49,453 nucleotides of DNA from Candidatus Poribacteria bacterium (GTDB lineage: Bacteria; Abyssobacteria; SURF-5), in contig JACRIR010000233.1 of the NCBI GenBank assembly GCA_016215705.1, positions 1 to 49,453 of the forward strand, in the 5' to 3' direction. Both the position numbers and the translations under genes were made by a program. The notes under the pieces are model-generated. The model did not search any database. It had not been told where the DNA came from and saw nothing but the letters and a program-made list of their open reading frames with translations. Each line of letters starts with the position of its first letter. Within the stretch, counting starts at the first letter, position 1. Shown piece by piece: positions 1 through 49,453 of the stretch.

Positions 1-612
1 CTGGCGGACCGGATCGGGCGATTCATCGAGAAGAACTTCAAGGACGAGCCCGTCAAAGTCAACCTCACAGGCTATGCCTACGTGACTGCCGTAGTCATCG
101 ACCTTGCCGTCAAAGGAATGCTCAGCAGCATCCTTTTCTCGATATTGGTCATCTACATCATGACGGCGATCATGTTCCGGTCATTCATTGGCGGACTCTA
201 CAATATAATTCCCATCTCCATGGCCACGTTGCTCAACTTCGGGCTCATGGGAACTCTGGGCATTACCATCGGCTTTGCCAACTCGGCCGCGTTCGCAATC
301 GCAATGGGCATCGGAGTCGACTATGCCATCCACCTCATATTCAAATTCCAGCAGGAAGCCGCCCGAAACACCGACCTCGCCGAGGCCAGCGCCCAAACCT
401 TCATGACCAGCGGAAAAGCCATTCTCTACAACGCCGTCGTGGTCACCGCCGGCTTCACAGTCCTCGTCGCCTCCGATTTCACCGGCCATCGCATCATGGG
501 CGAACTCCTCTCATTCAGCATGGTCACCAGTTTCCTCGGCTCCCTCACTCTTCTTCCCGCCGTCCTCACACTCTTCAAACCCGCCTTCGCCTTCCGAAAA
601 CCACCAACGTAA
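1..612 (+). CDS. RND/MMPL-family exporter, C-terminal fragment
   Basis: This is the last 203 residues of a larger membrane transporter whose start lies before the window; the frame is open from base 1. It contains closely spaced hydrophobic segments typical of the C-terminal membrane half of RND-superfamily MMPL/SSD exporters, including 'GIGVDYAIHLIFKF', the usual G-x-D-Y-x-I-H element after the third helix of the repeat, and a last pair of helices ending 'SLTLLPAVLTLF'. Family members export lipids or hydrophobic compounds across the inner membrane by proton motive force. The substrate cannot be told from this fragment. No gene follows on this strand for about 10 kb, so it is the last gene of its transcription unit. 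Confidence 0.85.
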   Translation: MADRIGRFIEKNFKDEPVKVNLTGYAYVTAVVIDLAVKGMLSSILFSILVIYIMTAIMFRSFIGGLYNIIPISMATLLNFGLMGTLGITIGFANSAAFAIAMGIGVDYAIHLIFKFQQEAARNTDLAEASAQTFMTSGKAILYNAVVVTAGFTVLVASDFTGHRIMGELLSFSMVTSFLGSLTLLPAVLTLFKPAFAFRKPPT

Positions 613-671
613 AACAACTCGTGAACGTGTTCTCCCTCCAGACTGACCTCCCCATGAACCAATCTCCATCA

Positions 672-735
672 GCGTTCATCGGCCTTCATCGGCATGGCTG
701 ACCCCGCTTCAGCGGCGGAAGTCCCGCGCCTCGCG
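672..735 (+). repeat. 64-bp dispersed repeat, copy 1
   Basis: This matches 1443-1506 at 61 of 64 positions in the same orientation. It contains the phrase 'TTCATCGGCATGGCTGACC' and a self-complementary GC-rich end. A partial inverted relative lies at 13938-13970 and a diverged one at about 14541-14575. Confidence 0.85.
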
Positions 736-833
736 CGGCTCCCTTTCGCCTTCTCCTTATCCGCGTTCATCGGCGTCCATCGGCGGTTCCAAGAGGCTCT
801 TCTTCTAAGGAGAAATGGCTTGCACAAATCATC

Positions 834-862
834 AACCGCAGAGTACGCTGAGGACGCGGAGG
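834..862 (+). repeat. Periodic 'CGCAGAG/CGCGGAG' phrase
   Basis: Three imperfect units of about 10 bp (CCGCAGAGTA, CGCTGAGGA, CGCGGAGG). The reverse-complement version is at 1101-1130. Phrases of this kind are known to recur in intergenic DNA of many unrelated bacteria. Confidence 0.65.
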
Positions 863-993
863 GCATTGATTCTCTTCGTTTTTCTCTGCATTGCTCACTG
901 TCAATTTCTTGAATTTCTGTCTTGATTTCTCACGACACCTCACCTGGAATCACGAGGGCGCCAGGAATTGCGCCCCTACAGACATGAATGGAG

Positions 994-1032
994 AAAATCG
1001 GGGACACGATGTCGCATCGTGTCCCCGATTTT
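994..1032. repeat. Perfect 18-bp-stem palindrome
   Basis: An 18-base arm (994-1011, 'AAAATCGGGGACACGATG') is followed by TCG and the exact reverse complement of the arm (1015-1032). No mismatch occurs. It lies about 380 bp past the exporter stop and is bracketed by two GTAGGGGCG-type palindromes, so it looks like a palindromic intergenic element and not a terminator; there is no long T run. Confidence 0.85.
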
Positions 1033-1043
1033 CCGAGGTGTCT

Positions 1044-1069
1044 TGTAGGGGCGCGATTCGTCGCGCCCG
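1044..1069. repeat. GTAGGGGCG-type palindromic element
   Basis: An 8-bp stem GGGCGCGA/TCGCGCCC (1049-1056, 1061-1068) with a TTCG loop, preceded by TGTAG. A degraded relative in the opposite orientation is at 956-979 (GGGCGC..GCGCCC-CTACA). Other members are at 9311-9338 and 21833-21861. Confidence 0.75.
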
Positions 1070-1442
1070 ATATGTGTTGGTTGGTTGCGGCTACGCCGCG
1101 CTACGCTCCTCCGCGCCCTCCGCGGTTCAGGCTTTTTGTTTTGGACAGCAGTGATCCAAAATCCAAAATCGATTGACCCTGAACCCCGCGCGTTTCGCGC
1201 GGCCCCCTTTCGCCTGCTTTTATGTTCGCTTGGTTGACTCTCTCCCTGCCCGCAATCATCACAATTCCTGAATCCCCACCTCCCGGGATTTCCCCCTTTG
1301 CTTTTGGTCCCCATTTCCCCTTTTCCCCCTATCTTTCCTCCCCCTTTCGCCTTTCGCTTTCCTTTCCCCGTGATCCCCGTGGTTCATAGCCCATGCTCCT
1401 CAGTCATAAACCATAAACCACAAACCATGAACCAAACTCCCC

Positions 1443-1506
1443 GCGTTCATCAGCCTTCATCGGCATGGCTGACCCCGTTTCAGCGGGGGAAGTCCCGCGC
1501 CTCGCG
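1443..1506 (+). repeat. 64-bp dispersed repeat, copy 2
   Basis: Second copy of the unit at 672-735, with three differences. It is followed by a separate 'AATCCGAAATCCAAAATCC' phrase at 1537-1570. Confidence 0.85.
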
Positions 1507-1675
1507 AGATTCCATGCAGTTTCTTCTTTTTCAGTCCCAATCCGAAATCCAAAATCCGAGATTGGCAATCTTGATTTCTTTAGGCACTCCAACAATCATC
1601 TCCTCGCTCTCTCCTTTCGCTTACACAAAAGACATTGGCTGAAACCTAGACATCCGGGTCTGTTTCGTGCTTTCG

Positions 1676-3046
1676 CTAAAGCATTTCTCTTTCCATTTGT
1701 GCTATCGATGAATCGAGAGCGTCCACGATAGTATCTATTTCCGTTTTTGTCACTGTCAGCGGTGGAGCAACCGCGATGTTTTCGAACATGGCCCTGCCGT
1801 ACACTCCTTTCTCCCACATCAGGTCTTCGATCCGATGCGTGCTTTCCATCGGCATTGTTCCTATCTGTTCCTTCGTCTGCTTATCTTTCACTATTTCTAC
1901 GGCAGCCATCAAGCCAATAGATCGGATATCCCCCACTGACTTATGGTCGTACAGACCCTTAAGGCGGTCCGCCAGGTATGCGCCCATCTTGGTGGCATTT
2001 TGGATTAAATGCTGCTCCTCGATGATCTTCAGATTGGCTAATCCAGCCGCACATCCTACTGGATGGTTGTTGTAGGTAAACCCGTGGAGGAACGGCATGA
2101 TGCTTCCCAGACCGCCCTTTATGGTCTCGTAAACCTCGTTACTCATGATGGCGCCGCCAAGCGGGAAATAGCCGCTGGTGATGCCCTTGGCTATGGAGAT
2201 CAAATCGGGCCGCACATTCCAGTTCATACAGCCGAACATTTTCCCCGTACGCCCAAAACCAGTGACAACCTCATCGGCAATAAAAAGAACATCGTATTTA
2301 TCGCAAATTTTGCGAACCATCGGCCAGTATTCGTCCGGCGGAGGGATCGTACCACCCGTACCCATGACCGGCTCTCCAATAAAGGCGCCCACAGTATCAG
2401 GCCCTTCCTTCTGGATGATTTCCTCAAGCGCCTTGGCGCATGCGATACCGCATTCCGGATAGGTCAAATTGAGTTCGCAGCGATAACAATAAGGAGCCAT
2501 GATATGCCGGAACCCCGGCGCCAGTGGTTCGAAATGCATCTTGAAATACTCGATGCCCGTTGCCACCATCGAACCAATGGTGAGGCCGTGATAGGCACAA
2601 TTGCGTGAAATGATCTTCTTCTTCTGATCCTTGCCCTTAAGGGACCAGTACATACGCGCGATTTTTATGTTAGAGTCGTTGGTCTCCGAACCGCCACATG
2701 TGAACAAGACACGCCCCATGTTCCACTCCTTCGGCATGAGGCTTATCACCTTCGCTGCAAGCTCGATGGCTGGTGGCATGGCGAAGCCGTAGAACGGAGA
2801 GAAGTATTCGAGCTTATTTAACTGCTCCATGATTGCCTGCGCTACCGCCTTTTGCCCGTGACCTATCACGACGTTCCACAGGCTGGAAAACGCATCGATG
2901 TATTCTTTTCCATCAATGTCCTTCACGCGCAATCCGTTTCCCTCAACAATGATTCGGGGCCCTTTTTGTTCGTGTTCCTCCAAAATGACAGTCGGGTGAA
3001 ATAAGTAGTTTACGTCCAACTTCCTGAGTTCTTCTTTCGATTTCAT
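1676..3046 (-). CDS. Class III PLP-dependent aminotransferase
   Basis: A 456-residue fold-type I aminotransferase, the usual length for the omega-aminotransferase group (beta-alanine, putrescine, taurine or diaminopelargonate type). Visible landmarks are 'GGSETNDSNIKIARMYW', the cofactor Asp in 'LFIADEVVTGFGRTG', and the Schiff-base Lys in 'ISIAKGITSGYFPLGG'. The start at 3046 is preferred over the upstream in-frame ATG at 3076 because GGAGG sits nine bases before it. It is the last gene of the minus-strand operon, 58 bp after the DUF362 gene. With two FAD oxidoreductases upstream it probably transfers the amino group of an amine or amino acid to pyruvate or 2-oxoglutarate; the substrate is not known. 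Confidence 0.9.
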   Translation of the reverse strand: MKSKEELRKLDVNYLFHPTVILEEHEQKGPRIIVEGNGLRVKDIDGKEYIDAFSSLWNVVIGHGQKAVAQAIMEQLNKLEYFSPFYGFAMPPAIELAAKVISLMPKEWNMGRVLFTCGGSETNDSNIKIARMYWSLKGKDQKKKIISRNCAYHGLTIGSMVATGIEYFKMHFEPLAPGFRHIMAPYCYRCELNLTYPECGIACAKALEEIIQKEGPDTVGAFIGEPVMGTGGTIPPPDEYWPMVRKICDKYDVLFIADEVVTGFGRTGKMFGCMNWNVRPDLISIAKGITSGYFPLGGAIMSNEVYETIKGGLGSIMPFLHGFTYNNHPVGCAAGLANLKIIEEQHLIQNATKMGAYLADRLKGLYDHKSVGDIRSIGLMAAVEIVKDKQTKEQIGTMPMESTHRIEDLMWEKGVYGRAMFENIAVAPPLTVTKTEIDTIVDALDSSIAQMEREML

Positions 3047-3104
3047 CTTGTTGTTCCTCCTTGTCGAAAAATGCAAGACGCGTTCTTAATGACCAACCGA
3101 GAAA

Positions 3105-4424
3105 TCATGCCTCAAAGTGCCCAATGTTGTAATCCGGTTTTTTCCTGTATATCTCGTATCTGGGCAGGGGCAGTATTCCGATTCCCATTCCAGCCCTGGA
3201 CAGATACGCGGCCAATCGGGAGTAGAAAGCGATCCTCGCCCCGAAACCCGGTATTTGGTTCGCCATGAAGAACAACGAGTCCCAGAATTTCGGCGGACAA
3301 CCCTCGAGTCTCTTCGCCTTATCAAGATGTTTGTTTTCTTTGATGGGGCAATTCCCGAACAGGATAGTGCGTGGTGAATTCTGTTCATCCCTGAGGTTCT
3401 TTCCTGCAATAATCCGCAGCCCGTGAAAATTCTTGTTGCGGCACAAAGCGGCTAGCAGCATGGTTGGCCCTTTCAAGTTCGCATCGCAGCCGGAACACAT
3501 GGTGCTTGTGTTGACACGGATCTCGATTCCAGTGTGCCCCGAAGCTAGTAGATCAAAGCCAGGCTTGACCTTCCAAGGTAGAAACTTAGCATGGTCCTCC
3601 ACGCGTTCTCCTCGAATTTCAATCGCCTCCGGCTGTTTCATGATGTTCATCCTGCCGTGACGCTCGGCATAGAGCCTAATGTGCTCAGCCTCGGTCGGCT
3701 CACCCCCCAGCAGCCGCACTCCGGTGGCGTCAGCCGCAAGGAAATCAGTCGAGGCGACCAGCACTCCCCTCGGATAGGCAGTGCCCACGGTAGCGTCAGG
3801 GCCTTTGTCCATCACATAGATACCGTCGATGATGACCAAATGTTGAGGGACCATCTCCATCAACCGGGAGATACGATAATGCAGTGTTTCGTCGGGCCCG
3901 TGGAAATACTTCTTTGACGCCATACTCATACATCCCTTGAGATTCTTGCCGGACAAAGAAACTCTTGTGTCGCTGTGCGTCTTGAGCACCGGAAGATTTA
4001 TGAAAAAGTCCGTGTCCAGGGCCGCCTCCGCAATGTTTATAGGAACATCCTCGCTTTGTATTTTTTTGTGTGGCCCCCCGTTGAAATCGATCAACTTAAT
4101 CCCGTACCGTTTAGCTAGGCGGTCAACCTGTATCCATTTGAAAGCCTTCATTGTGTTCGCGCCGAGTTCATCGAGCACCGTTCCTTCACCGATGCTGATA
4201 TCGCTAACACCGAAGTCTTTCAGGGCTCGGATTGTTCCCTCGATCACCTTGGTAGTGGTCACGGTTCCAAATGGCGGAATAAAACCGCGGCCGGCCGTGA
4301 CGACATTCGGCTTCAACAAAACCCGACAAGTGGCCTTGAGGTTCTTGAACCCGTCACACAGATCGATCGCCTTCGCAACCGAGGATATGTCTTCGTACCG
4401 AACGATTGAGACAATGGCTTTCAT
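3105..4424 (-). CDS. DUF362-family protein
   Basis: A 439-residue protein with the DUF362 pattern: a short beta strand at the start ('KAIVSIVRYEDI'), 'LLKPNVVTA', 'FFINLPVLKTH', 'SLSGKNLKGCMSM' and 'IIDGIYVMDKGP'. DUF362 is common in anaerobes and has no established function. The C-terminal third has a Cys-rich patch ('TMCSGCDAN', 'LFGNCPI', 'LEGCPP') that could hold an Fe-S cluster; this is inference. The ATG at 4424 is chosen because it overlaps the stop of the preceding truncated gene as TAATG and has GGGGAGG about nine bases upstream; both signals lie inside the 47-bp repeat copy. The longer frame to 4505 would read through that truncated gene. Confidence 0.85.
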   Translation of the reverse strand: MKAIVSIVRYEDISSVAKAIDLCDGFKNLKATCRVLLKPNVVTAGRGFIPPFGTVTTTKVIEGTIRALKDFGVSDISIGEGTVLDELGANTMKAFKWIQVDRLAKRYGIKLIDFNGGPHKKIQSEDVPINIAEAALDTDFFINLPVLKTHSDTRVSLSGKNLKGCMSMASKKYFHGPDETLHYRISRLMEMVPQHLVIIDGIYVMDKGPDATVGTAYPRGVLVASTDFLAADATGVRLLGGEPTEAEHIRLYAERHGRMNIMKQPEAIEIRGERVEDHAKFLPWKVKPGFDLLASGHTGIEIRVNTSTMCSGCDANLKGPTMLLAALCRNKNFHGLRIIAGKNLRDEQNSPRTILFGNCPIKENKHLDKAKRLEGCPPKFWDSLFFMANQIPGFGARIAFYSRLAAYLSRAGMGIGILPLPRYEIYRKKPDYNIGHFEA

Positions 4425-4660
4425 TATGCCGTACCTCCCCATCCACAGACACGGCTCACTGCTCGTGCCGCGCCCATTCGCAAACCGACAATGACCAGAA
4501 TCCATCTGAGGGTCTGAATCACGGCGAGCACGTCAAACATCTTTATGTGCTCGGCGTTAAGCCCATTTTCTTCGCGTCTACCTTGCCTGCAAAGATCAAA
4601 AGCTGCATCCCCAAAACCCAAAATACCGAGAACAGGAACCTCGTGCCTGAATATCCACAT
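4424..4660 (-). pseudogene. Truncated third copy of the four-helix membrane protein, with a chimeric tail
   Basis: Residues 1-62 resemble the first half of the 116-residue membrane proteins at 7367-7717 and 7755-8105: 'MWIFRHEVPVLGILGFG' against 'MWLFRFGVPLLAIIGFG', and 'ILVIVGLRMG' against 'IFIFFGLWMG'. The third and fourth helices are missing. Instead, the last 15 residues (AARAVSRVCGWGGTA) are identical to the C-terminus of the FAD amine-oxidase gene at 6023-7345, because 4427-4473 exactly repeats 6032-6078. The ATG at 4660 has a GGAG nine bases upstream, so translation is still possible and would couple to the DUF362 start by the TAATG overlap. It is probably a nonfunctional remnant that still carries translation into DUF362. 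Confidence 0.8.
4427..4473 (-). repeat. 47-bp exact direct repeat, copy 1
   Basis: Identical over 47 bases to 6032-6078, same orientation, 1,605 bp apart. In both copies it is read in the same frame as AARAVSRVCGWGGTA. This copy also provides the Shine-Dalgarno of the DUF362 gene. Confidence 0.95.
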
Positions 4661-4673
4661 CAATAGTTTTCTC

Positions 4674-5990
4674 CTATTTCCCCCTCTGATTCAGCCAGTC
4701 TAACACTTTCATATACAACTTGTAACCATTGGCTCCCAGATACGTTATGCCTGCCGAAGGCAGTCCAAATACCGGCTTGTTTATCAAGAAATGGTCTGTC
4801 AGCCCAATTTTCTCACCCGCCATCAGTTCAGCGAGCATCTTGCCCGCAAGTTGGCTGAAGGCCACGCCGTGGCCGTAATAGCCTATGCTGTAGTAAATGT
4901 TTTGGTGTTTCCCCGTACAGCCGATAGAGGGCAGCGCATCGAAGCTCGCACCAATACGCCCCCCCCACTTGTGCGTTATCTTAATGCCTTTGAGAAAGGG
5001 AAACATTTCTGTCAGGAGCTTGTAATGGCTTTGATACTGGGCGGGTTGGTGACTGTAGTCCCGGTCAACGTCATAGAAGTACAGGGCATTGTTGCTGATG
5101 AAAACGAGCCGGTTGTCTGCCGTAAAACGCGTGGCAACAAAAAAGTTCTTCGTGCCACACACCATCTCGCGGCCCAGCCAGTGGAGTTCGTCTATCTGCT
5201 CTTTGGTCAGAGGCTCGGTCACGATGTTATAGACATAGAAGGGGAGCACCTTATGCCTCAAGAGCCCAAGGGGATTGGGGTAGGCATTTGTTGCTATGAC
5301 GATGTTCGCCGCTCGAACACTGGCAAGCGCCGTGTACAGCGATATCGTCGGCCCAGGCTCGACACGGGTGCAGCGGGAATATTCATATACTTCGACCCCG
5401 ACCGACTCGGCGACCCTCTTCATCCCGCGGACGAACTTCGCCGGGTTGAGAATCGCCTCGTCGGGACCTCGCAGGGCAGCAGGTGCGTTGAGCGCTCCGA
5501 AATGATTGCGTGCTTCGCCCCTGTCAAGAAGGGTGCAATTCGATCCAAGCTCTCCGTATGTCTTCGCTTCTTTTTCGAGCAGTTTGATGGCACGTTCATT
5601 TTCGGCAAATACGAGACGGCCGACCTTCTCAAAATCGCACTCGATTCTGTGTTCCTCGATCAATTCTTCAACCAGCGAGAGGGATTGAAGCGCCAGCTTC
5701 GCAACCAGGGATGTTTTCTCTATCCCGTGAAGCTTCTTGATGGGATATACGAGATTGCCCAGCGTTCCACTCGCCACACCGGTATTGCGCCCCGAAGAGC
5801 CATACCCAATAAACTCGCTCTCCAGCACGATGATCCTTTTCTCGGGGAATCGCTTTTTCATAAAATGAGCCGAGGCCAAGCCGGTGAATCCACCACCAAT
5901 GATGGCGACATCAGCTTCATGTCCCCCGACCAGAGGCGATCCGGCTTCGTAGGGCGTGTCGAGCCAGAAGTTGTCCTTTGCTGTACGCAT
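4674..5990 (-). CDS. DAO-family FAD-dependent oxidoreductase
   Basis: A 438-residue FAD enzyme of the D-amino-acid oxidase/glycine oxidase/PuuB-OrdL type. The dinucleotide-binding motif 'VAIIGGGFTGLASA' is near residue 30, followed by 'IIVLESEFIGYGSSGRNTG', where FAD contacts are expected in this group. The late motif 'KWGGRIGASFDALPSIG' and the closing 'YYSIGYYGHGVAFSQLAGK' fit the PuuB-like subset that oxidises secondary or primary amines. The start has GGAGG seven bases upstream. It lies 32 bp after the amine-oxidase-like gene and 13 bp before the truncated membrane-protein gene, between the two copies of the 47-bp repeat. Likely an amine or amino-acid oxidising step feeding the aminotransferase; substrate unknown. 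Confidence 0.85.
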   Translation of the reverse strand: MRTAKDNFWLDTPYEAGSPLVGGHEADVAIIGGGFTGLASAHFMKKRFPEKRIIVLESEFIGYGSSGRNTGVASGTLGNLVYPIKKLHGIEKTSLVAKLALQSLSLVEELIEEHRIECDFEKVGRLVFAENERAIKLLEKEAKTYGELGSNCTLLDRGEARNHFGALNAPAALRGPDEAILNPAKFVRGMKRVAESVGVEVYEYSRCTRVEPGPTISLYTALASVRAANIVIATNAYPNPLGLLRHKVLPFYVYNIVTEPLTKEQIDELHWLGREMVCGTKNFFVATRFTADNRLVFISNNALYFYDVDRDYSHQPAQYQSHYKLLTEMFPFLKGIKITHKWGGRIGASFDALPSIGCTGKHQNIYYSIGYYGHGVAFSQLAGKMLAELMAGEKIGLTDHFLINKPVFGLPSAGITYLGANGYKLYMKVLDWLNQRGK

Positions 5991-6022
5991 GCTGTGTCCT
6001 CCTCATGCACGGGCTCAGATGG

Positions 6023-7345
6023 TCAGATGTTTGCCGTACCTCCCCATCCACAGACACGGCTCACTGCTCGTGCCGCGCTCCACATGGCGGCCTCCAGATA
6101 GCAACCGCCGAATAAATCGCTCACAAAAGAGACGCCATTGAGCTTACTGGCCTCTTTTTGAAAATCTAGAACCTTGCGATATGCTCCTACGGGATAACGC
6201 GCTATCGCATATGGATGTCGAACCACCTTGACTTCTTCCACCCATCCTGAAAAACCTGGAAGCATGAGATCAACATCTTCTTGCGCCCTTCGGATAAGCA
6301 TATCATCCGGCAAATCAATAAGGTCCAGCGTCATCGGGTAGCCCGACCAGGCGCTCAGTATTGCTTTCCCGCTCGGTACCATCTCTGGAACCTTCGCCTG
6401 TCCATTGACTGCAAATTGAAACGTCTTCCTGAGCGCCGGGTCATTGAAGTAACACCAGATGTCCTTACGCAGAGGCCGATCTAAATAGAAAATAGGCATC
6501 GGAAATGGGGAGTAAATGACAGCGTCAAAGAAACGACGTTGCTCCTCAAGCTCATCGGGCATGATTCGCGCTGCAGATGACGGCGCAACAGCGACAACCA
6601 CGTGGCCCGCTCTCTTAACCGTCCCGCCATGCTCCATCTGCACTCCAACGACACGGCCTTTATCCATCACTAGTTGCCGCACGGGCGCGTCATATTGCAC
6701 CGGCAGGCGTTTGGCTAGCTCCTCGGGAAGCGATGCAGTACCGCGGGTCAGGGCAATAAAGTTGGTGAACGTGCTGAGACGGAATGTGTGGATAAAATGG
6801 TAGAGGCTCATCCATTCCGGTAACCCCATATTCTCGCCCATACTCATCACGGTCACAAGAAAATCTCTCAACGGCTTGTCCTTAGGTCCTTTGAACAGGT
6901 CCAGAATCTCAACGTTGTCATATTCGGGATGGTCTTCGACGATGCGATACATGGGAAAGCGATGTCGTAGGAATATGTACTTCAATATAAACCCGTAGAG
7001 TTTCAGATTCCCGCGCAACCCGAGCATCTTCATGTAAGGAACCCGATGATCATAAATGGTGGTTGAGCCGTTGCCTAAACGAAATTGAAATTTTCCCGTG
7101 ATTGTTCTCTTCTCTCCGCTCAGGTTCACGGCGTCCATCAACTCGTATGCGTAGCGATAGTCGGAATGGTAGAATTGAGCCCCGACGTCGATCCGGTCGC
7201 CCTTGCGCTCCAACGTGAGCATACGCCCGCCCGGATGGTCAGATGCCTCCAATATCTCGACTTCATAACCCCTCTGGCATAGCCAGTATCCGGCCGCAAG
7301 GCCTCCGATCCCCGCTCCGACGATAATGACTTTTCTGTTTTCCAT
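6023..7345 (-). CDS. FAD-dependent amine-oxidase/desaturase-like protein
   Basis: A 440-residue NAD(P)-binding Rossmann/FAD protein of the flavin amine oxidase, protoporphyrinogen oxidase and phytoene desaturase superfamily. It begins 'KVIIVGAGIGGLAAGYWL', followed by 'EVEILEASDHPGGRMLTL' (the GG-R motif of the family). The C-terminal FAD motif is weak: 'VSFVSDLFGGCYLEAAMWSA' fits the usual 'GD...GG..AA..SG' pattern only loosely. The start has GGAGG nine bases upstream. Its last 15 codons belong to the 47-bp repeat, after which it ends in ANI-stop, while the other copy ends directly in TAATG. It is 21 bp downstream of the membrane protein at 7367, so the two are probably co-translated. Confidence 0.8.
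   Translation of the reverse strand: MENRKVIIVGAGIGGLAAGYWLCQRGYEVEILEASDHPGGRMLTLERKGDRIDVGAQFYHSDYRYAYELMDAVNLSGEKRTITGKFQFRLGNGSTTIYDHRVPYMKMLGLRGNLKLYGFILKYIFLRHRFPMYRIVEDHPEYDNVEILDLFKGPKDKPLRDFLVTVMSMGENMGLPEWMSLYHFIHTFRLSTFTNFIALTRGTASLPEELAKRLPVQYDAPVRQLVMDKGRVVGVQMEHGGTVKRAGHVVVAVAPSSAARIMPDELEEQRRFFDAVIYSPFPMPIFYLDRPLRKDIWCYFNDPALRKTFQFAVNGQAKVPEMVPSGKAILSAWSGYPMTLDLIDLPDDMLIRRAQEDVDLMLPGFSGWVEEVKVVRHPYAIARYPVGAYRKVLDFQKEASKLNGVSFVSDLFGGCYLEAAMWSAARAVSRVCGWGGTANI
6032..6078 (-). repeat. 47-bp exact direct repeat, copy 2
   Basis: Forms the C-terminal codons of the amine-oxidase-like gene, where the encoded peptide continues the family C-terminal helix. This is probably the original location of the sequence that also appears at 4427-4473. 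Confidence 0.95.
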
Positions 7346-7366
7346 TCCTGATGTCCTCCATAACGC

Positions 7367-7717
7367 TCAAAGCCAAATGCAATAAATGATCTGAAGGATC
7401 ACTGCTGTGCCGGCCCAATACTTGAAAAAGTTGTCACCGATGTTCTTGTACAAGGGCAGACTCACAAGGTAGTCGAAGAGAAACATGCCTGTGATGAATG
7501 TTGCCAAAAAGCGCGGCCATTCATCGCCCATCCACAGCCCGAAGAATATGAATATCCAGCAAACAGTCATGACCAAATTGCCCACGCCAAACATTCTCAA
7601 GGTGGGTCTTGTCAAACCCATTTTCCCGACATCTATCTTGTCGGTGAATACCTCATAAACAGCATGCCCGAAACCGATAATCGCCAATAATGGGACTCCA
7701 AATCTGAATAGCCACAT
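7367..7717 (-). CDS. Small four-helix membrane protein (copy B)
   Basis: A 116-residue hydrophobic protein with about four membrane segments: 'VPLLAIIGFGHAVYEVF', 'GNLVMTVCWIFIFFGLWMG', 'FLATFITGMFLFDYLVSL' and 'AGTAVILQIIYCIWL'. It is clearly paralogous to 7755-8105 along its whole length; both share the pattern GFG-A, 'LRMFG', 'WPR[FY]LA', 'ITGM' and 'YCIW'. I do not recognise the family. GGAGG lies nine bases before the ATG. The gene sits between its paralog and the FAD amine-oxidase gene, so it could be a membrane anchor or quinone-side partner for the oxidoreductases; this is a guess from position only. Confidence 0.8.
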   Translation of the reverse strand: MWLFRFGVPLLAIIGFGHAVYEVFTDKIDVGKMGLTRPTLRMFGVGNLVMTVCWIFIFFGLWMGDEWPRFLATFITGMFLFDYLVSLPLYKNIGDNFFKYWAGTAVILQIIYCIWL

Positions 7718-7754
7718 GGTGCAAAACCTCCTGGTTGTCTGCCAAGGGTGGAAG

Positions 7755-8105
7755 TTAGATCCAAATACAATAGAGCGGCAGAATAACCGCCGAAGCGGTT
7801 CCCCAGTATTTGAACAGCTTATCGCCCATATTCTTAAACATGGCCAAGCTAATAAGATAGTTGCACAGGTACATCCCTGTAATGAGAAAAGCCAGATACC
7901 GCGGCCACACGGCGCCGGCTCGCAGCCCGAGTGGTATCACCGCCCAGCATATGGCCATGAGGAGTTCGCCAGCCCCAAACATCCTCAGGACATTCTTGGA
8001 GACCCCCATTTTTTCCGCCTTCAGTGTTCCAGTGAAGACCAGATATGCCGCGCCACCAAATCCGACAACCGAGAAAATGGGCACAATGTATCTAAGAGAT
8101 GACAT
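7755..8105 (-). CDS. Small four-helix membrane protein (copy A)
   Basis: A 116-residue paralog of 7367-7717 with the same four hydrophobic segments and the same length ('IFSVVGFGGAAYLVF', 'MAICWAVIPLGLRAGAVWPR', 'FLITGMYLCNYLISLAMF', 'SAVILPLYCIWI'). A GGAG lies about nine bases before the ATG. Polar loops contain few charged residues and no Cys-pair or His-rich motif that would suggest metal or heme binding. The two copies are 37 bp apart in one operon, and a third, broken copy is at 4424-4660. Function unknown. Confidence 0.8.
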   Translation of the reverse strand: MSSLRYIVPIFSVVGFGGAAYLVFTGTLKAEKMGVSKNVLRMFGAGELLMAICWAVIPLGLRAGAVWPRYLAFLITGMYLCNYLISLAMFKNMGDKLFKYWGTASAVILPLYCIWI

Positions 8106-8154
8106 GTTCTCAATTCTCCTGCCATTCTGATGTTTGGCGAACGGCGTTTCTGTT

Positions 8155-9240
8155 TCACTCGATATTCACAAATACACCGGAATCACGAAGCAACTGCGAT
8201 ACACTCTCCCAATTCGGTCCTGAATCCGGAAAAAGAACCCGTGGTGGAGGCGCCGCAGCGCCATCCAGTCCGAGCAGTCGCTCCACATTCATTGTTGCGC
8301 CGAGCGCCGTCAGGTGAGTCTGTCCATTAGGATCCACTATCATCGCCCGTACGAGCTTAGAATTCCCATTCTCATCGACTCCTTCCAACTCAACTACGAT
8401 CTCATGGCTGCCTCCTTCGCCCGGGTTGTATAGCAGAGAACGCCTGAGCCCGGTGAAACTGTCCCCCGCAAGCATCTTCCAAATGCCTGAACGAACCAAA
8501 GCAACCAGAGACTTGGTTGCAAAGCTGCTGTCGAAGGCCATGCGCGCTGCAACTGTCTTTGCTCCGGTTATTCTTGGCAATGTGATCTGATCGGGTGTGT
8601 CGAAGCGGTACACTTTTGCTCTATGGCCGCTTGGGAAGGTTACCTTACGTGGGTCAGTTAAGGGATAGACGCTCTGCTCGCGCCCGTTGATCATAACATT
8701 GTAGGGAATGGAAAGGCGGTCCATATACTCGACCGAGTTTGGGCCGGCTTTGTCTTTCATGGAATACAGAATATTGATGTCAACACTATCTACGCGCTCG
8801 AGTTTGCGTGCAGCGGCCACTGCCGTTATGGCCGCAACTCCCGCCATCCATGATGAGGCAAACATTACTGGGGCGGAAAGAACTTCGTCGGAGACGAGTT
8901 GAAGGGAGTGTCGCAACCGCGCAGTCCAACGAGTGATATCGACAAACGGGAGTCCTGCTCTTACCGCATCGATAAGCAGATAATCCTGTGGGTCATTCAC
9001 GACCGCCACCACTCCCCGGAGTCTGCCGTCGAATCCCGCTAGCGTACCCGGATGCTCGACATTAACCCTTGCTACTTGCGCATTCCCCAGATTCTCGGCT
9101 AACGTTTCTGCTTTCGTTGGGTTTCGGCCTGCGATCAGCAGCGGCAGAGCAGGATGTCGTGCACGCAAGAACTCACAGACCTGTTTTCCAACAACGCCAT
9201 AGCCACCCACTATAAGAACTGCGCCATCCGTCGGAAGCAT
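8155..9240 (-). CDS. Saccharopine-dehydrogenase-like NAD(P)-binding protein
   Basis: A 361-residue protein with an N-terminal Rossmann motif 'VLIVGGYGVVGKQVCEFL' and 'LLIAGRNPTKAETLAENLG', the pattern of the saccharopine dehydrogenase NADP-binding family, followed by 'GLPFVDITRWTARL'. The enzymes of this family reduce or oxidise amino-acid-derived imines, but the family also includes membrane-associated homologues of unknown role. A GGAG lies ten bases before the ATG. It is the first gene after tetR (60 bp gap) in the amine-related operon, so it may act on an imine or keto acid made by the FAD oxidoreductases. Confidence 0.75.
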   Translation of the reverse strand: MLPTDGAVLIVGGYGVVGKQVCEFLRARHPALPLLIAGRNPTKAETLAENLGNAQVARVNVEHPGTLAGFDGRLRGVVAVVNDPQDYLLIDAVRAGLPFVDITRWTARLRHSLQLVSDEVLSAPVMFASSWMAGVAAITAVAAARKLERVDSVDINILYSMKDKAGPNSVEYMDRLSIPYNVMINGREQSVYPLTDPRKVTFPSGHRAKVYRFDTPDQITLPRITGAKTVAARMAFDSSFATKSLVALVRSGIWKMLAGDSFTGLRRSLLYNPGEGGSHEIVVELEGVDENGNSKLVRAMIVDPNGQTHLTALGATMNVERLLGLDGAAAPPPRVLFPDSGPNWESVSQLLRDSGVFVNIE

Positions 9241-9300
9241 TTACTTATGACTCCTGGTTTCCTAGTGTGCTGTCAATACAAGATTTGCGGGTATTGGCGC

Positions 9301-9954
9301 TTAGTTCTTCGTAGGGGCACGGCGCGCCGTGCCCTTACAGATACCAACAAAATTAAGTTGACCTGACGCTAGGTATTTTGTAATCATGTCCTCGATCTGT
9401 TTTCCCATGTTCTTTACGGGCGTTTTTTCAGCATCAACTACCCATAGCAGGGTAGCGCCTTCCAGATTTGCCATTATCACATTTGCCGTCACAACTGGGT
9501 TCAGTTTTCGAAACTCACCGCTTCTTATTCCCTCGCGTATGGTTTTCGCAAAGACTCCTTTCACCTCCTCATAGCAATCTCGAATAGTCGACGAGACGGT
9601 CGGGTCATACTTTGAGAGATTCACAAATTCCATCCACGCGCGGGAGAAATCGAGATTGAATCGGCAAAGGTCGAAGAACCATGAAACAAGATATTTGATG
9701 CGGCTTGTGGCCGAATCGCATTCCGACAAGCCTTCCAGCAGTTCTGCTTTGTAAATCGTCATCACATAGTCTACAGCGCCCTTTATGATTTCTTCCTTCC
9801 CTGCAAAATAGTGATGCAGTATCCCGCGATTGCATCCGGCGGCCGTTGCTACCTCGCGGATTGTGGCCTTTGCGATTCCCTTTTCCGATACAACTTTGAA
9901 AAAGGCCTTGATGATTTCGTCTTTCCGAATCTCAGCTATCGTTTTTCTGGCCAT
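9301..9954 (-). CDS. TetR-family transcriptional regulator
   Basis: A 217-residue TetR regulator. The N-terminal helix-turn-helix is typical: 'ATIREVATAAGCNRGILHHYF' at about residues 29-49 after 'KDEIIKAFFKVVSEKGI'. The ligand-binding part is alpha-helical with no motif that names the effector. I place the start at the ATG at 9954 (GAGG seven bases upstream); an in-frame ATG at 10026 lies inside a palindrome likely to be the operator. The last residues (GICKGTARRAPTKN) are encoded by a GTAGGGGCG-type palindrome at 9311-9338, so the C-terminus has been rewritten by a repeat element. It is the first gene of the minus-strand operon and probably controls it. Confidence 0.85.
   Translation of the reverse strand: MARKTIAEIRKDEIIKAFFKVVSEKGIAKATIREVATAAGCNRGILHHYFAGKEEIIKGAVDYVMTIYKAELLEGLSECDSATSRIKYLVSWFFDLCRFNLDFSRAWMEFVNLSKYDPTVSSTIRDCYEEVKGVFAKTIREGIRSGEFRKLNPVVTANVIMANLEGATLLWVVDAEKTPVKNMGKQIEDMITKYLASGQLNFVGICKGTARRAPTKN
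9311..9338. repeat. GTAGGGGCA palindrome inside the end of tetR
   Basis: Two 14-base arms, GTAGGGGCACGGCG and its near-perfect reverse complement (one mismatch), with no loop. It lies within the last codons of the tetR reading frame. Same family as 1044-1069 and 21833-21861. Confidence 0.8.
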
Positions 9955-10018
9955 CCTTTTTCCTCTGCATAAGCCCGGTGCGCAAACCGAATAATTAATT
10001 TGACAAATGCCCCATATA

Positions 10019-10034
10019 TTAGTCATTTGACTAA
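10019..10034. promoter_or_regulatory. Palindromic operator candidate for TetR
   Basis: TTAGTCATTTGACTAA is a perfect 7-bp inverted repeat with a two-base centre, 65 bp before the tetR start, in an A/T-rich stretch. TetR proteins bind short palindromes of this kind and usually repress themselves and the linked operon. Binding is inferred. Confidence 0.5.
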
Positions 10035-10136
10035 CCTCATCATACCATGAGCCGGATGGCTTGTCAAGCGCTTTCTTGCATCGAGCTTTTCAGAAGGCAG
10101 GAAATAGTCCGGCTGGTTGCGGATTGACGGCGGTAA

Positions 10137-10394
10137 GAATGTGGGGCAACAAGGATACATCAGCCGCAATCTCCTTCCTTAAGCGCTACATTTGACCGTC
10201 TCTTCGACACCGGACTCGTCACAATCACAAACGAAATGCACGTCCATGTATCCCAATATCTGATAAGCTTGTCTGACAAACCAATCCATGACCAAATAAT
10301 ACGCTACCACGACCGGCCAATCCTCTTGCCCCATCGGTTTCTACCGGATATCGATTTGCTCGCCTGGCACAAGGCCAATGTGTTCAAAGGGTGA
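10137..10394 (+). pseudogene. 3' remnant of an HNH endonuclease gene
   Basis: From about 10179 the frame reads LSATFDRLFDTGLVTITN, then continues through 'RPILLPHRF' and 'LLAWHKANVFKG' to a TGA at 10392-10394. This is the pattern of the C-terminal part of HNH_2-type restriction endonucleases (L-x-A-x-x-D-R-x-F-D-x-G-L-[IV]-T-I, then I-x-L-P and L-x-W-H-x-x-x-V-F). The frame is closed by a TAA at 10134 and the HNH core itself is missing or scrambled, so the gene is broken. It lies just upstream of the methylase and the NotI-like endonuclease, as expected in a decaying defence island. Confidence 0.6.
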
Positions 10395-10914
10395 CTTCTC
10401 AACCTGTCCGTTCGAAATGTTGAATCCCCGTGGTGATTTCTCCTTTTCCATGAAATCCGCGTGAATCAGTTTGAATCAATGGACTTCTTCATTCGTGATT
10501 CAACTCTTCTTCCTCTTTTTCCTTTTGTTTCTTCTTCCCTGAATCTGTGCAAATCAGCGAAATCTGCGAATCTCCTCTTTTGCTCCCCGTTTCCCCATTC
10601 TTCTGGTATCCGCATTCATCGGCGGTTACAAAGAGTTCTTCTTCTTGCGATTTCATTCCGCATTCATCACTCATCATTTCTCGTCGACTCCCTTTTCCCC
10701 CTTGTTTCCCGTGCGCTTATGCTATAATGTGCTGAGTCACTCAAATAATGAGGAGCGCCTGGCCCCTCCTGCGCGAGGTTAATTGTGAAAGAAAGATGGA
10801 GCGAGATAACTCTCTGTAACGTCATTCTGAGCGAAGCGAAGAATCTCTCTTCTTCTTTGGTTCTTCCCCTTTCGCCTTTGACCTTTTACCTTTGCCCTCT
10901 TTCTTAGGAGTCTC
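10395..10914. repeat. Intergenic repeat mosaic
   Basis: No gene is seen. Phrases include GAATCTGTGCAAATCAGCG.. (10541-10572, related to the inverted repeats at 44279 and 44716), a 'CCGCATTCATCGGCGGTTAC' phrase (about 10609-10628, related to 764-789) and, at 10820-10847, the well-known wandering phrase GTCATTCTGAGCGAAGC.. found in many phyla. The strand is C/T-rich up to the Shine-Dalgarno of the methylase. Confidence 0.7.
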
Positions 10915-13005
10915 ATGGCCAAGAGGAACATAGAGAAGGTTGCTGTCTTGCCCATGCAAGCGGAGCTGGACTTTAAGAGCGAGCGGGCCACGGCAGTGAA
11001 CACGGGAACGCCCCCGATTGACTCGTCTTTCCCGGAAAGCGCGGCCAATGAACTCGCAACGCTGGAGTCCTTTAACAAACACCTCTATCGGCCGAACTCC
11101 TACCTTCACAAGTGGTGGGCTCGCCGTTCCGGCACAACGTTTCGCCACATCCTCAAACAACTGGTTCCTGATCCCGCTAACCGTGGCTATTATGAACCGG
11201 GCGGGTTGGAAGGCAAACTCGTTCTGGACCCTATGATGGGTGGAGGAACAATCCTTCATGAGGCCATCAGGATGGGGGCAAATGTCTTGGGCGCCGATAT
11301 CGACCCCGTCCCCGTCCTGCAAGCGATGGCGACGCTCACTTCGTCTCCGTTGGCGCATAAGGAATCCGCCTTCAAAGGCTTTTTCGACCAATTAAGGGAG
11401 AACCTCTTTCCCCTATACAAGACCGCTTGCCCCACCTGCGACCGGGAAGCTGAAATCCAATTTGTCCTCTACGGGCTTCGGAGAGCGTGCTCATGCGGAG
11501 AGGCGCTATTCGTTGATGACCTCATCCTGCGGGAAGGCAATCATCACAATGAGCAAATATGCTCTGTATGCCACGGCGTTCACCATAGCCCACGCCACAA
11601 GTGCGGAACTCAAAAAGACCGCCCACTGATCGTAAAGGGCGTTCGACAATGCAGACGCTGCAATGAACAATACAAAGAAATCCTCGAAGAGCCCTTTTCG
11701 GAGCGCTATGTCCCTTTGGTCGTTGTGGGCAACTGTCCTCTCCACAAGCAATTCTTCAAGTCCGTCGGGAAGGATGATCTTCGTCTTATCAATGAAGCTA
11801 AGGCCCAAAGCGCAAGCCTGGACTTTGGCGATCCCGCAAAGCTCCAAATCCACGGCGGCCCGAAATCAGGCGATTTACTGAAGCGCCGCATTAGTTCTTA
11901 TCAAGACCTGTTCGCGCCACGACAACTTCTCTATCTGGACACTGCGAGGCGCTTGTTGTCGAATGCGAAGCCACAAGACCGTCTATGGCTGGCCCTGCTG
12001 ATCTCCACTTCGCTGGAGTTTAATTCAATCCTGTGCGGATACAAGGGAAGCAGCATTCGTAGGCCGGGAGCTATCCGGCATGTGTTCTCGCACCACGCCT
12101 ATTCATTCCCGTATACGGCTCTTGAAAACAACCCGATTTTTCTGGGTAACACATCGGGCACTCTGAAGAGGCTCTTCAATGACAGGGTAGTCAAAGCGGG
12201 GGAGTGGTCGGTCGCTCCGATCGAAATGCGCATAGTCAATGGCCATTGCCGCAAAGTGGCAATTCGAGGGGAATTGGATGGGGGCGAGCCCGTCTCAGAT
12301 TTCGATTCACTACTCGAAGGCAAACGAAGATTCCGACTGATGCAAACGGATTCCGCCAAATTGGATATTCCCGAGGGAATGGTGGACTACGTGGTCACTG
12401 ACCCTCCCTATTACGATAACGTGCAGTACAGCGACCTCTCAAACTTCTTCAGGGTCTGGCTGCAGCTTCTTCTGCCCCGAAAAGCAAACTGGCGTTACGA
12501 TTCTCTTGCGTCAGCAGTCTCCGAAGGCTGTCCATCGAGCGGGAAAAAATACGGCGACGTGCTTGCCAGGATTTGGGAGAGATGTTTCAATGCTCTTAAT
12601 AAAGATCACGGACGTCTCATCTTCTCTTTCCACCACTGGAGCGATGAGGCGTGGGCGGAGTTGACCCTGTCCTTGAAAAGAGCCCGATTCACTTTGATAA
12701 ACTGCTACGTAGTTTTTTCAGAGAATCCCATCTCCGTGCACATCCGGAGCCTGAAAGCTCTCAAGCACGACGCAATCCTGGTGCTTAAACCTGTGTCGAA
12801 TCGCAAAGAACTTTCCCATTGGCCCAAGCAGGCGGCAATCGCCACCGACGATAGCTACAGATTCTGCCGCGACTGCGGGGCAGCTTTGGGCTACTTCTTG
12901 AATTCCGAAAAGGATGAGGAACAAATTCGCAACGAATGGAAGACTCTATTGACGGGAGAGAACATTGGCAAAACATCCGGCAGAAGTGTTCGGGCATCCA
13001 ATTGA
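10915..13005 (+). CDS. Zn-ribbon-containing adenine-specific DNA methyltransferase
   Basis: A 696-residue methyltransferase. The AdoMet-binding motif is 'LVLDPMMGGGTILHEA' near residue 105 and the catalytic motif is 'VTDPPYYDNVQYSDL' near residue 497, the form seen in the DUF1156-type adenine methylases. Between them are several Cys pairs ('CPTC', 'CSCG', 'CSVC', 'CRRC') that predict zinc ribbons and may serve in target recognition; a further 'CRDCG' is near the end. The order (AdoMet site, insert, DPPY) is that of alpha-class enzymes. The start ATG follows AGGAG by five bases. Its 3' end overlaps the NotI-like endonuclease by 41 bp, so it is the protective partner of a type II restriction-modification pair. 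Confidence 0.85.
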   Translation: MAKRNIEKVAVLPMQAELDFKSERATAVNTGTPPIDSSFPESAANELATLESFNKHLYRPNSYLHKWWARRSGTTFRHILKQLVPDPANRGYYEPGGLEGKLVLDPMMGGGTILHEAIRMGANVLGADIDPVPVLQAMATLTSSPLAHKESAFKGFFDQLRENLFPLYKTACPTCDREAEIQFVLYGLRRACSCGEALFVDDLILREGNHHNEQICSVCHGVHHSPRHKCGTQKDRPLIVKGVRQCRRCNEQYKEILEEPFSERYVPLVVVGNCPLHKQFFKSVGKDDLRLINEAKAQSASLDFGDPAKLQIHGGPKSGDLLKRRISSYQDLFAPRQLLYLDTARRLLSNAKPQDRLWLALLISTSLEFNSILCGYKGSSIRRPGAIRHVFSHHAYSFPYTALENNPIFLGNTSGTLKRLFNDRVVKAGEWSVAPIEMRIVNGHCRKVAIRGELDGGEPVSDFDSLLEGKRRFRLMQTDSAKLDIPEGMVDYVVTDPPYYDNVQYSDLSNFFRVWLQLLLPRKANWRYDSLASAVSEGCPSSGKKYGDVLARIWERCFNALNKDHGRLIFSFHHWSDEAWAELTLSLKRARFTLINCYVVFSENPISVHIRSLKALKHDAILVLKPVSNRKELSHWPKQAAIATDDSYRFCRDCGAALGYFLNSEKDEEQIRNEWKTLLTGENIGKTSGRSVRASN

Positions 13006-13801
13006 AACGAACTCGGAAGAAGCGATAAAGGACCGAAAGAGGCATTGGTGCCCTTTCGTGGGCGAACGGTGTGATAAGAAGAGTCGCCTCATCAAGTATC
13101 CCATGGGCGTGTGCTCCGTGAAGTACGGAGAACACGCGATTGCTCTCTCTCCTCGCAGATTCCGGGAGGATGATATTGTTTTTAGAGACATAGCAGACCA
13201 CTATTTCGGCGCCTGCGGCAATATCGTGATTCTTAAGGAAGTCAACTTGCAGGGAATCGGGAATTTCGATTTCGTGATGGTCAAGCATAAACCGCTCAGC
13301 GTGAAGGTCGAGGACTTCGTTATCGTTGAACTCCAGACGGCCCAGACTACCTCTACGGGCAAACTGGTCAAAGCGCTTAAAGATTACATGAAAGGGGAAG
13401 GTATCGTCGGAAGAACATACTCATTCGGTCTCAACCATGCAGATATCTGGAAGCGCACTTTCACACAGATTCTAAACAAGGGAATCGTCATCGAAAAATG
13501 GGGCGCCAAGATATACTGGGTGGTCCAAGAGCCTATCTACGTGGACTTTCTCAACCGCTACAGACTCACACAAATATCATATAACACCGAGCACAGTATT
13601 CGCTTTGCCATATACGATCTGAAGCAAGTTGATAACAGATACCACCTCTCTCAGACAAGAATCGCCTCCTCCACAACAAAGGATTTATTTGCCGCTTTCA
13701 GCAGCAATCCGCATATCCCGCCTAAAGACGATTTCCTGGCGAAACTGAGCGGCAAACTGCAAGAGAAGGCGTACTCGGAGCTTCAAAGCGACCGTTCCTG
13801 A
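12965..13801 (+). CDS. NotI-family restriction endonuclease
   Basis: A 278-residue protein with the conserved features of RE_NotI endonucleases: 'AEVFGHPIE' at the start, a Cys cluster ('HWCPFVGERCDK', 'MGVCS') that in NotI holds an iron-binding fold, and the nuclease core 'VNLQGIGNFDFVMV' with 'EDFVIVELQTAQTT', the D and E-x-Q pair of the PD-(D/E)XK fold. 'ADIWKRTFTQILNKG' and 'IYWVVQEPIY' are also characteristic. The start is a TTG at 12965, preceded by GGGAGAG; the next candidate is a GTG at 12986. NotI cuts at GCGGCCGC; whether this enzyme has the same target is unknown. At least two such octamers occur in the window (32405-32412, 45130-45137). Confidence 0.85.
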   Translation: MAKHPAEVFGHPIETNSEEAIKDRKRHWCPFVGERCDKKSRLIKYPMGVCSVKYGEHAIALSPRRFREDDIVFRDIADHYFGACGNIVILKEVNLQGIGNFDFVMVKHKPLSVKVEDFVIVELQTAQTTSTGKLVKALKDYMKGEGIVGRTYSFGLNHADIWKRTFTQILNKGIVIEKWGAKIYWVVQEPIYVDFLNRYRLTQISYNTEHSIRFAIYDLKQVDNRYHLSQTRIASSTTKDLFAAFSSNPHIPPKDDFLAKLSGKLQEKAYSELQSDRS

Positions 13802-14584
13802 GAAACCCCTCCTTTCCCTTGGCTCCCATCGAATCCTCCCACAACATGTCGGCCTGATGCCTTCCGATTTCGTGGACATTCGAACCCGATAAGAACCTCT
13901 ACCACCAAGGCGCCAGATCACCAAGAAAAGGACGGGTAATCCCGCGAAGCGCGGAACTTTCCCCGCTGAAGAGGAGGGACAGCCGCAGATTCCCGCGATG
14001 CACGCAGACAATAATCACCGAGAACGACGTTCGTCCCCCCTGACTCACCGCGTTCCCCGTGGTTTGCAGGTCTTGATTCGTGTCACTCGTTCCGCTCTTC
14101 GCGAATTCACACCATTCGTGTTCTCACTCTCTTTTGGACCATTCCAGTCCAAAAATTTATGAAACGAAACACGAATTCCTGCGTCACTGCGTCACCTGCG
14201 TCACCAATCGCTCCAAAAAACTCTCCAAGACTTACCCATTCCGGCTTCAGAAGTCATTACCAACACCCCGTTTCCAACTCCCCTTTTGCCTTTGCCCTTC
14301 CGCCTTTCGCCTGCTTGTCCTTCCTCGAGGTCTTGCGTCACGCTTGCCTTCTCTCCCCCGTGACTCCCCGTGTTGTCCCCGGTGGTTTCAAAATCGGTTT
14401 CTGGTTCACGATTCATCGTTCATGGTTCTCAACCATAAACCATAAACCCGGAACTACGAACCCCGCGCGCTTCGCGCGGTCCCTTTCGCCTTGCTCCGTT
14501 CGCCTGCTTTTGTCGGCGTTCATCGTCGTTCATCGTCGGCTGAGGCCTCCGAAGTCCCCCGCCTCGCGGGATTCCAGTTTTCCC
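13802..14584. repeat. Intergenic repeat mosaic
   Basis: No gene is seen. Contents include 'ACCACCAAGGCGCCAGATC' (13901-13930), an inverted partial copy of the 64-bp unit (13938-13970), 'CCATAAACCATAAACC' (14431-14462), a GCGCGCTTCGCGCG-type hairpin (about 14464-14479) that also occurs near 1187 and 41869, and tandem 'TTCATCGTCG' units (14518-14540). It separates the restriction-modification island from the merR promoter. Confidence 0.7.
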
Positions 14585-14613
14585 TTGACAAGCAGACTAC
14601 CTCATGGTATTAT
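14585..14613 (+). promoter_or_regulatory. Sigma70-type promoter of the merR operon
   Basis: TTGACA (14585-14590), a 17-bp spacer and TATTAT (14608-14613). Immediately downstream are an imperfect palindrome ATGTGGTACTACAT (about 14612-14625) and inverted arms GTGTAA/TTACAC (14627-14632, 14642-14647), good candidates for autoregulation by the MerR protein encoded 65 bp further on. Confidence 0.7.
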
Positions 14614-14678
14614 GTGGTACTACATAGTGTAAAGTGACACATTACACAATATGCTTTCCTCGGATGGAGAAGGCTAAA

Positions 14679-15458
14679 ATGCCTGAAAAAGATGGGAAAA
14701 AGCTCCTCAAGATGAGCGACCTCGTTGAACGCACGGGCGTCCGGAGGCAGACCATCCATTTCTACATAAACAGCGGCTTGCTCCCGCCGCCGCTTAAAAC
14801 AGGCAAGAACATGGCCTACTACGAGGAGACCTTTGTCGAACGCATAAGACTGATCAAGGAGTTGCAGCTCAAAAGATTCCTGCCGCTGAGTGTTATAAAA
14901 GAAATCCTTTCTCAGGCTGAAGGAGAATTGTCCATCTCTGACCTGAATGTGATCAAAATCGGCGGTGAAGGTCTCCTGAAGTTGGAGGAACTCAAAAGCG
15001 CACGCGAGCCTGAGTCGCTGGCGCGCCTCAGCAATCGAACAGGCCTGCCATTGGAAGACATAGAGGAAATGGAGCGATGGGAATTGATTTCCTCGGTTCC
15101 GAATGAGCACGGCGAGAAAGTGTATCGGGACAGCGATATAAGAATCATCGAAGCTTTCGCTAACATCCGGAAAGGCGGCCTCACAAAAGAGCGGGGATTT
15201 GGCGTCGATTTGTTCCGCCTCCACGCCGATTTTATCAATATGCTCGCCATCGAGGAAGTCAAAATCTTCGGCCGAAAATTCTCTGAAAACTTCCCCGAGG
15301 ATGCTTCGGTGCTTTTGCCGAAGTTCGCCGAAAATGCGATAGAAAACATCAACACATTCATCAATCATGTCCGCAGGAAGAAGATTCTCGAAGCGGTTCA
15401 GGCCTTCTCGCAGAAAAGCGACAATAACCGGAATATGCAAGCGGAAAACATGAGGTAA
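14679..15458 (+). CDS. MerR-family transcriptional regulator
   Basis: A 259-residue MerR regulator. The winged helix is 'LLKMSDLVERTGVRRQTIHFYINSGLL' in the first 35 residues, followed by 'AYYEETFVERIRLIKELQL' as in MerR proteins. The C-terminal 170 residues are helical with no conserved metal-binding Cys, and look like a two-step repeat of the helix-turn-helix pattern ('TGLPLEDIEEMERWELI'). The ATG at 14679 is preferred (GGAG/GAAGG upstream) over GTG 14634 and ATG 14664. It is the first gene of the dehydratase operon, 35 bp before the next gene, and probably senses a substrate of that pathway. Confidence 0.85.
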   Translation: MPEKDGKKLLKMSDLVERTGVRRQTIHFYINSGLLPPPLKTGKNMAYYEETFVERIRLIKELQLKRFLPLSVIKEILSQAEGELSISDLNVIKIGGEGLLKLEELKSAREPESLARLSNRTGLPLEDIEEMERWELISSVPNEHGEKVYRDSDIRIIEAFANIRKGGLTKERGFGVDLFRLHADFINMLAIEEVKIFGRKFSENFPEDASVLLPKFAENAIENINTFINHVRRKKILEAVQAFSQKSDNNRNMQAENMR

Positions 15459-15493
15459 GGCGTTTGGTCTGCGGAATAGGGGGGCGCGAAGAA

Positions 15494-16771
15494 ATGGGCA
15501 GTAAACCTTTTACTCGACTTGAGGAAATACTCGAGGGATTCCTCAAGCCTGCGGCAATGATGCTGGGCGCCGACGATACGAAAGACGCCGAGCAACAATT
15601 CATGCTTCAACTGCTTCAGACATTAAGCGGCAATCTCGATGAAGCGATTGACGTTGCCCGGAACCGGCAGAAGAAGTTCGTTTGGTGCGAATTCTGCCTC
15701 ACGCCCGAGCTCTTTCTGGCCTTCGACCTTTATCCCTTTATAGGCGAGATTCAGCCTGCAGTGTATTCAAAAGTCCGGCAGGACTTCATAGCCGAATTCA
15801 TTGACGCAGCCGAGAATTCGGGCATCCCGCCGGAAGTATGTTCGATTGACAAGGTTCTGGTGGGCGCAATTCTGCAGGATGAAATGCCGACCCCGGACTT
15901 GATTGTCACGACTTCGGCGCCATGCGACAGTTCTCGAATAGGCTATCAGATCATGGAAAAACTGTTTGATGCGCCCGTTGTCCGACTCGATGCGCCCTTC
16001 ACAAACGACGCCGGAGCAATGAAATACTACGCCGACCAAATCCGCAGTCTGATTCCTACGCTTGAAAAACTGTCAGGGAAAAGATTCGACGTCGACAGAC
16101 TGAGGGAAGTCGTCGAAGAATCAAACCGGGCACTCAACCACATCGGTGAATGGCATGAGCTGCGTAGGCTTAAACCATGTCCGACTCCAGCCAATATCTT
16201 GATGAATGTATATCTAGCGTTTCTCACCACCCTGGGACACTCGCGGTGCACCGAGTTTTCCGAATCAGTGTATCGGTTTGCCCGCAGACGCATCGAAGAG
16301 GGCTTCGGCAACAAAGAGAAGATACGCGTCATCTGGCAGCATGTGCCCTCTCTCTTCGATGACGTTGTCTTCAACTGGATGGAACAAGAATTCGGCGCTG
16401 TGGTTGTGGATGATATGATGTCCGGTTACTGTCGCCAACTGCCGATTGACACGTCATCGCTTGACTCAATGCTTTTGGGTCTCGCGCAGCGCGGGCTGAA
16501 CATGACAATGGGAAGATTGCGCATGACGGCCCAGACCTATGTCAGCGATTTCCTTAAAGCATATCACGATTATTTGGGCGACTGCGCGATTCTCTCGGCT
16601 CACGCCGGCTGCAAACACTGTTGGGGCGCGGTTAACCTGCTTCGCGAGGCGGCCCGCAGGGAAAACATTCCTCTTCTGATATTTGATTTCGATTTTCTCG
16701 ATTCGCGTGTCGTGTCCACGGAAACCGTCCAATCCAAGATCGGGCAATTCTTCGAGACGATGGGATTGTGA
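15494..16771 (+). CDS. 2-hydroxyacyl-CoA dehydratase / benzoyl-CoA reductase family subunit (A-type)
   Basis: A 425-residue member of the HgdA/HgdB-BcrB/BcrC family, whose subunits carry a [4Fe-4S] cluster and receive low-potential electrons from an ATP-dependent activator. Visible features are 'KFVWCEFCLTPELFLAFDLYP' near the start, 'VTTSAPCDSSRIGYQIMEKLF' and, near the end, 'LSAHAGCKHCWGAVNLLREA', which supply the Cys ligands in family positions. The ATG at 15494 is preferred over a TTG at 15464. It lies two genes before the second subunit (19894) with a molybdoenzyme gene between them, an unusual order. The substrate (2-hydroxyacyl-CoA or an aromatic CoA ester) cannot be read from the sequence. 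Confidence 0.75.
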   Translation: MGSKPFTRLEEILEGFLKPAAMMLGADDTKDAEQQFMLQLLQTLSGNLDEAIDVARNRQKKFVWCEFCLTPELFLAFDLYPFIGEIQPAVYSKVRQDFIAEFIDAAENSGIPPEVCSIDKVLVGAILQDEMPTPDLIVTTSAPCDSSRIGYQIMEKLFDAPVVRLDAPFTNDAGAMKYYADQIRSLIPTLEKLSGKRFDVDRLREVVEESNRALNHIGEWHELRRLKPCPTPANILMNVYLAFLTTLGHSRCTEFSESVYRFARRRIEEGFGNKEKIRVIWQHVPSLFDDVVFNWMEQEFGAVVVDDMMSGYCRQLPIDTSSLDSMLLGLAQRGLNMTMGRLRMTAQTYVSDFLKAYHDYLGDCAILSAHAGCKHCWGAVNLLREAARRENIPLLIFDFDFLDSRVVSTETVQSKIGQFFETMGL

Positions 16772-16834
16772 TGTCATAGCCATTGCTGTGACATAGAAGA
16801 AGCTCAGGCTTTATAAAATAGGGGGGTTTGGGTC

Positions 16835-19741
16835 ATGTCGGATTTCAGGTTTACAAGACGCGAGTTCCTGAGAATAACGGGTGCGACCACGCTGGCGCTC
16901 TCGCTCGACTCGCTGGGTTTCCTCGGAGGAACGGCGCATGCCACCGAAAAGGTATTCCAGAAATGGGAGTACAAAGGCTGGGAGAGTTTGCACCGGGATG
17001 AATGGAAATGGGACAAAGTCACCTACGGAACCCACCTGGTGGACTGTTATCCGGGCAACTGCCTGTGGCGAGTCTACACCAAGGACGGCATAGTGTGGCG
17101 TGAAGAACAGGCCGGGAAATATCCCATCATCGATGCAACCGGCCCCGATTGGAACCCTCGCGGCTGCCAGAAGGGATGCTCCTACAGCAACGTCATGTAC
17201 AACCCCGACCGGGTAAAGTATCCGATGAAGCGCGTGGGTGAACGCGGCGAAGGCAAATGGAAGCGCATCTCCTGGGATGAAGCCATCACCGAAGTGTGCA
17301 ACCATTTGATGGATGCTATTCAGAATCACGGGTCTGAGTCCATTATCTTCGAGCCGGGCGGCAACGGCGGCTGGATTCACCTCCTGGCGGGCCTCCGTTT
17401 CTTTATGGGCCTGGGAGCCACCGAGCTCGATATAGACTCCACCTTCGGAGATTTCAATAAGGGCGTCTACGAGACATTCGGGAAATTCCAATTCTGCGAG
17501 TCGTGCGACGCATGGTTCTTCGGAAAGCTCATTCTTATCTGGCACATGAACCCCGTCTACACGCGAATCCCGGATTGTCAGTTCATCAATTCGGCCCGCT
17601 ATAACGGTTCGGAAATCATTACGATAGCGCCCGACTATTCGCCCTCGGCGATCCACGCCGACGAATGGATTCCCGTCGAGATGGGGACAGACGCGGCCCT
17701 TGGCCTGGGCATAGCGCAATATCTCATCGCGCGCGGGACTTACGACCAGAAATTCCTAAAAGAACAAACTGACTTCCCGCTCCTCGTTCGCACTGACACC
17801 AAGAAGTTCCTCCGACAGACTGATATCGAGGGCAAAGGACGCGAGGACCAGCTCTACTTCTGGAATCCGGCGACCAACGCCCCCGTCAAAGCGCCTCGAG
17901 GCACATTAGAACTCCCATGCGACCCGGCCCTCGAGGGCGGATATACAGTCATTCTGAACGACGGAAGCAACGTCGAAGTGCGTCCTGTCTTTGACATCTA
18001 CAGGGAAATGCTCGACAGAGACTATACTCCCGAGCAGGCGTCAAAGATGTGTGGAACCCACCCGGACACAATTCGCCGTCTTGCGGATAAGGCTTGGAAA
18101 GCCCGCGGACACGTCGAGATACTCCTGGGATGGAATGCGGCTAAGTATTATCACGGCGATTTGATAGAACGGGCGATGTGTCTGCTGCTGGCTCTTACCG
18201 GCAGCGTTGGCAACAAAGGCAGCGGAATCCGGGGATGGAATGAGTCCCTGTTTGATGGGGCGACCGCCCTGATGCTCCAGGAAGGAAAGGGCGCCAAATT
18301 TCTCTTCCAGGTTGGCGGCGCAGCTCTCGACAAATTCGTGCTCAAACGACAGGACCCCGAAATCACGGAGGAAATCGCCCAGCGCGAGTGGGAGAAAGAA
18401 GCAAACAAGAAGCGCATGGGTATGACGCCACCGGCGTTCCTATATTACTTCCATTCCAATTATCGAGACGCATGGAACAAAAAGGAATGGCATTGTCCGA
18501 CCATGAAGCGAAGTTTTGATGAGTACATGACCGAGGCGCTCAAGAAGGGATGGTGGGACGGCGTTGTGCGGCCTGCTCCCGACCAGAAGCCTCAGGTATA
18601 CTGTTTCCTGGGGACAAGTCCCGCCCGCAAGAACCGAGGCTGGCTGACGAATATATATCCGGAACTCTGGAAACAGTACAAGTTTATCTTCACGATTGAA
18701 ACTCGCTGGAGCACCACCGCGCTCATGTCGGATATGGTCCTCCCCGGCGCAGGATTCTACGAGAAGACCGACACCCGTTTCCCCACTCCACATGTGCCGT
18801 GGCTTACCATGACCGAGGCCGCCGTCCCGCCAACCAATGAGGCAATGGATGAGTGGGAGGTCTTCAGAAGGATGTCCCGGAGAATCGAAGAACTTGCGGA
18901 GGAGCGCCGGTTCAGAAAATATGAAGCCCACAAGGGAACTGAAATAGACTTGTCCAAGCTCGTTGAATTTCAAACAATGGGAAGCAAGAGCGTTGAAGAA
19001 ACTCTTGACGACGCGCTAAAATTGAGCGTCCAGTTGGGCACGCTGCCACAGGGCACTAGTCTCCAGACCTTGCGCAAGGACGGCATCGTGCGTTTCACAG
19101 GAGTCTCCAAACTCGACATAATCGCTATGCATCTTCAGACAGAGATAAAACCGGACGAACCCATTGTGCCGCTTACCAACCATACCGGCGTCAAGAAGAT
19201 TCCCTACCCGACTTACAATCGCCGGATCACCTTCTATATCGACCATGATTGGTTCATCGAGGCCGGCGAGGAATTGCCCGTCCACAAAGACAACCCGAAA
19301 ATGGGCGGCAACTATCCTCTCCGCATGACAAGCGGTCATCTGCGGTGGAGCGTTCATTCGATATGGGTCACCGACGACGTGCTCGCGCGCACTCACCAGG
19401 GACGCCCATTCATGTTCATGAATCCTGAAGACGCAAAGAAGCGCGGCATTGAAGACGGCGATCTTGTGCGAGTGTTTAACGATTTCGACGACTTCAGGGT
19501 GCACGTCAAGCTCACTTCCGCTGCCCGCTGCGCAAGCGAGACAAGTCTCGGTCAGGTGATCATCTACCATGCATGGGAACCTTACCAGTTCGACAAATGG
19601 AAGAGCTACGACGCGGCGATTCCGGGTATGATAAAGTGGCTCGACCTGGCCGCAGGTTATGGTCACCTGGATTACTACAGATGGAACTGGTGCACTCAAC
19701 CCATCGACCGCGCCATCTCGGTCGACGTGCAGAAAGCATGA
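16835..19741 (+). CDS. Tat-exported type II DMSO-reductase-family molybdenum enzyme, catalytic subunit
   Basis: A 968-residue bis-MGD molybdoenzyme. A Tat signal is present ('TRREFLRITGATTLALSL', residues 7-24). The [4Fe-4S] site begins with 'THLVDCYPGNCLWRV' (His-x3-Cys-x4-Cys) and continues at 'PRGCQKGCSYSN', the pattern of the ethylbenzene dehydrogenase, C25 steroid dehydrogenase and NarG branch. 'STFGDFNKGV' provides the Asp expected as molybdenum ligand in this branch. 'NPVYTRIPDCQF', 'IAPDYSPSAIHADEW' and 'EQTDFPLLVRTDT' match EbdA-like enzymes closely. Such enzymes hydroxylate hydrocarbons or reduce oxyanions in the periplasm. No Fe-S beta, heme gamma or chaperone subunit is nearby, so this is an orphan alpha subunit set between two dehydratase genes. 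Confidence 0.85.
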   Translation: MSDFRFTRREFLRITGATTLALSLDSLGFLGGTAHATEKVFQKWEYKGWESLHRDEWKWDKVTYGTHLVDCYPGNCLWRVYTKDGIVWREEQAGKYPIIDATGPDWNPRGCQKGCSYSNVMYNPDRVKYPMKRVGERGEGKWKRISWDEAITEVCNHLMDAIQNHGSESIIFEPGGNGGWIHLLAGLRFFMGLGATELDIDSTFGDFNKGVYETFGKFQFCESCDAWFFGKLILIWHMNPVYTRIPDCQFINSARYNGSEIITIAPDYSPSAIHADEWIPVEMGTDAALGLGIAQYLIARGTYDQKFLKEQTDFPLLVRTDTKKFLRQTDIEGKGREDQLYFWNPATNAPVKAPRGTLELPCDPALEGGYTVILNDGSNVEVRPVFDIYREMLDRDYTPEQASKMCGTHPDTIRRLADKAWKARGHVEILLGWNAAKYYHGDLIERAMCLLLALTGSVGNKGSGIRGWNESLFDGATALMLQEGKGAKFLFQVGGAALDKFVLKRQDPEITEEIAQREWEKEANKKRMGMTPPAFLYYFHSNYRDAWNKKEWHCPTMKRSFDEYMTEALKKGWWDGVVRPAPDQKPQVYCFLGTSPARKNRGWLTNIYPELWKQYKFIFTIETRWSTTALMSDMVLPGAGFYEKTDTRFPTPHVPWLTMTEAAVPPTNEAMDEWEVFRRMSRRIEELAEERRFRKYEAHKGTEIDLSKLVEFQTMGSKSVEETLDDALKLSVQLGTLPQGTSLQTLRKDGIVRFTGVSKLDIIAMHLQTEIKPDEPIVPLTNHTGVKKIPYPTYNRRITFYIDHDWFIEAGEELPVHKDNPKMGGNYPLRMTSGHLRWSVHSIWVTDDVLARTHQGRPFMFMNPEDAKKRGIEDGDLVRVFNDFDDFRVHVKLTSAARCASETSLGQVIIYHAWEPYQFDKWKSYDAAIPGMIKWLDLAAGYGHLDYYRWNWCTQPIDRAISVDVQKA

Positions 19742-19893
19742 AACCGACAAGGCGAGGAGGCGCTGCATATGAGAGGAACAACGCTGATGCGGGTGTTGCG
19801 TGATAATGCGCAATCTGATAGAATCGCGCCTGAGCATGTCCCTCATGGATCAAACGTCAATCGCTCCCGCCAAATTTTCAGGAGGTCAAATAC

Positions 19894-21015
19894 GTGGCAG
19901 TCATAGAAATCCTGCTGAATATTTCTTCTTCTTTCCCAAACGAGGTCATGGAACAGTGGCGCCGTGAGGGCGGAAAGATAGTTGGCTACTTTTGCTCGTA
20001 TGTGCCGGAGGAACTGATCCATGCGGTTGGCGCACTGCCGGTTCGAATTCGGGCTACCGGCAGCGCCGATACCTCGGACGGTGATGCGTACTTGAGCGCG
20101 TACAATTGCACGTTCACGCGCCACGCGCTCGACCAAATCCTGAAAGGAAAGTTCGACTTTCTTGACGGCATCGTCGCATTGAATAGTTGCGATCATATCC
20201 GGCGGCTGTTCGATATTATCGCGCAAAAAGCGCCGCGTCCCTTCATGCAGTTGCTAAATGTCCCTCACACCACGACGGACGGAACATGCCAGTGGTATTT
20301 GAATGAGATTTCGAGGCTCAAGCAGGCTCTCGAAAAACATTTCGGCGTGGAAATCACCGATGAAAAGCTCCGGGGCTCCATTCGTCTGTGCAACGAGACG
20401 CGCTCATTGCTCAAGAGAATTCACGAGACCCGCAAAAAACCGGACCCGCCACTTACGGGGGCTGAAATGTTGGGGATAACAGTCGCGGCCACGGCAATGC
20501 CGAAGGAACAATTCAACGCGATGTTGTCCCGATTGCTCGGGGAATTGGAGTCCCGGGTTCATCCGGACAAATACCGCGCCCGGATAATGCTCGTGGCCGG
20601 GCTCCTCGATGACCCTGAATTCCTCAAAATCATAGAGGGGCAGGGCGCATTGATTGTGGCGGAATCGCTGTGTTTCGGCTCACGCTGGTTCTGGAATCCG
20701 GCCGACGAATCACTTCCTCCGATGGAAGCCCTCGCGGACCGCTATATGAATCACCCTCCGTGTCCCCGGATGATAGACGGTCACGAGCGCCGGTTCGCGT
20801 TCATCCGCGAGATGATGGAGGCTTACAGCGCCGACGGCATTATCTGCGAACGCCTTAAGTTTTGTGATCTGTGGGCGGGCGAGAGTACTCTCCTGAGGTG
20901 GACAGCCCGGGAGGCTGGCATTCCGCTGCTCGCGCTCGAGAAAGAATACACTTCCGGCGGACTCGGCCAGTTGAGGACCCGAGTGCAATCATTTATCGAA
21001 AATATGGGGAAATAA
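19894..21015 (+). CDS. 2-hydroxyacyl-CoA dehydratase / benzoyl-CoA reductase family subunit (B-type)
   Basis: A 373-residue HgdB/BcrC-type subunit. Family features are 'VGYFCSYVPEELIHAVGALPVRI' near residue 30, 'AYNCTFTRHALDQIL' and 'GIVALNSCDHIRRLFDII' (Cys ligands of the [4Fe-4S] cluster), and the late 'ERLKFCDLWAGESTLL' and 'GIPLLALEKEY'. The start is a GTG at 19894 with AGGAGG eight bases upstream; this is the best Shine-Dalgarno in the operon. It lies 18 bp before the activator gene. Together with 15494-16771 it could form a heterodimer reduced by the activator, as in 2-hydroxyglutaryl-CoA dehydratase. Confidence 0.85.
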   Translation: MAVIEILLNISSSFPNEVMEQWRREGGKIVGYFCSYVPEELIHAVGALPVRIRATGSADTSDGDAYLSAYNCTFTRHALDQILKGKFDFLDGIVALNSCDHIRRLFDIIAQKAPRPFMQLLNVPHTTTDGTCQWYLNEISRLKQALEKHFGVEITDEKLRGSIRLCNETRSLLKRIHETRKKPDPPLTGAEMLGITVAATAMPKEQFNAMLSRLLGELESRVHPDKYRARIMLVAGLLDDPEFLKIIEGQGALIVAESLCFGSRWFWNPADESLPPMEALADRYMNHPPCPRMIDGHERRFAFIREMMEAYSADGIICERLKFCDLWAGESTLLRWTAREAGIPLLALEKEYTSGGLGQLRTRVQSFIENMGK

Positions 21016-21033
21016 CACGGAGAGAGCGCCAAT

Positions 21034-21837
21034 ATGCAAGAGAAACTATTCGCCGGCTGCGACGTCGGCTCGACCACGGGAAAGGCGGTTCTGATACGAG
21101 ATGGGTCAATCGTGGGCTCGGTCGTCGTTCCATGTCTGCCGAGGCCGGAGAAGACTGCGGAACTCGTGATGAATGAAGTTGTCAAGCAAGCAGGCCTTTC
21201 CTCCATCACCGACCTTGCCTACCTCGTGGGCACGGGCTACGGACGGATGCGCATCCCGTTCGCCAACGAAAACATATCTGAAATAACATGCCACGCGCGA
21301 GGGGCGAGCTGGCTCTGCCAGTCGGTGAAAACGGCTATCGACATCGGCGGCCAGGACTGTAAGGTTATTGGCATAAGCAATAATGGGCGGGTGCGCGAGT
21401 TCTTGATGAACGACAAATGCGCCGCCGGAACAGGGCGTTTCTTCGAGGCAATGGGTCGGGTCCTCCATCTCACACTTGAAGAAATATCCGCCCTTTCGCT
21501 GAAATCTGCCTCCCCCGCCAATATAACGAGTCAATGCAGCGTCTTCGCGGAATCAGAGGTGGTATCCCTCCTGAATGACGGCGTCGATGTCGTTGACATC
21601 GCAGCCGGTATCAATCTTGCCATTGCGTCAAGACTCACCTCACTTGTGCGCAAAGTGGGCATTGTCGAGGACGTGACGGTCACCGGTGGCTGCGCGAAGA
21701 ATGCCGGTTTGATCAAATGCCTGGAAGACAGGCTTAAGTCTACCGTCAAGCTGCTTCCGGAAGACCCGCAGATAGTCGGCGCCATCGGGGCTGCCGTGCT
21801 CGCGCGTGAGCAGCATCAAAAACTGCCTCGTTCGTAG
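21034..21837 (+). CDS. 2-hydroxyacyl-CoA dehydratase activator (HgdC/BadF-BcrA ATPase family)
   Basis: A 267-residue ASKHA-fold ATPase that hydrolyses ATP to push electrons to the dehydratase at very low potential. Motifs: phosphate loop 'GCDVGSTTGKAVLI' (about residues 9-22), 'AIDIGGQDCKVIGI', the cluster-binding Cys in 'MNDKCAAGTGRFFEAM' and 'TSQCSVFAESEVVSLL', and 'TVTGGCAKNAGLIKCLE'. Two Cys per monomer hold one [4Fe-4S] between the subunits of a dimer in known activators. Its TAG stop (21835-21837) lies inside a GTAGGGGCG palindrome, so the extreme C-terminus was set by a repeat insertion. It directly follows the B-type subunit. Confidence 0.9.
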   Translation: MQEKLFAGCDVGSTTGKAVLIRDGSIVGSVVVPCLPRPEKTAELVMNEVVKQAGLSSITDLAYLVGTGYGRMRIPFANENISEITCHARGASWLCQSVKTAIDIGGQDCKVIGISNNGRVREFLMNDKCAAGTGRFFEAMGRVLHLTLEEISALSLKSASPANITSQCSVFAESEVVSLLNDGVDVVDIAAGINLAIASRLTSLVRKVGIVEDVTVTGGCAKNAGLIKCLEDRLKSTVKLLPEDPQIVGAIGAAVLAREQHQKLPRS

Positions 21838-21861
21838 GGGCGACCCGGTGGGTCGCCCTAC
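21833..21861. repeat. GTAGGGGCG palindrome overlapping the activator stop codon
   Basis: Arms CGTAGGGGCGACCC and GGGTCGCCCTACG pair with one bulged G around a GGT loop. The first TAG in the arm is the stop of the activator gene. It could act as a 3' stem-loop between the activator and the following gene. Confidence 0.8.
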
Positions 21862-21932
21862 GTCTAGGATGCGGGTCATTATAAGAAAAGGTATTTACGA
21901 GACACTCTCATAAGAGGATTTTGGGCATTCCG

Positions 21933-22736
21933 ATGGATATGTTCGACGACACAATAAGCGAACTGAGAGGTTGGTTCCAGCGCAAGCTCGCTCAAGGAGA
22001 GGCGCGGCGGTACGAGGCGTTTCCCCTTGCAACGGACGGGCAGGCCCATGCGAGCAGCGCTCGCAAGAATCCGACAATAATCCTGAGAGAAGATACCCAC
22101 ATCGAGCTCGGACATCCATCGGTCGGCTCTTGCTCGGCGGCCCTTGCCACACACGAGGCTTCGCTTGTTGTGAACGGGCAAATCACTTTGGTCGGCCCGG
22201 ATATCTCCGAGACCGACCAGAGGGCTGTGCCGTTCGCGCAGATAGCCATTGCGCGCTCAACGGGCAACACAGAAGAGACCTCCTTGGCGATGGACAAAGT
22301 GTTGCATATATCGGCCCAGACGAACGGATACATGCTCCGAAGCATTCCAGACATGATCTGGGCCCGGGTAAGCAAGGATGCTGCCCGTTCTGGCTTTTCT
22401 CTGTGCCAGCACGGTTCGAGGCTCCTGAGTTTGCTGCATGAAAAGTGCGCGGACATAGCGGCGGCCGAAATTCTTTTCGCAACCAGCAGTCGCGAGGACG
22501 TTGCCGGTCTCAAGGCAATCGTCGAAAAGGCCAACGACAAGATGCGAAAGCTTATGACATATGAACGCAAGCCTGACGGCACATACGAGTGTACGACGGC
22601 CCTCGACTGCAATGAATGTTCAGAGAAGCCAATCTGCGATACAATCAGGGAAGTAATAACAATTCGCAAAGGCGACAAATTGATTACGCTGGAACGAAAA
22701 AGCAGGACCTCGAGAGGAGAGCATGGTCATTCCTGA
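21933..22736 (+). CDS. Acetyl-CoA synthase/CODH beta-subunit-like protein
   Basis: A 267-residue protein that resembles a domain of the ACS/CODH beta subunit (CdhC family). It has 'IELGHPSVGSCSAAL', 'VVNGQITLVGPDISE', 'GYMLRSIPDMIWARVSKDA' and 'LFATSSREDV', and a C-terminal four-Cys group, C-x5-C-x2-C-x5-C, in 'YECTTALDCNECSEKPICD'. It is much shorter than a full ACS and no CODH subunit is in the window, so acetyl-CoA synthesis is unlikely; the Cys group may bind Fe-S or nickel. I chose the ATG at 21933; a TTG at 21921 and ATG at 21939 are alternatives. It overlaps the following ATPase gene by 14 bp. Confidence 0.55.
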   Translation: MDMFDDTISELRGWFQRKLAQGEARRYEAFPLATDGQAHASSARKNPTIILREDTHIELGHPSVGSCSAALATHEASLVVNGQITLVGPDISETDQRAVPFAQIAIARSTGNTEETSLAMDKVLHISAQTNGYMLRSIPDMIWARVSKDAARSGFSLCQHGSRLLSLLHEKCADIAAAEILFATSSREDVAGLKAIVEKANDKMRKLMTYERKPDGTYECTTALDCNECSEKPICDTIREVITIRKGDKLITLERKSRTSRGEHGHS

Positions 22737-23538
22737 TCCTGAATCCGAAGTCCAAACCCCCAAAATGCCGAACAGACTCATAGCGGTTTGTGGCAAGGGC
22801 GGAACAGGCAAGACCGTTTTGACCACCCTGCTGGCAAAACGCGTTCTTCAACAAGGTGAACGGAAGCTTCTGGTCATAGATGCTGATCCTGCGATGAGCC
22901 TGCCCTCGACCTTCGGCCTTGAGGCAACCAAAACAGTCAGCCAGGTTCGTGAGAAGCTCATTCGGGAAGCCCGCTCCGCCGGTAAGGCGGAGAAGCAGCG
23001 GATAGCCTATTCGCTCGACTACATGCTCCTCGAAGCGCTCATCGAGACAGAAGCATTCAGCATGCTCGTGATGGGCAGGCCGGACTCCCTCGGATGCTAT
23101 TGCCCCGTGAATGAATTGCTCAGGGATGGCATCGAAACACTGGCGGCGAATTTTGGAACCGTTCTTATGGATTGCGAGGCAGGGATCGAGCAGATTAGCC
23201 GGCAGGTCATTCGGAGTGTCGATACGCCAATAATTGTTTCCGATGTCTCCGCCAGGGGGTTGCAAACAGCCTCCGTCATCAAGAAAGTCATCGAGTCGCA
23301 TAAGATCGCTAACTGCAGGAAACTTGGCCTCGTGATCAATCGAGTTCGCGGGAATGAACAAGATTTCGCTGAGCTTGTGTGTCGAACCGGCCTCGAAGTG
23401 TCAGGCTGGATTCCCGAAGACGAGAACATAACGCGCTTCGATATGGAGGCACGGCCTCTTCTCCATCTCCCCAATGACTCTCCTGCCTTTGTTGCCGCCG
23501 GACATATCCTCTCAAAGTTGGAAACTGGAACCCGATAG
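22723..23538 (+). CDS. CooC-like nickel-insertion / maturation ATPase
   Basis: A 271-residue P-loop protein of the SIMIBI (MinD/ArsA-like) class. The deviant Walker A is 'AVCGKGGTGKTVLTTLLAK', the next motif 'LLVIDADPAMSLPSTFGLE', and the sequence 'DSLGCYCPVNELLR' contains the C-x-C pair that binds metal in the CODH maturation factor CooC. 'TVLMDCEAGIEQISRQ' is the switch region. The start at 22723 has GGAG close upstream and overlaps the ACS-like gene, so the two are translationally coupled and probably work together on a nickel or Fe-S site. The first 14 residues are dispensable-looking; an in-frame ATG at 22765 is an alternative start. Confidence 0.8.
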   Translation: MVIPDPESEVQTPKMPNRLIAVCGKGGTGKTVLTTLLAKRVLQQGERKLLVIDADPAMSLPSTFGLEATKTVSQVREKLIREARSAGKAEKQRIAYSLDYMLLEALIETEAFSMLVMGRPDSLGCYCPVNELLRDGIETLAANFGTVLMDCEAGIEQISRQVIRSVDTPIIVSDVSARGLQTASVIKKVIESHKIANCRKLGLVINRVRGNEQDFAELVCRTGLEVSGWIPEDENITRFDMEARPLLHLPNDSPAFVAAGHILSKLETGTR

Positions 23539-23556
23539 CACCACCAACCACAGGAA

Positions 23557-23585
23557 TTGACATAATTCCTTCATTCTGTTAAACT
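23557..23585 (+). promoter_or_regulatory. Putative promoter upstream of larE
   Basis: TTGACA (23557-23562), a 17-bp spacer and TAAACT (23580-23585), 35 bp before the larE start. It suggests that larE and the following genes form a new transcription unit. Confidence 0.5.
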
Positions 23586-23619
23586 TATTGAAAGGAAAAG
23601 TGTGCTCAAAATTTAGGCA

Positions 23620-24447
23620 ATGGCTATATTGAACTCGAAAAAAGAGAAGCTTGAGCAGATTCTAAAAGACCTCGGGAGCGCACTAGTCGCGTTCTCAGGC
23701 GGGGTCGATAGCACTTTTCTCTTGAAAATGGCGTTGGACGTCCTTGGCCGCGAAAAAGTTCTCGCTGTTACGGCTACGTCACTCACGTATCCGGCATCCG
23801 AATTGGAAGAGGCTTGCCGGATAGTTGACCAATTGGACGTGATTCACGTAACCATTGAATCCGAGGAGACCGACATTCCTGAATTCGTCTCAAATCCGCC
23901 GAATCGATGCTACTATTGCAAGCGCGAACTCTTCGGCAAGCTGGGTCAGATCGCCAAGGAAAGGGGATTGGCCGCGGTGCTTGACGGCTCAAACCTCGAT
24001 GACCGATCCGATTACCGACCGGGGCGAAGGGCAGCGCAAGAGCTTAATGTCCGTAGTCCGTTGGTGGAAGCCGGCCTGACAAAAGCAGAGATTCGAGAGC
24101 TGTCCCGGGCGCTGAACCTGCCGACGTGGGACAAACCCTCTCTGGCGTGTCTCTCCTCACGTTTCCCTTATGGCACCGAGATTTCGCAGGACAAGCTCAA
24201 GCAGGTAGGCGCCGCCGAGCAATTCATGCGGAGCAAAGGATTCCGTCAGATTCGCGTTCGGCACCACGATCACACGGCTAGGATAGAGGTTGGGCAGGCT
24301 GAGATAAAGCGCTTTTTTGACGAAAAACTCATAGCCGAGGTGGTGGCTGAATTGAAACGTATAGGCTATAAATACGTTACGCTCGACCTTGAGGGTTATC
24401 GCACGGGGAGCATGAACGAGACGCTCCCAGTCTCAGAACATGACTGA
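23620..24447 (+). CDS. larE: ATP-dependent sacrificial sulfur transferase LarE
   Basis: A 275-residue member of the LarE (PP-loop) family, which adenylates pyridinium-3,5-dicarboxylate mononucleotide and donates sulfur while building the nickel-pincer cofactor of lactate racemase and related LarA enzymes. The PP-loop is 'ALVAFSGGVDSTFLLK' near residue 22; 'SLACLSSRFPYG' holds the expected sulfur-donating Cys. A further 'NRCYYCKREL' pair is typical of the family. No larA, larB or larC is in the window, so the acceptor pathway is elsewhere or the protein is a PP-loop relative. It overlaps the kinase gene by 8 bp. The presence of a CooC-like gene just upstream fits a nickel-using organism. Confidence 0.85.
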   Translation: MAILNSKKEKLEQILKDLGSALVAFSGGVDSTFLLKMALDVLGREKVLAVTATSLTYPASELEEACRIVDQLDVIHVTIESEETDIPEFVSNPPNRCYYCKRELFGKLGQIAKERGLAAVLDGSNLDDRSDYRPGRRAAQELNVRSPLVEAGLTKAEIRELSRALNLPTWDKPSLACLSSRFPYGTEISQDKLKQVGAAEQFMRSKGFRQIRVRHHDHTARIEVGQAEIKRFFDEKLIAEVVAELKRIGYKYVTLDLEGYRTGSMNETLPVSEHD

Positions 24448-26056
24448 TTCCCAAACCAATCCTTCCAGCGAGCCGGCCCGTCCGGACTCACCCGAAATAG
24501 AGGCCCTTCTCGCGATATCAGAGAAGCTTGGCGCTTCGCGGGACCTTTCGGAAACGTTCCAGCAGATCATGGAAATCCTTGCATCGAGGTTCGGAATGGA
24601 ACGAGGCACGCTCACTCTACTCGACCGGGAGACCAAAGACCTCATAATTCGCGTTGCGCACGGCCTGACTGAGGATGAGATAAAACGAGGGAAATACAAG
24701 ATAGGGGAGGGGATAACGGGCAAGGTCGTCGAAACCGGCGGGCCGGTCGTTGTGCCGAGCATCGGACAGGAACCTCTCTTTCTGAACAGGACGGGGGCCC
24801 GCAAGAACATAGATCGTGACAAGATAGCCTTCCTCTGTGTCCCCCTGAAGCTTGAGAACGAAGTTGTGGGCGTCTTGAGCGTGGACAAGGTGCGCTCAGG
24901 CGACGACACACTGGAGAGCGACATGAGGTTCTTGACTATCATCGCCTCTATTGTCGCGCAGGCAGTTCGCGTGCACGGCGCCATCGACGAAATTGTCTCG
25001 CTCAAACACTTGCCGGACCGTATCCTTGCAGGAATGCCTGACGGTGTCCTTGTCTTCGACACTGCAGGCCTTTTGCTCACGGTGAACCCTGCGGCGGAGC
25101 GCATTTTCAGGTTCAGGCGCGAAGACGTAAAGGGAATACACTATGAGAATGTGTTCGCCGGACATCCGGGCATAATGAACGTCCTGGATCGCATTTTCGA
25201 TGATCCAAACGCCGCCGCAAGCTTCGAGGCGCATGTGGCTATTCCCGGCGCCGAGCCCATGCCCATTGCGATTACGTGGTCAAAGCTCGACGCTGATTCC
25301 GCCGGCAACCGGATAATCGCGGTCAATTTGCAGGATATCACCCGACTCAAGCGACTCGAGCGCCAATGGCGTCGAAGCCAGAGGCTGGCTGCCCTCGGCA
25401 CCATGGCCGCCGGCGTGGCGCACGAAATAAGAAACCCTCTCGGCGGCATTCGCGGCGCTTCCCAGCTCCTTGCCCGCGAAATGAGCAAAGAGAAGAGGCT
25501 CAAAGATTTCCTCGATGTAATAGTGCGCGAAGTGGATCGCCTTGACAGAACTGTCGAACAGCTCCTGGACTTTGCACGTCCCATGAAAGCCGATACGGCT
25601 CCAATCTCCATCGAGGATGTCATTGACCGGGCGCTCACTTTGTCAAAGACCGAGATCGAGAAGAACGGAATCCGCGTCTTCAAGAACTTCCCGTCTCGCA
25701 AGAAGTTAGTAGACGCCGACGCTTCTCAACTAACCCAGGTTTTCCTGAATCTTTTCCTCAACGCGACCCAGGCAATGAGGCACGGTGGCACGCTCGCTGT
25801 CAGTATTCGCGAGGACGCCGGCCTTGCCGACGGGAAAGAGCCGTTCTTGTCCGTCGAGATCACGGACACGGGATGCGGGATGCCACCCAATGTGCTCGAT
25901 CATCTCTTTATGCCGTTCTTCACGACACGCGAAAACGGCACCGGCCTTGGTCTCGCTGTCTCGCACCGGATAATCGAAGAACACGGCGGCTCGATAGACG
26001 TCGCGAGCGAAGAGGGAAAGGGAACCACTTTTGTAGTTTCATTCCGCGCAGTGTAG
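24440..26056 (+). CDS. GAF-PAS sensor histidine kinase (NtrB/AtoS-like)
   Basis: A 538-residue cytoplasmic sensor kinase without a transmembrane segment. A GAF domain spans about residues 25-175 ('IGEGITGKVVETGGPVVVPS'), a PAS domain about 193-300 ('MPDGVLVFDTAGLLLTVNPA'). The phospho-acceptor His is at about residue 328 in 'MAAGVAHEIRNPLGGIRGAS'. The ATPase boxes are 'VFLNLFLNATQAM' (N box), 'TDTGCGMPPNVLDHLF' (G1) and 'GTGLGLAVSHRIIEEHGG' (G2). It is followed at 28 bp by an NtrC-type response regulator, its evident partner. The signal is probably an intracellular small molecule. Confidence 0.9.
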   Translation: MTDSQTNPSSEPARPDSPEIEALLAISEKLGASRDLSETFQQIMEILASRFGMERGTLTLLDRETKDLIIRVAHGLTEDEIKRGKYKIGEGITGKVVETGGPVVVPSIGQEPLFLNRTGARKNIDRDKIAFLCVPLKLENEVVGVLSVDKVRSGDDTLESDMRFLTIIASIVAQAVRVHGAIDEIVSLKHLPDRILAGMPDGVLVFDTAGLLLTVNPAAERIFRFRREDVKGIHYENVFAGHPGIMNVLDRIFDDPNAAASFEAHVAIPGAEPMPIAITWSKLDADSAGNRIIAVNLQDITRLKRLERQWRRSQRLAALGTMAAGVAHEIRNPLGGIRGASQLLAREMSKEKRLKDFLDVIVREVDRLDRTVEQLLDFARPMKADTAPISIEDVIDRALTLSKTEIEKNGIRVFKNFPSRKKLVDADASQLTQVFLNLFLNATQAMRHGGTLAVSIREDAGLADGKEPFLSVEITDTGCGMPPNVLDHLFMPFFTTRENGTGLGLAVSHRIIEEHGGSIDVASEEGKGTTFVVSFRAV

Positions 26057-26084
26057 CGGAGCGACGGAAGGAAAGCTGACCAAA

Positions 26085-27491
26085 ATGCGTCCAAGGATTC
26101 TTATCGCAGACGACGACGAGAGCATGCGGTGGGTGTTAACCAAGACGTTCTGTGCGCCGAAATACCAGTCGGAGAGCGTCGTAAGCGGCGACGAGGCGCT
26201 CGCGCGACTGCGCGAATCCCACTACGACGCGCTGCTTATGGACGTGCGAATGCCCGGAATGAGCGGGCTCGAGGCGCTTGCGCAGGCAAGGTTGCTCCAG
26301 CCCGACCTCGCCGTGATCATAATCACCGCCTTTGGCACGATGATGACTGCCATAGAGGCCATGAAACTGGGGGCGTACGATTACCTGACAAAACCCTTCG
26401 ATGTCGAGGAACTCGAGCTGACGGTTCAAAAGGCGCTCAAAGCGCAAGCGCTCGCGCGCGAAAACATGGAGCTCCGCGCCAATCTGCGCCGCAAGTATGA
26501 CATTCACAATCTGGTCGGCAGTTCGGAGAAAATGCAGCAGGTGTACAAGGCTATCGGCCGCGTCGCGGACAAGGATGTCACCGTGCTTATACAAGGGGAA
26601 AGCGGAACGGGGAAAGAAATGGTCGCTCGCGCAATTCACTACAACAGCGGCCGGGCATCGAAGCCTTTTGTCGCCGTCAACTGCGTGGCCATACCCGAGA
26701 ACCTTCTCGAGAGCGAAATGTTTGGCCACGTCAAAGGTGCGTTCACAGGCGCTACCTCGAGCAGGACCGGCAAATTCGAGCAAGCAGAAGGGGGGAGCCT
26801 GTTCCTGGATGAGGTGGCCGATATCGGGCTTGATCTGCAAGGCAAGCTCTTGAGAGTGCTTCAGGAACGCGAGATAGAGCCGGTCGGCGGACAATCCACC
26901 ATAAAGGTAAACGTGCGCGTGGTTGCCGCGACCAATCGAATCCTGTCCGACCAACTGAGGGAAGGCAGATTCCGCGAAGACCTTTTCTATCGGCTCAACG
27001 TAGTGCCCATCGAGTTGCCGCCGCTGAGAGACCGGAAGGAAGACATCCCTGAACTCGCCACCTACTTTGCGCAGCGATTCGCAGACGAAATGAACTCACC
27101 TCCGCGCGCGATCGAGCCTGCCGCCATCGAATTGCTCCGGACTTACGATTGGCCCGGCAACGTTCGCGAGCTGGAAAACCTTATCAAACGGATCATGGTC
27201 ATGCAGATCGATCAGGCGATCACGCCCGAGCATATCGGACTTGCGCTCCCGATACAGGCCGTCAGAAACGCGCCGGTTGCTTACGACTCATGGGAGGAAC
27301 TTGTCGGGCGGGACATCGAGTCGCTTGAGGGCCAGCCGGGACTCTACGATAAGCTTTTGGCAAAACTCGAAAAACCGCTTATCCTGAAAGTGCTGGCGCT
27401 TTGCGCCGGAAACCAATTAAGGGCCGCCGAAATGCTCGGTATCAACCGCAACACGCTTCATAAGAAGATGAAAGACCTCGGCCTGAAATAG
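26085..27491 (+). CDS. NtrC-family sigma54-dependent response regulator
   Basis: A 468-residue regulator with three domains. The receiver (residues 1-120) has the acidic pocket 'IADDDES' and the phospho-acceptor Asp at about residue 53 in 'LLMDVRMPGMSG'. The AAA+ domain has Walker A 'GESGTGKEMVARAIH', the sigma54-contact loop 'GHVKGAFTGATSS' and 'GGSLFLDEVADIG'. A Fis-type helix-turn-helix closes the protein ('NQLRAAEMLGINRNTLHKKMKDLG'; the N-x-L-R-A-A pattern). It activates RpoN promoters after phosphorylation by the kinase encoded just upstream. Targets are not evident from this window. Confidence 0.95.
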   Translation: MRPRILIADDDESMRWVLTKTFCAPKYQSESVVSGDEALARLRESHYDALLMDVRMPGMSGLEALAQARLLQPDLAVIIITAFGTMMTAIEAMKLGAYDYLTKPFDVEELELTVQKALKAQALARENMELRANLRRKYDIHNLVGSSEKMQQVYKAIGRVADKDVTVLIQGESGTGKEMVARAIHYNSGRASKPFVAVNCVAIPENLLESEMFGHVKGAFTGATSSRTGKFEQAEGGSLFLDEVADIGLDLQGKLLRVLQEREIEPVGGQSTIKVNVRVVAATNRILSDQLREGRFREDLFYRLNVVPIELPPLRDRKEDIPELATYFAQRFADEMNSPPRAIEPAAIELLRTYDWPGNVRELENLIKRIMVMQIDQAITPEHIGLALPIQAVRNAPVAYDSWEELVGRDIESLEGQPGLYDKLLAKLEKPLILKVLALCAGNQLRAAEMLGINRNTLHKKMKDLGLK

Positions 27492-27513
27492 GCCGCAATG
27501 TTGCATTGCGGCC
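27491..27513 (+). terminator. Strong hairpin after the response regulator gene
   Basis: GGCCGCAATG and its exact reverse complement CATTGCGGCC around a TTG loop, starting at the last base of the stop codon. No T run follows, so termination may be partial; a TATAAT at 27525-27530 could belong to a promoter for lepB. Confidence 0.45.
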
Positions 27514-27573
27514 GTCCGTTGACTTATAATAACTGAACTTGATGCGGAATCGGAGAGGGCAAGCGCAACCGGA

Positions 27574-28071
27574 ATGAAGAAACGCAAGCGCTCGATTTGG
27601 TTGGCTTTTGTCTTTTTCGCCGCTATCATATATCTGTTTCATGTTAAAGGTCTCCGCTTTTATCTCGTCCCGTCCGATTCGATGGCGCCGACTCTGATGA
27701 AATCGGACTATATCGCCGGCTTCAGAGCAAACCGGTCGGATTTGCGTCGCGGGGATATTGTGGTGTTTACCAGCGGATACAAGGGCGATTATTATGTGAA
27801 GAGAGTCATCGGGTTGCCCGGCGAAACACTGGCAATTATCAACGGCTATGTTTACACAAACGGAAAGATGCTGGAAGAGCCCTACGTTATGCAAAGAGGA
27901 CAAGAGAACCTGGGACCAATTCGAATCCCGAAGGACCGAGTCTTCATCATGGGCGACAACAGGACCAATAGCTTTGACAGCCGCTGGTTAGGGCCCGTGG
28001 CGACCAGTCTGATTGCGACCAGGGTCCGGTTCATTTACAACCCGATAAGTAGAATGGGACCTGTACGGTAA
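27574..28071 (+). CDS. lepB: Signal peptidase I
   Basis: A 165-residue type I signal peptidase, a short form with a single N-terminal membrane helix (about residues 8-24). The catalytic Ser is at about residue 36 in 'VPSDSMAPTL' and the general-base Lys at about residue 76 in 'DYYVKRVIGLPGE'. The conserved boxes 'GDIVVF' and 'FIMGDNRTNSFDSR' are present. It removes signal peptides of exported proteins at the outer face of the cytoplasmic membrane. It sits between the two-component pair and a histidine phosphatase gene, 28 bp before the latter. Confidence 0.95.
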   Translation: MKKRKRSIWLAFVFFAAIIYLFHVKGLRFYLVPSDSMAPTLMKSDYIAGFRANRSDLRRGDIVVFTSGYKGDYYVKRVIGLPGETLAIINGYVYTNGKMLEEPYVMQRGQENLGPIRIPKDRVFIMGDNRTNSFDSRWLGPVATSLIATRVRFIYNPISRMGPVR

Positions 28072-28099
28072 AGGAAAGGCGACTGAATCCGGAACGATC

Positions 28100-28708
28100 A
28101 TGCTGCTTTACTTGATAAGACACGGCGAGACCGATTGGAACATCGAGCGAAGGTGTCAGGGCTTCACCGACAGCCGCCTGAACGGAAAGGGCTTGCATCA
28201 GGCTGAGTCGATAGCGAGACATTTAAGCAAAACGAGATTGGCTGCCGTCTATTCGAGCACGCTCAGCAGAGCATTCGAGACGGCCCGAATAATAGCGAAG
28301 TACCATGATGCCGTCGTTCACGCAACCGACGACCTGCGCGAGCTGAATCAGGGTGAATTCGAAGGTCTGACGATAACGGAACTCGTCACGCAGCATAACG
28401 ATTTTCTCCAGAGGTGGTTCCAAAACCCGGCAGACCTGAAACTGCCGGGCGGGGAATCGCTTCGCGAAATGCAGATGCGCGCATGGTCGGCGTTGGAAAG
28501 AATCGTCGAGAAGCACTCCGATGGCGACGTTGCCGTTGTCGGGCACAATTTATGCAACAGCGCGTTGCTGTGTCAGATCATGAAGCTGGAGCTCGCTGAT
28601 TTCCGTCGTATTCAGCAGGATGTCGCAGCCATCAACGTTGTGGAATTCGGCGGTCGCTGGCCGCATCCCGTCGTCGTCCGCCTGAATGACACCTGTCATC
28701 TTCAATGA
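28100..28708 (+). CDS. Histidine phosphatase (phosphoglycerate mutase-like)
   Basis: A 202-residue member of the histidine phosphatase superfamily. The phospho-His motif is 'LYLIRHGETDWN' at residues 3-14; the second core His is in 'VVGHNLCNSALL'. 'RAFETARIIA' and 'LNQGEFEGLT' are family features. Candidates are a cobalamin-pathway phosphatase (CobC), a broad phosphatase (PhoE/GpmB type) or a 2,3-bisphosphoglycerate-dependent mutase; no cobalamin gene is nearby, so I leave the function open. It is followed 28 bp later by the small Lrp-type domain gene. Confidence 0.85.
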   Translation: MLLYLIRHGETDWNIERRCQGFTDSRLNGKGLHQAESIARHLSKTRLAAVYSSTLSRAFETARIIAKYHDAVVHATDDLRELNQGEFEGLTITELVTQHNDFLQRWFQNPADLKLPGGESLREMQMRAWSALERIVEKHSDGDVAVVGHNLCNSALLCQIMKLELADFRRIQQDVAAINVVEFGGRWPHPVVVRLNDTCHLQ

Positions 28709-28736
28709 ACTTGCAGGGAAGGAGTGGATAGACCTT

Positions 28737-28967
28737 ATGGCGAAAGCGTACTTGAAAATCACAGTGGAAGCCGGTAAGGAGAGAGAGGTTTGTTCCGCTC
28801 TCAGGAGGATGCCCGAAGTCAAGTCGGCGGATTTGACGACCGGCGACCAGGACATAATTGCCGTCGTAGAGGCGGCGAGCTACGAGATATTGCTCAAAAC
28901 CATAATCGAAAAACTGCGTCAGGTGAGCGGTATCTCGGGCACGTCAACGAGCCTCGTGCTTGATTGA
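28737..28967 (+). CDS. Stand-alone Lrp/AsnC ligand-binding domain protein
   Basis: A 76-residue protein that corresponds only to the dimeric alpha/beta-barrel effector domain of Lrp/AsnC regulators; the DNA-binding helix-turn-helix is absent. The pattern 'AYLKITVEAGKEREVCSALR', 'TTGDQDIIAVVEA' and 'VSGISGTSTSLVLD' fits the RAM fold. The start at 28737 (with GGAG 12 bases upstream) fits the domain boundary better than the ATG at 28686, which lies inside the preceding gene. Such stand-alone domains bind amino acids and may partner other regulators. It lies 95 bp before glmS. Confidence 0.75.
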   Translation: MAKAYLKITVEAGKEREVCSALRRMPEVKSADLTTGDQDIIAVVEAASYEILLKTIIEKLRQVSGISGTSTSLVLD

Positions 28968-29062
28968 CAGGAGAACTGTTGCATTTTCGCCGGGAATTCT
29001 TTGGGACGGAGTTCATTCATGTGTATCCTGCCGCACGCAGGATGTGATGGGAGCATGCGCAT

Positions 29063-30892
29063 ATGTGTGGAATAGTCGGTTATGTCGGCAGAGAGCAGGC
29101 GACCCCCATAATCATGGAGGGGCTGAGGAGGCTTGAGTATCGGGGATATGATTCGGCGGGGATTGCCGTAATCAATGGCTCGGCCGTGCACGCCGTCAGG
29201 GAGGTTGGCAAGCTTAAGGCGCTCAGGGCGCGTCTCGAGAAAGAAGCACCCCGGGGAACTACGGGCATTGGCCACACGCGGTGGGCGACTCATGGTGTGC
29301 CGTCCGTCGCCAACGCCCACCCGCATCATGACTGCACGCGCTCATTCATGCTCGTTCATAACGGGATAATCGAGAATTACGCCGAAATCAAGGATGAATT
29401 GCTTCACAAGGGACACGTGTTTGTCTCCGAAACCGACACCGAGGTGGTTGCGCACCTGATAGAAGCCTTCTATTCGGGAGACCTCCTCGAGGCAATGCTA
29501 AGCTCGATGAGGCAACTCAGGGGAGCCTATGCTCTCGCGGTCATTTCGTCGCATGAGCCGGACACTATTGTCGCCGCCCGGTGCGGAAGCCCGCTCGTCC
29601 TCGGCTTCGGAGACGACTTCAACCTGGTGGCATCGGACGCATCGGCTGTCCTCTCGCACACTCGCCGGGTTGTCTATCTCGACGATCATCAAGCGGCGCG
29701 GCTTCGCCCGAACGAGTCTGCAATCTCCGATCTTGGCGGCAACAGGCTTGAGCCGAAGATAAAGGAGATCAGTCTCAACCTGTCGGACATCGAAAAGGGC
29801 GGGCATCCCCACTTCATGATAAAGGAGATATTCGAGCAGCCGTCACTGGTCTCGGACGTGCTCGCGCGACGAATCTCTCCCGCGACGGACGAAATCCGTT
29901 TCTCTGAGACGAGAGACGCGGAACTTGGTCTTGAGACGGTGAAGAAAATCATGATTGTCTCTTGCGGCACCGCCTATCACGCGAGCATGGTGGGCAAGTA
30001 CTACCTGGAGAATCTTGCGCGAGTGCCCGTGGAAGTAGACATCGCGAGCGAGTTCCGCTACCGGAATCCCGTGGTGAACGAGGAGACCCTCGTGATTGCG
30101 ATCTCGCAATCGGGAGAAACGGCGGACACGCTGGCGGGCGTCAAGGAGGCCCACGGCAGAGGCTCGCGTGTTCTCTCGGTCATCAACGTCGAAGGAAGCA
30201 GCATTGACCGCGAGTCCGACGCAACGCTCTACGTGTACGCCGGACCGGAGATAGCGGTGGCTTCGACCAAGGCATATACGGCGCAACTGCTTTCTCTTGC
30301 GCTGTTCTCCCTGTATCTGGCCAGGAAGAGAGGAACTATCGAGCCGGAGACGTACGATGAGATGATCGGCGAGTTGCGATCCATCCCGGCCAAAATGCAA
30401 TGGATTCTCGACAACCACGAGACCGTCAGAACCTGCGCCCGGAAATTCAGCAACGCCCCGAACTTCTTGTACCTGGGCCGCAGTTACAACTACCCGAACG
30501 CGCTCGAGGGCGCCCTCAAACTGAAAGAGCTTTCCTATATTCACGCTGAGGGATGCAGCGCCGGTGAAATGAAACACGGGCCCATCGCGCTGGTTGACAG
30601 CACTTTTCCGGTCATTTGTCTCGTGCCCGACGGCAAGGTCTACGAGAAGATGTTGAGCAACATTCAGGAACTGCGGGCGCGTCGGGCTGTTATCATTGCC
30701 GTCGCCACGGAAGGGAACGAGGATATCGCGCGCCACTGCGAACACGTCATACATGTTCCTCGGGTCCACGAGTTGTTGAGTCCGCTTTTGACGGTCATTC
30801 CTTTGCAGTTGCTTGCGTACCACATCACGATAAACAAGGGGCTGGACGTTGACCAGCCGAGGAACTTGGCAAAAAGCGTTACCGTGGAATAG
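29063..30892 (+). CDS. glmS: Glutamine-fructose-6-phosphate aminotransferase (isomerizing)
   Basis: A 609-residue GlmS that makes glucosamine-6-phosphate for peptidoglycan and LPS. The N-terminal nucleophile Cys2 is in 'MCGIVGYVG', and the glutaminase domain continues through 'GHTRWATHG' and 'HNGIIENY'. The two SIS isomerase domains show 'VSCGTAYHASMVGKYY' and 'QSGETADT' then 'GRSYNYPNALEGALKLKE', and the end 'PRNLAKSVTVE' is the usual C-terminus. The start has GGGAG nine bases upstream. The 95-bp leader is too short to hold a glmS ribozyme. It is 24 bp before the epimerase gene. Confidence 0.97.
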   Translation: MCGIVGYVGREQATPIIMEGLRRLEYRGYDSAGIAVINGSAVHAVREVGKLKALRARLEKEAPRGTTGIGHTRWATHGVPSVANAHPHHDCTRSFMLVHNGIIENYAEIKDELLHKGHVFVSETDTEVVAHLIEAFYSGDLLEAMLSSMRQLRGAYALAVISSHEPDTIVAARCGSPLVLGFGDDFNLVASDASAVLSHTRRVVYLDDHQAARLRPNESAISDLGGNRLEPKIKEISLNLSDIEKGGHPHFMIKEIFEQPSLVSDVLARRISPATDEIRFSETRDAELGLETVKKIMIVSCGTAYHASMVGKYYLENLARVPVEVDIASEFRYRNPVVNEETLVIAISQSGETADTLAGVKEAHGRGSRVLSVINVEGSSIDRESDATLYVYAGPEIAVASTKAYTAQLLSLALFSLYLARKRGTIEPETYDEMIGELRSIPAKMQWILDNHETVRTCARKFSNAPNFLYLGRSYNYPNALEGALKLKELSYIHAEGCSAGEMKHGPIALVDSTFPVICLVPDGKVYEKMLSNIQELRARRAVIIAVATEGNEDIARHCEHVIHVPRVHELLSPLLTVIPLQLLAYHITINKGLDVDQPRNLAKSVTVE

Positions 30893-30916
30893 CCGAAAGG
30901 GGCGGGAACGAAACAA

Positions 30917-31873
30917 ATGGCTCTTTACTTAGTTACCGGAGGCGCAGGGTTCATCGGCTCGCACCTGGTTCGGAATTTGGTCACGCGCGGCGAGAAAGTG
31001 CGAGTGATCGACAACTTTCTGACGGGTTCTCGCGACAACCTGGGAGATGTGTTGAAGGAAATCGATCTGATCGAAGGCGATATTCGCGATGCCTCCCTTA
31101 TGCGGAAGGCGATGAATGGGGTCCGATACTGTTTGCACCAGGCAGCGTTGCCGTCGGTCCCCCGTTCAATCGAGGACCCGGAGGGCGCCAACGACATAAA
31201 TGTAAACGGCACTCTCACGGTACTGCTCGCAGCGAGAAATGCGCGCATTGATCGTTTTGTCTATGCTTCCTCTTCTTCGGTCTACGGCGATTCCCCCGTT
31301 CTTCCCAAACGCGAGGACATGCCTACGCAACCCCTGTCACCCTATGCGGTGAACAAGCTGGCGGGAGAACTTTACACCCGCATATTCTACTCGCTGTACG
31401 GACTGCCGACGGTTTCTCTCAGGTATTTCAATGTGTTTGGGCCCGGCCAGAATCCTGATTCGCCCTATGCCGCCGTCGTGCCCATTTTCCTTTCCGCAAT
31501 GCTGAAGGGCAAGCCCGCTTCCATCCACGGAGACGGTGAGCAGTCGCGGGATTTCTGCCAGGTTGAGAACGCTGTTTCAGCCAATCTGCTCGCTTGCGCC
31601 GCGCCCGTCGAATGCGTGGCCGGAAAGGTATATAACATCGCCTGCGGCGAAAGTCACACCATCAATGATCTCGTGAGAAAGCTGAACGAGATATTAGGAA
31701 CGCAACTCCATCCGATTCATGATGCGCCGAGGACGGGCGATGTCAGGGATTCCCTCGCCGACATAGCGCTTGCAAGGAGTGACCTCGGGTATGAGCCGCT
31801 TGTCAGGTTCGGCGAGGGCCTGGGCCGAACGGTAGAGTGGTTCCTGCGAGGGCGCTCTCGCGCAACCGGCTGA
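30917..31873 (+). CDS. NAD-dependent sugar-nucleotide epimerase (UDP-glucose/GlcNAc 4-epimerase type)
   Basis: A 318-residue extended short-chain dehydrogenase. The NAD motif is 'LVTGGAGFIGSHLVRNL' at the start; the catalytic Tyr and Lys are in 'SPYAVNKLAGELYTRI' after the serine-rich 'YASSSSVYGDS'. 'FNVFGPGQNPDSPYAAV' is the pattern of WbpP/GalE-type epimerases that act on UDP-N-acetylated sugars. Its position 24 bp after glmS fits a role in UDP-HexNAc supply for surface polysaccharide. The gene ends 72 bp before the convergent TPR gene. Confidence 0.9.
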   Translation: MALYLVTGGAGFIGSHLVRNLVTRGEKVRVIDNFLTGSRDNLGDVLKEIDLIEGDIRDASLMRKAMNGVRYCLHQAALPSVPRSIEDPEGANDINVNGTLTVLLAARNARIDRFVYASSSSVYGDSPVLPKREDMPTQPLSPYAVNKLAGELYTRIFYSLYGLPTVSLRYFNVFGPGQNPDSPYAAVVPIFLSAMLKGKPASIHGDGEQSRDFCQVENAVSANLLACAAPVECVAGKVYNIACGESHTINDLVRKLNEILGTQLHPIHDAPRTGDVRDSLADIALARSDLGYEPLVRFGEGLGRTVEWFLRGRSRATG

Positions 31874-31944
31874 GTGCGACGTTTACGCTTAGCGCCGAGT
31901 TCAATAGGTTCTGTTGTCTTTCATCTCTTGCTGTGCTCTTCGCC

Positions 31945-34068
31945 TCATCTTCCGGTCCCTCTGCCGCTCCCGCGTTCCTGTATGCTCTCGTGAAATCGGC
32001 GGTAAAAGCTGTCGGGTTCAAGTTCGTAAGCCCTTGCCGCCCACATCTCGGCTGTGAGAGTATCGCGGAGCGCAAGTGTCGCCAACGCCATTTCGTAAGC
32101 GGCGACGGCGGACGTGGGCCTTACGGCGTACGCAACACTCAGGTTGCCGAGCGCTGTGTCGTATTCCCCCCGCAGCGACAGAATCTGACCGAGCGCCAGA
32201 TTCGCGCCGAAATGGGACGGCGCTTTCTCGACGACTTTCCGGAGTAGGGCCGCCGCTGCTTCTTGTTTCCCCGTCATGCGAAGCATCAACGCCTCGCAAT
32301 AAACGGCCTCAACGGAGTCAGCCTGATGCGAAAGCAGAGCTATCGTGTAAATGCGCTTGGCCTCGTCATACACCTCTTTCTTTACTTGTGCAACCTCCAG
32401 GGATGCGGCCGCGTCGGCCAGTCTCTTGTCGAGCCTCAATGCCCGGGCATAGAAGTCGATTGCGTCATCAAACCTTCCCGCGCGTTCGTATGCGCGCGCG
32501 AGCTTGACGTTGATTCTCGAGTCGAAGGCGTTCTCGGAGAGCGCCATCCTGTAACTCTCAATGGAGTTCCTCGTCTCGCCCAGCGTGGCATAAGCGTCCC
32601 CCATGCCGGCAAGCGCCAGCGCGGCATAAGCGTTTGATACCACAAACCGGCCGCGCTCGGCCCTTCCGGCAGAGGCGGGGCGCACGCCGGACTGCGACTG
32701 GGCGAGCTCATAGGCTCTAGCATACTCACCCAGCGCATTACCCGGTTGACCTGCATTCAAGAAAACGCTTCCCATTCCGATATGGATACGCGCGCTTGTC
32801 GGCCCGTGCTTCACCATTCTCGAAAAGAAAGTCGGGTCGTCGCGCCATTGCGTATTTCGCAGGACCGTCTGGGAGCAGAAGAACAAGAGGATAAGGGCAG
32901 GAGAAGCCTTCACCGCCGTCTTGCGCCAGCCTGCCAGGTTAGAGGTTGCCAATGAGATGATGTGGGTGAGCAAAAGCCCACAAAGGGCCGCCGCCCCGAC
33001 CATCGGGAAATAGAGGAAATGTGGAGGCGTGAAAAAGCTCGGTTCCGGATGAAACAAGAAGAAATAGGCGTATGGAAGCAGGCAGGCAAGAAACCAGCAG
33101 ATAAAGAACGAAATATGCGGACCTTTCTTGCGAAGCTTGATTGCGGTTCTTCCGGCAAGAAGAAGCAGTAACAGCGCAGTGGCGGTCGCAGGCGTCAACA
33201 ATGAGGTCTCGAGAGGCGTGAATGTTTCAAACCCGAGGCCATATGGCAAGACCGCGATACGCGCGTACGTGGCTGCAACCTCGAACGCAGTCATCATCCT
33301 ATTGACGAGATTGGACAGGTCTCCTCTAAACGCGAATGAGCCGGGGATTAAGTGCGAGCGCCAGAGAAAATACAAAAGCGCTACCAGAAAGACGGGCGCG
33401 AGCGCCCATGCTCCTGAAAAGGGTTTCCTCCGAAGGCTGCCGTCCGGTCTCGTGAACTCATATGCCGCAAGAACGATGGGGAGCGCAATCGCTGTTTCTT
33501 TTGTCAAGAGGGCCAGGGTGCAAGCGGCATATGCGGCGAGAAGAAGCAGGATGCCCATGCGAGGACCCGTCTGACGCGCACTCACATAGCATAGACAGCC
33601 CGCGAGAAAGAAAATCGCACAAAGGGGATCCGAGCGTCCGGAAACTCCGGCGACCGAGTCGGCAAGAGCCGGATGCGCGGCGAAAAGCAATGCCGCCAGA
33701 AAAGAGGCTGTTGCGTTCAACCTGAGTTTCTTCAATAGAAAGAAGACGAGAAGGGTTGCCGTCATATGCAACAATACGTTGGTCAGATGATAACCCACGG
33801 GTGACAGTCCCCACGCAGAATAATCCGCCAGAAATGAAAGGAGCGCCAGAGGACGATAATAGTCGTAGGCCACCGGGCCGGTCGTCGGCTGTCCGATGGA
33901 AAAAAATGGCCGCAGGAAATAGAGTTTGACGTACTTCACGTTTCGTATGGCCGGGTTATTCTTTATTACGGAAATATCGTCAAACACAAAGTCATTCGAT
34001 AGCGTATTCGCAAAAACGACCCAGACCAGGACGCTCAGGAGTATCGCGCGACCGGCAGTGTGTTTCAT
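31945..34068 (-). CDS. Membrane protein with C-terminal TPR repeats (TMTC-like)
   Basis: A 707-residue protein with about ten hydrophobic helices in the first 420 residues and TPR repeats after about residue 455 ('FLNAGQPGNALGEYARAYEL', 'AYATLGETRNSIESYRMAL', 'YERAGRFDDAIDFYARAL'). The first luminal loop has 'DFVFDDISVIKNNPAI', an Asp pair like that of GT-C glycosyltransferases and the TMTC family, and 'VAYDYYRPLALLSF' follows. Proteins of this plan transfer sugars onto proteins or lipids in bacteria; donor and acceptor are unknown. It starts five bases after the waaA stop, so the two are co-transcribed. Confidence 0.75.
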   Translation of the reverse strand: MKHTAGRAILLSVLVWVVFANTLSNDFVFDDISVIKNNPAIRNVKYVKLYFLRPFFSIGQPTTGPVAYDYYRPLALLSFLADYSAWGLSPVGYHLTNVLLHMTATLLVFFLLKKLRLNATASFLAALLFAAHPALADSVAGVSGRSDPLCAIFFLAGCLCYVSARQTGPRMGILLLLAAYAACTLALLTKETAIALPIVLAAYEFTRPDGSLRRKPFSGAWALAPVFLVALLYFLWRSHLIPGSFAFRGDLSNLVNRMMTAFEVAATYARIAVLPYGLGFETFTPLETSLLTPATATALLLLLLAGRTAIKLRKKGPHISFFICWFLACLLPYAYFFLFHPEPSFFTPPHFLYFPMVGAAALCGLLLTHIISLATSNLAGWRKTAVKASPALILLFFCSQTVLRNTQWRDDPTFFSRMVKHGPTSARIHIGMGSVFLNAGQPGNALGEYARAYELAQSQSGVRPASAGRAERGRFVVSNAYAALALAGMGDAYATLGETRNSIESYRMALSENAFDSRINVKLARAYERAGRFDDAIDFYARALRLDKRLADAAASLEVAQVKKEVYDEAKRIYTIALLSHQADSVEAVYCEALMLRMTGKQEAAAALLRKVVEKAPSHFGANLALGQILSLRGEYDTALGNLSVAYAVRPTSAVAAYEMALATLALRDTLTAEMWAARAYELEPDSFYRRFHESIQERGSGRGTGR

Positions 34069-34073
34069 TCTCT

Positions 34074-35387
34074 TTACCGTAAATATTCTTTCAACGCTTC
34101 ATAATAGCGATTGGTTGCGCCGCGGTTTGCCGCGACGACGCGCGCGGCGGCCTCTCCCGACTTTTCCGCATCGAAAGGATTCCGGAGCAGTCTTGATACT
34201 GCCGCGAGGAGTTCCCCCTCGTCGTTGATGAGCGTAGCGGCGTCAGCCGCTAGGAAGGCGTCCTTCACGTCTTCGAAGTGATGCATGTAAGGGCCGAACA
34301 AGACAGGTCTTCCCATTGAGGCCGGCTCAATTATGTTATGTCCCCCGACATTGACGAGACTGCCGCCAACGAAGGCGACCGACGCCATTGCATAAACGCG
34401 CGCAAGCTCTCCCACTGTGTCGAGAAGTATGACGGCGCCGGGGCTTGCCTCCGCCCCGGCAGGCCTGTTCCGCCTCCGTACTTTGAACCCTGCTTCCCTG
34501 ATGAGTGCGTCCACGTTATCAAACCGTTCCGGATGCCTCGGCGCTATCAGCAAACGCGTTCGAGGCAATTTCGACAGAATTCCCGCATAGACATTGAGAA
34601 CGGCCTTTTCTTCTCCCTCATGAGTGCTGCCCGCGACTATCAGTGACACATCCTTCTCGAGCGCCAGTTCCCGGCGCAGTTTCTCGATCTCTTCGGAAGA
34701 GGGCGGCGCCGGCGTTGCGTCGAACTTCATGTTGCCGCATACCGCCACAGCATCGGTTCGAGATCCGAGGACAATGGCCCGCTCGGCATCCGCCGCCGAC
34801 TGCATGCCCGCGAAACTGATACTTGAGAATGCGCGCTTGAAAATCCTGGGGACAAATCGATAATAACGGAACGATCTTTCCGATATTCTTCCGTTTACAA
34901 TCAGTACGGGAATCCCGAAAGAAGTCGCAGACCGAATAAAATTGGGCCATATCTCTGTTTCAAACAAGACGATTACCCTCGGTCTCACACGCGCGAGCGC
35001 CCTCTTGACGATCGGGCTCAGGTCCAAAGGGAAATAAGCTATCGTGTTCCTCGTCGAGAGCGTCTCGCGGGCTACTCGAAACCCGGTCTCGGTTGTTGCG
35101 GTCAGAAAAACGCGGCAACTATCGTGGTCATTGATTCTCCGGACGAGCGGTGTGACGGATTTGACTTCTCCCAGTGAAACGGCCTGTATCCAGATCGGGT
35201 GTGGGAGGGTTTCCTGCGTACCTCCGCTCAGCGACAGCCTCTGCCCGATGCCTGCCCGATAGGCGGGTGTCCGGAGCATTCTGGCAAGCGCGTATGGGGT
35301 GAACAAGACGAGACCCGCAGCAAAGAGCAATTCATATGCTGCGAAAGCAGAAACGGTGGACAAAGACTCCGAAGGGTTCTCAGTCAC
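34074..35387 (-). CDS. waaA: 3-deoxy-D-manno-octulosonic acid (Kdo) transferase
   Basis: A 437-residue Kdo transferase that adds Kdo to lipid A precursor at the inner membrane. Family motifs are 'PIWIQAVSLGEVKSVTPL' with the catalytic Glu, 'VLFETEIWPNFI', 'NGRISERSFRYYR', 'LIVAGSTHEGEE' and 'FVGGSLVNVGGHNIIEPA'. A hydrophobic N-terminal helix ('AAYELLFAAGLVLFTPYAL') anchors it. The start is a GTG at 35387 with AAGGG eight bases upstream. Its presence means the organism makes Kdo-bearing LPS. It follows the pil operon after a terminator and precedes the TMTC-like gene. Confidence 0.93.
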   Translation of the reverse strand: MTENPSESLSTVSAFAAYELLFAAGLVLFTPYALARMLRTPAYRAGIGQRLSLSGGTQETLPHPIWIQAVSLGEVKSVTPLVRRINDHDSCRVFLTATTETGFRVARETLSTRNTIAYFPLDLSPIVKRALARVRPRVIVLFETEIWPNFIRSATSFGIPVLIVNGRISERSFRYYRFVPRIFKRAFSSISFAGMQSAADAERAIVLGSRTDAVAVCGNMKFDATPAPPSSEEIEKLRRELALEKDVSLIVAGSTHEGEEKAVLNVYAGILSKLPRTRLLIAPRHPERFDNVDALIREAGFKVRRRNRPAGAEASPGAVILLDTVGELARVYAMASVAFVGGSLVNVGGHNIIEPASMGRPVLFGPYMHHFEDVKDAFLAADAATLINDEGELLAAVSRLLRNPFDAEKSGEAAARVVAANRGATNRYYEALKEYLR

Positions 35388-35417
35388 TTTCGAGACCCTT
35401 CCGCGCGTTCACGCAAA

Positions 35418-35449
35418 ACACCCCCTGACCATTCCGGCACAGGGGGTGT
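35418..35449 (-). terminator. Intrinsic terminator after the pilQ-like gene
   Basis: A perfect 10-bp stem ACACCCCCTG/CAGGGGGTGT with a 12-base loop, followed on the minus strand by TTTT. It lies 18 bp after the pilQ-like stop and 31 bp before the waaA start, closing the pilus operon. Confidence 0.75.
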
Positions 35450-35467
35450 AGAGATTCTCACTTGTCT

Positions 35468-37957
35468 TTACTTCAACCTGGTGTAGGAAACTCCGCGAGC
35501 ATCCATAATGTTGACGGTTATGAAAATCAGGAGGTTCTGTTTGTCGCTGAACCTTGCCTCATTCTCGAACAAGCGTCCCACGAGGGGGATGTCCTTGAAG
35601 AAAGGAATCCCCTTTCTCTGATAGCCGGCGCTGTCTCTGATAAGCCCGCCTACCACTATAGTGTCGCCGTCATCGATAACGACATTGGTGAACAAGGACT
35701 GCTGGACAATCTGCGGCCTTGTCACAGTATTCACCGTCACCACATCTTGAGAACTCGACTGGATGAGAAATTGGTCCACTTGCCCAATAGCGGAGACGGA
35801 GGGCAGAATGAACAATCGGATGGTATTATCCGACTGAATCTGTGGCGTTATGGAAAGGCTCACACCTTCGGTAACGTCGGTGAATTCCGGGTCGACGCTC
35901 TGACTCGAGGTGGTCGTTTCGGCTGTAGCGCCGACAATTGTCGTGGTCTCGATCGTAATGTCACTCAGGAAGGTCCTCGTCGTTGAATCCGAAATCACAG
36001 CGGGTTTGTTATTGAGTGTCACGATTCGCGGCGCGGAAACCACTCGCGTGTCTTCCAGGTCTTCCAGGAGATTTACGGTGCTTCTGAGGAAATCGCCGTC
36101 AGCCTTTGTAAATCGGAAAAGGATATCGGCTCCTCCCGTGAACCCCCCCGTGATTTCATCGCTAATGTCCGTATCGAGCCGAAAGTTGATGTTTCCTCCG
36201 TCGGCGCGGAATTGGGCGGTATTCTGGTCCTGATCCGGGGCATCCCCGACGGCTTGCTCGCCGCCGAACGTGAAGTCGACCCCCGCCCTTTTCGCCTCAT
36301 CCAGATTGTAAGTAATGAACTTCGCCTCGACCGATATTTGCTTAGGCTCATTGTCGAGTTGGTCAAGGAACACCTCGACCATGTCGAGGTTGGTGGGAGT
36401 ATTGCGCACGATGAGAGTATTCGTGTGCGGATCGAAGTCCACAAGCGAGAGTATCTCCCTGCCGCTCGCATCGGCCCACATTTTCCGGGGCGAGTCGAAG
36501 AGCTGTATCTGGTCCGTTTGCTTTTGCAGTCCGCCGAAATCTCTGTCTTCCGCAACCGTCACCGTCCGCTTGGTGGTCGACTTCGTTTGGTCCACCACAA
36601 CCGGCACGAAAGTTCTCAGGATGTTAACGAGCTTGGGCACCGACATCTCGTGATAATCAGGGTCAAGTTCCTGGAGAGATTCGCCCGTAACCGACTTCGT
36701 GCGCGTGAGCAGAGAGGTGCCTGTAACCAACGAAAGAGCTTTGCCCCCGAGCGTCGGAGCGGTAGTGCTGCCGGTGGCGTCGAGCTTCGGCAGTGACAAT
36801 CTGCTTGTATCTTTCAAGTGGTAAAAACGTGTCTCGAGTTGTTCGAAAGACGACCCGCGAAGAACATCGGGAGTGGACACATATATGAAATCGCGCTCGA
36901 TGGAAAAGCCGAGACCATGTTGACGAAGCATGCCGTTGAGGGCGGACTCCAATGGAAGCTCGCTGACATGTATGGTCACAAATATCTCTTTTCGGTCCAC
37001 CTCGTTTCCGAAGCAGTCCTCTTCTTTCCCGAATTGCTCGAAGACGTCCTCATCTATCAGAATATTGATGCCCGTTATCTCCGTCAGGAATTTGAGCACG
37101 CCGCGGAGGGATTCGCACTCGAATTCGAATGCGACCGGTTGCGAAAGTTCCTTCATAATCGCTTCGCGCGCCCCGAATTGTTTGCGTCCGGCCGGAACAG
37201 GTCTTTGCGAGACATCTTCCATCTCCATCCCGTCAAGGGTCATTCCTTCCGGCAGAACACTTTTTCCGTCTATGAATTCCCGCATCCTTTGCGATTGCTG
37301 CTTGAGGTCGGCGCCTGTCCTGTCTACGTTCTTCGTGTGGCGCACTTCGCGGGCCTCGGCCAGAAGGTCCGCAAGCACCTGGCTCCTGGGCGCAATCACC
37401 TGCGCCTGCTCCCAAATCGAAATTGCCTCCTCGAAATTTCCCGCGAAAAACGCATCGTGCCCCTTTTCGATCAGGAGGTCCACTTTGGCGTGTTTGGCGG
37501 ATTCTATCAGGGATTGGGCGAGCTTGTTTTCGGGCTCTATCTGCAAGGCTTGTTCCCATTCGGCGATGGCGAGGTCGTATTTTTCGGTATCGAAGTATTC
37601 GGTGCCTTTGGTGAGGTGAAAATTCAGGCGGTCTTTTTCAATCGAGGCTGAGTCTGGAGTGGCTGAACGGGCTGCGATCTTCTGATTTGCAAGAATGATG
37701 TTTTTTTTGGCCTCCTCTGAGGCCGGGTTGAGGAGGAGCGCCCGATTGAATTCGGCGATCGCCTCGCGGTAGTTGCCTTCCTCGAGATACTGCGTCCCCT
37801 TGTCGATGTGCTGCTGATATTCGGCGGTCTTATCTTCCACCGGGGCCGCTGGTTTGTCTTCGGCGATAACTGGCAGGGTAAATACGAATATGGCAAAAAA
37901 AGCGAATAAAACTGAGCGCACCGTTTGTACAAACCGCCTGGGCAAGGTGTTTTCCAT
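35468..37957 (-). CDS. Type IV pilus secretin (PilQ-like) with N-terminal TPR
   Basis: An 829-residue outer-membrane secretin. After a signal peptide ('RSVLFAFFAIFVFTLPVIA') come TPR-like repeats ('GTQYLEEGNYREAIAEFNRAL', and 'FHLTKGTEYFDTEKYDLAI'), which PilQ normally lacks and which may replace the separate pilotin. An STN-like domain follows ('LRGVLKFLTEITGINILID') and N-domains ('DPHTNTLIVRNTPTNLDMV'). The secretin core is at the end ('VSAPRIVTLNNKPAVI', 'VVVGGLIRD', 'GIPFFKDIPLVGRLF'). The ATG at 37957 has GGAGG ten bases upstream; the track start at 37990 has none. It is the last gene of the pilus operon. Confidence 0.9.
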   Translation of the reverse strand: MENTLPRRFVQTVRSVLFAFFAIFVFTLPVIAEDKPAAPVEDKTAEYQQHIDKGTQYLEEGNYREAIAEFNRALLLNPASEEAKKNIILANQKIAARSATPDSASIEKDRLNFHLTKGTEYFDTEKYDLAIAEWEQALQIEPENKLAQSLIESAKHAKVDLLIEKGHDAFFAGNFEEAISIWEQAQVIAPRSQVLADLLAEAREVRHTKNVDRTGADLKQQSQRMREFIDGKSVLPEGMTLDGMEMEDVSQRPVPAGRKQFGAREAIMKELSQPVAFEFECESLRGVLKFLTEITGINILIDEDVFEQFGKEEDCFGNEVDRKEIFVTIHVSELPLESALNGMLRQHGLGFSIERDFIYVSTPDVLRGSSFEQLETRFYHLKDTSRLSLPKLDATGSTTAPTLGGKALSLVTGTSLLTRTKSVTGESLQELDPDYHEMSVPKLVNILRTFVPVVVDQTKSTTKRTVTVAEDRDFGGLQKQTDQIQLFDSPRKMWADASGREILSLVDFDPHTNTLIVRNTPTNLDMVEVFLDQLDNEPKQISVEAKFITYNLDEAKRAGVDFTFGGEQAVGDAPDQDQNTAQFRADGGNINFRLDTDISDEITGGFTGGADILFRFTKADGDFLRSTVNLLEDLEDTRVVSAPRIVTLNNKPAVISDSTTRTFLSDITIETTTIVGATAETTTSSQSVDPEFTDVTEGVSLSITPQIQSDNTIRLFILPSVSAIGQVDQFLIQSSSQDVVTVNTVTRPQIVQQSLFTNVVIDDGDTIVVGGLIRDSAGYQRKGIPFFKDIPLVGRLFENEARFSDKQNLLIFITVNIMDARGVSYTRLK

Positions 37958-38004
37958 AGCCGAAAAGCCTCCTCCACTCCCGATAGCCAATGTCTACATG
38001 CGCC

Positions 38005-38544
38005 TCACTGTTCCTTGCAAAACTCCTTCTCGTCTTTCCATTCTCGTCGGATCATCGTGAGGCAATTCCTCACACCGTCTATTCGGCGGACTTCATATCC
38101 CTCGAACTGCTCGCCTTCCTTGACGATCCTCGAGCGCTTGTTCATCTCAAGGATGGCTATATAGCTGCCTGTGTGCGTCGGGTCGAAAATGCTCTTGACT
38201 TTGATGTCGGCCCATTCCTCTTTGCCGGCCTTCCCCTTGTCACCTTCTGTCCGAGGTTTCCCGAAGACCTCTTTCCCTTCCAGCAACTGGAGATACTTAC
38301 TCATGGGAAACGGACTCGTTACCGCCGGAACACTATACGAACCCGCCTCTCGCGGCGGCGCCGGTTTCCAATCGTCGTCTATGAGCTGCTTCGGGTTCTT
38401 GCTTTCTCCCTCGTTCGGCTCATCGTCTTCATTGCCGCGCGTTTGCACGTATGCGACAATCGCCAGCGCAAGTACCAAAATCCCCAGGATTACTTTCTCT
38501 TTTTGCTCATATACGGACTTCAAGAATGCAAGAATCGCACCCAA
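38005..38544 (-). CDS. PilP-like protein
   Basis: A 179-residue protein with one N-terminal hydrophobic helix ('VILGILVLALAIVAYVQT') and a C-terminal small beta domain ('YIAILEMNKRSRIVKEGEQF') of the sort that in PilP contacts the secretin. Assignment rests on position (between pilO- and pilQ-like genes), size and topology; sequence identity to classical PilP is weak, and a lipobox is missing. The start is a TTG at 38544 (GAGG 11 bases upstream). Its stop is 47 bp before the secretin start. Confidence 0.6.
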   Translation of the reverse strand: MGAILAFLKSVYEQKEKVILGILVLALAIVAYVQTRGNEDDEPNEGESKNPKQLIDDDWKPAPPREAGSYSVPAVTSPFPMSKYLQLLEGKEVFGKPRTEGDKGKAGKEEWADIKVKSIFDPTHTGSYIAILEMNKRSRIVKEGEQFEGYEVRRIDGVRNCLTMIRREWKDEKEFCKEQ

Positions 38545-38571
38545 TAGTTCTCATTCCTCACTCGATGGAGC

Positions 38572-39576
38572 CTATTTCTTCTGCTCGCCTTCGGTTGTCT
38601 CTTTCTTGGACCGCTTCCAGAATTGGTACCATTTCTTTTCTGATCGTCGCCTTTGCTCTGCCGCAACTTCTTGCGTAGCCGCTGCGAACAGAGACATAAG
38701 CCCGCCTCCGCCTCCGCCCTTGCCGCCGGTGATGGCGGCTGCGGCAGCTTGAACCTGGCTGTTGACCTGACTCTGAAAAACCATAGTGGTGTTTATGCGC
38801 GCTGTTATATCAAGCTGCGCGCCGCCTGATCCGCGGCCCGCGCCGCGAGGCTGGAGCTGCATTTCTTCGACGTAATAGAAGCTGTCCTGCGCCTGCAAAT
38901 TATAAAGAAACGAGACCAGACTTTGGGTGTCCATCGACATTTTCAGGGCGTAGTTGATTACGTTGACGGCGCCCTCACGGCGTTTCTTCCCTTCCTCGTA
39001 GTTCTCCAGGGTGAGATAATCGAGAGTCACGGCGCTGCCGCTCGAGCGGGATTTTATGATAGCTTCGATCAGTCCCTTGAGCCCGGCGGCCCGGTTCATG
39101 TAGTATGCGGCCTCCTCCGCGTTGTCGAGTTCCGTATATAGCTCGAAATCAGGCGGAGGGATGTTGGCGGTCTTGAGTTTTTCCTTCATGCCGTCCTCGG
39201 CCAGGTCCATCACTTGTTTCAAATAGTCGCGATATAGCTCGCGCCGGATTTCTTTATCGGGGTCCTCGAGTTCCTTCGGCAGAGCCGACGTTTCCGTGCC
39301 CGGCGTCTTCACCTTCTTAAGGGCTTTGTTGGCGTCCACAAGAACATTTATTTCCTGTTGCAACGTCCGAAGTTCGCTTTGAGGATTAGCCTGGTCGCCG
39401 AAGTTCTTTCGCAGTTCCGCAAGCTTTTCCTTGCGCTCGTTTATCTCGCTCCTGGCCTTGAGCCACACTTTCACGTACGGCCTCAGATACATGACATAGA
39501 CTACCGCCAGCGCGGCCAATCCCGCGACAACGCCCGCTATGCTCACGACCAGTTTACGAGATAACTTTGCTTCCAT
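38572..39576 (-). CDS. PilO-like inner-membrane protein
   Basis: A 334-residue bitopic protein: a single N-terminal membrane helix ('VVSIAGVVAGLAALAVVYVMYL'), a coiled coil (about residues 40-85, 'INERKEKLAELRKNF'), and a ferredoxin-like beta-alpha domain in the middle ('DSFYYVEEMQLQPRG'). This is the PilO plan; Amuc_1100-type pilus proteins of Verrucomicrobia have the same plan. The glycine-rich stretch 'ITGGKGGGGGGLMSL' and a very basic tail are unusual additions. It lies between the pilMN fusion (21 bp upstream) and the PilP-like gene (27 bp downstream). Confidence 0.75.
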   Translation of the reverse strand: MEAKLSRKLVVSIAGVVAGLAALAVVYVMYLRPYVKVWLKARSEINERKEKLAELRKNFGDQANPQSELRTLQQEINVLVDANKALKKVKTPGTETSALPKELEDPDKEIRRELYRDYLKQVMDLAEDGMKEKLKTANIPPPDFELYTELDNAEEAAYYMNRAAGLKGLIEAIIKSRSSGSAVTLDYLTLENYEEGKKRREGAVNVINYALKMSMDTQSLVSFLYNLQAQDSFYYVEEMQLQPRGAGRGSGGAQLDITARINTTMVFQSQVNSQVQAAAAAITGGKGGGGGGLMSLFAAATQEVAAEQRRRSEKKWYQFWKRSKKETTEGEQKK

Positions 39577-39597
39577 AATAACGCTTCGAGAGTTGGG

Positions 39598-41280
39598 CTA
39601 AGCCCCTTTCTCCTTGGACTCGGGCGGCTGATTCTGCGCCGCCACGCTTTCCTTTTGCTTCATTTCGAAATATGCGCGTGTATCGGGCAAACCCTTCAAC
39701 ACGAGGGCGAAGGATAAACCCTCACTCGTCTCGGTTTGTTCGTCGACCCTGACTTCCGTGCAATACTTCTCAAGCTTCACGCGGAGCCTGGAGAGCTGTT
39801 TCAGTTCCTCAACTTTCGTGTCGCTTTTGATGATGCCTCTTACGGTCACGTCTTTATTCTTGATTTCCAGCGACTTTACCCACGAGTTGCCCTCGAGGGA
39901 GTCCGCAAATATGAGAATCGGCGCCATCGGGTCGACCGACCTCAAGGGATACTTCGAATACAAATTATATTCACCGAGAAGCAGGCCCTTCTTCTCCTGG
40001 AGGTCCTTGAGTTGAGGCTCATATTGCTCGTACTTCGAGATTTCACCGCTATAAGCCTCGATTATGGCGTTCTTGTTGACCACGTTGGGCACGGTTCGCC
40101 AAAGGATAAGACCTATGATTCCAATCAATGCAAGCAAGCTTCCGGCGTTGTACCCCAGTTTCGTGCGCCGTGACTGAACCGCCTTTATCTTCGGGGGCAC
40201 AAGACTTATCTTCAGTTGGCAGCATTCCTGCGCGTTCCTCAGCGCGAGCCCCACTGCGGTCGCAAGCATCGGCGCCACTTTCCTCGCTTCCATGAGATTC
40301 TTCGGAAGCGCCACCTTCTTGAACGGGTTGATTATCTCCACCTGTACGCCCAGCCGGTCGGCGAGGAAGGGTCTGATGTTGCGCAGAAGCGAACTTCCAC
40401 CCGCCAGAACGGCCTTAGAGATTGCAGTAGCGCCCGTCAGCGAACGGAAATAGCCGACCGTCAGCTTTATCTCGCCGAGCAGCCTGTCGAGAACGCCCGC
40501 GATGGTCTTAGAGGCGCGAACCTGATCCTCAGTGAAATTGCCCTCGAGCGATTCCGGGAAAATGAGCCCGTGCTGAATCTTGATGCGCTCCGCCTGCTCG
40601 AACGGGATGCTGAACTCCTTTGCGAGAGCATTCGTGATGTCGTTGCCGCCGATACTAACACTGCGGCAGTATCTGAGTTCGCCCTTTAGCTCGATCAGGA
40701 TGTTGGACGCGCTCGCGCCAAGCTCGATGATCGCGGTGCAATCCTCTTTGTTCGAGTAGCCGTTATAACGATAGCAGTTGTAGAGCGCGAGCGGAATCGA
40801 GTCCACTATCCCCACTTTCACCTTTGCCTGCTCGACGTCGCGTATGAACGATTCGGCCACCTCACCCTTCATCGCGACCATGATGACCTCGACCTCGCTC
40901 GATTCATCCGGCTCGAGCACCTGATAGTCAAGGGCAATATTCTCGATGGGGAAGGGGATGGTCTGTTGAATCTCGTAGCGAACTATCTGATCGATCTTGC
41001 TGGAAGGGATGGGTGGGAGCTTGATATTGCGGATGAATGCGTTGTTGCCGGGCACGCCAACGACGATGTCCCGGCACTTGCATTCGCTTTTCTTTATTGC
41101 GGCCTCGATCGCCTTTGCCTGCATTTGGCGCGAAGCCTCAGGCGTCGCATTGGGTGCGACCCGCCATGGCACAACCGACCATCTCGCCAATTCGGCGCCG
41201 TCGCTTCCTTTGCCCAATTCAACCACTTTTACCAGCGCAGAACCGGCATCGACGCCTATTTTCTTTCCCGATGAAATCAT
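39598..41280 (-). CDS. PilM-PilN fusion protein
   Basis: A 560-residue protein in which two pilus genes are joined. Residues 1-350 are PilM, an actin-like cytoplasmic ATPase: 'KKIGVDAGSALVKVVEL', 'RYEIQQTIPFPIENIALDYQ', 'AIIELGASASNILIEL' and 'KAVLAGGSSLLRNIRPFL'. After a linker a membrane helix ('LLALIGIIGLILW') begins a PilN-like part with a coiled coil ('QLKDLQEKKGLLLGEYNLY') and the Fimbrial_PilN pattern 'WVKSLEIKNKDVTVRGI'. In other bacteria PilM binds the PilN N-terminus; here they are covalent, and the short cytoplasmic PilN peptide is replaced by the linker. Confidence 0.85.
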   Translation of the reverse strand: MISSGKKIGVDAGSALVKVVELGKGSDGAELARWSVVPWRVAPNATPEASRQMQAKAIEAAIKKSECKCRDIVVGVPGNNAFIRNIKLPPIPSSKIDQIVRYEIQQTIPFPIENIALDYQVLEPDESSEVEVIMVAMKGEVAESFIRDVEQAKVKVGIVDSIPLALYNCYRYNGYSNKEDCTAIIELGASASNILIELKGELRYCRSVSIGGNDITNALAKEFSIPFEQAERIKIQHGLIFPESLEGNFTEDQVRASKTIAGVLDRLLGEIKLTVGYFRSLTGATAISKAVLAGGSSLLRNIRPFLADRLGVQVEIINPFKKVALPKNLMEARKVAPMLATAVGLALRNAQECCQLKISLVPPKIKAVQSRRTKLGYNAGSLLALIGIIGLILWRTVPNVVNKNAIIEAYSGEISKYEQYEPQLKDLQEKKGLLLGEYNLYSKYPLRSVDPMAPILIFADSLEGNSWVKSLEIKNKDVTVRGIIKSDTKVEELKQLSRLRVKLEKYCTEVRVDEQTETSEGLSFALVLKGLPDTRAYFEMKQKESVAAQNQPPESKEKGA

Positions 41281-41909
41281 ATACGCCGGAGCCTGTCGAC
41301 CTCCAACATTCCTGTCATTCCCACTCTTGCTTCGTCATCTCCGAGAGAAGCTTGTCCTCGACCCGATCGGGACGGGAATGCATCGGCACTCCCGTCATTC
41401 CCGCGAAAGCGGGAATCCGTTCTTATTACTATTAGAATATCTTCTTAAGTATACTGTTTGAATTCGACATAATGGTGGGCGCCGTCAATGTGCCTCCGGC
41501 CGGTCGGCGCACAAACTTTCCCCCCACCCGCTTCGGCCATTTCTCAACATCAGGAACATCCTCTCCCTCCACCGCTCCGAAAACACCAGAAGGACCGGGG
41601 ATAGAATGTAACCAAAACATTGAGAGCACAACGGTTACAACTAAATTATATATGAACGACCATGCCATGTCAACAAAAAAAGAAACAAACAAAAACTCCG
41701 GAACACGAATCACACGAATGAGAACCGAATGACACGAATAAAGATTTCCTTATCCGCAGACAGCGCAGATTCCGATATTACGTCTATCGGCGTTAATTTG
41801 CAGTTCCCGTATTCTCAGTTTCTTCTTGGTTCCAATCCAAAATCTAAAATCCGAAATGAACAGAAACCCCGCGCGCTTCGCGCGGTTCCCTTTCGCCCAT
41901 CGCCTCCGT
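41281..41909. repeat. Intergenic leader and repeat mosaic before pilMN
   Basis: No convincing gene. It holds the consensus promoter (41645-41673), a hairpin TTCCCGC-GAAA-GCGGGAA (41398-41415) in a CCCGTCATTCCCGCGAAAG.. phrase known from many genomes, 'CACGAAT' periodic units (41701-41741), 'TTATCCGCAGA..' (41750-41773) and 'CCAAAATCTAAAATCC' (41835-41850). The minus-strand frame at 41432-41713 has a hydrophobic start but no ribosome site, and most of it lies downstream of the promoter. Confidence 0.6.
41645..41673 (-). promoter_or_regulatory. Perfect consensus sigma70 promoter for pilMNOPQ
   Basis: On the minus strand: TTGACA (41673-41668), exactly 17 bp, TATAAT (41650-41645). Transcription would start near 41638 and give a leader of about 360 bases before pilMN. 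GTAACC/GGTTAC arms just after the start could form a stem. Confidence 0.75.
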
Positions 41910-44261
41910 TTATCGGAACTGCTCCTGCCTGAGCTTCGTCCCTGTTCCCGTGCCTTTCTCGAGCGTCTGCCCTGCGGGCGCTATGACTTTGATGCGAATG
42001 GTCGCGGGAGCAAATTCGTAATTCACGTCCGATGAGTTTTGCCTTCTCAGCAAGTCTTCGGCCCTGAACGAGATGTCATATGTTCCATTGACGGGTGCAC
42101 CCGTGCTGTCCGTGAAGGTAATCGTGACGGCGTAGGGCTGGGAAGACCCGCAGTCCGGGACTGTCCCTGAGGAAGTTCCCAAAGACGGAGCGGTTCCCAC
42201 TGGAGTAACCTGCCACGAGTACGTATAGTAAGGCGCCTTTTTGCCATCCAGAGTCTGAGAACCTACGGCAATGCAAGTTGGAGGCGGGCTTGGGTTAATC
42301 GGGTCTGTGCTCGGCGCGCCGCCCTCTCCGAACACAAGGAACTGCAATTGATTGTTGGAAGGCAGTGTCACGGTCGCCGACGGCGCTTTGAGCAAAAGAG
42401 TCTTGCGGTTGAGCACCCTCAAATTATAGGTCTCCGAATCCGTCTCGCCCGCCGGGTTGCTCAGATCGCGGATTCCGATTTCGAGAGGATAGGTTCCCGG
42501 CGCCTGCGTTATCGCAACGGTACCCTCAACATATATTCTGAAGGAACCACTCACCCCGGTCGGAAGGCTGCTGGTCCCCGCAAGGGTATGAGTCGGCGGA
42601 GTAGCTGTCGGATCATCAACCCATAGCGACAAGTTATTGACGGGAGGATTAAGACTCGAACTCATTGTGGGATAACTTGGCGCATAGTAGATGTCTCCCG
42701 CGGCGCCACTGTTGTCAATAGTCGTGGCGACTATAAACTCCGGTACCATATCCGTTGCGGCGGGCCCGTAATTGATACCTTTGACATGATCTTTGAATTT
42801 CTTAGGCAGGAGTGTGACTCCAGACGATTTGACTTCAAGCTTGTACGTGACCGTTGCGGTTTCGGTTGGGGTTGATCCGTCGGTCAGTCTGAGCGTGAAT
42901 GTGTACACTCCGTCGTTTGTCGGCGTTCCTGAGAGAACGATGCTCGAACCCGTTGCCGTACAGCCGGAGACTCCTGACGTGAATGACAGGCCTGGCGGCA
43001 GCGAGCCTGACACCAAACACCACGTGTATGTGGCGGTTCCGCCGACGGCCGAAAAAGTCTGGCTGTACGCGCTGTTTTTGATAGCGGTCAGGTTTGTGTT
43101 GGACGGACTTATCGCCAATCCGGCGATGTGAATGGTGAATTGCCTTTGGGCCGTTTGGGCCGGAGATGAATCATCGGTCACTTCCAGCGTGAATGTGAAG
43201 TCGCCGGGGGTCGTCGGTGTCCCCGTTATCGAGTAGTCGTAGTTGGGAGAGCCGGTGTTTGCGCCGGAGAGCCCGGTCGGCAAGCTTCCTGACAATGTGG
43301 CCCAACTGTATCCGTCTACGTCTGTTTTGCCGCCCGCTGCGTCAACTTCCTCGGCGTAAGAAACGTTCTTGGCGCCGTCGGAAAGCGAGCCTGTGGCAAT
43401 CATGAGCGGAAAAGCTCCGCCGCTGACGGGGTCCCATTGCGCCTCGACGCGGATGTCGTATGTATTGAGTCTGTCATCGGAACCATCTTTTTGCATCGAT
43501 CGAGTTCGCACAGCGACCAGGCCGTCTATATCCGTATTGGCGGGGAGAAACACGCCTCCGACGGTCTCTTTTGTGGGATTATCGTCGATCGAGAAAGTGC
43601 TGACTTGCGCCGTGAAAGAGCCGATGACGTTCTGGATGTTGTCGCTTGCCGCCCAATTGGTGAATCCCCCCGGGAAATAGCGCTCGAGCAAAAGCGTATT
43701 TGTCGACGTGTTTATGCTCTTGATAAAGGCGGCATCCTGCGGAACCTGTGTCGTATTGAGAACCGTGTTTCCGACCGCGAGGTTCGTTTCGCCCGAGTCG
43801 CTCCCATAAGTGATCGTAAACCGCACCATTTCATTCCAGTTGGGGTCCGTGGCGGTGGCTCCCTGGACGGTGTATTGAATTTCCCACTGGTCGGCCTGGT
43901 TGCCGGTTGCATCCCTGACCACATAGAGTCCCACGTTACGAATGAACGACGTGGTTTGCTGAAACGCGGACCAGCGTCCGCTGAACGTGAACGTCGTGTC
44001 CGCTGTTGCTCCGTCACCCGAGAAATCGGCGTTCGTGTATGTAACTGCCGCCGTGTTCAGATTCTCGTCGAACGCGAAGTTCACGCGCTGAGTCGAGGCG
44101 ACCGTGCCCGCGTATGTGTTCGAGATGCCGAGCGACGGCCTGAACGTGAATGTCTGTGCCATCACTTTCATCGATCGCAAGAGCAGCAGTCCAAGCAGGC
44201 AAAAAGCCAGCGCAAACACGACTCCCGTCGTAATATATCTATTACCCTCTCGACCGCTCAC
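41910..44261 (-). CDS. Secreted Ig-like repeat protein (He_PIG type) in the pilus operon
   Basis: A 783-residue exported protein. An N-terminal membrane helix or signal peptide ('VVFALAFCLLGLLLLRSMKVMAQ') is followed by a beta-rich region and at least two putative-Ig (He_PIG) domains, recognisable by 'SGSLPTGLSG..' then 'GTPTTPGDFTFTLEVTDDS' and 'SGSLPPGLSFTSG' then 'GTPTNDGVYTFTLRLTDGS'. It also contains one copy (about residues 157-223) of a module found three times in the neighbouring GspK-like protein. The start is a GTG at 44261 with AAGGAG eight bases upstream; the inverted repeat of the nuclease cassette ends just beyond this site. It is probably a surface or pilus-tip adhesin; binding target unknown. 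Confidence 0.7.
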   Translation of the reverse strand: MSGREGNRYITTGVVFALAFCLLGLLLLRSMKVMAQTFTFRPSLGISNTYAGTVASTQRVNFAFDENLNTAAVTYTNADFSGDGATADTTFTFSGRWSAFQQTTSFIRNVGLYVVRDATGNQADQWEIQYTVQGATATDPNWNEMVRFTITYGSDSGETNLAVGNTVLNTTQVPQDAAFIKSINTSTNTLLLERYFPGGFTNWAASDNIQNVIGSFTAQVSTFSIDDNPTKETVGGVFLPANTDIDGLVAVRTRSMQKDGSDDRLNTYDIRVEAQWDPVSGGAFPLMIATGSLSDGAKNVSYAEEVDAAGGKTDVDGYSWATLSGSLPTGLSGANTGSPNYDYSITGTPTTPGDFTFTLEVTDDSSPAQTAQRQFTIHIAGLAISPSNTNLTAIKNSAYSQTFSAVGGTATYTWCLVSGSLPPGLSFTSGVSGCTATGSSIVLSGTPTNDGVYTFTLRLTDGSTPTETATVTYKLEVKSSGVTLLPKKFKDHVKGINYGPAATDMVPEFIVATTIDNSGAAGDIYYAPSYPTMSSSLNPPVNNLSLWVDDPTATPPTHTLAGTSSLPTGVSGSFRIYVEGTVAITQAPGTYPLEIGIRDLSNPAGETDSETYNLRVLNRKTLLLKAPSATVTLPSNNQLQFLVFGEGGAPSTDPINPSPPPTCIAVGSQTLDGKKAPYYTYSWQVTPVGTAPSLGTSSGTVPDCGSSQPYAVTITFTDSTGAPVNGTYDISFRAEDLLRRQNSSDVNYEFAPATIRIKVIAPAGQTLEKGTGTGTKLRQEQFR

Positions 44262-44278
44262 AAAACCATCTCCTTTTT

Positions 44279-44309
44279 ATCCGCAGATTTCGCAGATTAG
44301 CTCAGATTT
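44279..44309 (+). repeat. Left terminal inverted repeat of the nuclease cassette
   Basis: Three imperfect ~10-bp units, CCGCAGATTT, CGCAGATTAG and CTCAGATTT. The TGA stop of the GxxExxY gene lies inside it (44302-44304). Confidence 0.75.
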
Positions 44310-44712
44310 CTTCCTTCGATTGAGCTACTTTGCCGTTTTGGTTAATAAATCGTCTAAATTCCAATGAGGAAGCGCCGAAGTTTACCAACAATCCCACCGT
44401 CTTTCTGGTGGCTTTCAAATAATTGATGATCTGAGACTCCTCTGTTGAAGTCAGCTTCGGAAGAGCTTTCAGTTCCACAACGACTGTATCTGCAACGAGA
44501 AAATCCGGACTGTATTTCTTATTCAAGACAGTGTCCTTATACCGGATATCAATCTGCGGCTCAGAGAAGTATAACATACCTTTCCGAGTCATCTCGATGC
44601 TGAGAGCTTCATGATACACAGGTTCAAGGAAGCCTGGCCCAAGCTCCGAGTGCACCTCCATCGCAACGCCGATGACCCCATAAGTAATGTCTGAGAACGG
44701 GTACTTTTCCAT
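44302..44712 (-). CDS. GxxExxY protein (PD-(D/E)XK nuclease-like)
   Basis: A 136-residue member of the GxxExxY family. The name-giving motif is 'ELGPGFLEPVYHEAL' near residue 27, and the nuclease-like core is 'KKYSPDFLVADTVVVELKAL' (D then E-x-K, near residues 72-88), followed by 'QIINYLKATRKTVGLLVNFG'. The family is small, scattered and of unknown function. No Shine-Dalgarno precedes the ATG at 44712; an upstream TTG at 44727 lies inside the right inverted repeat. The stop is inside the left repeat. The gene is therefore entirely enclosed in a repeat-bounded cassette inserted in a pilus operon in the same direction as its neighbours. Confidence 0.85.
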   Translation of the reverse strand: MEKYPFSDITYGVIGVAMEVHSELGPGFLEPVYHEALSIEMTRKGMLYFSEPQIDIRYKDTVLNKKYSPDFLVADTVVVELKALPKLTSTEESQIINYLKATRKTVGLLVNFGASSLEFRRFINQNGKVAQSKEEI

Positions 44713-44715
44713 TTC

Positions 44716-44746
44716 AGATCTGTGCAAATCCGCGAAATCTGCGGAT
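44716..44746 (-). repeat. Right terminal inverted repeat of the nuclease cassette
   Basis: Reverse complement of 44279-44309 with four mismatches. It ends four bases before the ATG of the GxxExxY gene, so it forms the whole leader of that gene. Confidence 0.75.
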
Positions 44747-44759
44747 TCCAGTCTTTCCC

Positions 44760-47700
44760 TTATCTCTGATAAATCATCTCGAGCTTCTTCTCCGACGTGA
44801 TCTCGTTATTCTCGATGATGCCGTTATTGTTCGAGTCGCTCGCGGCCTGGCCCAGGACGATTATCTTATAGATATCCGACCTGGTGGTTATCAGGCTCGA
44901 GACATTTGCGAACACGTCCGGCGTGAAATTCGGATCGACTTCGCTGACACGATAGATGTCGCCGATCGATTTGAACGCCGCTATGTTGCGGGCATCGAGA
45001 ATGTTTGTCGCGATTGCATCGGTGACGCCGGGCAACCCGCGCAACACGCGTTGGCTCGCGTTATTGGCGCTGATGCGCCCGAATGTCTCCGGCGGCGGAG
45101 CAAGTATCGCGCGCATGAAGTGGTATTGCGCGGCCGCCGCGTCCGCGTTCTGAATCGTCAGGCTGATAGTCGCCTGCCGTGTTGTGGCATCCTTTTCGGT
45201 CGTGATCGGGCCGACGAAAATAGGCGATTCACTTTCGATCGTCGAGCCATAATTCACAATACTATAGAGATTGTACGTTCCTTCGCGGACGCCGTCATCT
45301 TCGTCCCATTTCAACTCGAAATCAGTGCCGGCGCCTGCATCCACCCGGTACACTGTCGGATTGTCGGCATTGGGCCAATTCTCGGGATTGTCACCCGAGC
45401 CGCCGGCCTGCACTTCACCTGCCGCTGCTTCGAGGTCTATCATAGATGTCGATAAGTAGTCCACGAGGCCGCGCGCGTCGGCTGATTTCTCTCTCACAGT
45501 CGCGATGTCCGCAGTGAACGTGCCCCCATTGTCTATGTTTTCGCCCTTCTCCCAGCGCGCAACGGGATTGGCCGGATCCATCACCAGTTGTATTATCTTG
45601 CTCGTCGTATCCACCTGCGTTACGGTCCCCGTTTGGTCGGGGTCTTTGGAAGTGTTTGTGATGGTGTCGCCGACAGAGGGGTCATTCGTATTGTTTGCAT
45701 ATTCGATCTCGACATAGAAATCCAATTGGTCGCCCAATGTCGTATCCAAAGCCTTGATTGATTTGATGTCGGCAGAAAATCCGCCCGAGCTTATGATCTC
45801 GTTCAGATTCCATGTGTTTACGGGGTTTGAATAATCTCCTCTCACGACCATCCAGCCGTCGGGGGCATATCCCGGGCCTGCCGATTCCTGACTTCCTGCA
45901 TCCGTGTGAATCGAGACCAATGCAGCGGTTTGCTGAGGCGTTTTATAAGTGTTGGTCATTACGGCCGCTCCCGGGATGAGCGTTGTGTCGGCGGCGCTGC
46001 CTGTGCGCAACTGGTATCCGATGAGGGCGAAAAACTCATTGTTGAAAGGCATGTTCGCGATCTCGCCAACACTCGAGAAGAGGCGGTTCTTGACGATGCT
46101 TTCCGCTGTCGCAACCCTCTCGGAATAGTTCGTGCTCCGGTTGTTCTCTTCAGCCGGAGTCATGAAACCGCTCGAACCGCGTGAGTCGGGCGAATATCCC
46201 ACGAACTCGCCTGCGGGAGTAATCAAGTCCGACGAACTATAAATGAACGTGTCGTTCCAGAACTTCCAGTCGTCGTAATTCCCATCCGCCAGAACGTTAT
46301 AGTATGTCGGAGCGAAAAAGGAGGCGTCATAGCCACGCATCCTGAAATTGTTGAAGACCTGACCTGCGCTCTGAACCTGATTAAGCCGATCGCCGGGGCT
46401 GGCAGGATGCTCCCGCTGCAAGCTGGCAAACGCTTCGGCAACGTTGCCCGCGTCGTATGTCACGCGGTCAATAAGATTGCCATTCGCATCATAGAGCGAT
46501 ATCCTTCCCACTTCGACGCCCGAGACGACGTCGTCAAGACCCGACCCCGTGCCTCGCACATCGGCAGCGATTGAATTATTCGAGGGATTATCCAGCGGCT
46601 CGTTGCCGAAGAAGTCTATCCATGGAGTATAGATATTTGTGATGGCAGTGAACTGATAAATATTGACGCTGGAGGCTAGCGAAGACCATGTATTATTGAA
46701 CGAAATCCCGTTGCTCACGGTCGCGCTGGAGCCGGTCAGGTCGTTTCTGTCTACTGTGAACACGATGTGCTGTGGCGGAGCAGGCGGATTTGAAGTGGTG
46801 TTGTTGACCGGGAGTATGCCGACATTGGGTAGTGTGAGTTGGTATATTTCCGAATAGTATCGACTCGATGTCGGCGTATACGTTATCGGCGGATTTGAAG
46901 CGACCATGCTCCAATCTTCAAGGCGCTCGGAGACCAATATCCAGTTGTTTACGTTCACTGTCTCATTGCTGAGATTGACGAGCTCAATCCATTCGCAGTC
47001 GGGTTCCTGCGTAAAAAAGAACCAGTCGACGTCGACCGTGTCCAGGGTACCTGTCCCGACCATCTGTGGCTTTTCCAGCCAGATGGTATTGGTTCCGCCG
47101 CTCAAGGCCAAGTAGACGGTGTTTGTGCCGTCATACATCTGCGTAGCCTCCTCGACATACCAACGGCTGTATTGATTCGGAGAAGGAGGCTGCTGCACAG
47201 TGCCCCATCTGCATGTGGTATTTGCAGGGACAGCCCAAAACGGAGGAGTATTAGGAGGACCCGAGTCCTGACCCAGTCTCGAGTCGACCACAAGATAAAT
47301 CTGAGAACTGGCTCCGTTCTGAAGCCAAACGCGGAAACCCCTATCGTTGCCGTTCGACAAACTGCTTCCTCCGTCACTCCGCACACGCATTCGCAGTTTG
47401 AACACGTAAGTGGAAGAGGCTGAGAAAGGAGGGGTGGGCAGAACTATTGATAGGGCAGCAGTTGGTTCATCGTTATTCGTGGCATCCTGAAGGTTTGTCA
47501 GATATCCTTCCGCGCCTCTCGGGGTGATTGCACCGGCGGCGGCCCCCGGAACCACGGCTGTCCACTCCGTGGTTGTCCAGTTCGGGTCCTCCGCCTCGTA
47601 CAAGTTCGTGGCCGCGCGCGCGAGCACCTCATTGATACGTATCGCTTCGACGCCCGCGAATGCGTCGCCGGCTGTATCACTAATCTCGTTTCGGAAATTA

Positions 47701-49217
47701 TTGCGGTCGCGGTAATCATAAATGTTGGCGGCGACCTGCATGTTGCGCAGGTCGGGCCGCTCGAAGGCGTCGGTATCGCCCGTGCCGGTCGCCGGAAACG
47801 CCGCATGCACGGTCGCCACGTTCTGGTCAGGAGTCGAGAAGTTCGGATTGATCCTGAGTTCTCCGTCCTTATTCAAGTTGTGATCCAATGAATTTGTGGA
47901 AACAAAATTGCGGCGCTCGCGGTTGGTATTCGTGGAACCGTCGTAGTTGGTGCTGAGGCTATTGGTCAAGAAGGCGTTCCCGAGGTTGACTCCCTCAGAA
48001 TCGGCGAGTTGCTCGAGCGTGAGTATCGGCTGGTCGTCGGCCTCGTTGGTCTCGTCGGTCACTGTATCGCTGTCATCATTCAACTGATTATAGTCCAGCG
48101 GGCTGCCCCGGTACGGCCGCAGCGGGCGGAACTCCTCTTGCTCATTCACACCCTCACCCGATTCATCGACTGAGCCGTCTCCGTCATTATCAACGCCATC
48201 TGTCGCATAGAAGTAGCGATTGAAACCATCGTCGTCGTCATCGAAGGTGGCGGGCGTGCCCGGGGTAGTGTCAAGATTGCCCTGGCCGCCGACGAGAATG
48301 CGGTTTGAGTCCGCGCCGGCGCTCACGTTGGCCGTTGTGCTCGAGCCCGGCAAACCGTTCCTATACAGAACTATCTTTTTTGGCGCAGCCGGGGTCGCTG
48401 CAAACAAACTCAAATCGAGTCCATTTTCCAGATTTATCTCGAATGTGCTCCACCCCTCGCTTGCCGAATGAGAGTAAGTCGTATAGTCGCCGGCCGTTGC
48501 TCCGATACTCGCGAGATTCCCCGCCGCGTTGATGTTTATCTTGCCGGTTTCGTCTTGAACGAGCACAGCGTAGCGCCCGAGCAGTTCGCCGCTCTCATCG
48601 TAATAATTGCGCCAGACGGCGTCGTTGGTCCCGTCGCCGTCGATGTCGACTTCGTCGGGCTTGGATACGGCAGATATTGTGGCATCGAAGGCGCCGCCAC
48701 GTTCGACCAGACGGTCGGTCACTTGCCAGGGAGCGGTGGAGACGGAATTCAGATAAATCCGATTATTGGTCGTGTCAACGCTAATGACCTCGGCGGTGGC
48801 CAGATAGCGGTCGGGGTATGGCGGCGAAGGTTCGGGGTCGGATATCACATTTGTGACAATATCTCCGGCTGTCAGCCCGGCTTCGCTGACCGGGGGCTCC
48901 GTGTATTCAATAACGACCGGCGCGGTGAATTCGGTGCGCCACTTATCAACCAGCGAGTCGAATGTTTCGGTAATGGGGACAGTCGGATCGAGCGGGTCGC
49001 CGGTGCGATATATCTTGTCCGCCTTGAGAACCGCAATGGCGTTGGCGAGGCCGGCCTCGGCGACGTCGCTCGCGGTGACCGTGCGCATGTATGCTTCCGA
49101 AGCGCGCAGGCTCATGCGTGTCGCGAACACGAACGAAACCGCGATAAGCGTCAGCAGCGCCAGTATCCCCAGCACCACAACCAGCACCGCGCCGCTATTC
49201 GAACCACGGATTTTCAT
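44760..49217 (-). CDS. Giant GspK/PilX-like minor pseudopilin with inserted lamin-tail domain
   Basis: A 1,485-residue protein. The N-terminus has a prepilin-like segment 'NSGAVLVVVLGILALLTLIA' and the helix 'MRTVTASDVAEAGLANAIAV', as in PilX and GspK. The C-terminus has the GspK helix-hairpin-helix pattern 'RVLRGLPGVTDAIATNILDA' and 'AFKSIGDIYRVSEVDPNF'. Classical GspK is about 330 residues; the excess includes a calcium-type run 'DGVDNDGDGSVDESGEGVN', 'DWFFFTQEPDCEWIELVNLS' with 'VNVNNWILVS' (a lamin-tail domain) and three copies of a ~60-residue module. The ATG at 49217 is preferred over a GTG at 49262 that lies in a repeat. It probably caps the pilus or a secretion pseudopilus and displays the inserted domains outside. 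Confidence 0.75.
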   Translation of the reverse strand: MKIRGSNSGAVLVVVLGILALLTLIAVSFVFATRMSLRASEAYMRTVTASDVAEAGLANAIAVLKADKIYRTGDPLDPTVPITETFDSLVDKWRTEFTAPVVIEYTEPPVSEAGLTAGDIVTNVISDPEPSPPYPDRYLATAEVISVDTTNNRIYLNSVSTAPWQVTDRLVERGGAFDATISAVSKPDEVDIDGDGTNDAVWRNYYDESGELLGRYAVLVQDETGKININAAGNLASIGATAGDYTTYSHSASEGWSTFEINLENGLDLSLFAATPAAPKKIVLYRNGLPGSSTTANVSAGADSNRILVGGQGNLDTTPGTPATFDDDDDGFNRYFYATDGVDNDGDGSVDESGEGVNEQEEFRPLRPYRGSPLDYNQLNDDSDTVTDETNEADDQPILTLEQLADSEGVNLGNAFLTNSLSTNYDGSTNTNRERRNFVSTNSLDHNLNKDGELRINPNFSTPDQNVATVHAAFPATGTGDTDAFERPDLRNMQVAANIYDYRDRNNFRNEISDTAGDAFAGVEAIRINEVLARAATNLYEAEDPNWTTTEWTAVVPGAAAGAITPRGAEGYLTNLQDATNNDEPTAALSIVLPTPPFSASSTYVFKLRMRVRSDGGSSLSNGNDRGFRVWLQNGASSQIYLVVDSRLGQDSGPPNTPPFWAVPANTTCRWGTVQQPPSPNQYSRWYVEEATQMYDGTNTVYLALSGGTNTIWLEKPQMVGTGTLDTVDVDWFFFTQEPDCEWIELVNLSNETVNVNNWILVSERLEDWSMVASNPPITYTPTSSRYYSEIYQLTLPNVGILPVNNTTSNPPAPPQHIVFTVDRNDLTGSSATVSNGISFNNTWSSLASSVNIYQFTAITNIYTPWIDFFGNEPLDNPSNNSIAADVRGTGSGLDDVVSGVEVGRISLYDANGNLIDRVTYDAGNVAEAFASLQREHPASPGDRLNQVQSAGQVFNNFRMRGYDASFFAPTYYNVLADGNYDDWKFWNDTFIYSSSDLITPAGEFVGYSPDSRGSSGFMTPAEENNRSTNYSERVATAESIVKNRLFSSVGEIANMPFNNEFFALIGYQLRTGSAADTTLIPGAAVMTNTYKTPQQTAALVSIHTDAGSQESAGPGYAPDGWMVVRGDYSNPVNTWNLNEIISSGGFSADIKSIKALDTTLGDQLDFYVEIEYANNTNDPSVGDTITNTSKDPDQTGTVTQVDTTSKIIQLVMDPANPVARWEKGENIDNGGTFTADIATVREKSADARGLVDYLSTSMIDLEAAAGEVQAGGSGDNPENWPNADNPTVYRVDAGAGTDFELKWDEDDGVREGTYNLYSIVNYGSTIESESPIFVGPITTEKDATTRQATISLTIQNADAAAAQYHFMRAILAPPPETFGRISANNASQRVLRGLPGVTDAIATNILDARNIAAFKSIGDIYRVSEVDPNFTPDVFANVSSLITTRSDIYKIIVLGQAASDSNNNGIIENNEITSEKKLEMIYQR

Positions 49218-49234
49218 AGTAGAAAAGGCCTTTA

Positions 49235-49271
49235 TTAACCACGGATTTTCACGGATTTTCACGGATTAAAG
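49235..49271. repeat. 'ACGGATTTTC' tandem phrase
   Basis: TTAACCACGGATTTTCACGG.. contains three 10-base units of ACGGATTTTC type. Widespread intergenic phrase of environmental bacteria. The codons after the ATG of the GspK-like gene (AAAATCCGTGG) resemble it too. Confidence 0.7.
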
Positions 49272-49281
49272 ACCTCATCGT

Positions 49282-49452
49282 TTACCAAGAAAGAACGAAG
49301 AAAAAGAAACGGTGTAGCGCGCCCGGATACTTGGACACAAGTTTAGGCAATTTGATGGCCAAAAGTTTCCTCATTGAGAGGGACTCTGTTGTTTGGTCTT
49401 CCCATCGAGAACGCGTTTTCTGTTGAGCCGTTGCCATCACGCTGCCGCCTTC
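49282..49452 (-). CDS. Partial reading frame at the window edge, unrecognised
   Basis: A frame open from the window edge to a TAA at 49282-49284 (56 residues, basic, ending 'YPGALHRFFFFVLSW'). It could be the C-terminus of a gene that precedes the GspK-like gene, with its last codons in an A/G-rich phrase, or it may be chance. I do not recognise it. Confidence 0.25.
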   Translation of the reverse strand, partial: EGGSVMATAQQKTRSRWEDQTTESLSMRKLLAIKLPKLVSKYPGALHRFFFFVLSW

Positions 49453-49453
49453 A

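Follow-up and report, generated by a model that had tools for sequence, protein, structure and literature searches.

The locus analysed here raises a simple question: why does a single gene of the GxxExxY family, a widespread and uncharacterised group of nucleases, sit between inverted repeats in an intergenic gap of a pilus operon? The window, meaning the whole stretch of DNA that was analysed, comprises 49,453 nucleotides of a Candidatus Poribacteria contig. An earlier note on this DNA had seen a mobile-looking cassette at 44279-44746 and had proposed that its protein may mobilise or maintain a family of repeats scattered through many genomes.

The cassette of the window and its words

The cassette lies between an Ig-domain gene and a gene of pilus/secretion type. 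The features needed for the argument are the following.

10541-10572, minus strand: gene-less decayed array of the cassette's word (GAATCTGTGCAAATCAGCGAAATCTGCGAATC), lying among other clustered words
41700-41773, plus strand: gene-less arrays of two adjoining words, CACGAAT at 41702-41740 and decayed CGCAGATT at 41754-41771
41910-44261: Ig-domain gene, neighbour of the cassette
44279-44309, plus strand: left word array, ATCCGCAGATT-T-CGCAGATT-AGCTCAGATTT, facing inward, matching the reverse complement of the right array at 27/31
44302-44712, minus strand: intact GxxExxY gene for a PD-(D/E)XK nuclease, 136 aa from its ATG
44716-44746, minus strand: right word array, read on that strand as ATCCGCAGATT-T-CGCGGATT-TG-CACAGATCT, facing inward
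44760-49262: large secretion/pilus-type gene, 1500 aa, HHH_3-bearing, neighbour of the cassette

The terminal inverted repeat around the intact gene (44279-44309 and 44716-44746, 27 of 31 positions) matched exactly as had been claimed. No other pair of 31-mers spaced 400-560 bp apart in the window reached 22/31, shifts of the cassette pair excepted, and the sole inverted repeat returned by a repeat search of 44000-45000 was 29 nt long with 90% identity. Copies of CGCAGATT in the left array are spaced by 9-10 bp. The stop codon (44302-44304) is located within the left arm and the ATG (44710-44712) a few bases off the right arm, again in agreement with the first description. Genes for PilM_2 and T2SSM_b are found among the further neighbours, and the label "pilus operon" is therefore fair. 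The intergenic gap is indeed filled by the cassette, with 17 and 13 bp to spare, which makes the former wording of an exact fit slightly too strong.

The gene product is a clear member of its family, scoring 133.9 bits against TIGR04256 (cut-off 35) and 129.6 bits against PF13366 PDDEXK_3 (cut-off 22) in profile searches. Five residues, E30, D70, K82, N111, and F112, were invariant in 65 sequences, and E80, Q94, and Y98 were nearly so, the last two forming the QxxxY motif of RecB type. An AlphaFold model of the window protein (pLDDT 90.8) had as its nearest folds lambda exonuclease, a Cas4 protein, the Holliday-junction resolvase Hje, and other enzymes of the PD-(D/E)XK group, all at modest TM-scores, and matched I-Bth0305I weakly. 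A sequence search of solved structures gave no match, the best being T7 endonuclease I at E 0.47. Pfam gave PDDEXK_3, while DDE, serine, tyrosine, and HUH transposase domains, including Y1_Tnp, were absent. Viral contigs searched with the protein yielded no relative and phage records no match, so a phage origin is unsupported. A defence role is likewise unsupported, since PADLOC returned nothing significant for the protein and PHROGs only a weak endonuclease match. Neither a function for GxxExxY nor the flanking words were described in the literature searched, which left most subscription journals and preprints outside its scope; an earlier description of the words or the element elsewhere is possible.

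In the window, 11 copies of the word CGCAGATT were counted where 2.8 would be expected. Its tandem form CGCAGATTNCGCAGATT, with up to two mismatches, had 109 sites genome-wide, compared with 2 when the reversed sequence served as control. The gene-less copies pointed out at 10541-10572 and 41750-41773 were confirmed, although each is one decayed array without an inverted partner. The genome holds only six GxxExxY genes, and on reading their flanks all six were placed between inverted tandem words, each with a different word: CGCAGATT in the window, and CACGGATT, CACGAAT, CGCCGAT, CACGGAG, and CACGGGG. As the five other genes have five other words, the protein could serve no word beyond its own; the earlier proposal does not stand for the whole repeat family, and a part in moving its own word would be a candidate role. 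The idea that CGCAGATT arrays are a specific mark of this gene was dropped, every paralog having a different word. GxxExxY genes in two other genomes of the same family lie likewise between inverted tandem words, among them CGCAAAGG and CGCGAAT.

Within a single array the words are direct tandem repeats of the CRCNNNN type, spaced by 8-11 bp. The most frequent tandem 7-mers in 708 kb sampled from the own genome included CGCAAAG, CGCAGAT, CACGGGG, CACGAAT, CACGGAT, and CGCCGAT; these are words of own and sister cassettes, with most of the own cassette words included, and CGCAAAG, common in the own genome, is the word of a sister-genome cassette. The rank of CGCAGATT in this sample is biased upward because part of it was drawn from contigs known to carry CGCAGATT. 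Repeats of the GCGTCAC type also rank high and are without a cassette.

Other repeats were noticed alongside. At 10400-10670 the window has a cluster of at least three words (CGCAGATT, CACGAAT, and CGCCGAT types) with pyrimidine-rich spacers between them, and such mosaics recur across the own genome. A second dispersed repeat, GCGCGGCG(A/C/T)AGCCGCAACCAAA, often adjoins CGCAGATT arrays (own-genome loci L018, L020, L027, L029, and L032). The palindromic intergenic repeat GTCATTCCCGCGAAAGCGGGAATCC at 41384-41417 is presumably of a kind known from many bacterial genomes.

Inverted word arrays are general in the family and follow the nuclease clade

For each gene, the flank upstream was compared by alignment with the flank downstream, the latter taken as its reverse complement; the threshold was a score of at least 13. 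This was reached by 84% of 76 GxxExxY genes, by 1.3% of 159 control ORFs from the same loci, and by 5% of mispaired flanks, i.e., upstream of one gene and downstream of another. The comparison with control genes, proposed in the earlier note, thus came out as it had anticipated. In an extended set of 126 distinct intact GxxExxY genes, 84% again had an inverted pair of tandem 7-8-nt words, with a median cassette length of 466 bp; a Verrucomicrobia batch within this set passed the threshold in 26 of 28 cases. According to a pattern check the words face inward in all cassettes except two. Most of a set of 34 loci, drawn from many phyla, showed this anatomy too, and so did paralogs from 16 of their genomes. 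The inverted arrays are thus general for the GxxExxY family, with weaker or direct-repeat flanks in distant relatives from Bacteroidota, Fusobacteriota, and Gemmatimonadota.

A tree of 99 proteins was built with IQ-TREE, and word classes were assigned by hand from automatic word calls. Word class required 26 changes on this tree, against 70.9 after shuffling (none of 200 shuffles as low). When shuffling was confined to host phyla the count never fell below 56, and when confined to genomes never below 39; host phylum itself required 35. The 15 CRCAGATT cassettes, coming from nine phyla, accounted for 2 changes. One clade of 35 rows (support 99/89) is almost entirely occupied by words of the AG-ending group (CAAAG, CRGAG, CGAAG, CGGGG), and in another (100/91) CAGATT, CGAATT, and CGAAA words prevail. 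Across phyla, a test made without a tree gave the same answer (0 of 500 permutations within genomes). A Bdellovibrionota protein that shares the word of the window protein is 60% identical to it, but identity is 47% for the sister-genome protein at the same pilus site, which has the word CACGGATT; this site therefore holds two different cassettes. The word is particular to the nuclease lineage, travels with the nuclease across phyla, and follows its clade rather than the host. Cassette words can also drift, as with the CGGATT words (4 rows, 4 changes), which counts against the explanation we prefer below.

The genome is full of such words, and repeat-rich intergenic DNA might be thought to give paired flanks by chance or through its composition. 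The low rate in mispaired flanks of the same set and the tree result, never reached by shuffles, refute this reading, and its probability is negligible. Another possibility is regulation: GxxExxY would bind the arrays as operators or terminators and control its own gene and dispersed genes. The tandem sites are about one helical turn apart, their position is intergenic, and 78 of 93 cassettes are co-oriented with both neighbours, all of which would suit such a role. Whole-unit presence and absence, internal deletions, gene-less hairpins, and catalytic conservation are unexpected of a regulator, however, and we consider this reading highly improbable.

Several individual loci deserve mention. 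In a Sphingomonas plasmid (L331, fabD-fabG) and a Bacteroides plasmid (L332, after radA), both complete named replicons, annotated GxxExxY genes lie between co-oriented housekeeping genes and have inverted words at both ends, CGCGAAG and CACAGAG, respectively. The GxxExxY flanks on the Fusobacteria plasmid pZRK30-1 (L329) repeat directly instead of inverted. At locus L152 (G007:C12) a GxxExxY-like domain forms part of an open frame of 528 residues, which may be a fusion; its flanks are of the CGGACT type. In four Verrucomicrobia nuo cassettes (L072, L073, L076, and L230) the sequence ...ACGAAATGACACGAAA... puts the ATG inside the left array, so that word and N-terminus overlap, and the word may supply the start of the gene.

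Presence, absence and gene-less derivatives

A junction survey was carried out on 40 nuo operons from one Verrucomicrobia family. Empty junctions measured 2-11 bp at nuoJ-K, 8-30 bp at nuoK-L, and 2-5 bp at nuoL-M, while filled ones contained full cassettes of 483-520 bp; one species had a cassette at nuoJ-K, seven species had one at K-L, and three at L-M. One 144-bp copy (L253) has kept both word ends and scraps of both gene ends and has lost the middle. The junction at the MKRKR gene in the same family also varies by species: some species have a GxxExxY cassette, one locus is fully empty (L304), one has an internally deleted cassette (L317), others have gene-less inverted pairs of other words (L314, L320, and L325) or half-arrays (L307 and L321). 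Related species thus differ in whether a given gene junction holds the unit, and copy number ranges from 0 to 12 per genome. The empty sites foreseen by the earlier note were found at these nuo and MKRKR junctions and not at the window's own site, for which no empty ortholog was found among the only three genomes available from the window's phylum. One genome (G002) had no match to the neighbouring gene of the cassette, and the only relative with this gene carries another cassette, with a different word, at the window's site.

Some flanks looked duplicated by eye, namely TAGC (L235), CATGA (L234), and TTTTCC at most nuoL-nuoM insertions; this is no more than suggestive of target-site duplication, as the insertions may share ancestry. 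At some nuoK-nuoL sites that are empty, one word-like GCCCGCGAATC is retained, and the words of the cassettes are complete at both ends.

These junctions bear on the strongest rival, that of a homing-type gene. The nuclease would then cut cassette-less alleles at word sites and be copied in by recombinational repair, the words being recognition sites and homology arms and not transposon ends. PD-(D/E)XK homing endonucleases exist, I-Ssp6803I and I-Bth0305I, the latter being the weak fold match above, and both the occupation of the same junctions by different cassettes and the single GCCCGCGAATC at empty sites fit with homing. Homing genes interrupt their recognition site, however, whereas here both ends keep complete words; in addition, three different nuo junctions are used for insertion, and the dispersed gene-less inward-facing elements described next, with their narrow size range, also speak against it. 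On balance we find homing unlikely.

Among neighbouring CRCAGATT array pairs no more than 700 bp apart in Verrucomicrobia genomes, 19 of 20 face inward and none outward. Sixteen of the pairs span 56-90 bp, and those of 423 and 433 bp contain a GxxExxY gene. Two of the short pairs, when folded, gave long hairpins (z about -7). Gene-less inward-facing pairs of about 75 bp are thus dispersed between genes. The number of GxxExxY genes correlated with that of CRCAGATT arrays over 83 genomes (rho 0.49), a crude test because all GxxExxY genes were counted and not only those with CRCAGATT words. Some genomes without a detected GxxExxY gene still have words (10 in G019), and those genomes are drafts.

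The words might also be selfish repeats moved by some other enzyme, with the GxxExxY gene as cargo caught between two arrays. Words in genomes without a detected gene agree with this, as do AATGACGAA, GATCAGTGA, and CAACGCCCAACG, which form similar gene-less inverted elements with no GxxExxY partner seen. Against a passenger gene stand the tracking of nuclease clade by word over nine phyla, the conserved catalytic residues, and the correlated numbers of genes and words; moreover, GxxExxY was the only gene noticed where arrays of these words stood close together in inverted order. We regard it as rather unlikely.

Gene-less inverted elements of further words were recorded in the same family. 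Elements of the form AATGACGAATGACGAA ... TTCGTCATTCGTCATT were present at seven nuo junctions (L220, L221, L224, L226, L240, L243, and L247); no GxxExxY partner was seen for them, and another enzyme may therefore read that word. Upstream of the MKRKR gene, inverted words without a known cognate gene were of the CAACGCCCAACG type in L298, L301, L303, L306, and L319 and of the GATCAGTGA type in L300, L302, L305, L313, and L324.

A candidate mechanism and its relation to known systems

We prefer to read the cassette as a minimal mobile element driven by the nuclease that it encodes, which would be specific for its word. We give this reading a probability of about 0.68; both the nuclease action and the binding to the word are inferred. 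The element would consist of one PD-(D/E)XK gene between two inward arrays, each with 2-3 copies of a 7-8-nt word placed about one helical turn apart. The nuclease would bind at both ends to the words that match it, perhaps as a multimer, or alternatively to the hairpin or cruciform that the inverted arrays could form, and would cut at or near the element ends. Host repair or replication would then copy the element into other intergenic gaps. We know of no transposition by a single PD-(D/E)XK enzyme, so strand joining would have to be borrowed from the host. Gene-less mini-elements would arise by internal deletion and might be moved in trans by a nuclease reading the same word.

This would provide a function for a widespread family and an origin for very common, unexplained intergenic repeats. 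A wider claim, tentative and more doubtful than the element itself, is that these units would constitute a new class of mobile DNA: a single nuclease of the PD-(D/E)XK type, with no known transposase, might move itself and its miniatures, each lineage reading its own short tandem word. If this is true, the pairs of nuclease clade and word would amount to a naturally diversified code of protein-DNA recognition, and the GxxExxY family would explain the many CRCNNNN-type tandem words dispersed in genomes of environmental bacteria. Since nature offers many pairs in which the word varies with the lineage of the nuclease, DNA recognition is directly testable and specificity residues can be searched for.

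With insertion sequences and their MITEs the unit shares a single gene, terminal inverted repeats, and internally deleted non-autonomous derivatives, but in contrast to classical insertion sequences it has no known transposase domain and its ends are iteron-like arrays. It is similar to free-standing homing endonucleases in being a lone, sporadic, intergenic nuclease gene whose sites can hold different genes, and differs from them in the complete inverted cognate words kept at both ends and in its gene-less miniatures. The Rpn (YhgA-like) recombination-promoting nucleases are multicopy, sporadic PD-(D/E)XK proteins linked to DNA mobility (PMC5350276), and were described in later work as an anti-phage toxin-antitoxin system (PMC10327210); they belong to PF04754 and GxxExxY to PF13366, which are different families.

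The closest likeness is to REPIN-RAYT (REPtron) systems, in which a nuclease/transposase gene is accompanied by inverted repeats and distinct single-copy genes occur per genome (PMC3116915). In both systems the gene is flanked by inverted repeats that are dispersed as inverted, hairpin-forming doublets. The RAYT enzyme is an HUH Y1 transposase, whereas that of GxxExxY is a PD-(D/E)XK protein without Y1_Tnp; REP sequences are palindromes of 20-40 nt tagged GTAG/CGTC, whereas the GxxExxY ends are non-palindromic arrays of tandem words; and, unlike in REPIN-RAYT, the gene-bearing cassette itself comes and goes. The unit was not classed as REPIN-RAYT because neither enzyme nor repeats are homologous; its logic resembles that of REPIN-RAYT. 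Should the nuclease drive the movement by itself, the cassette would mobilise itself with unusually simple means and would match REPIN-RAYT by convergence.
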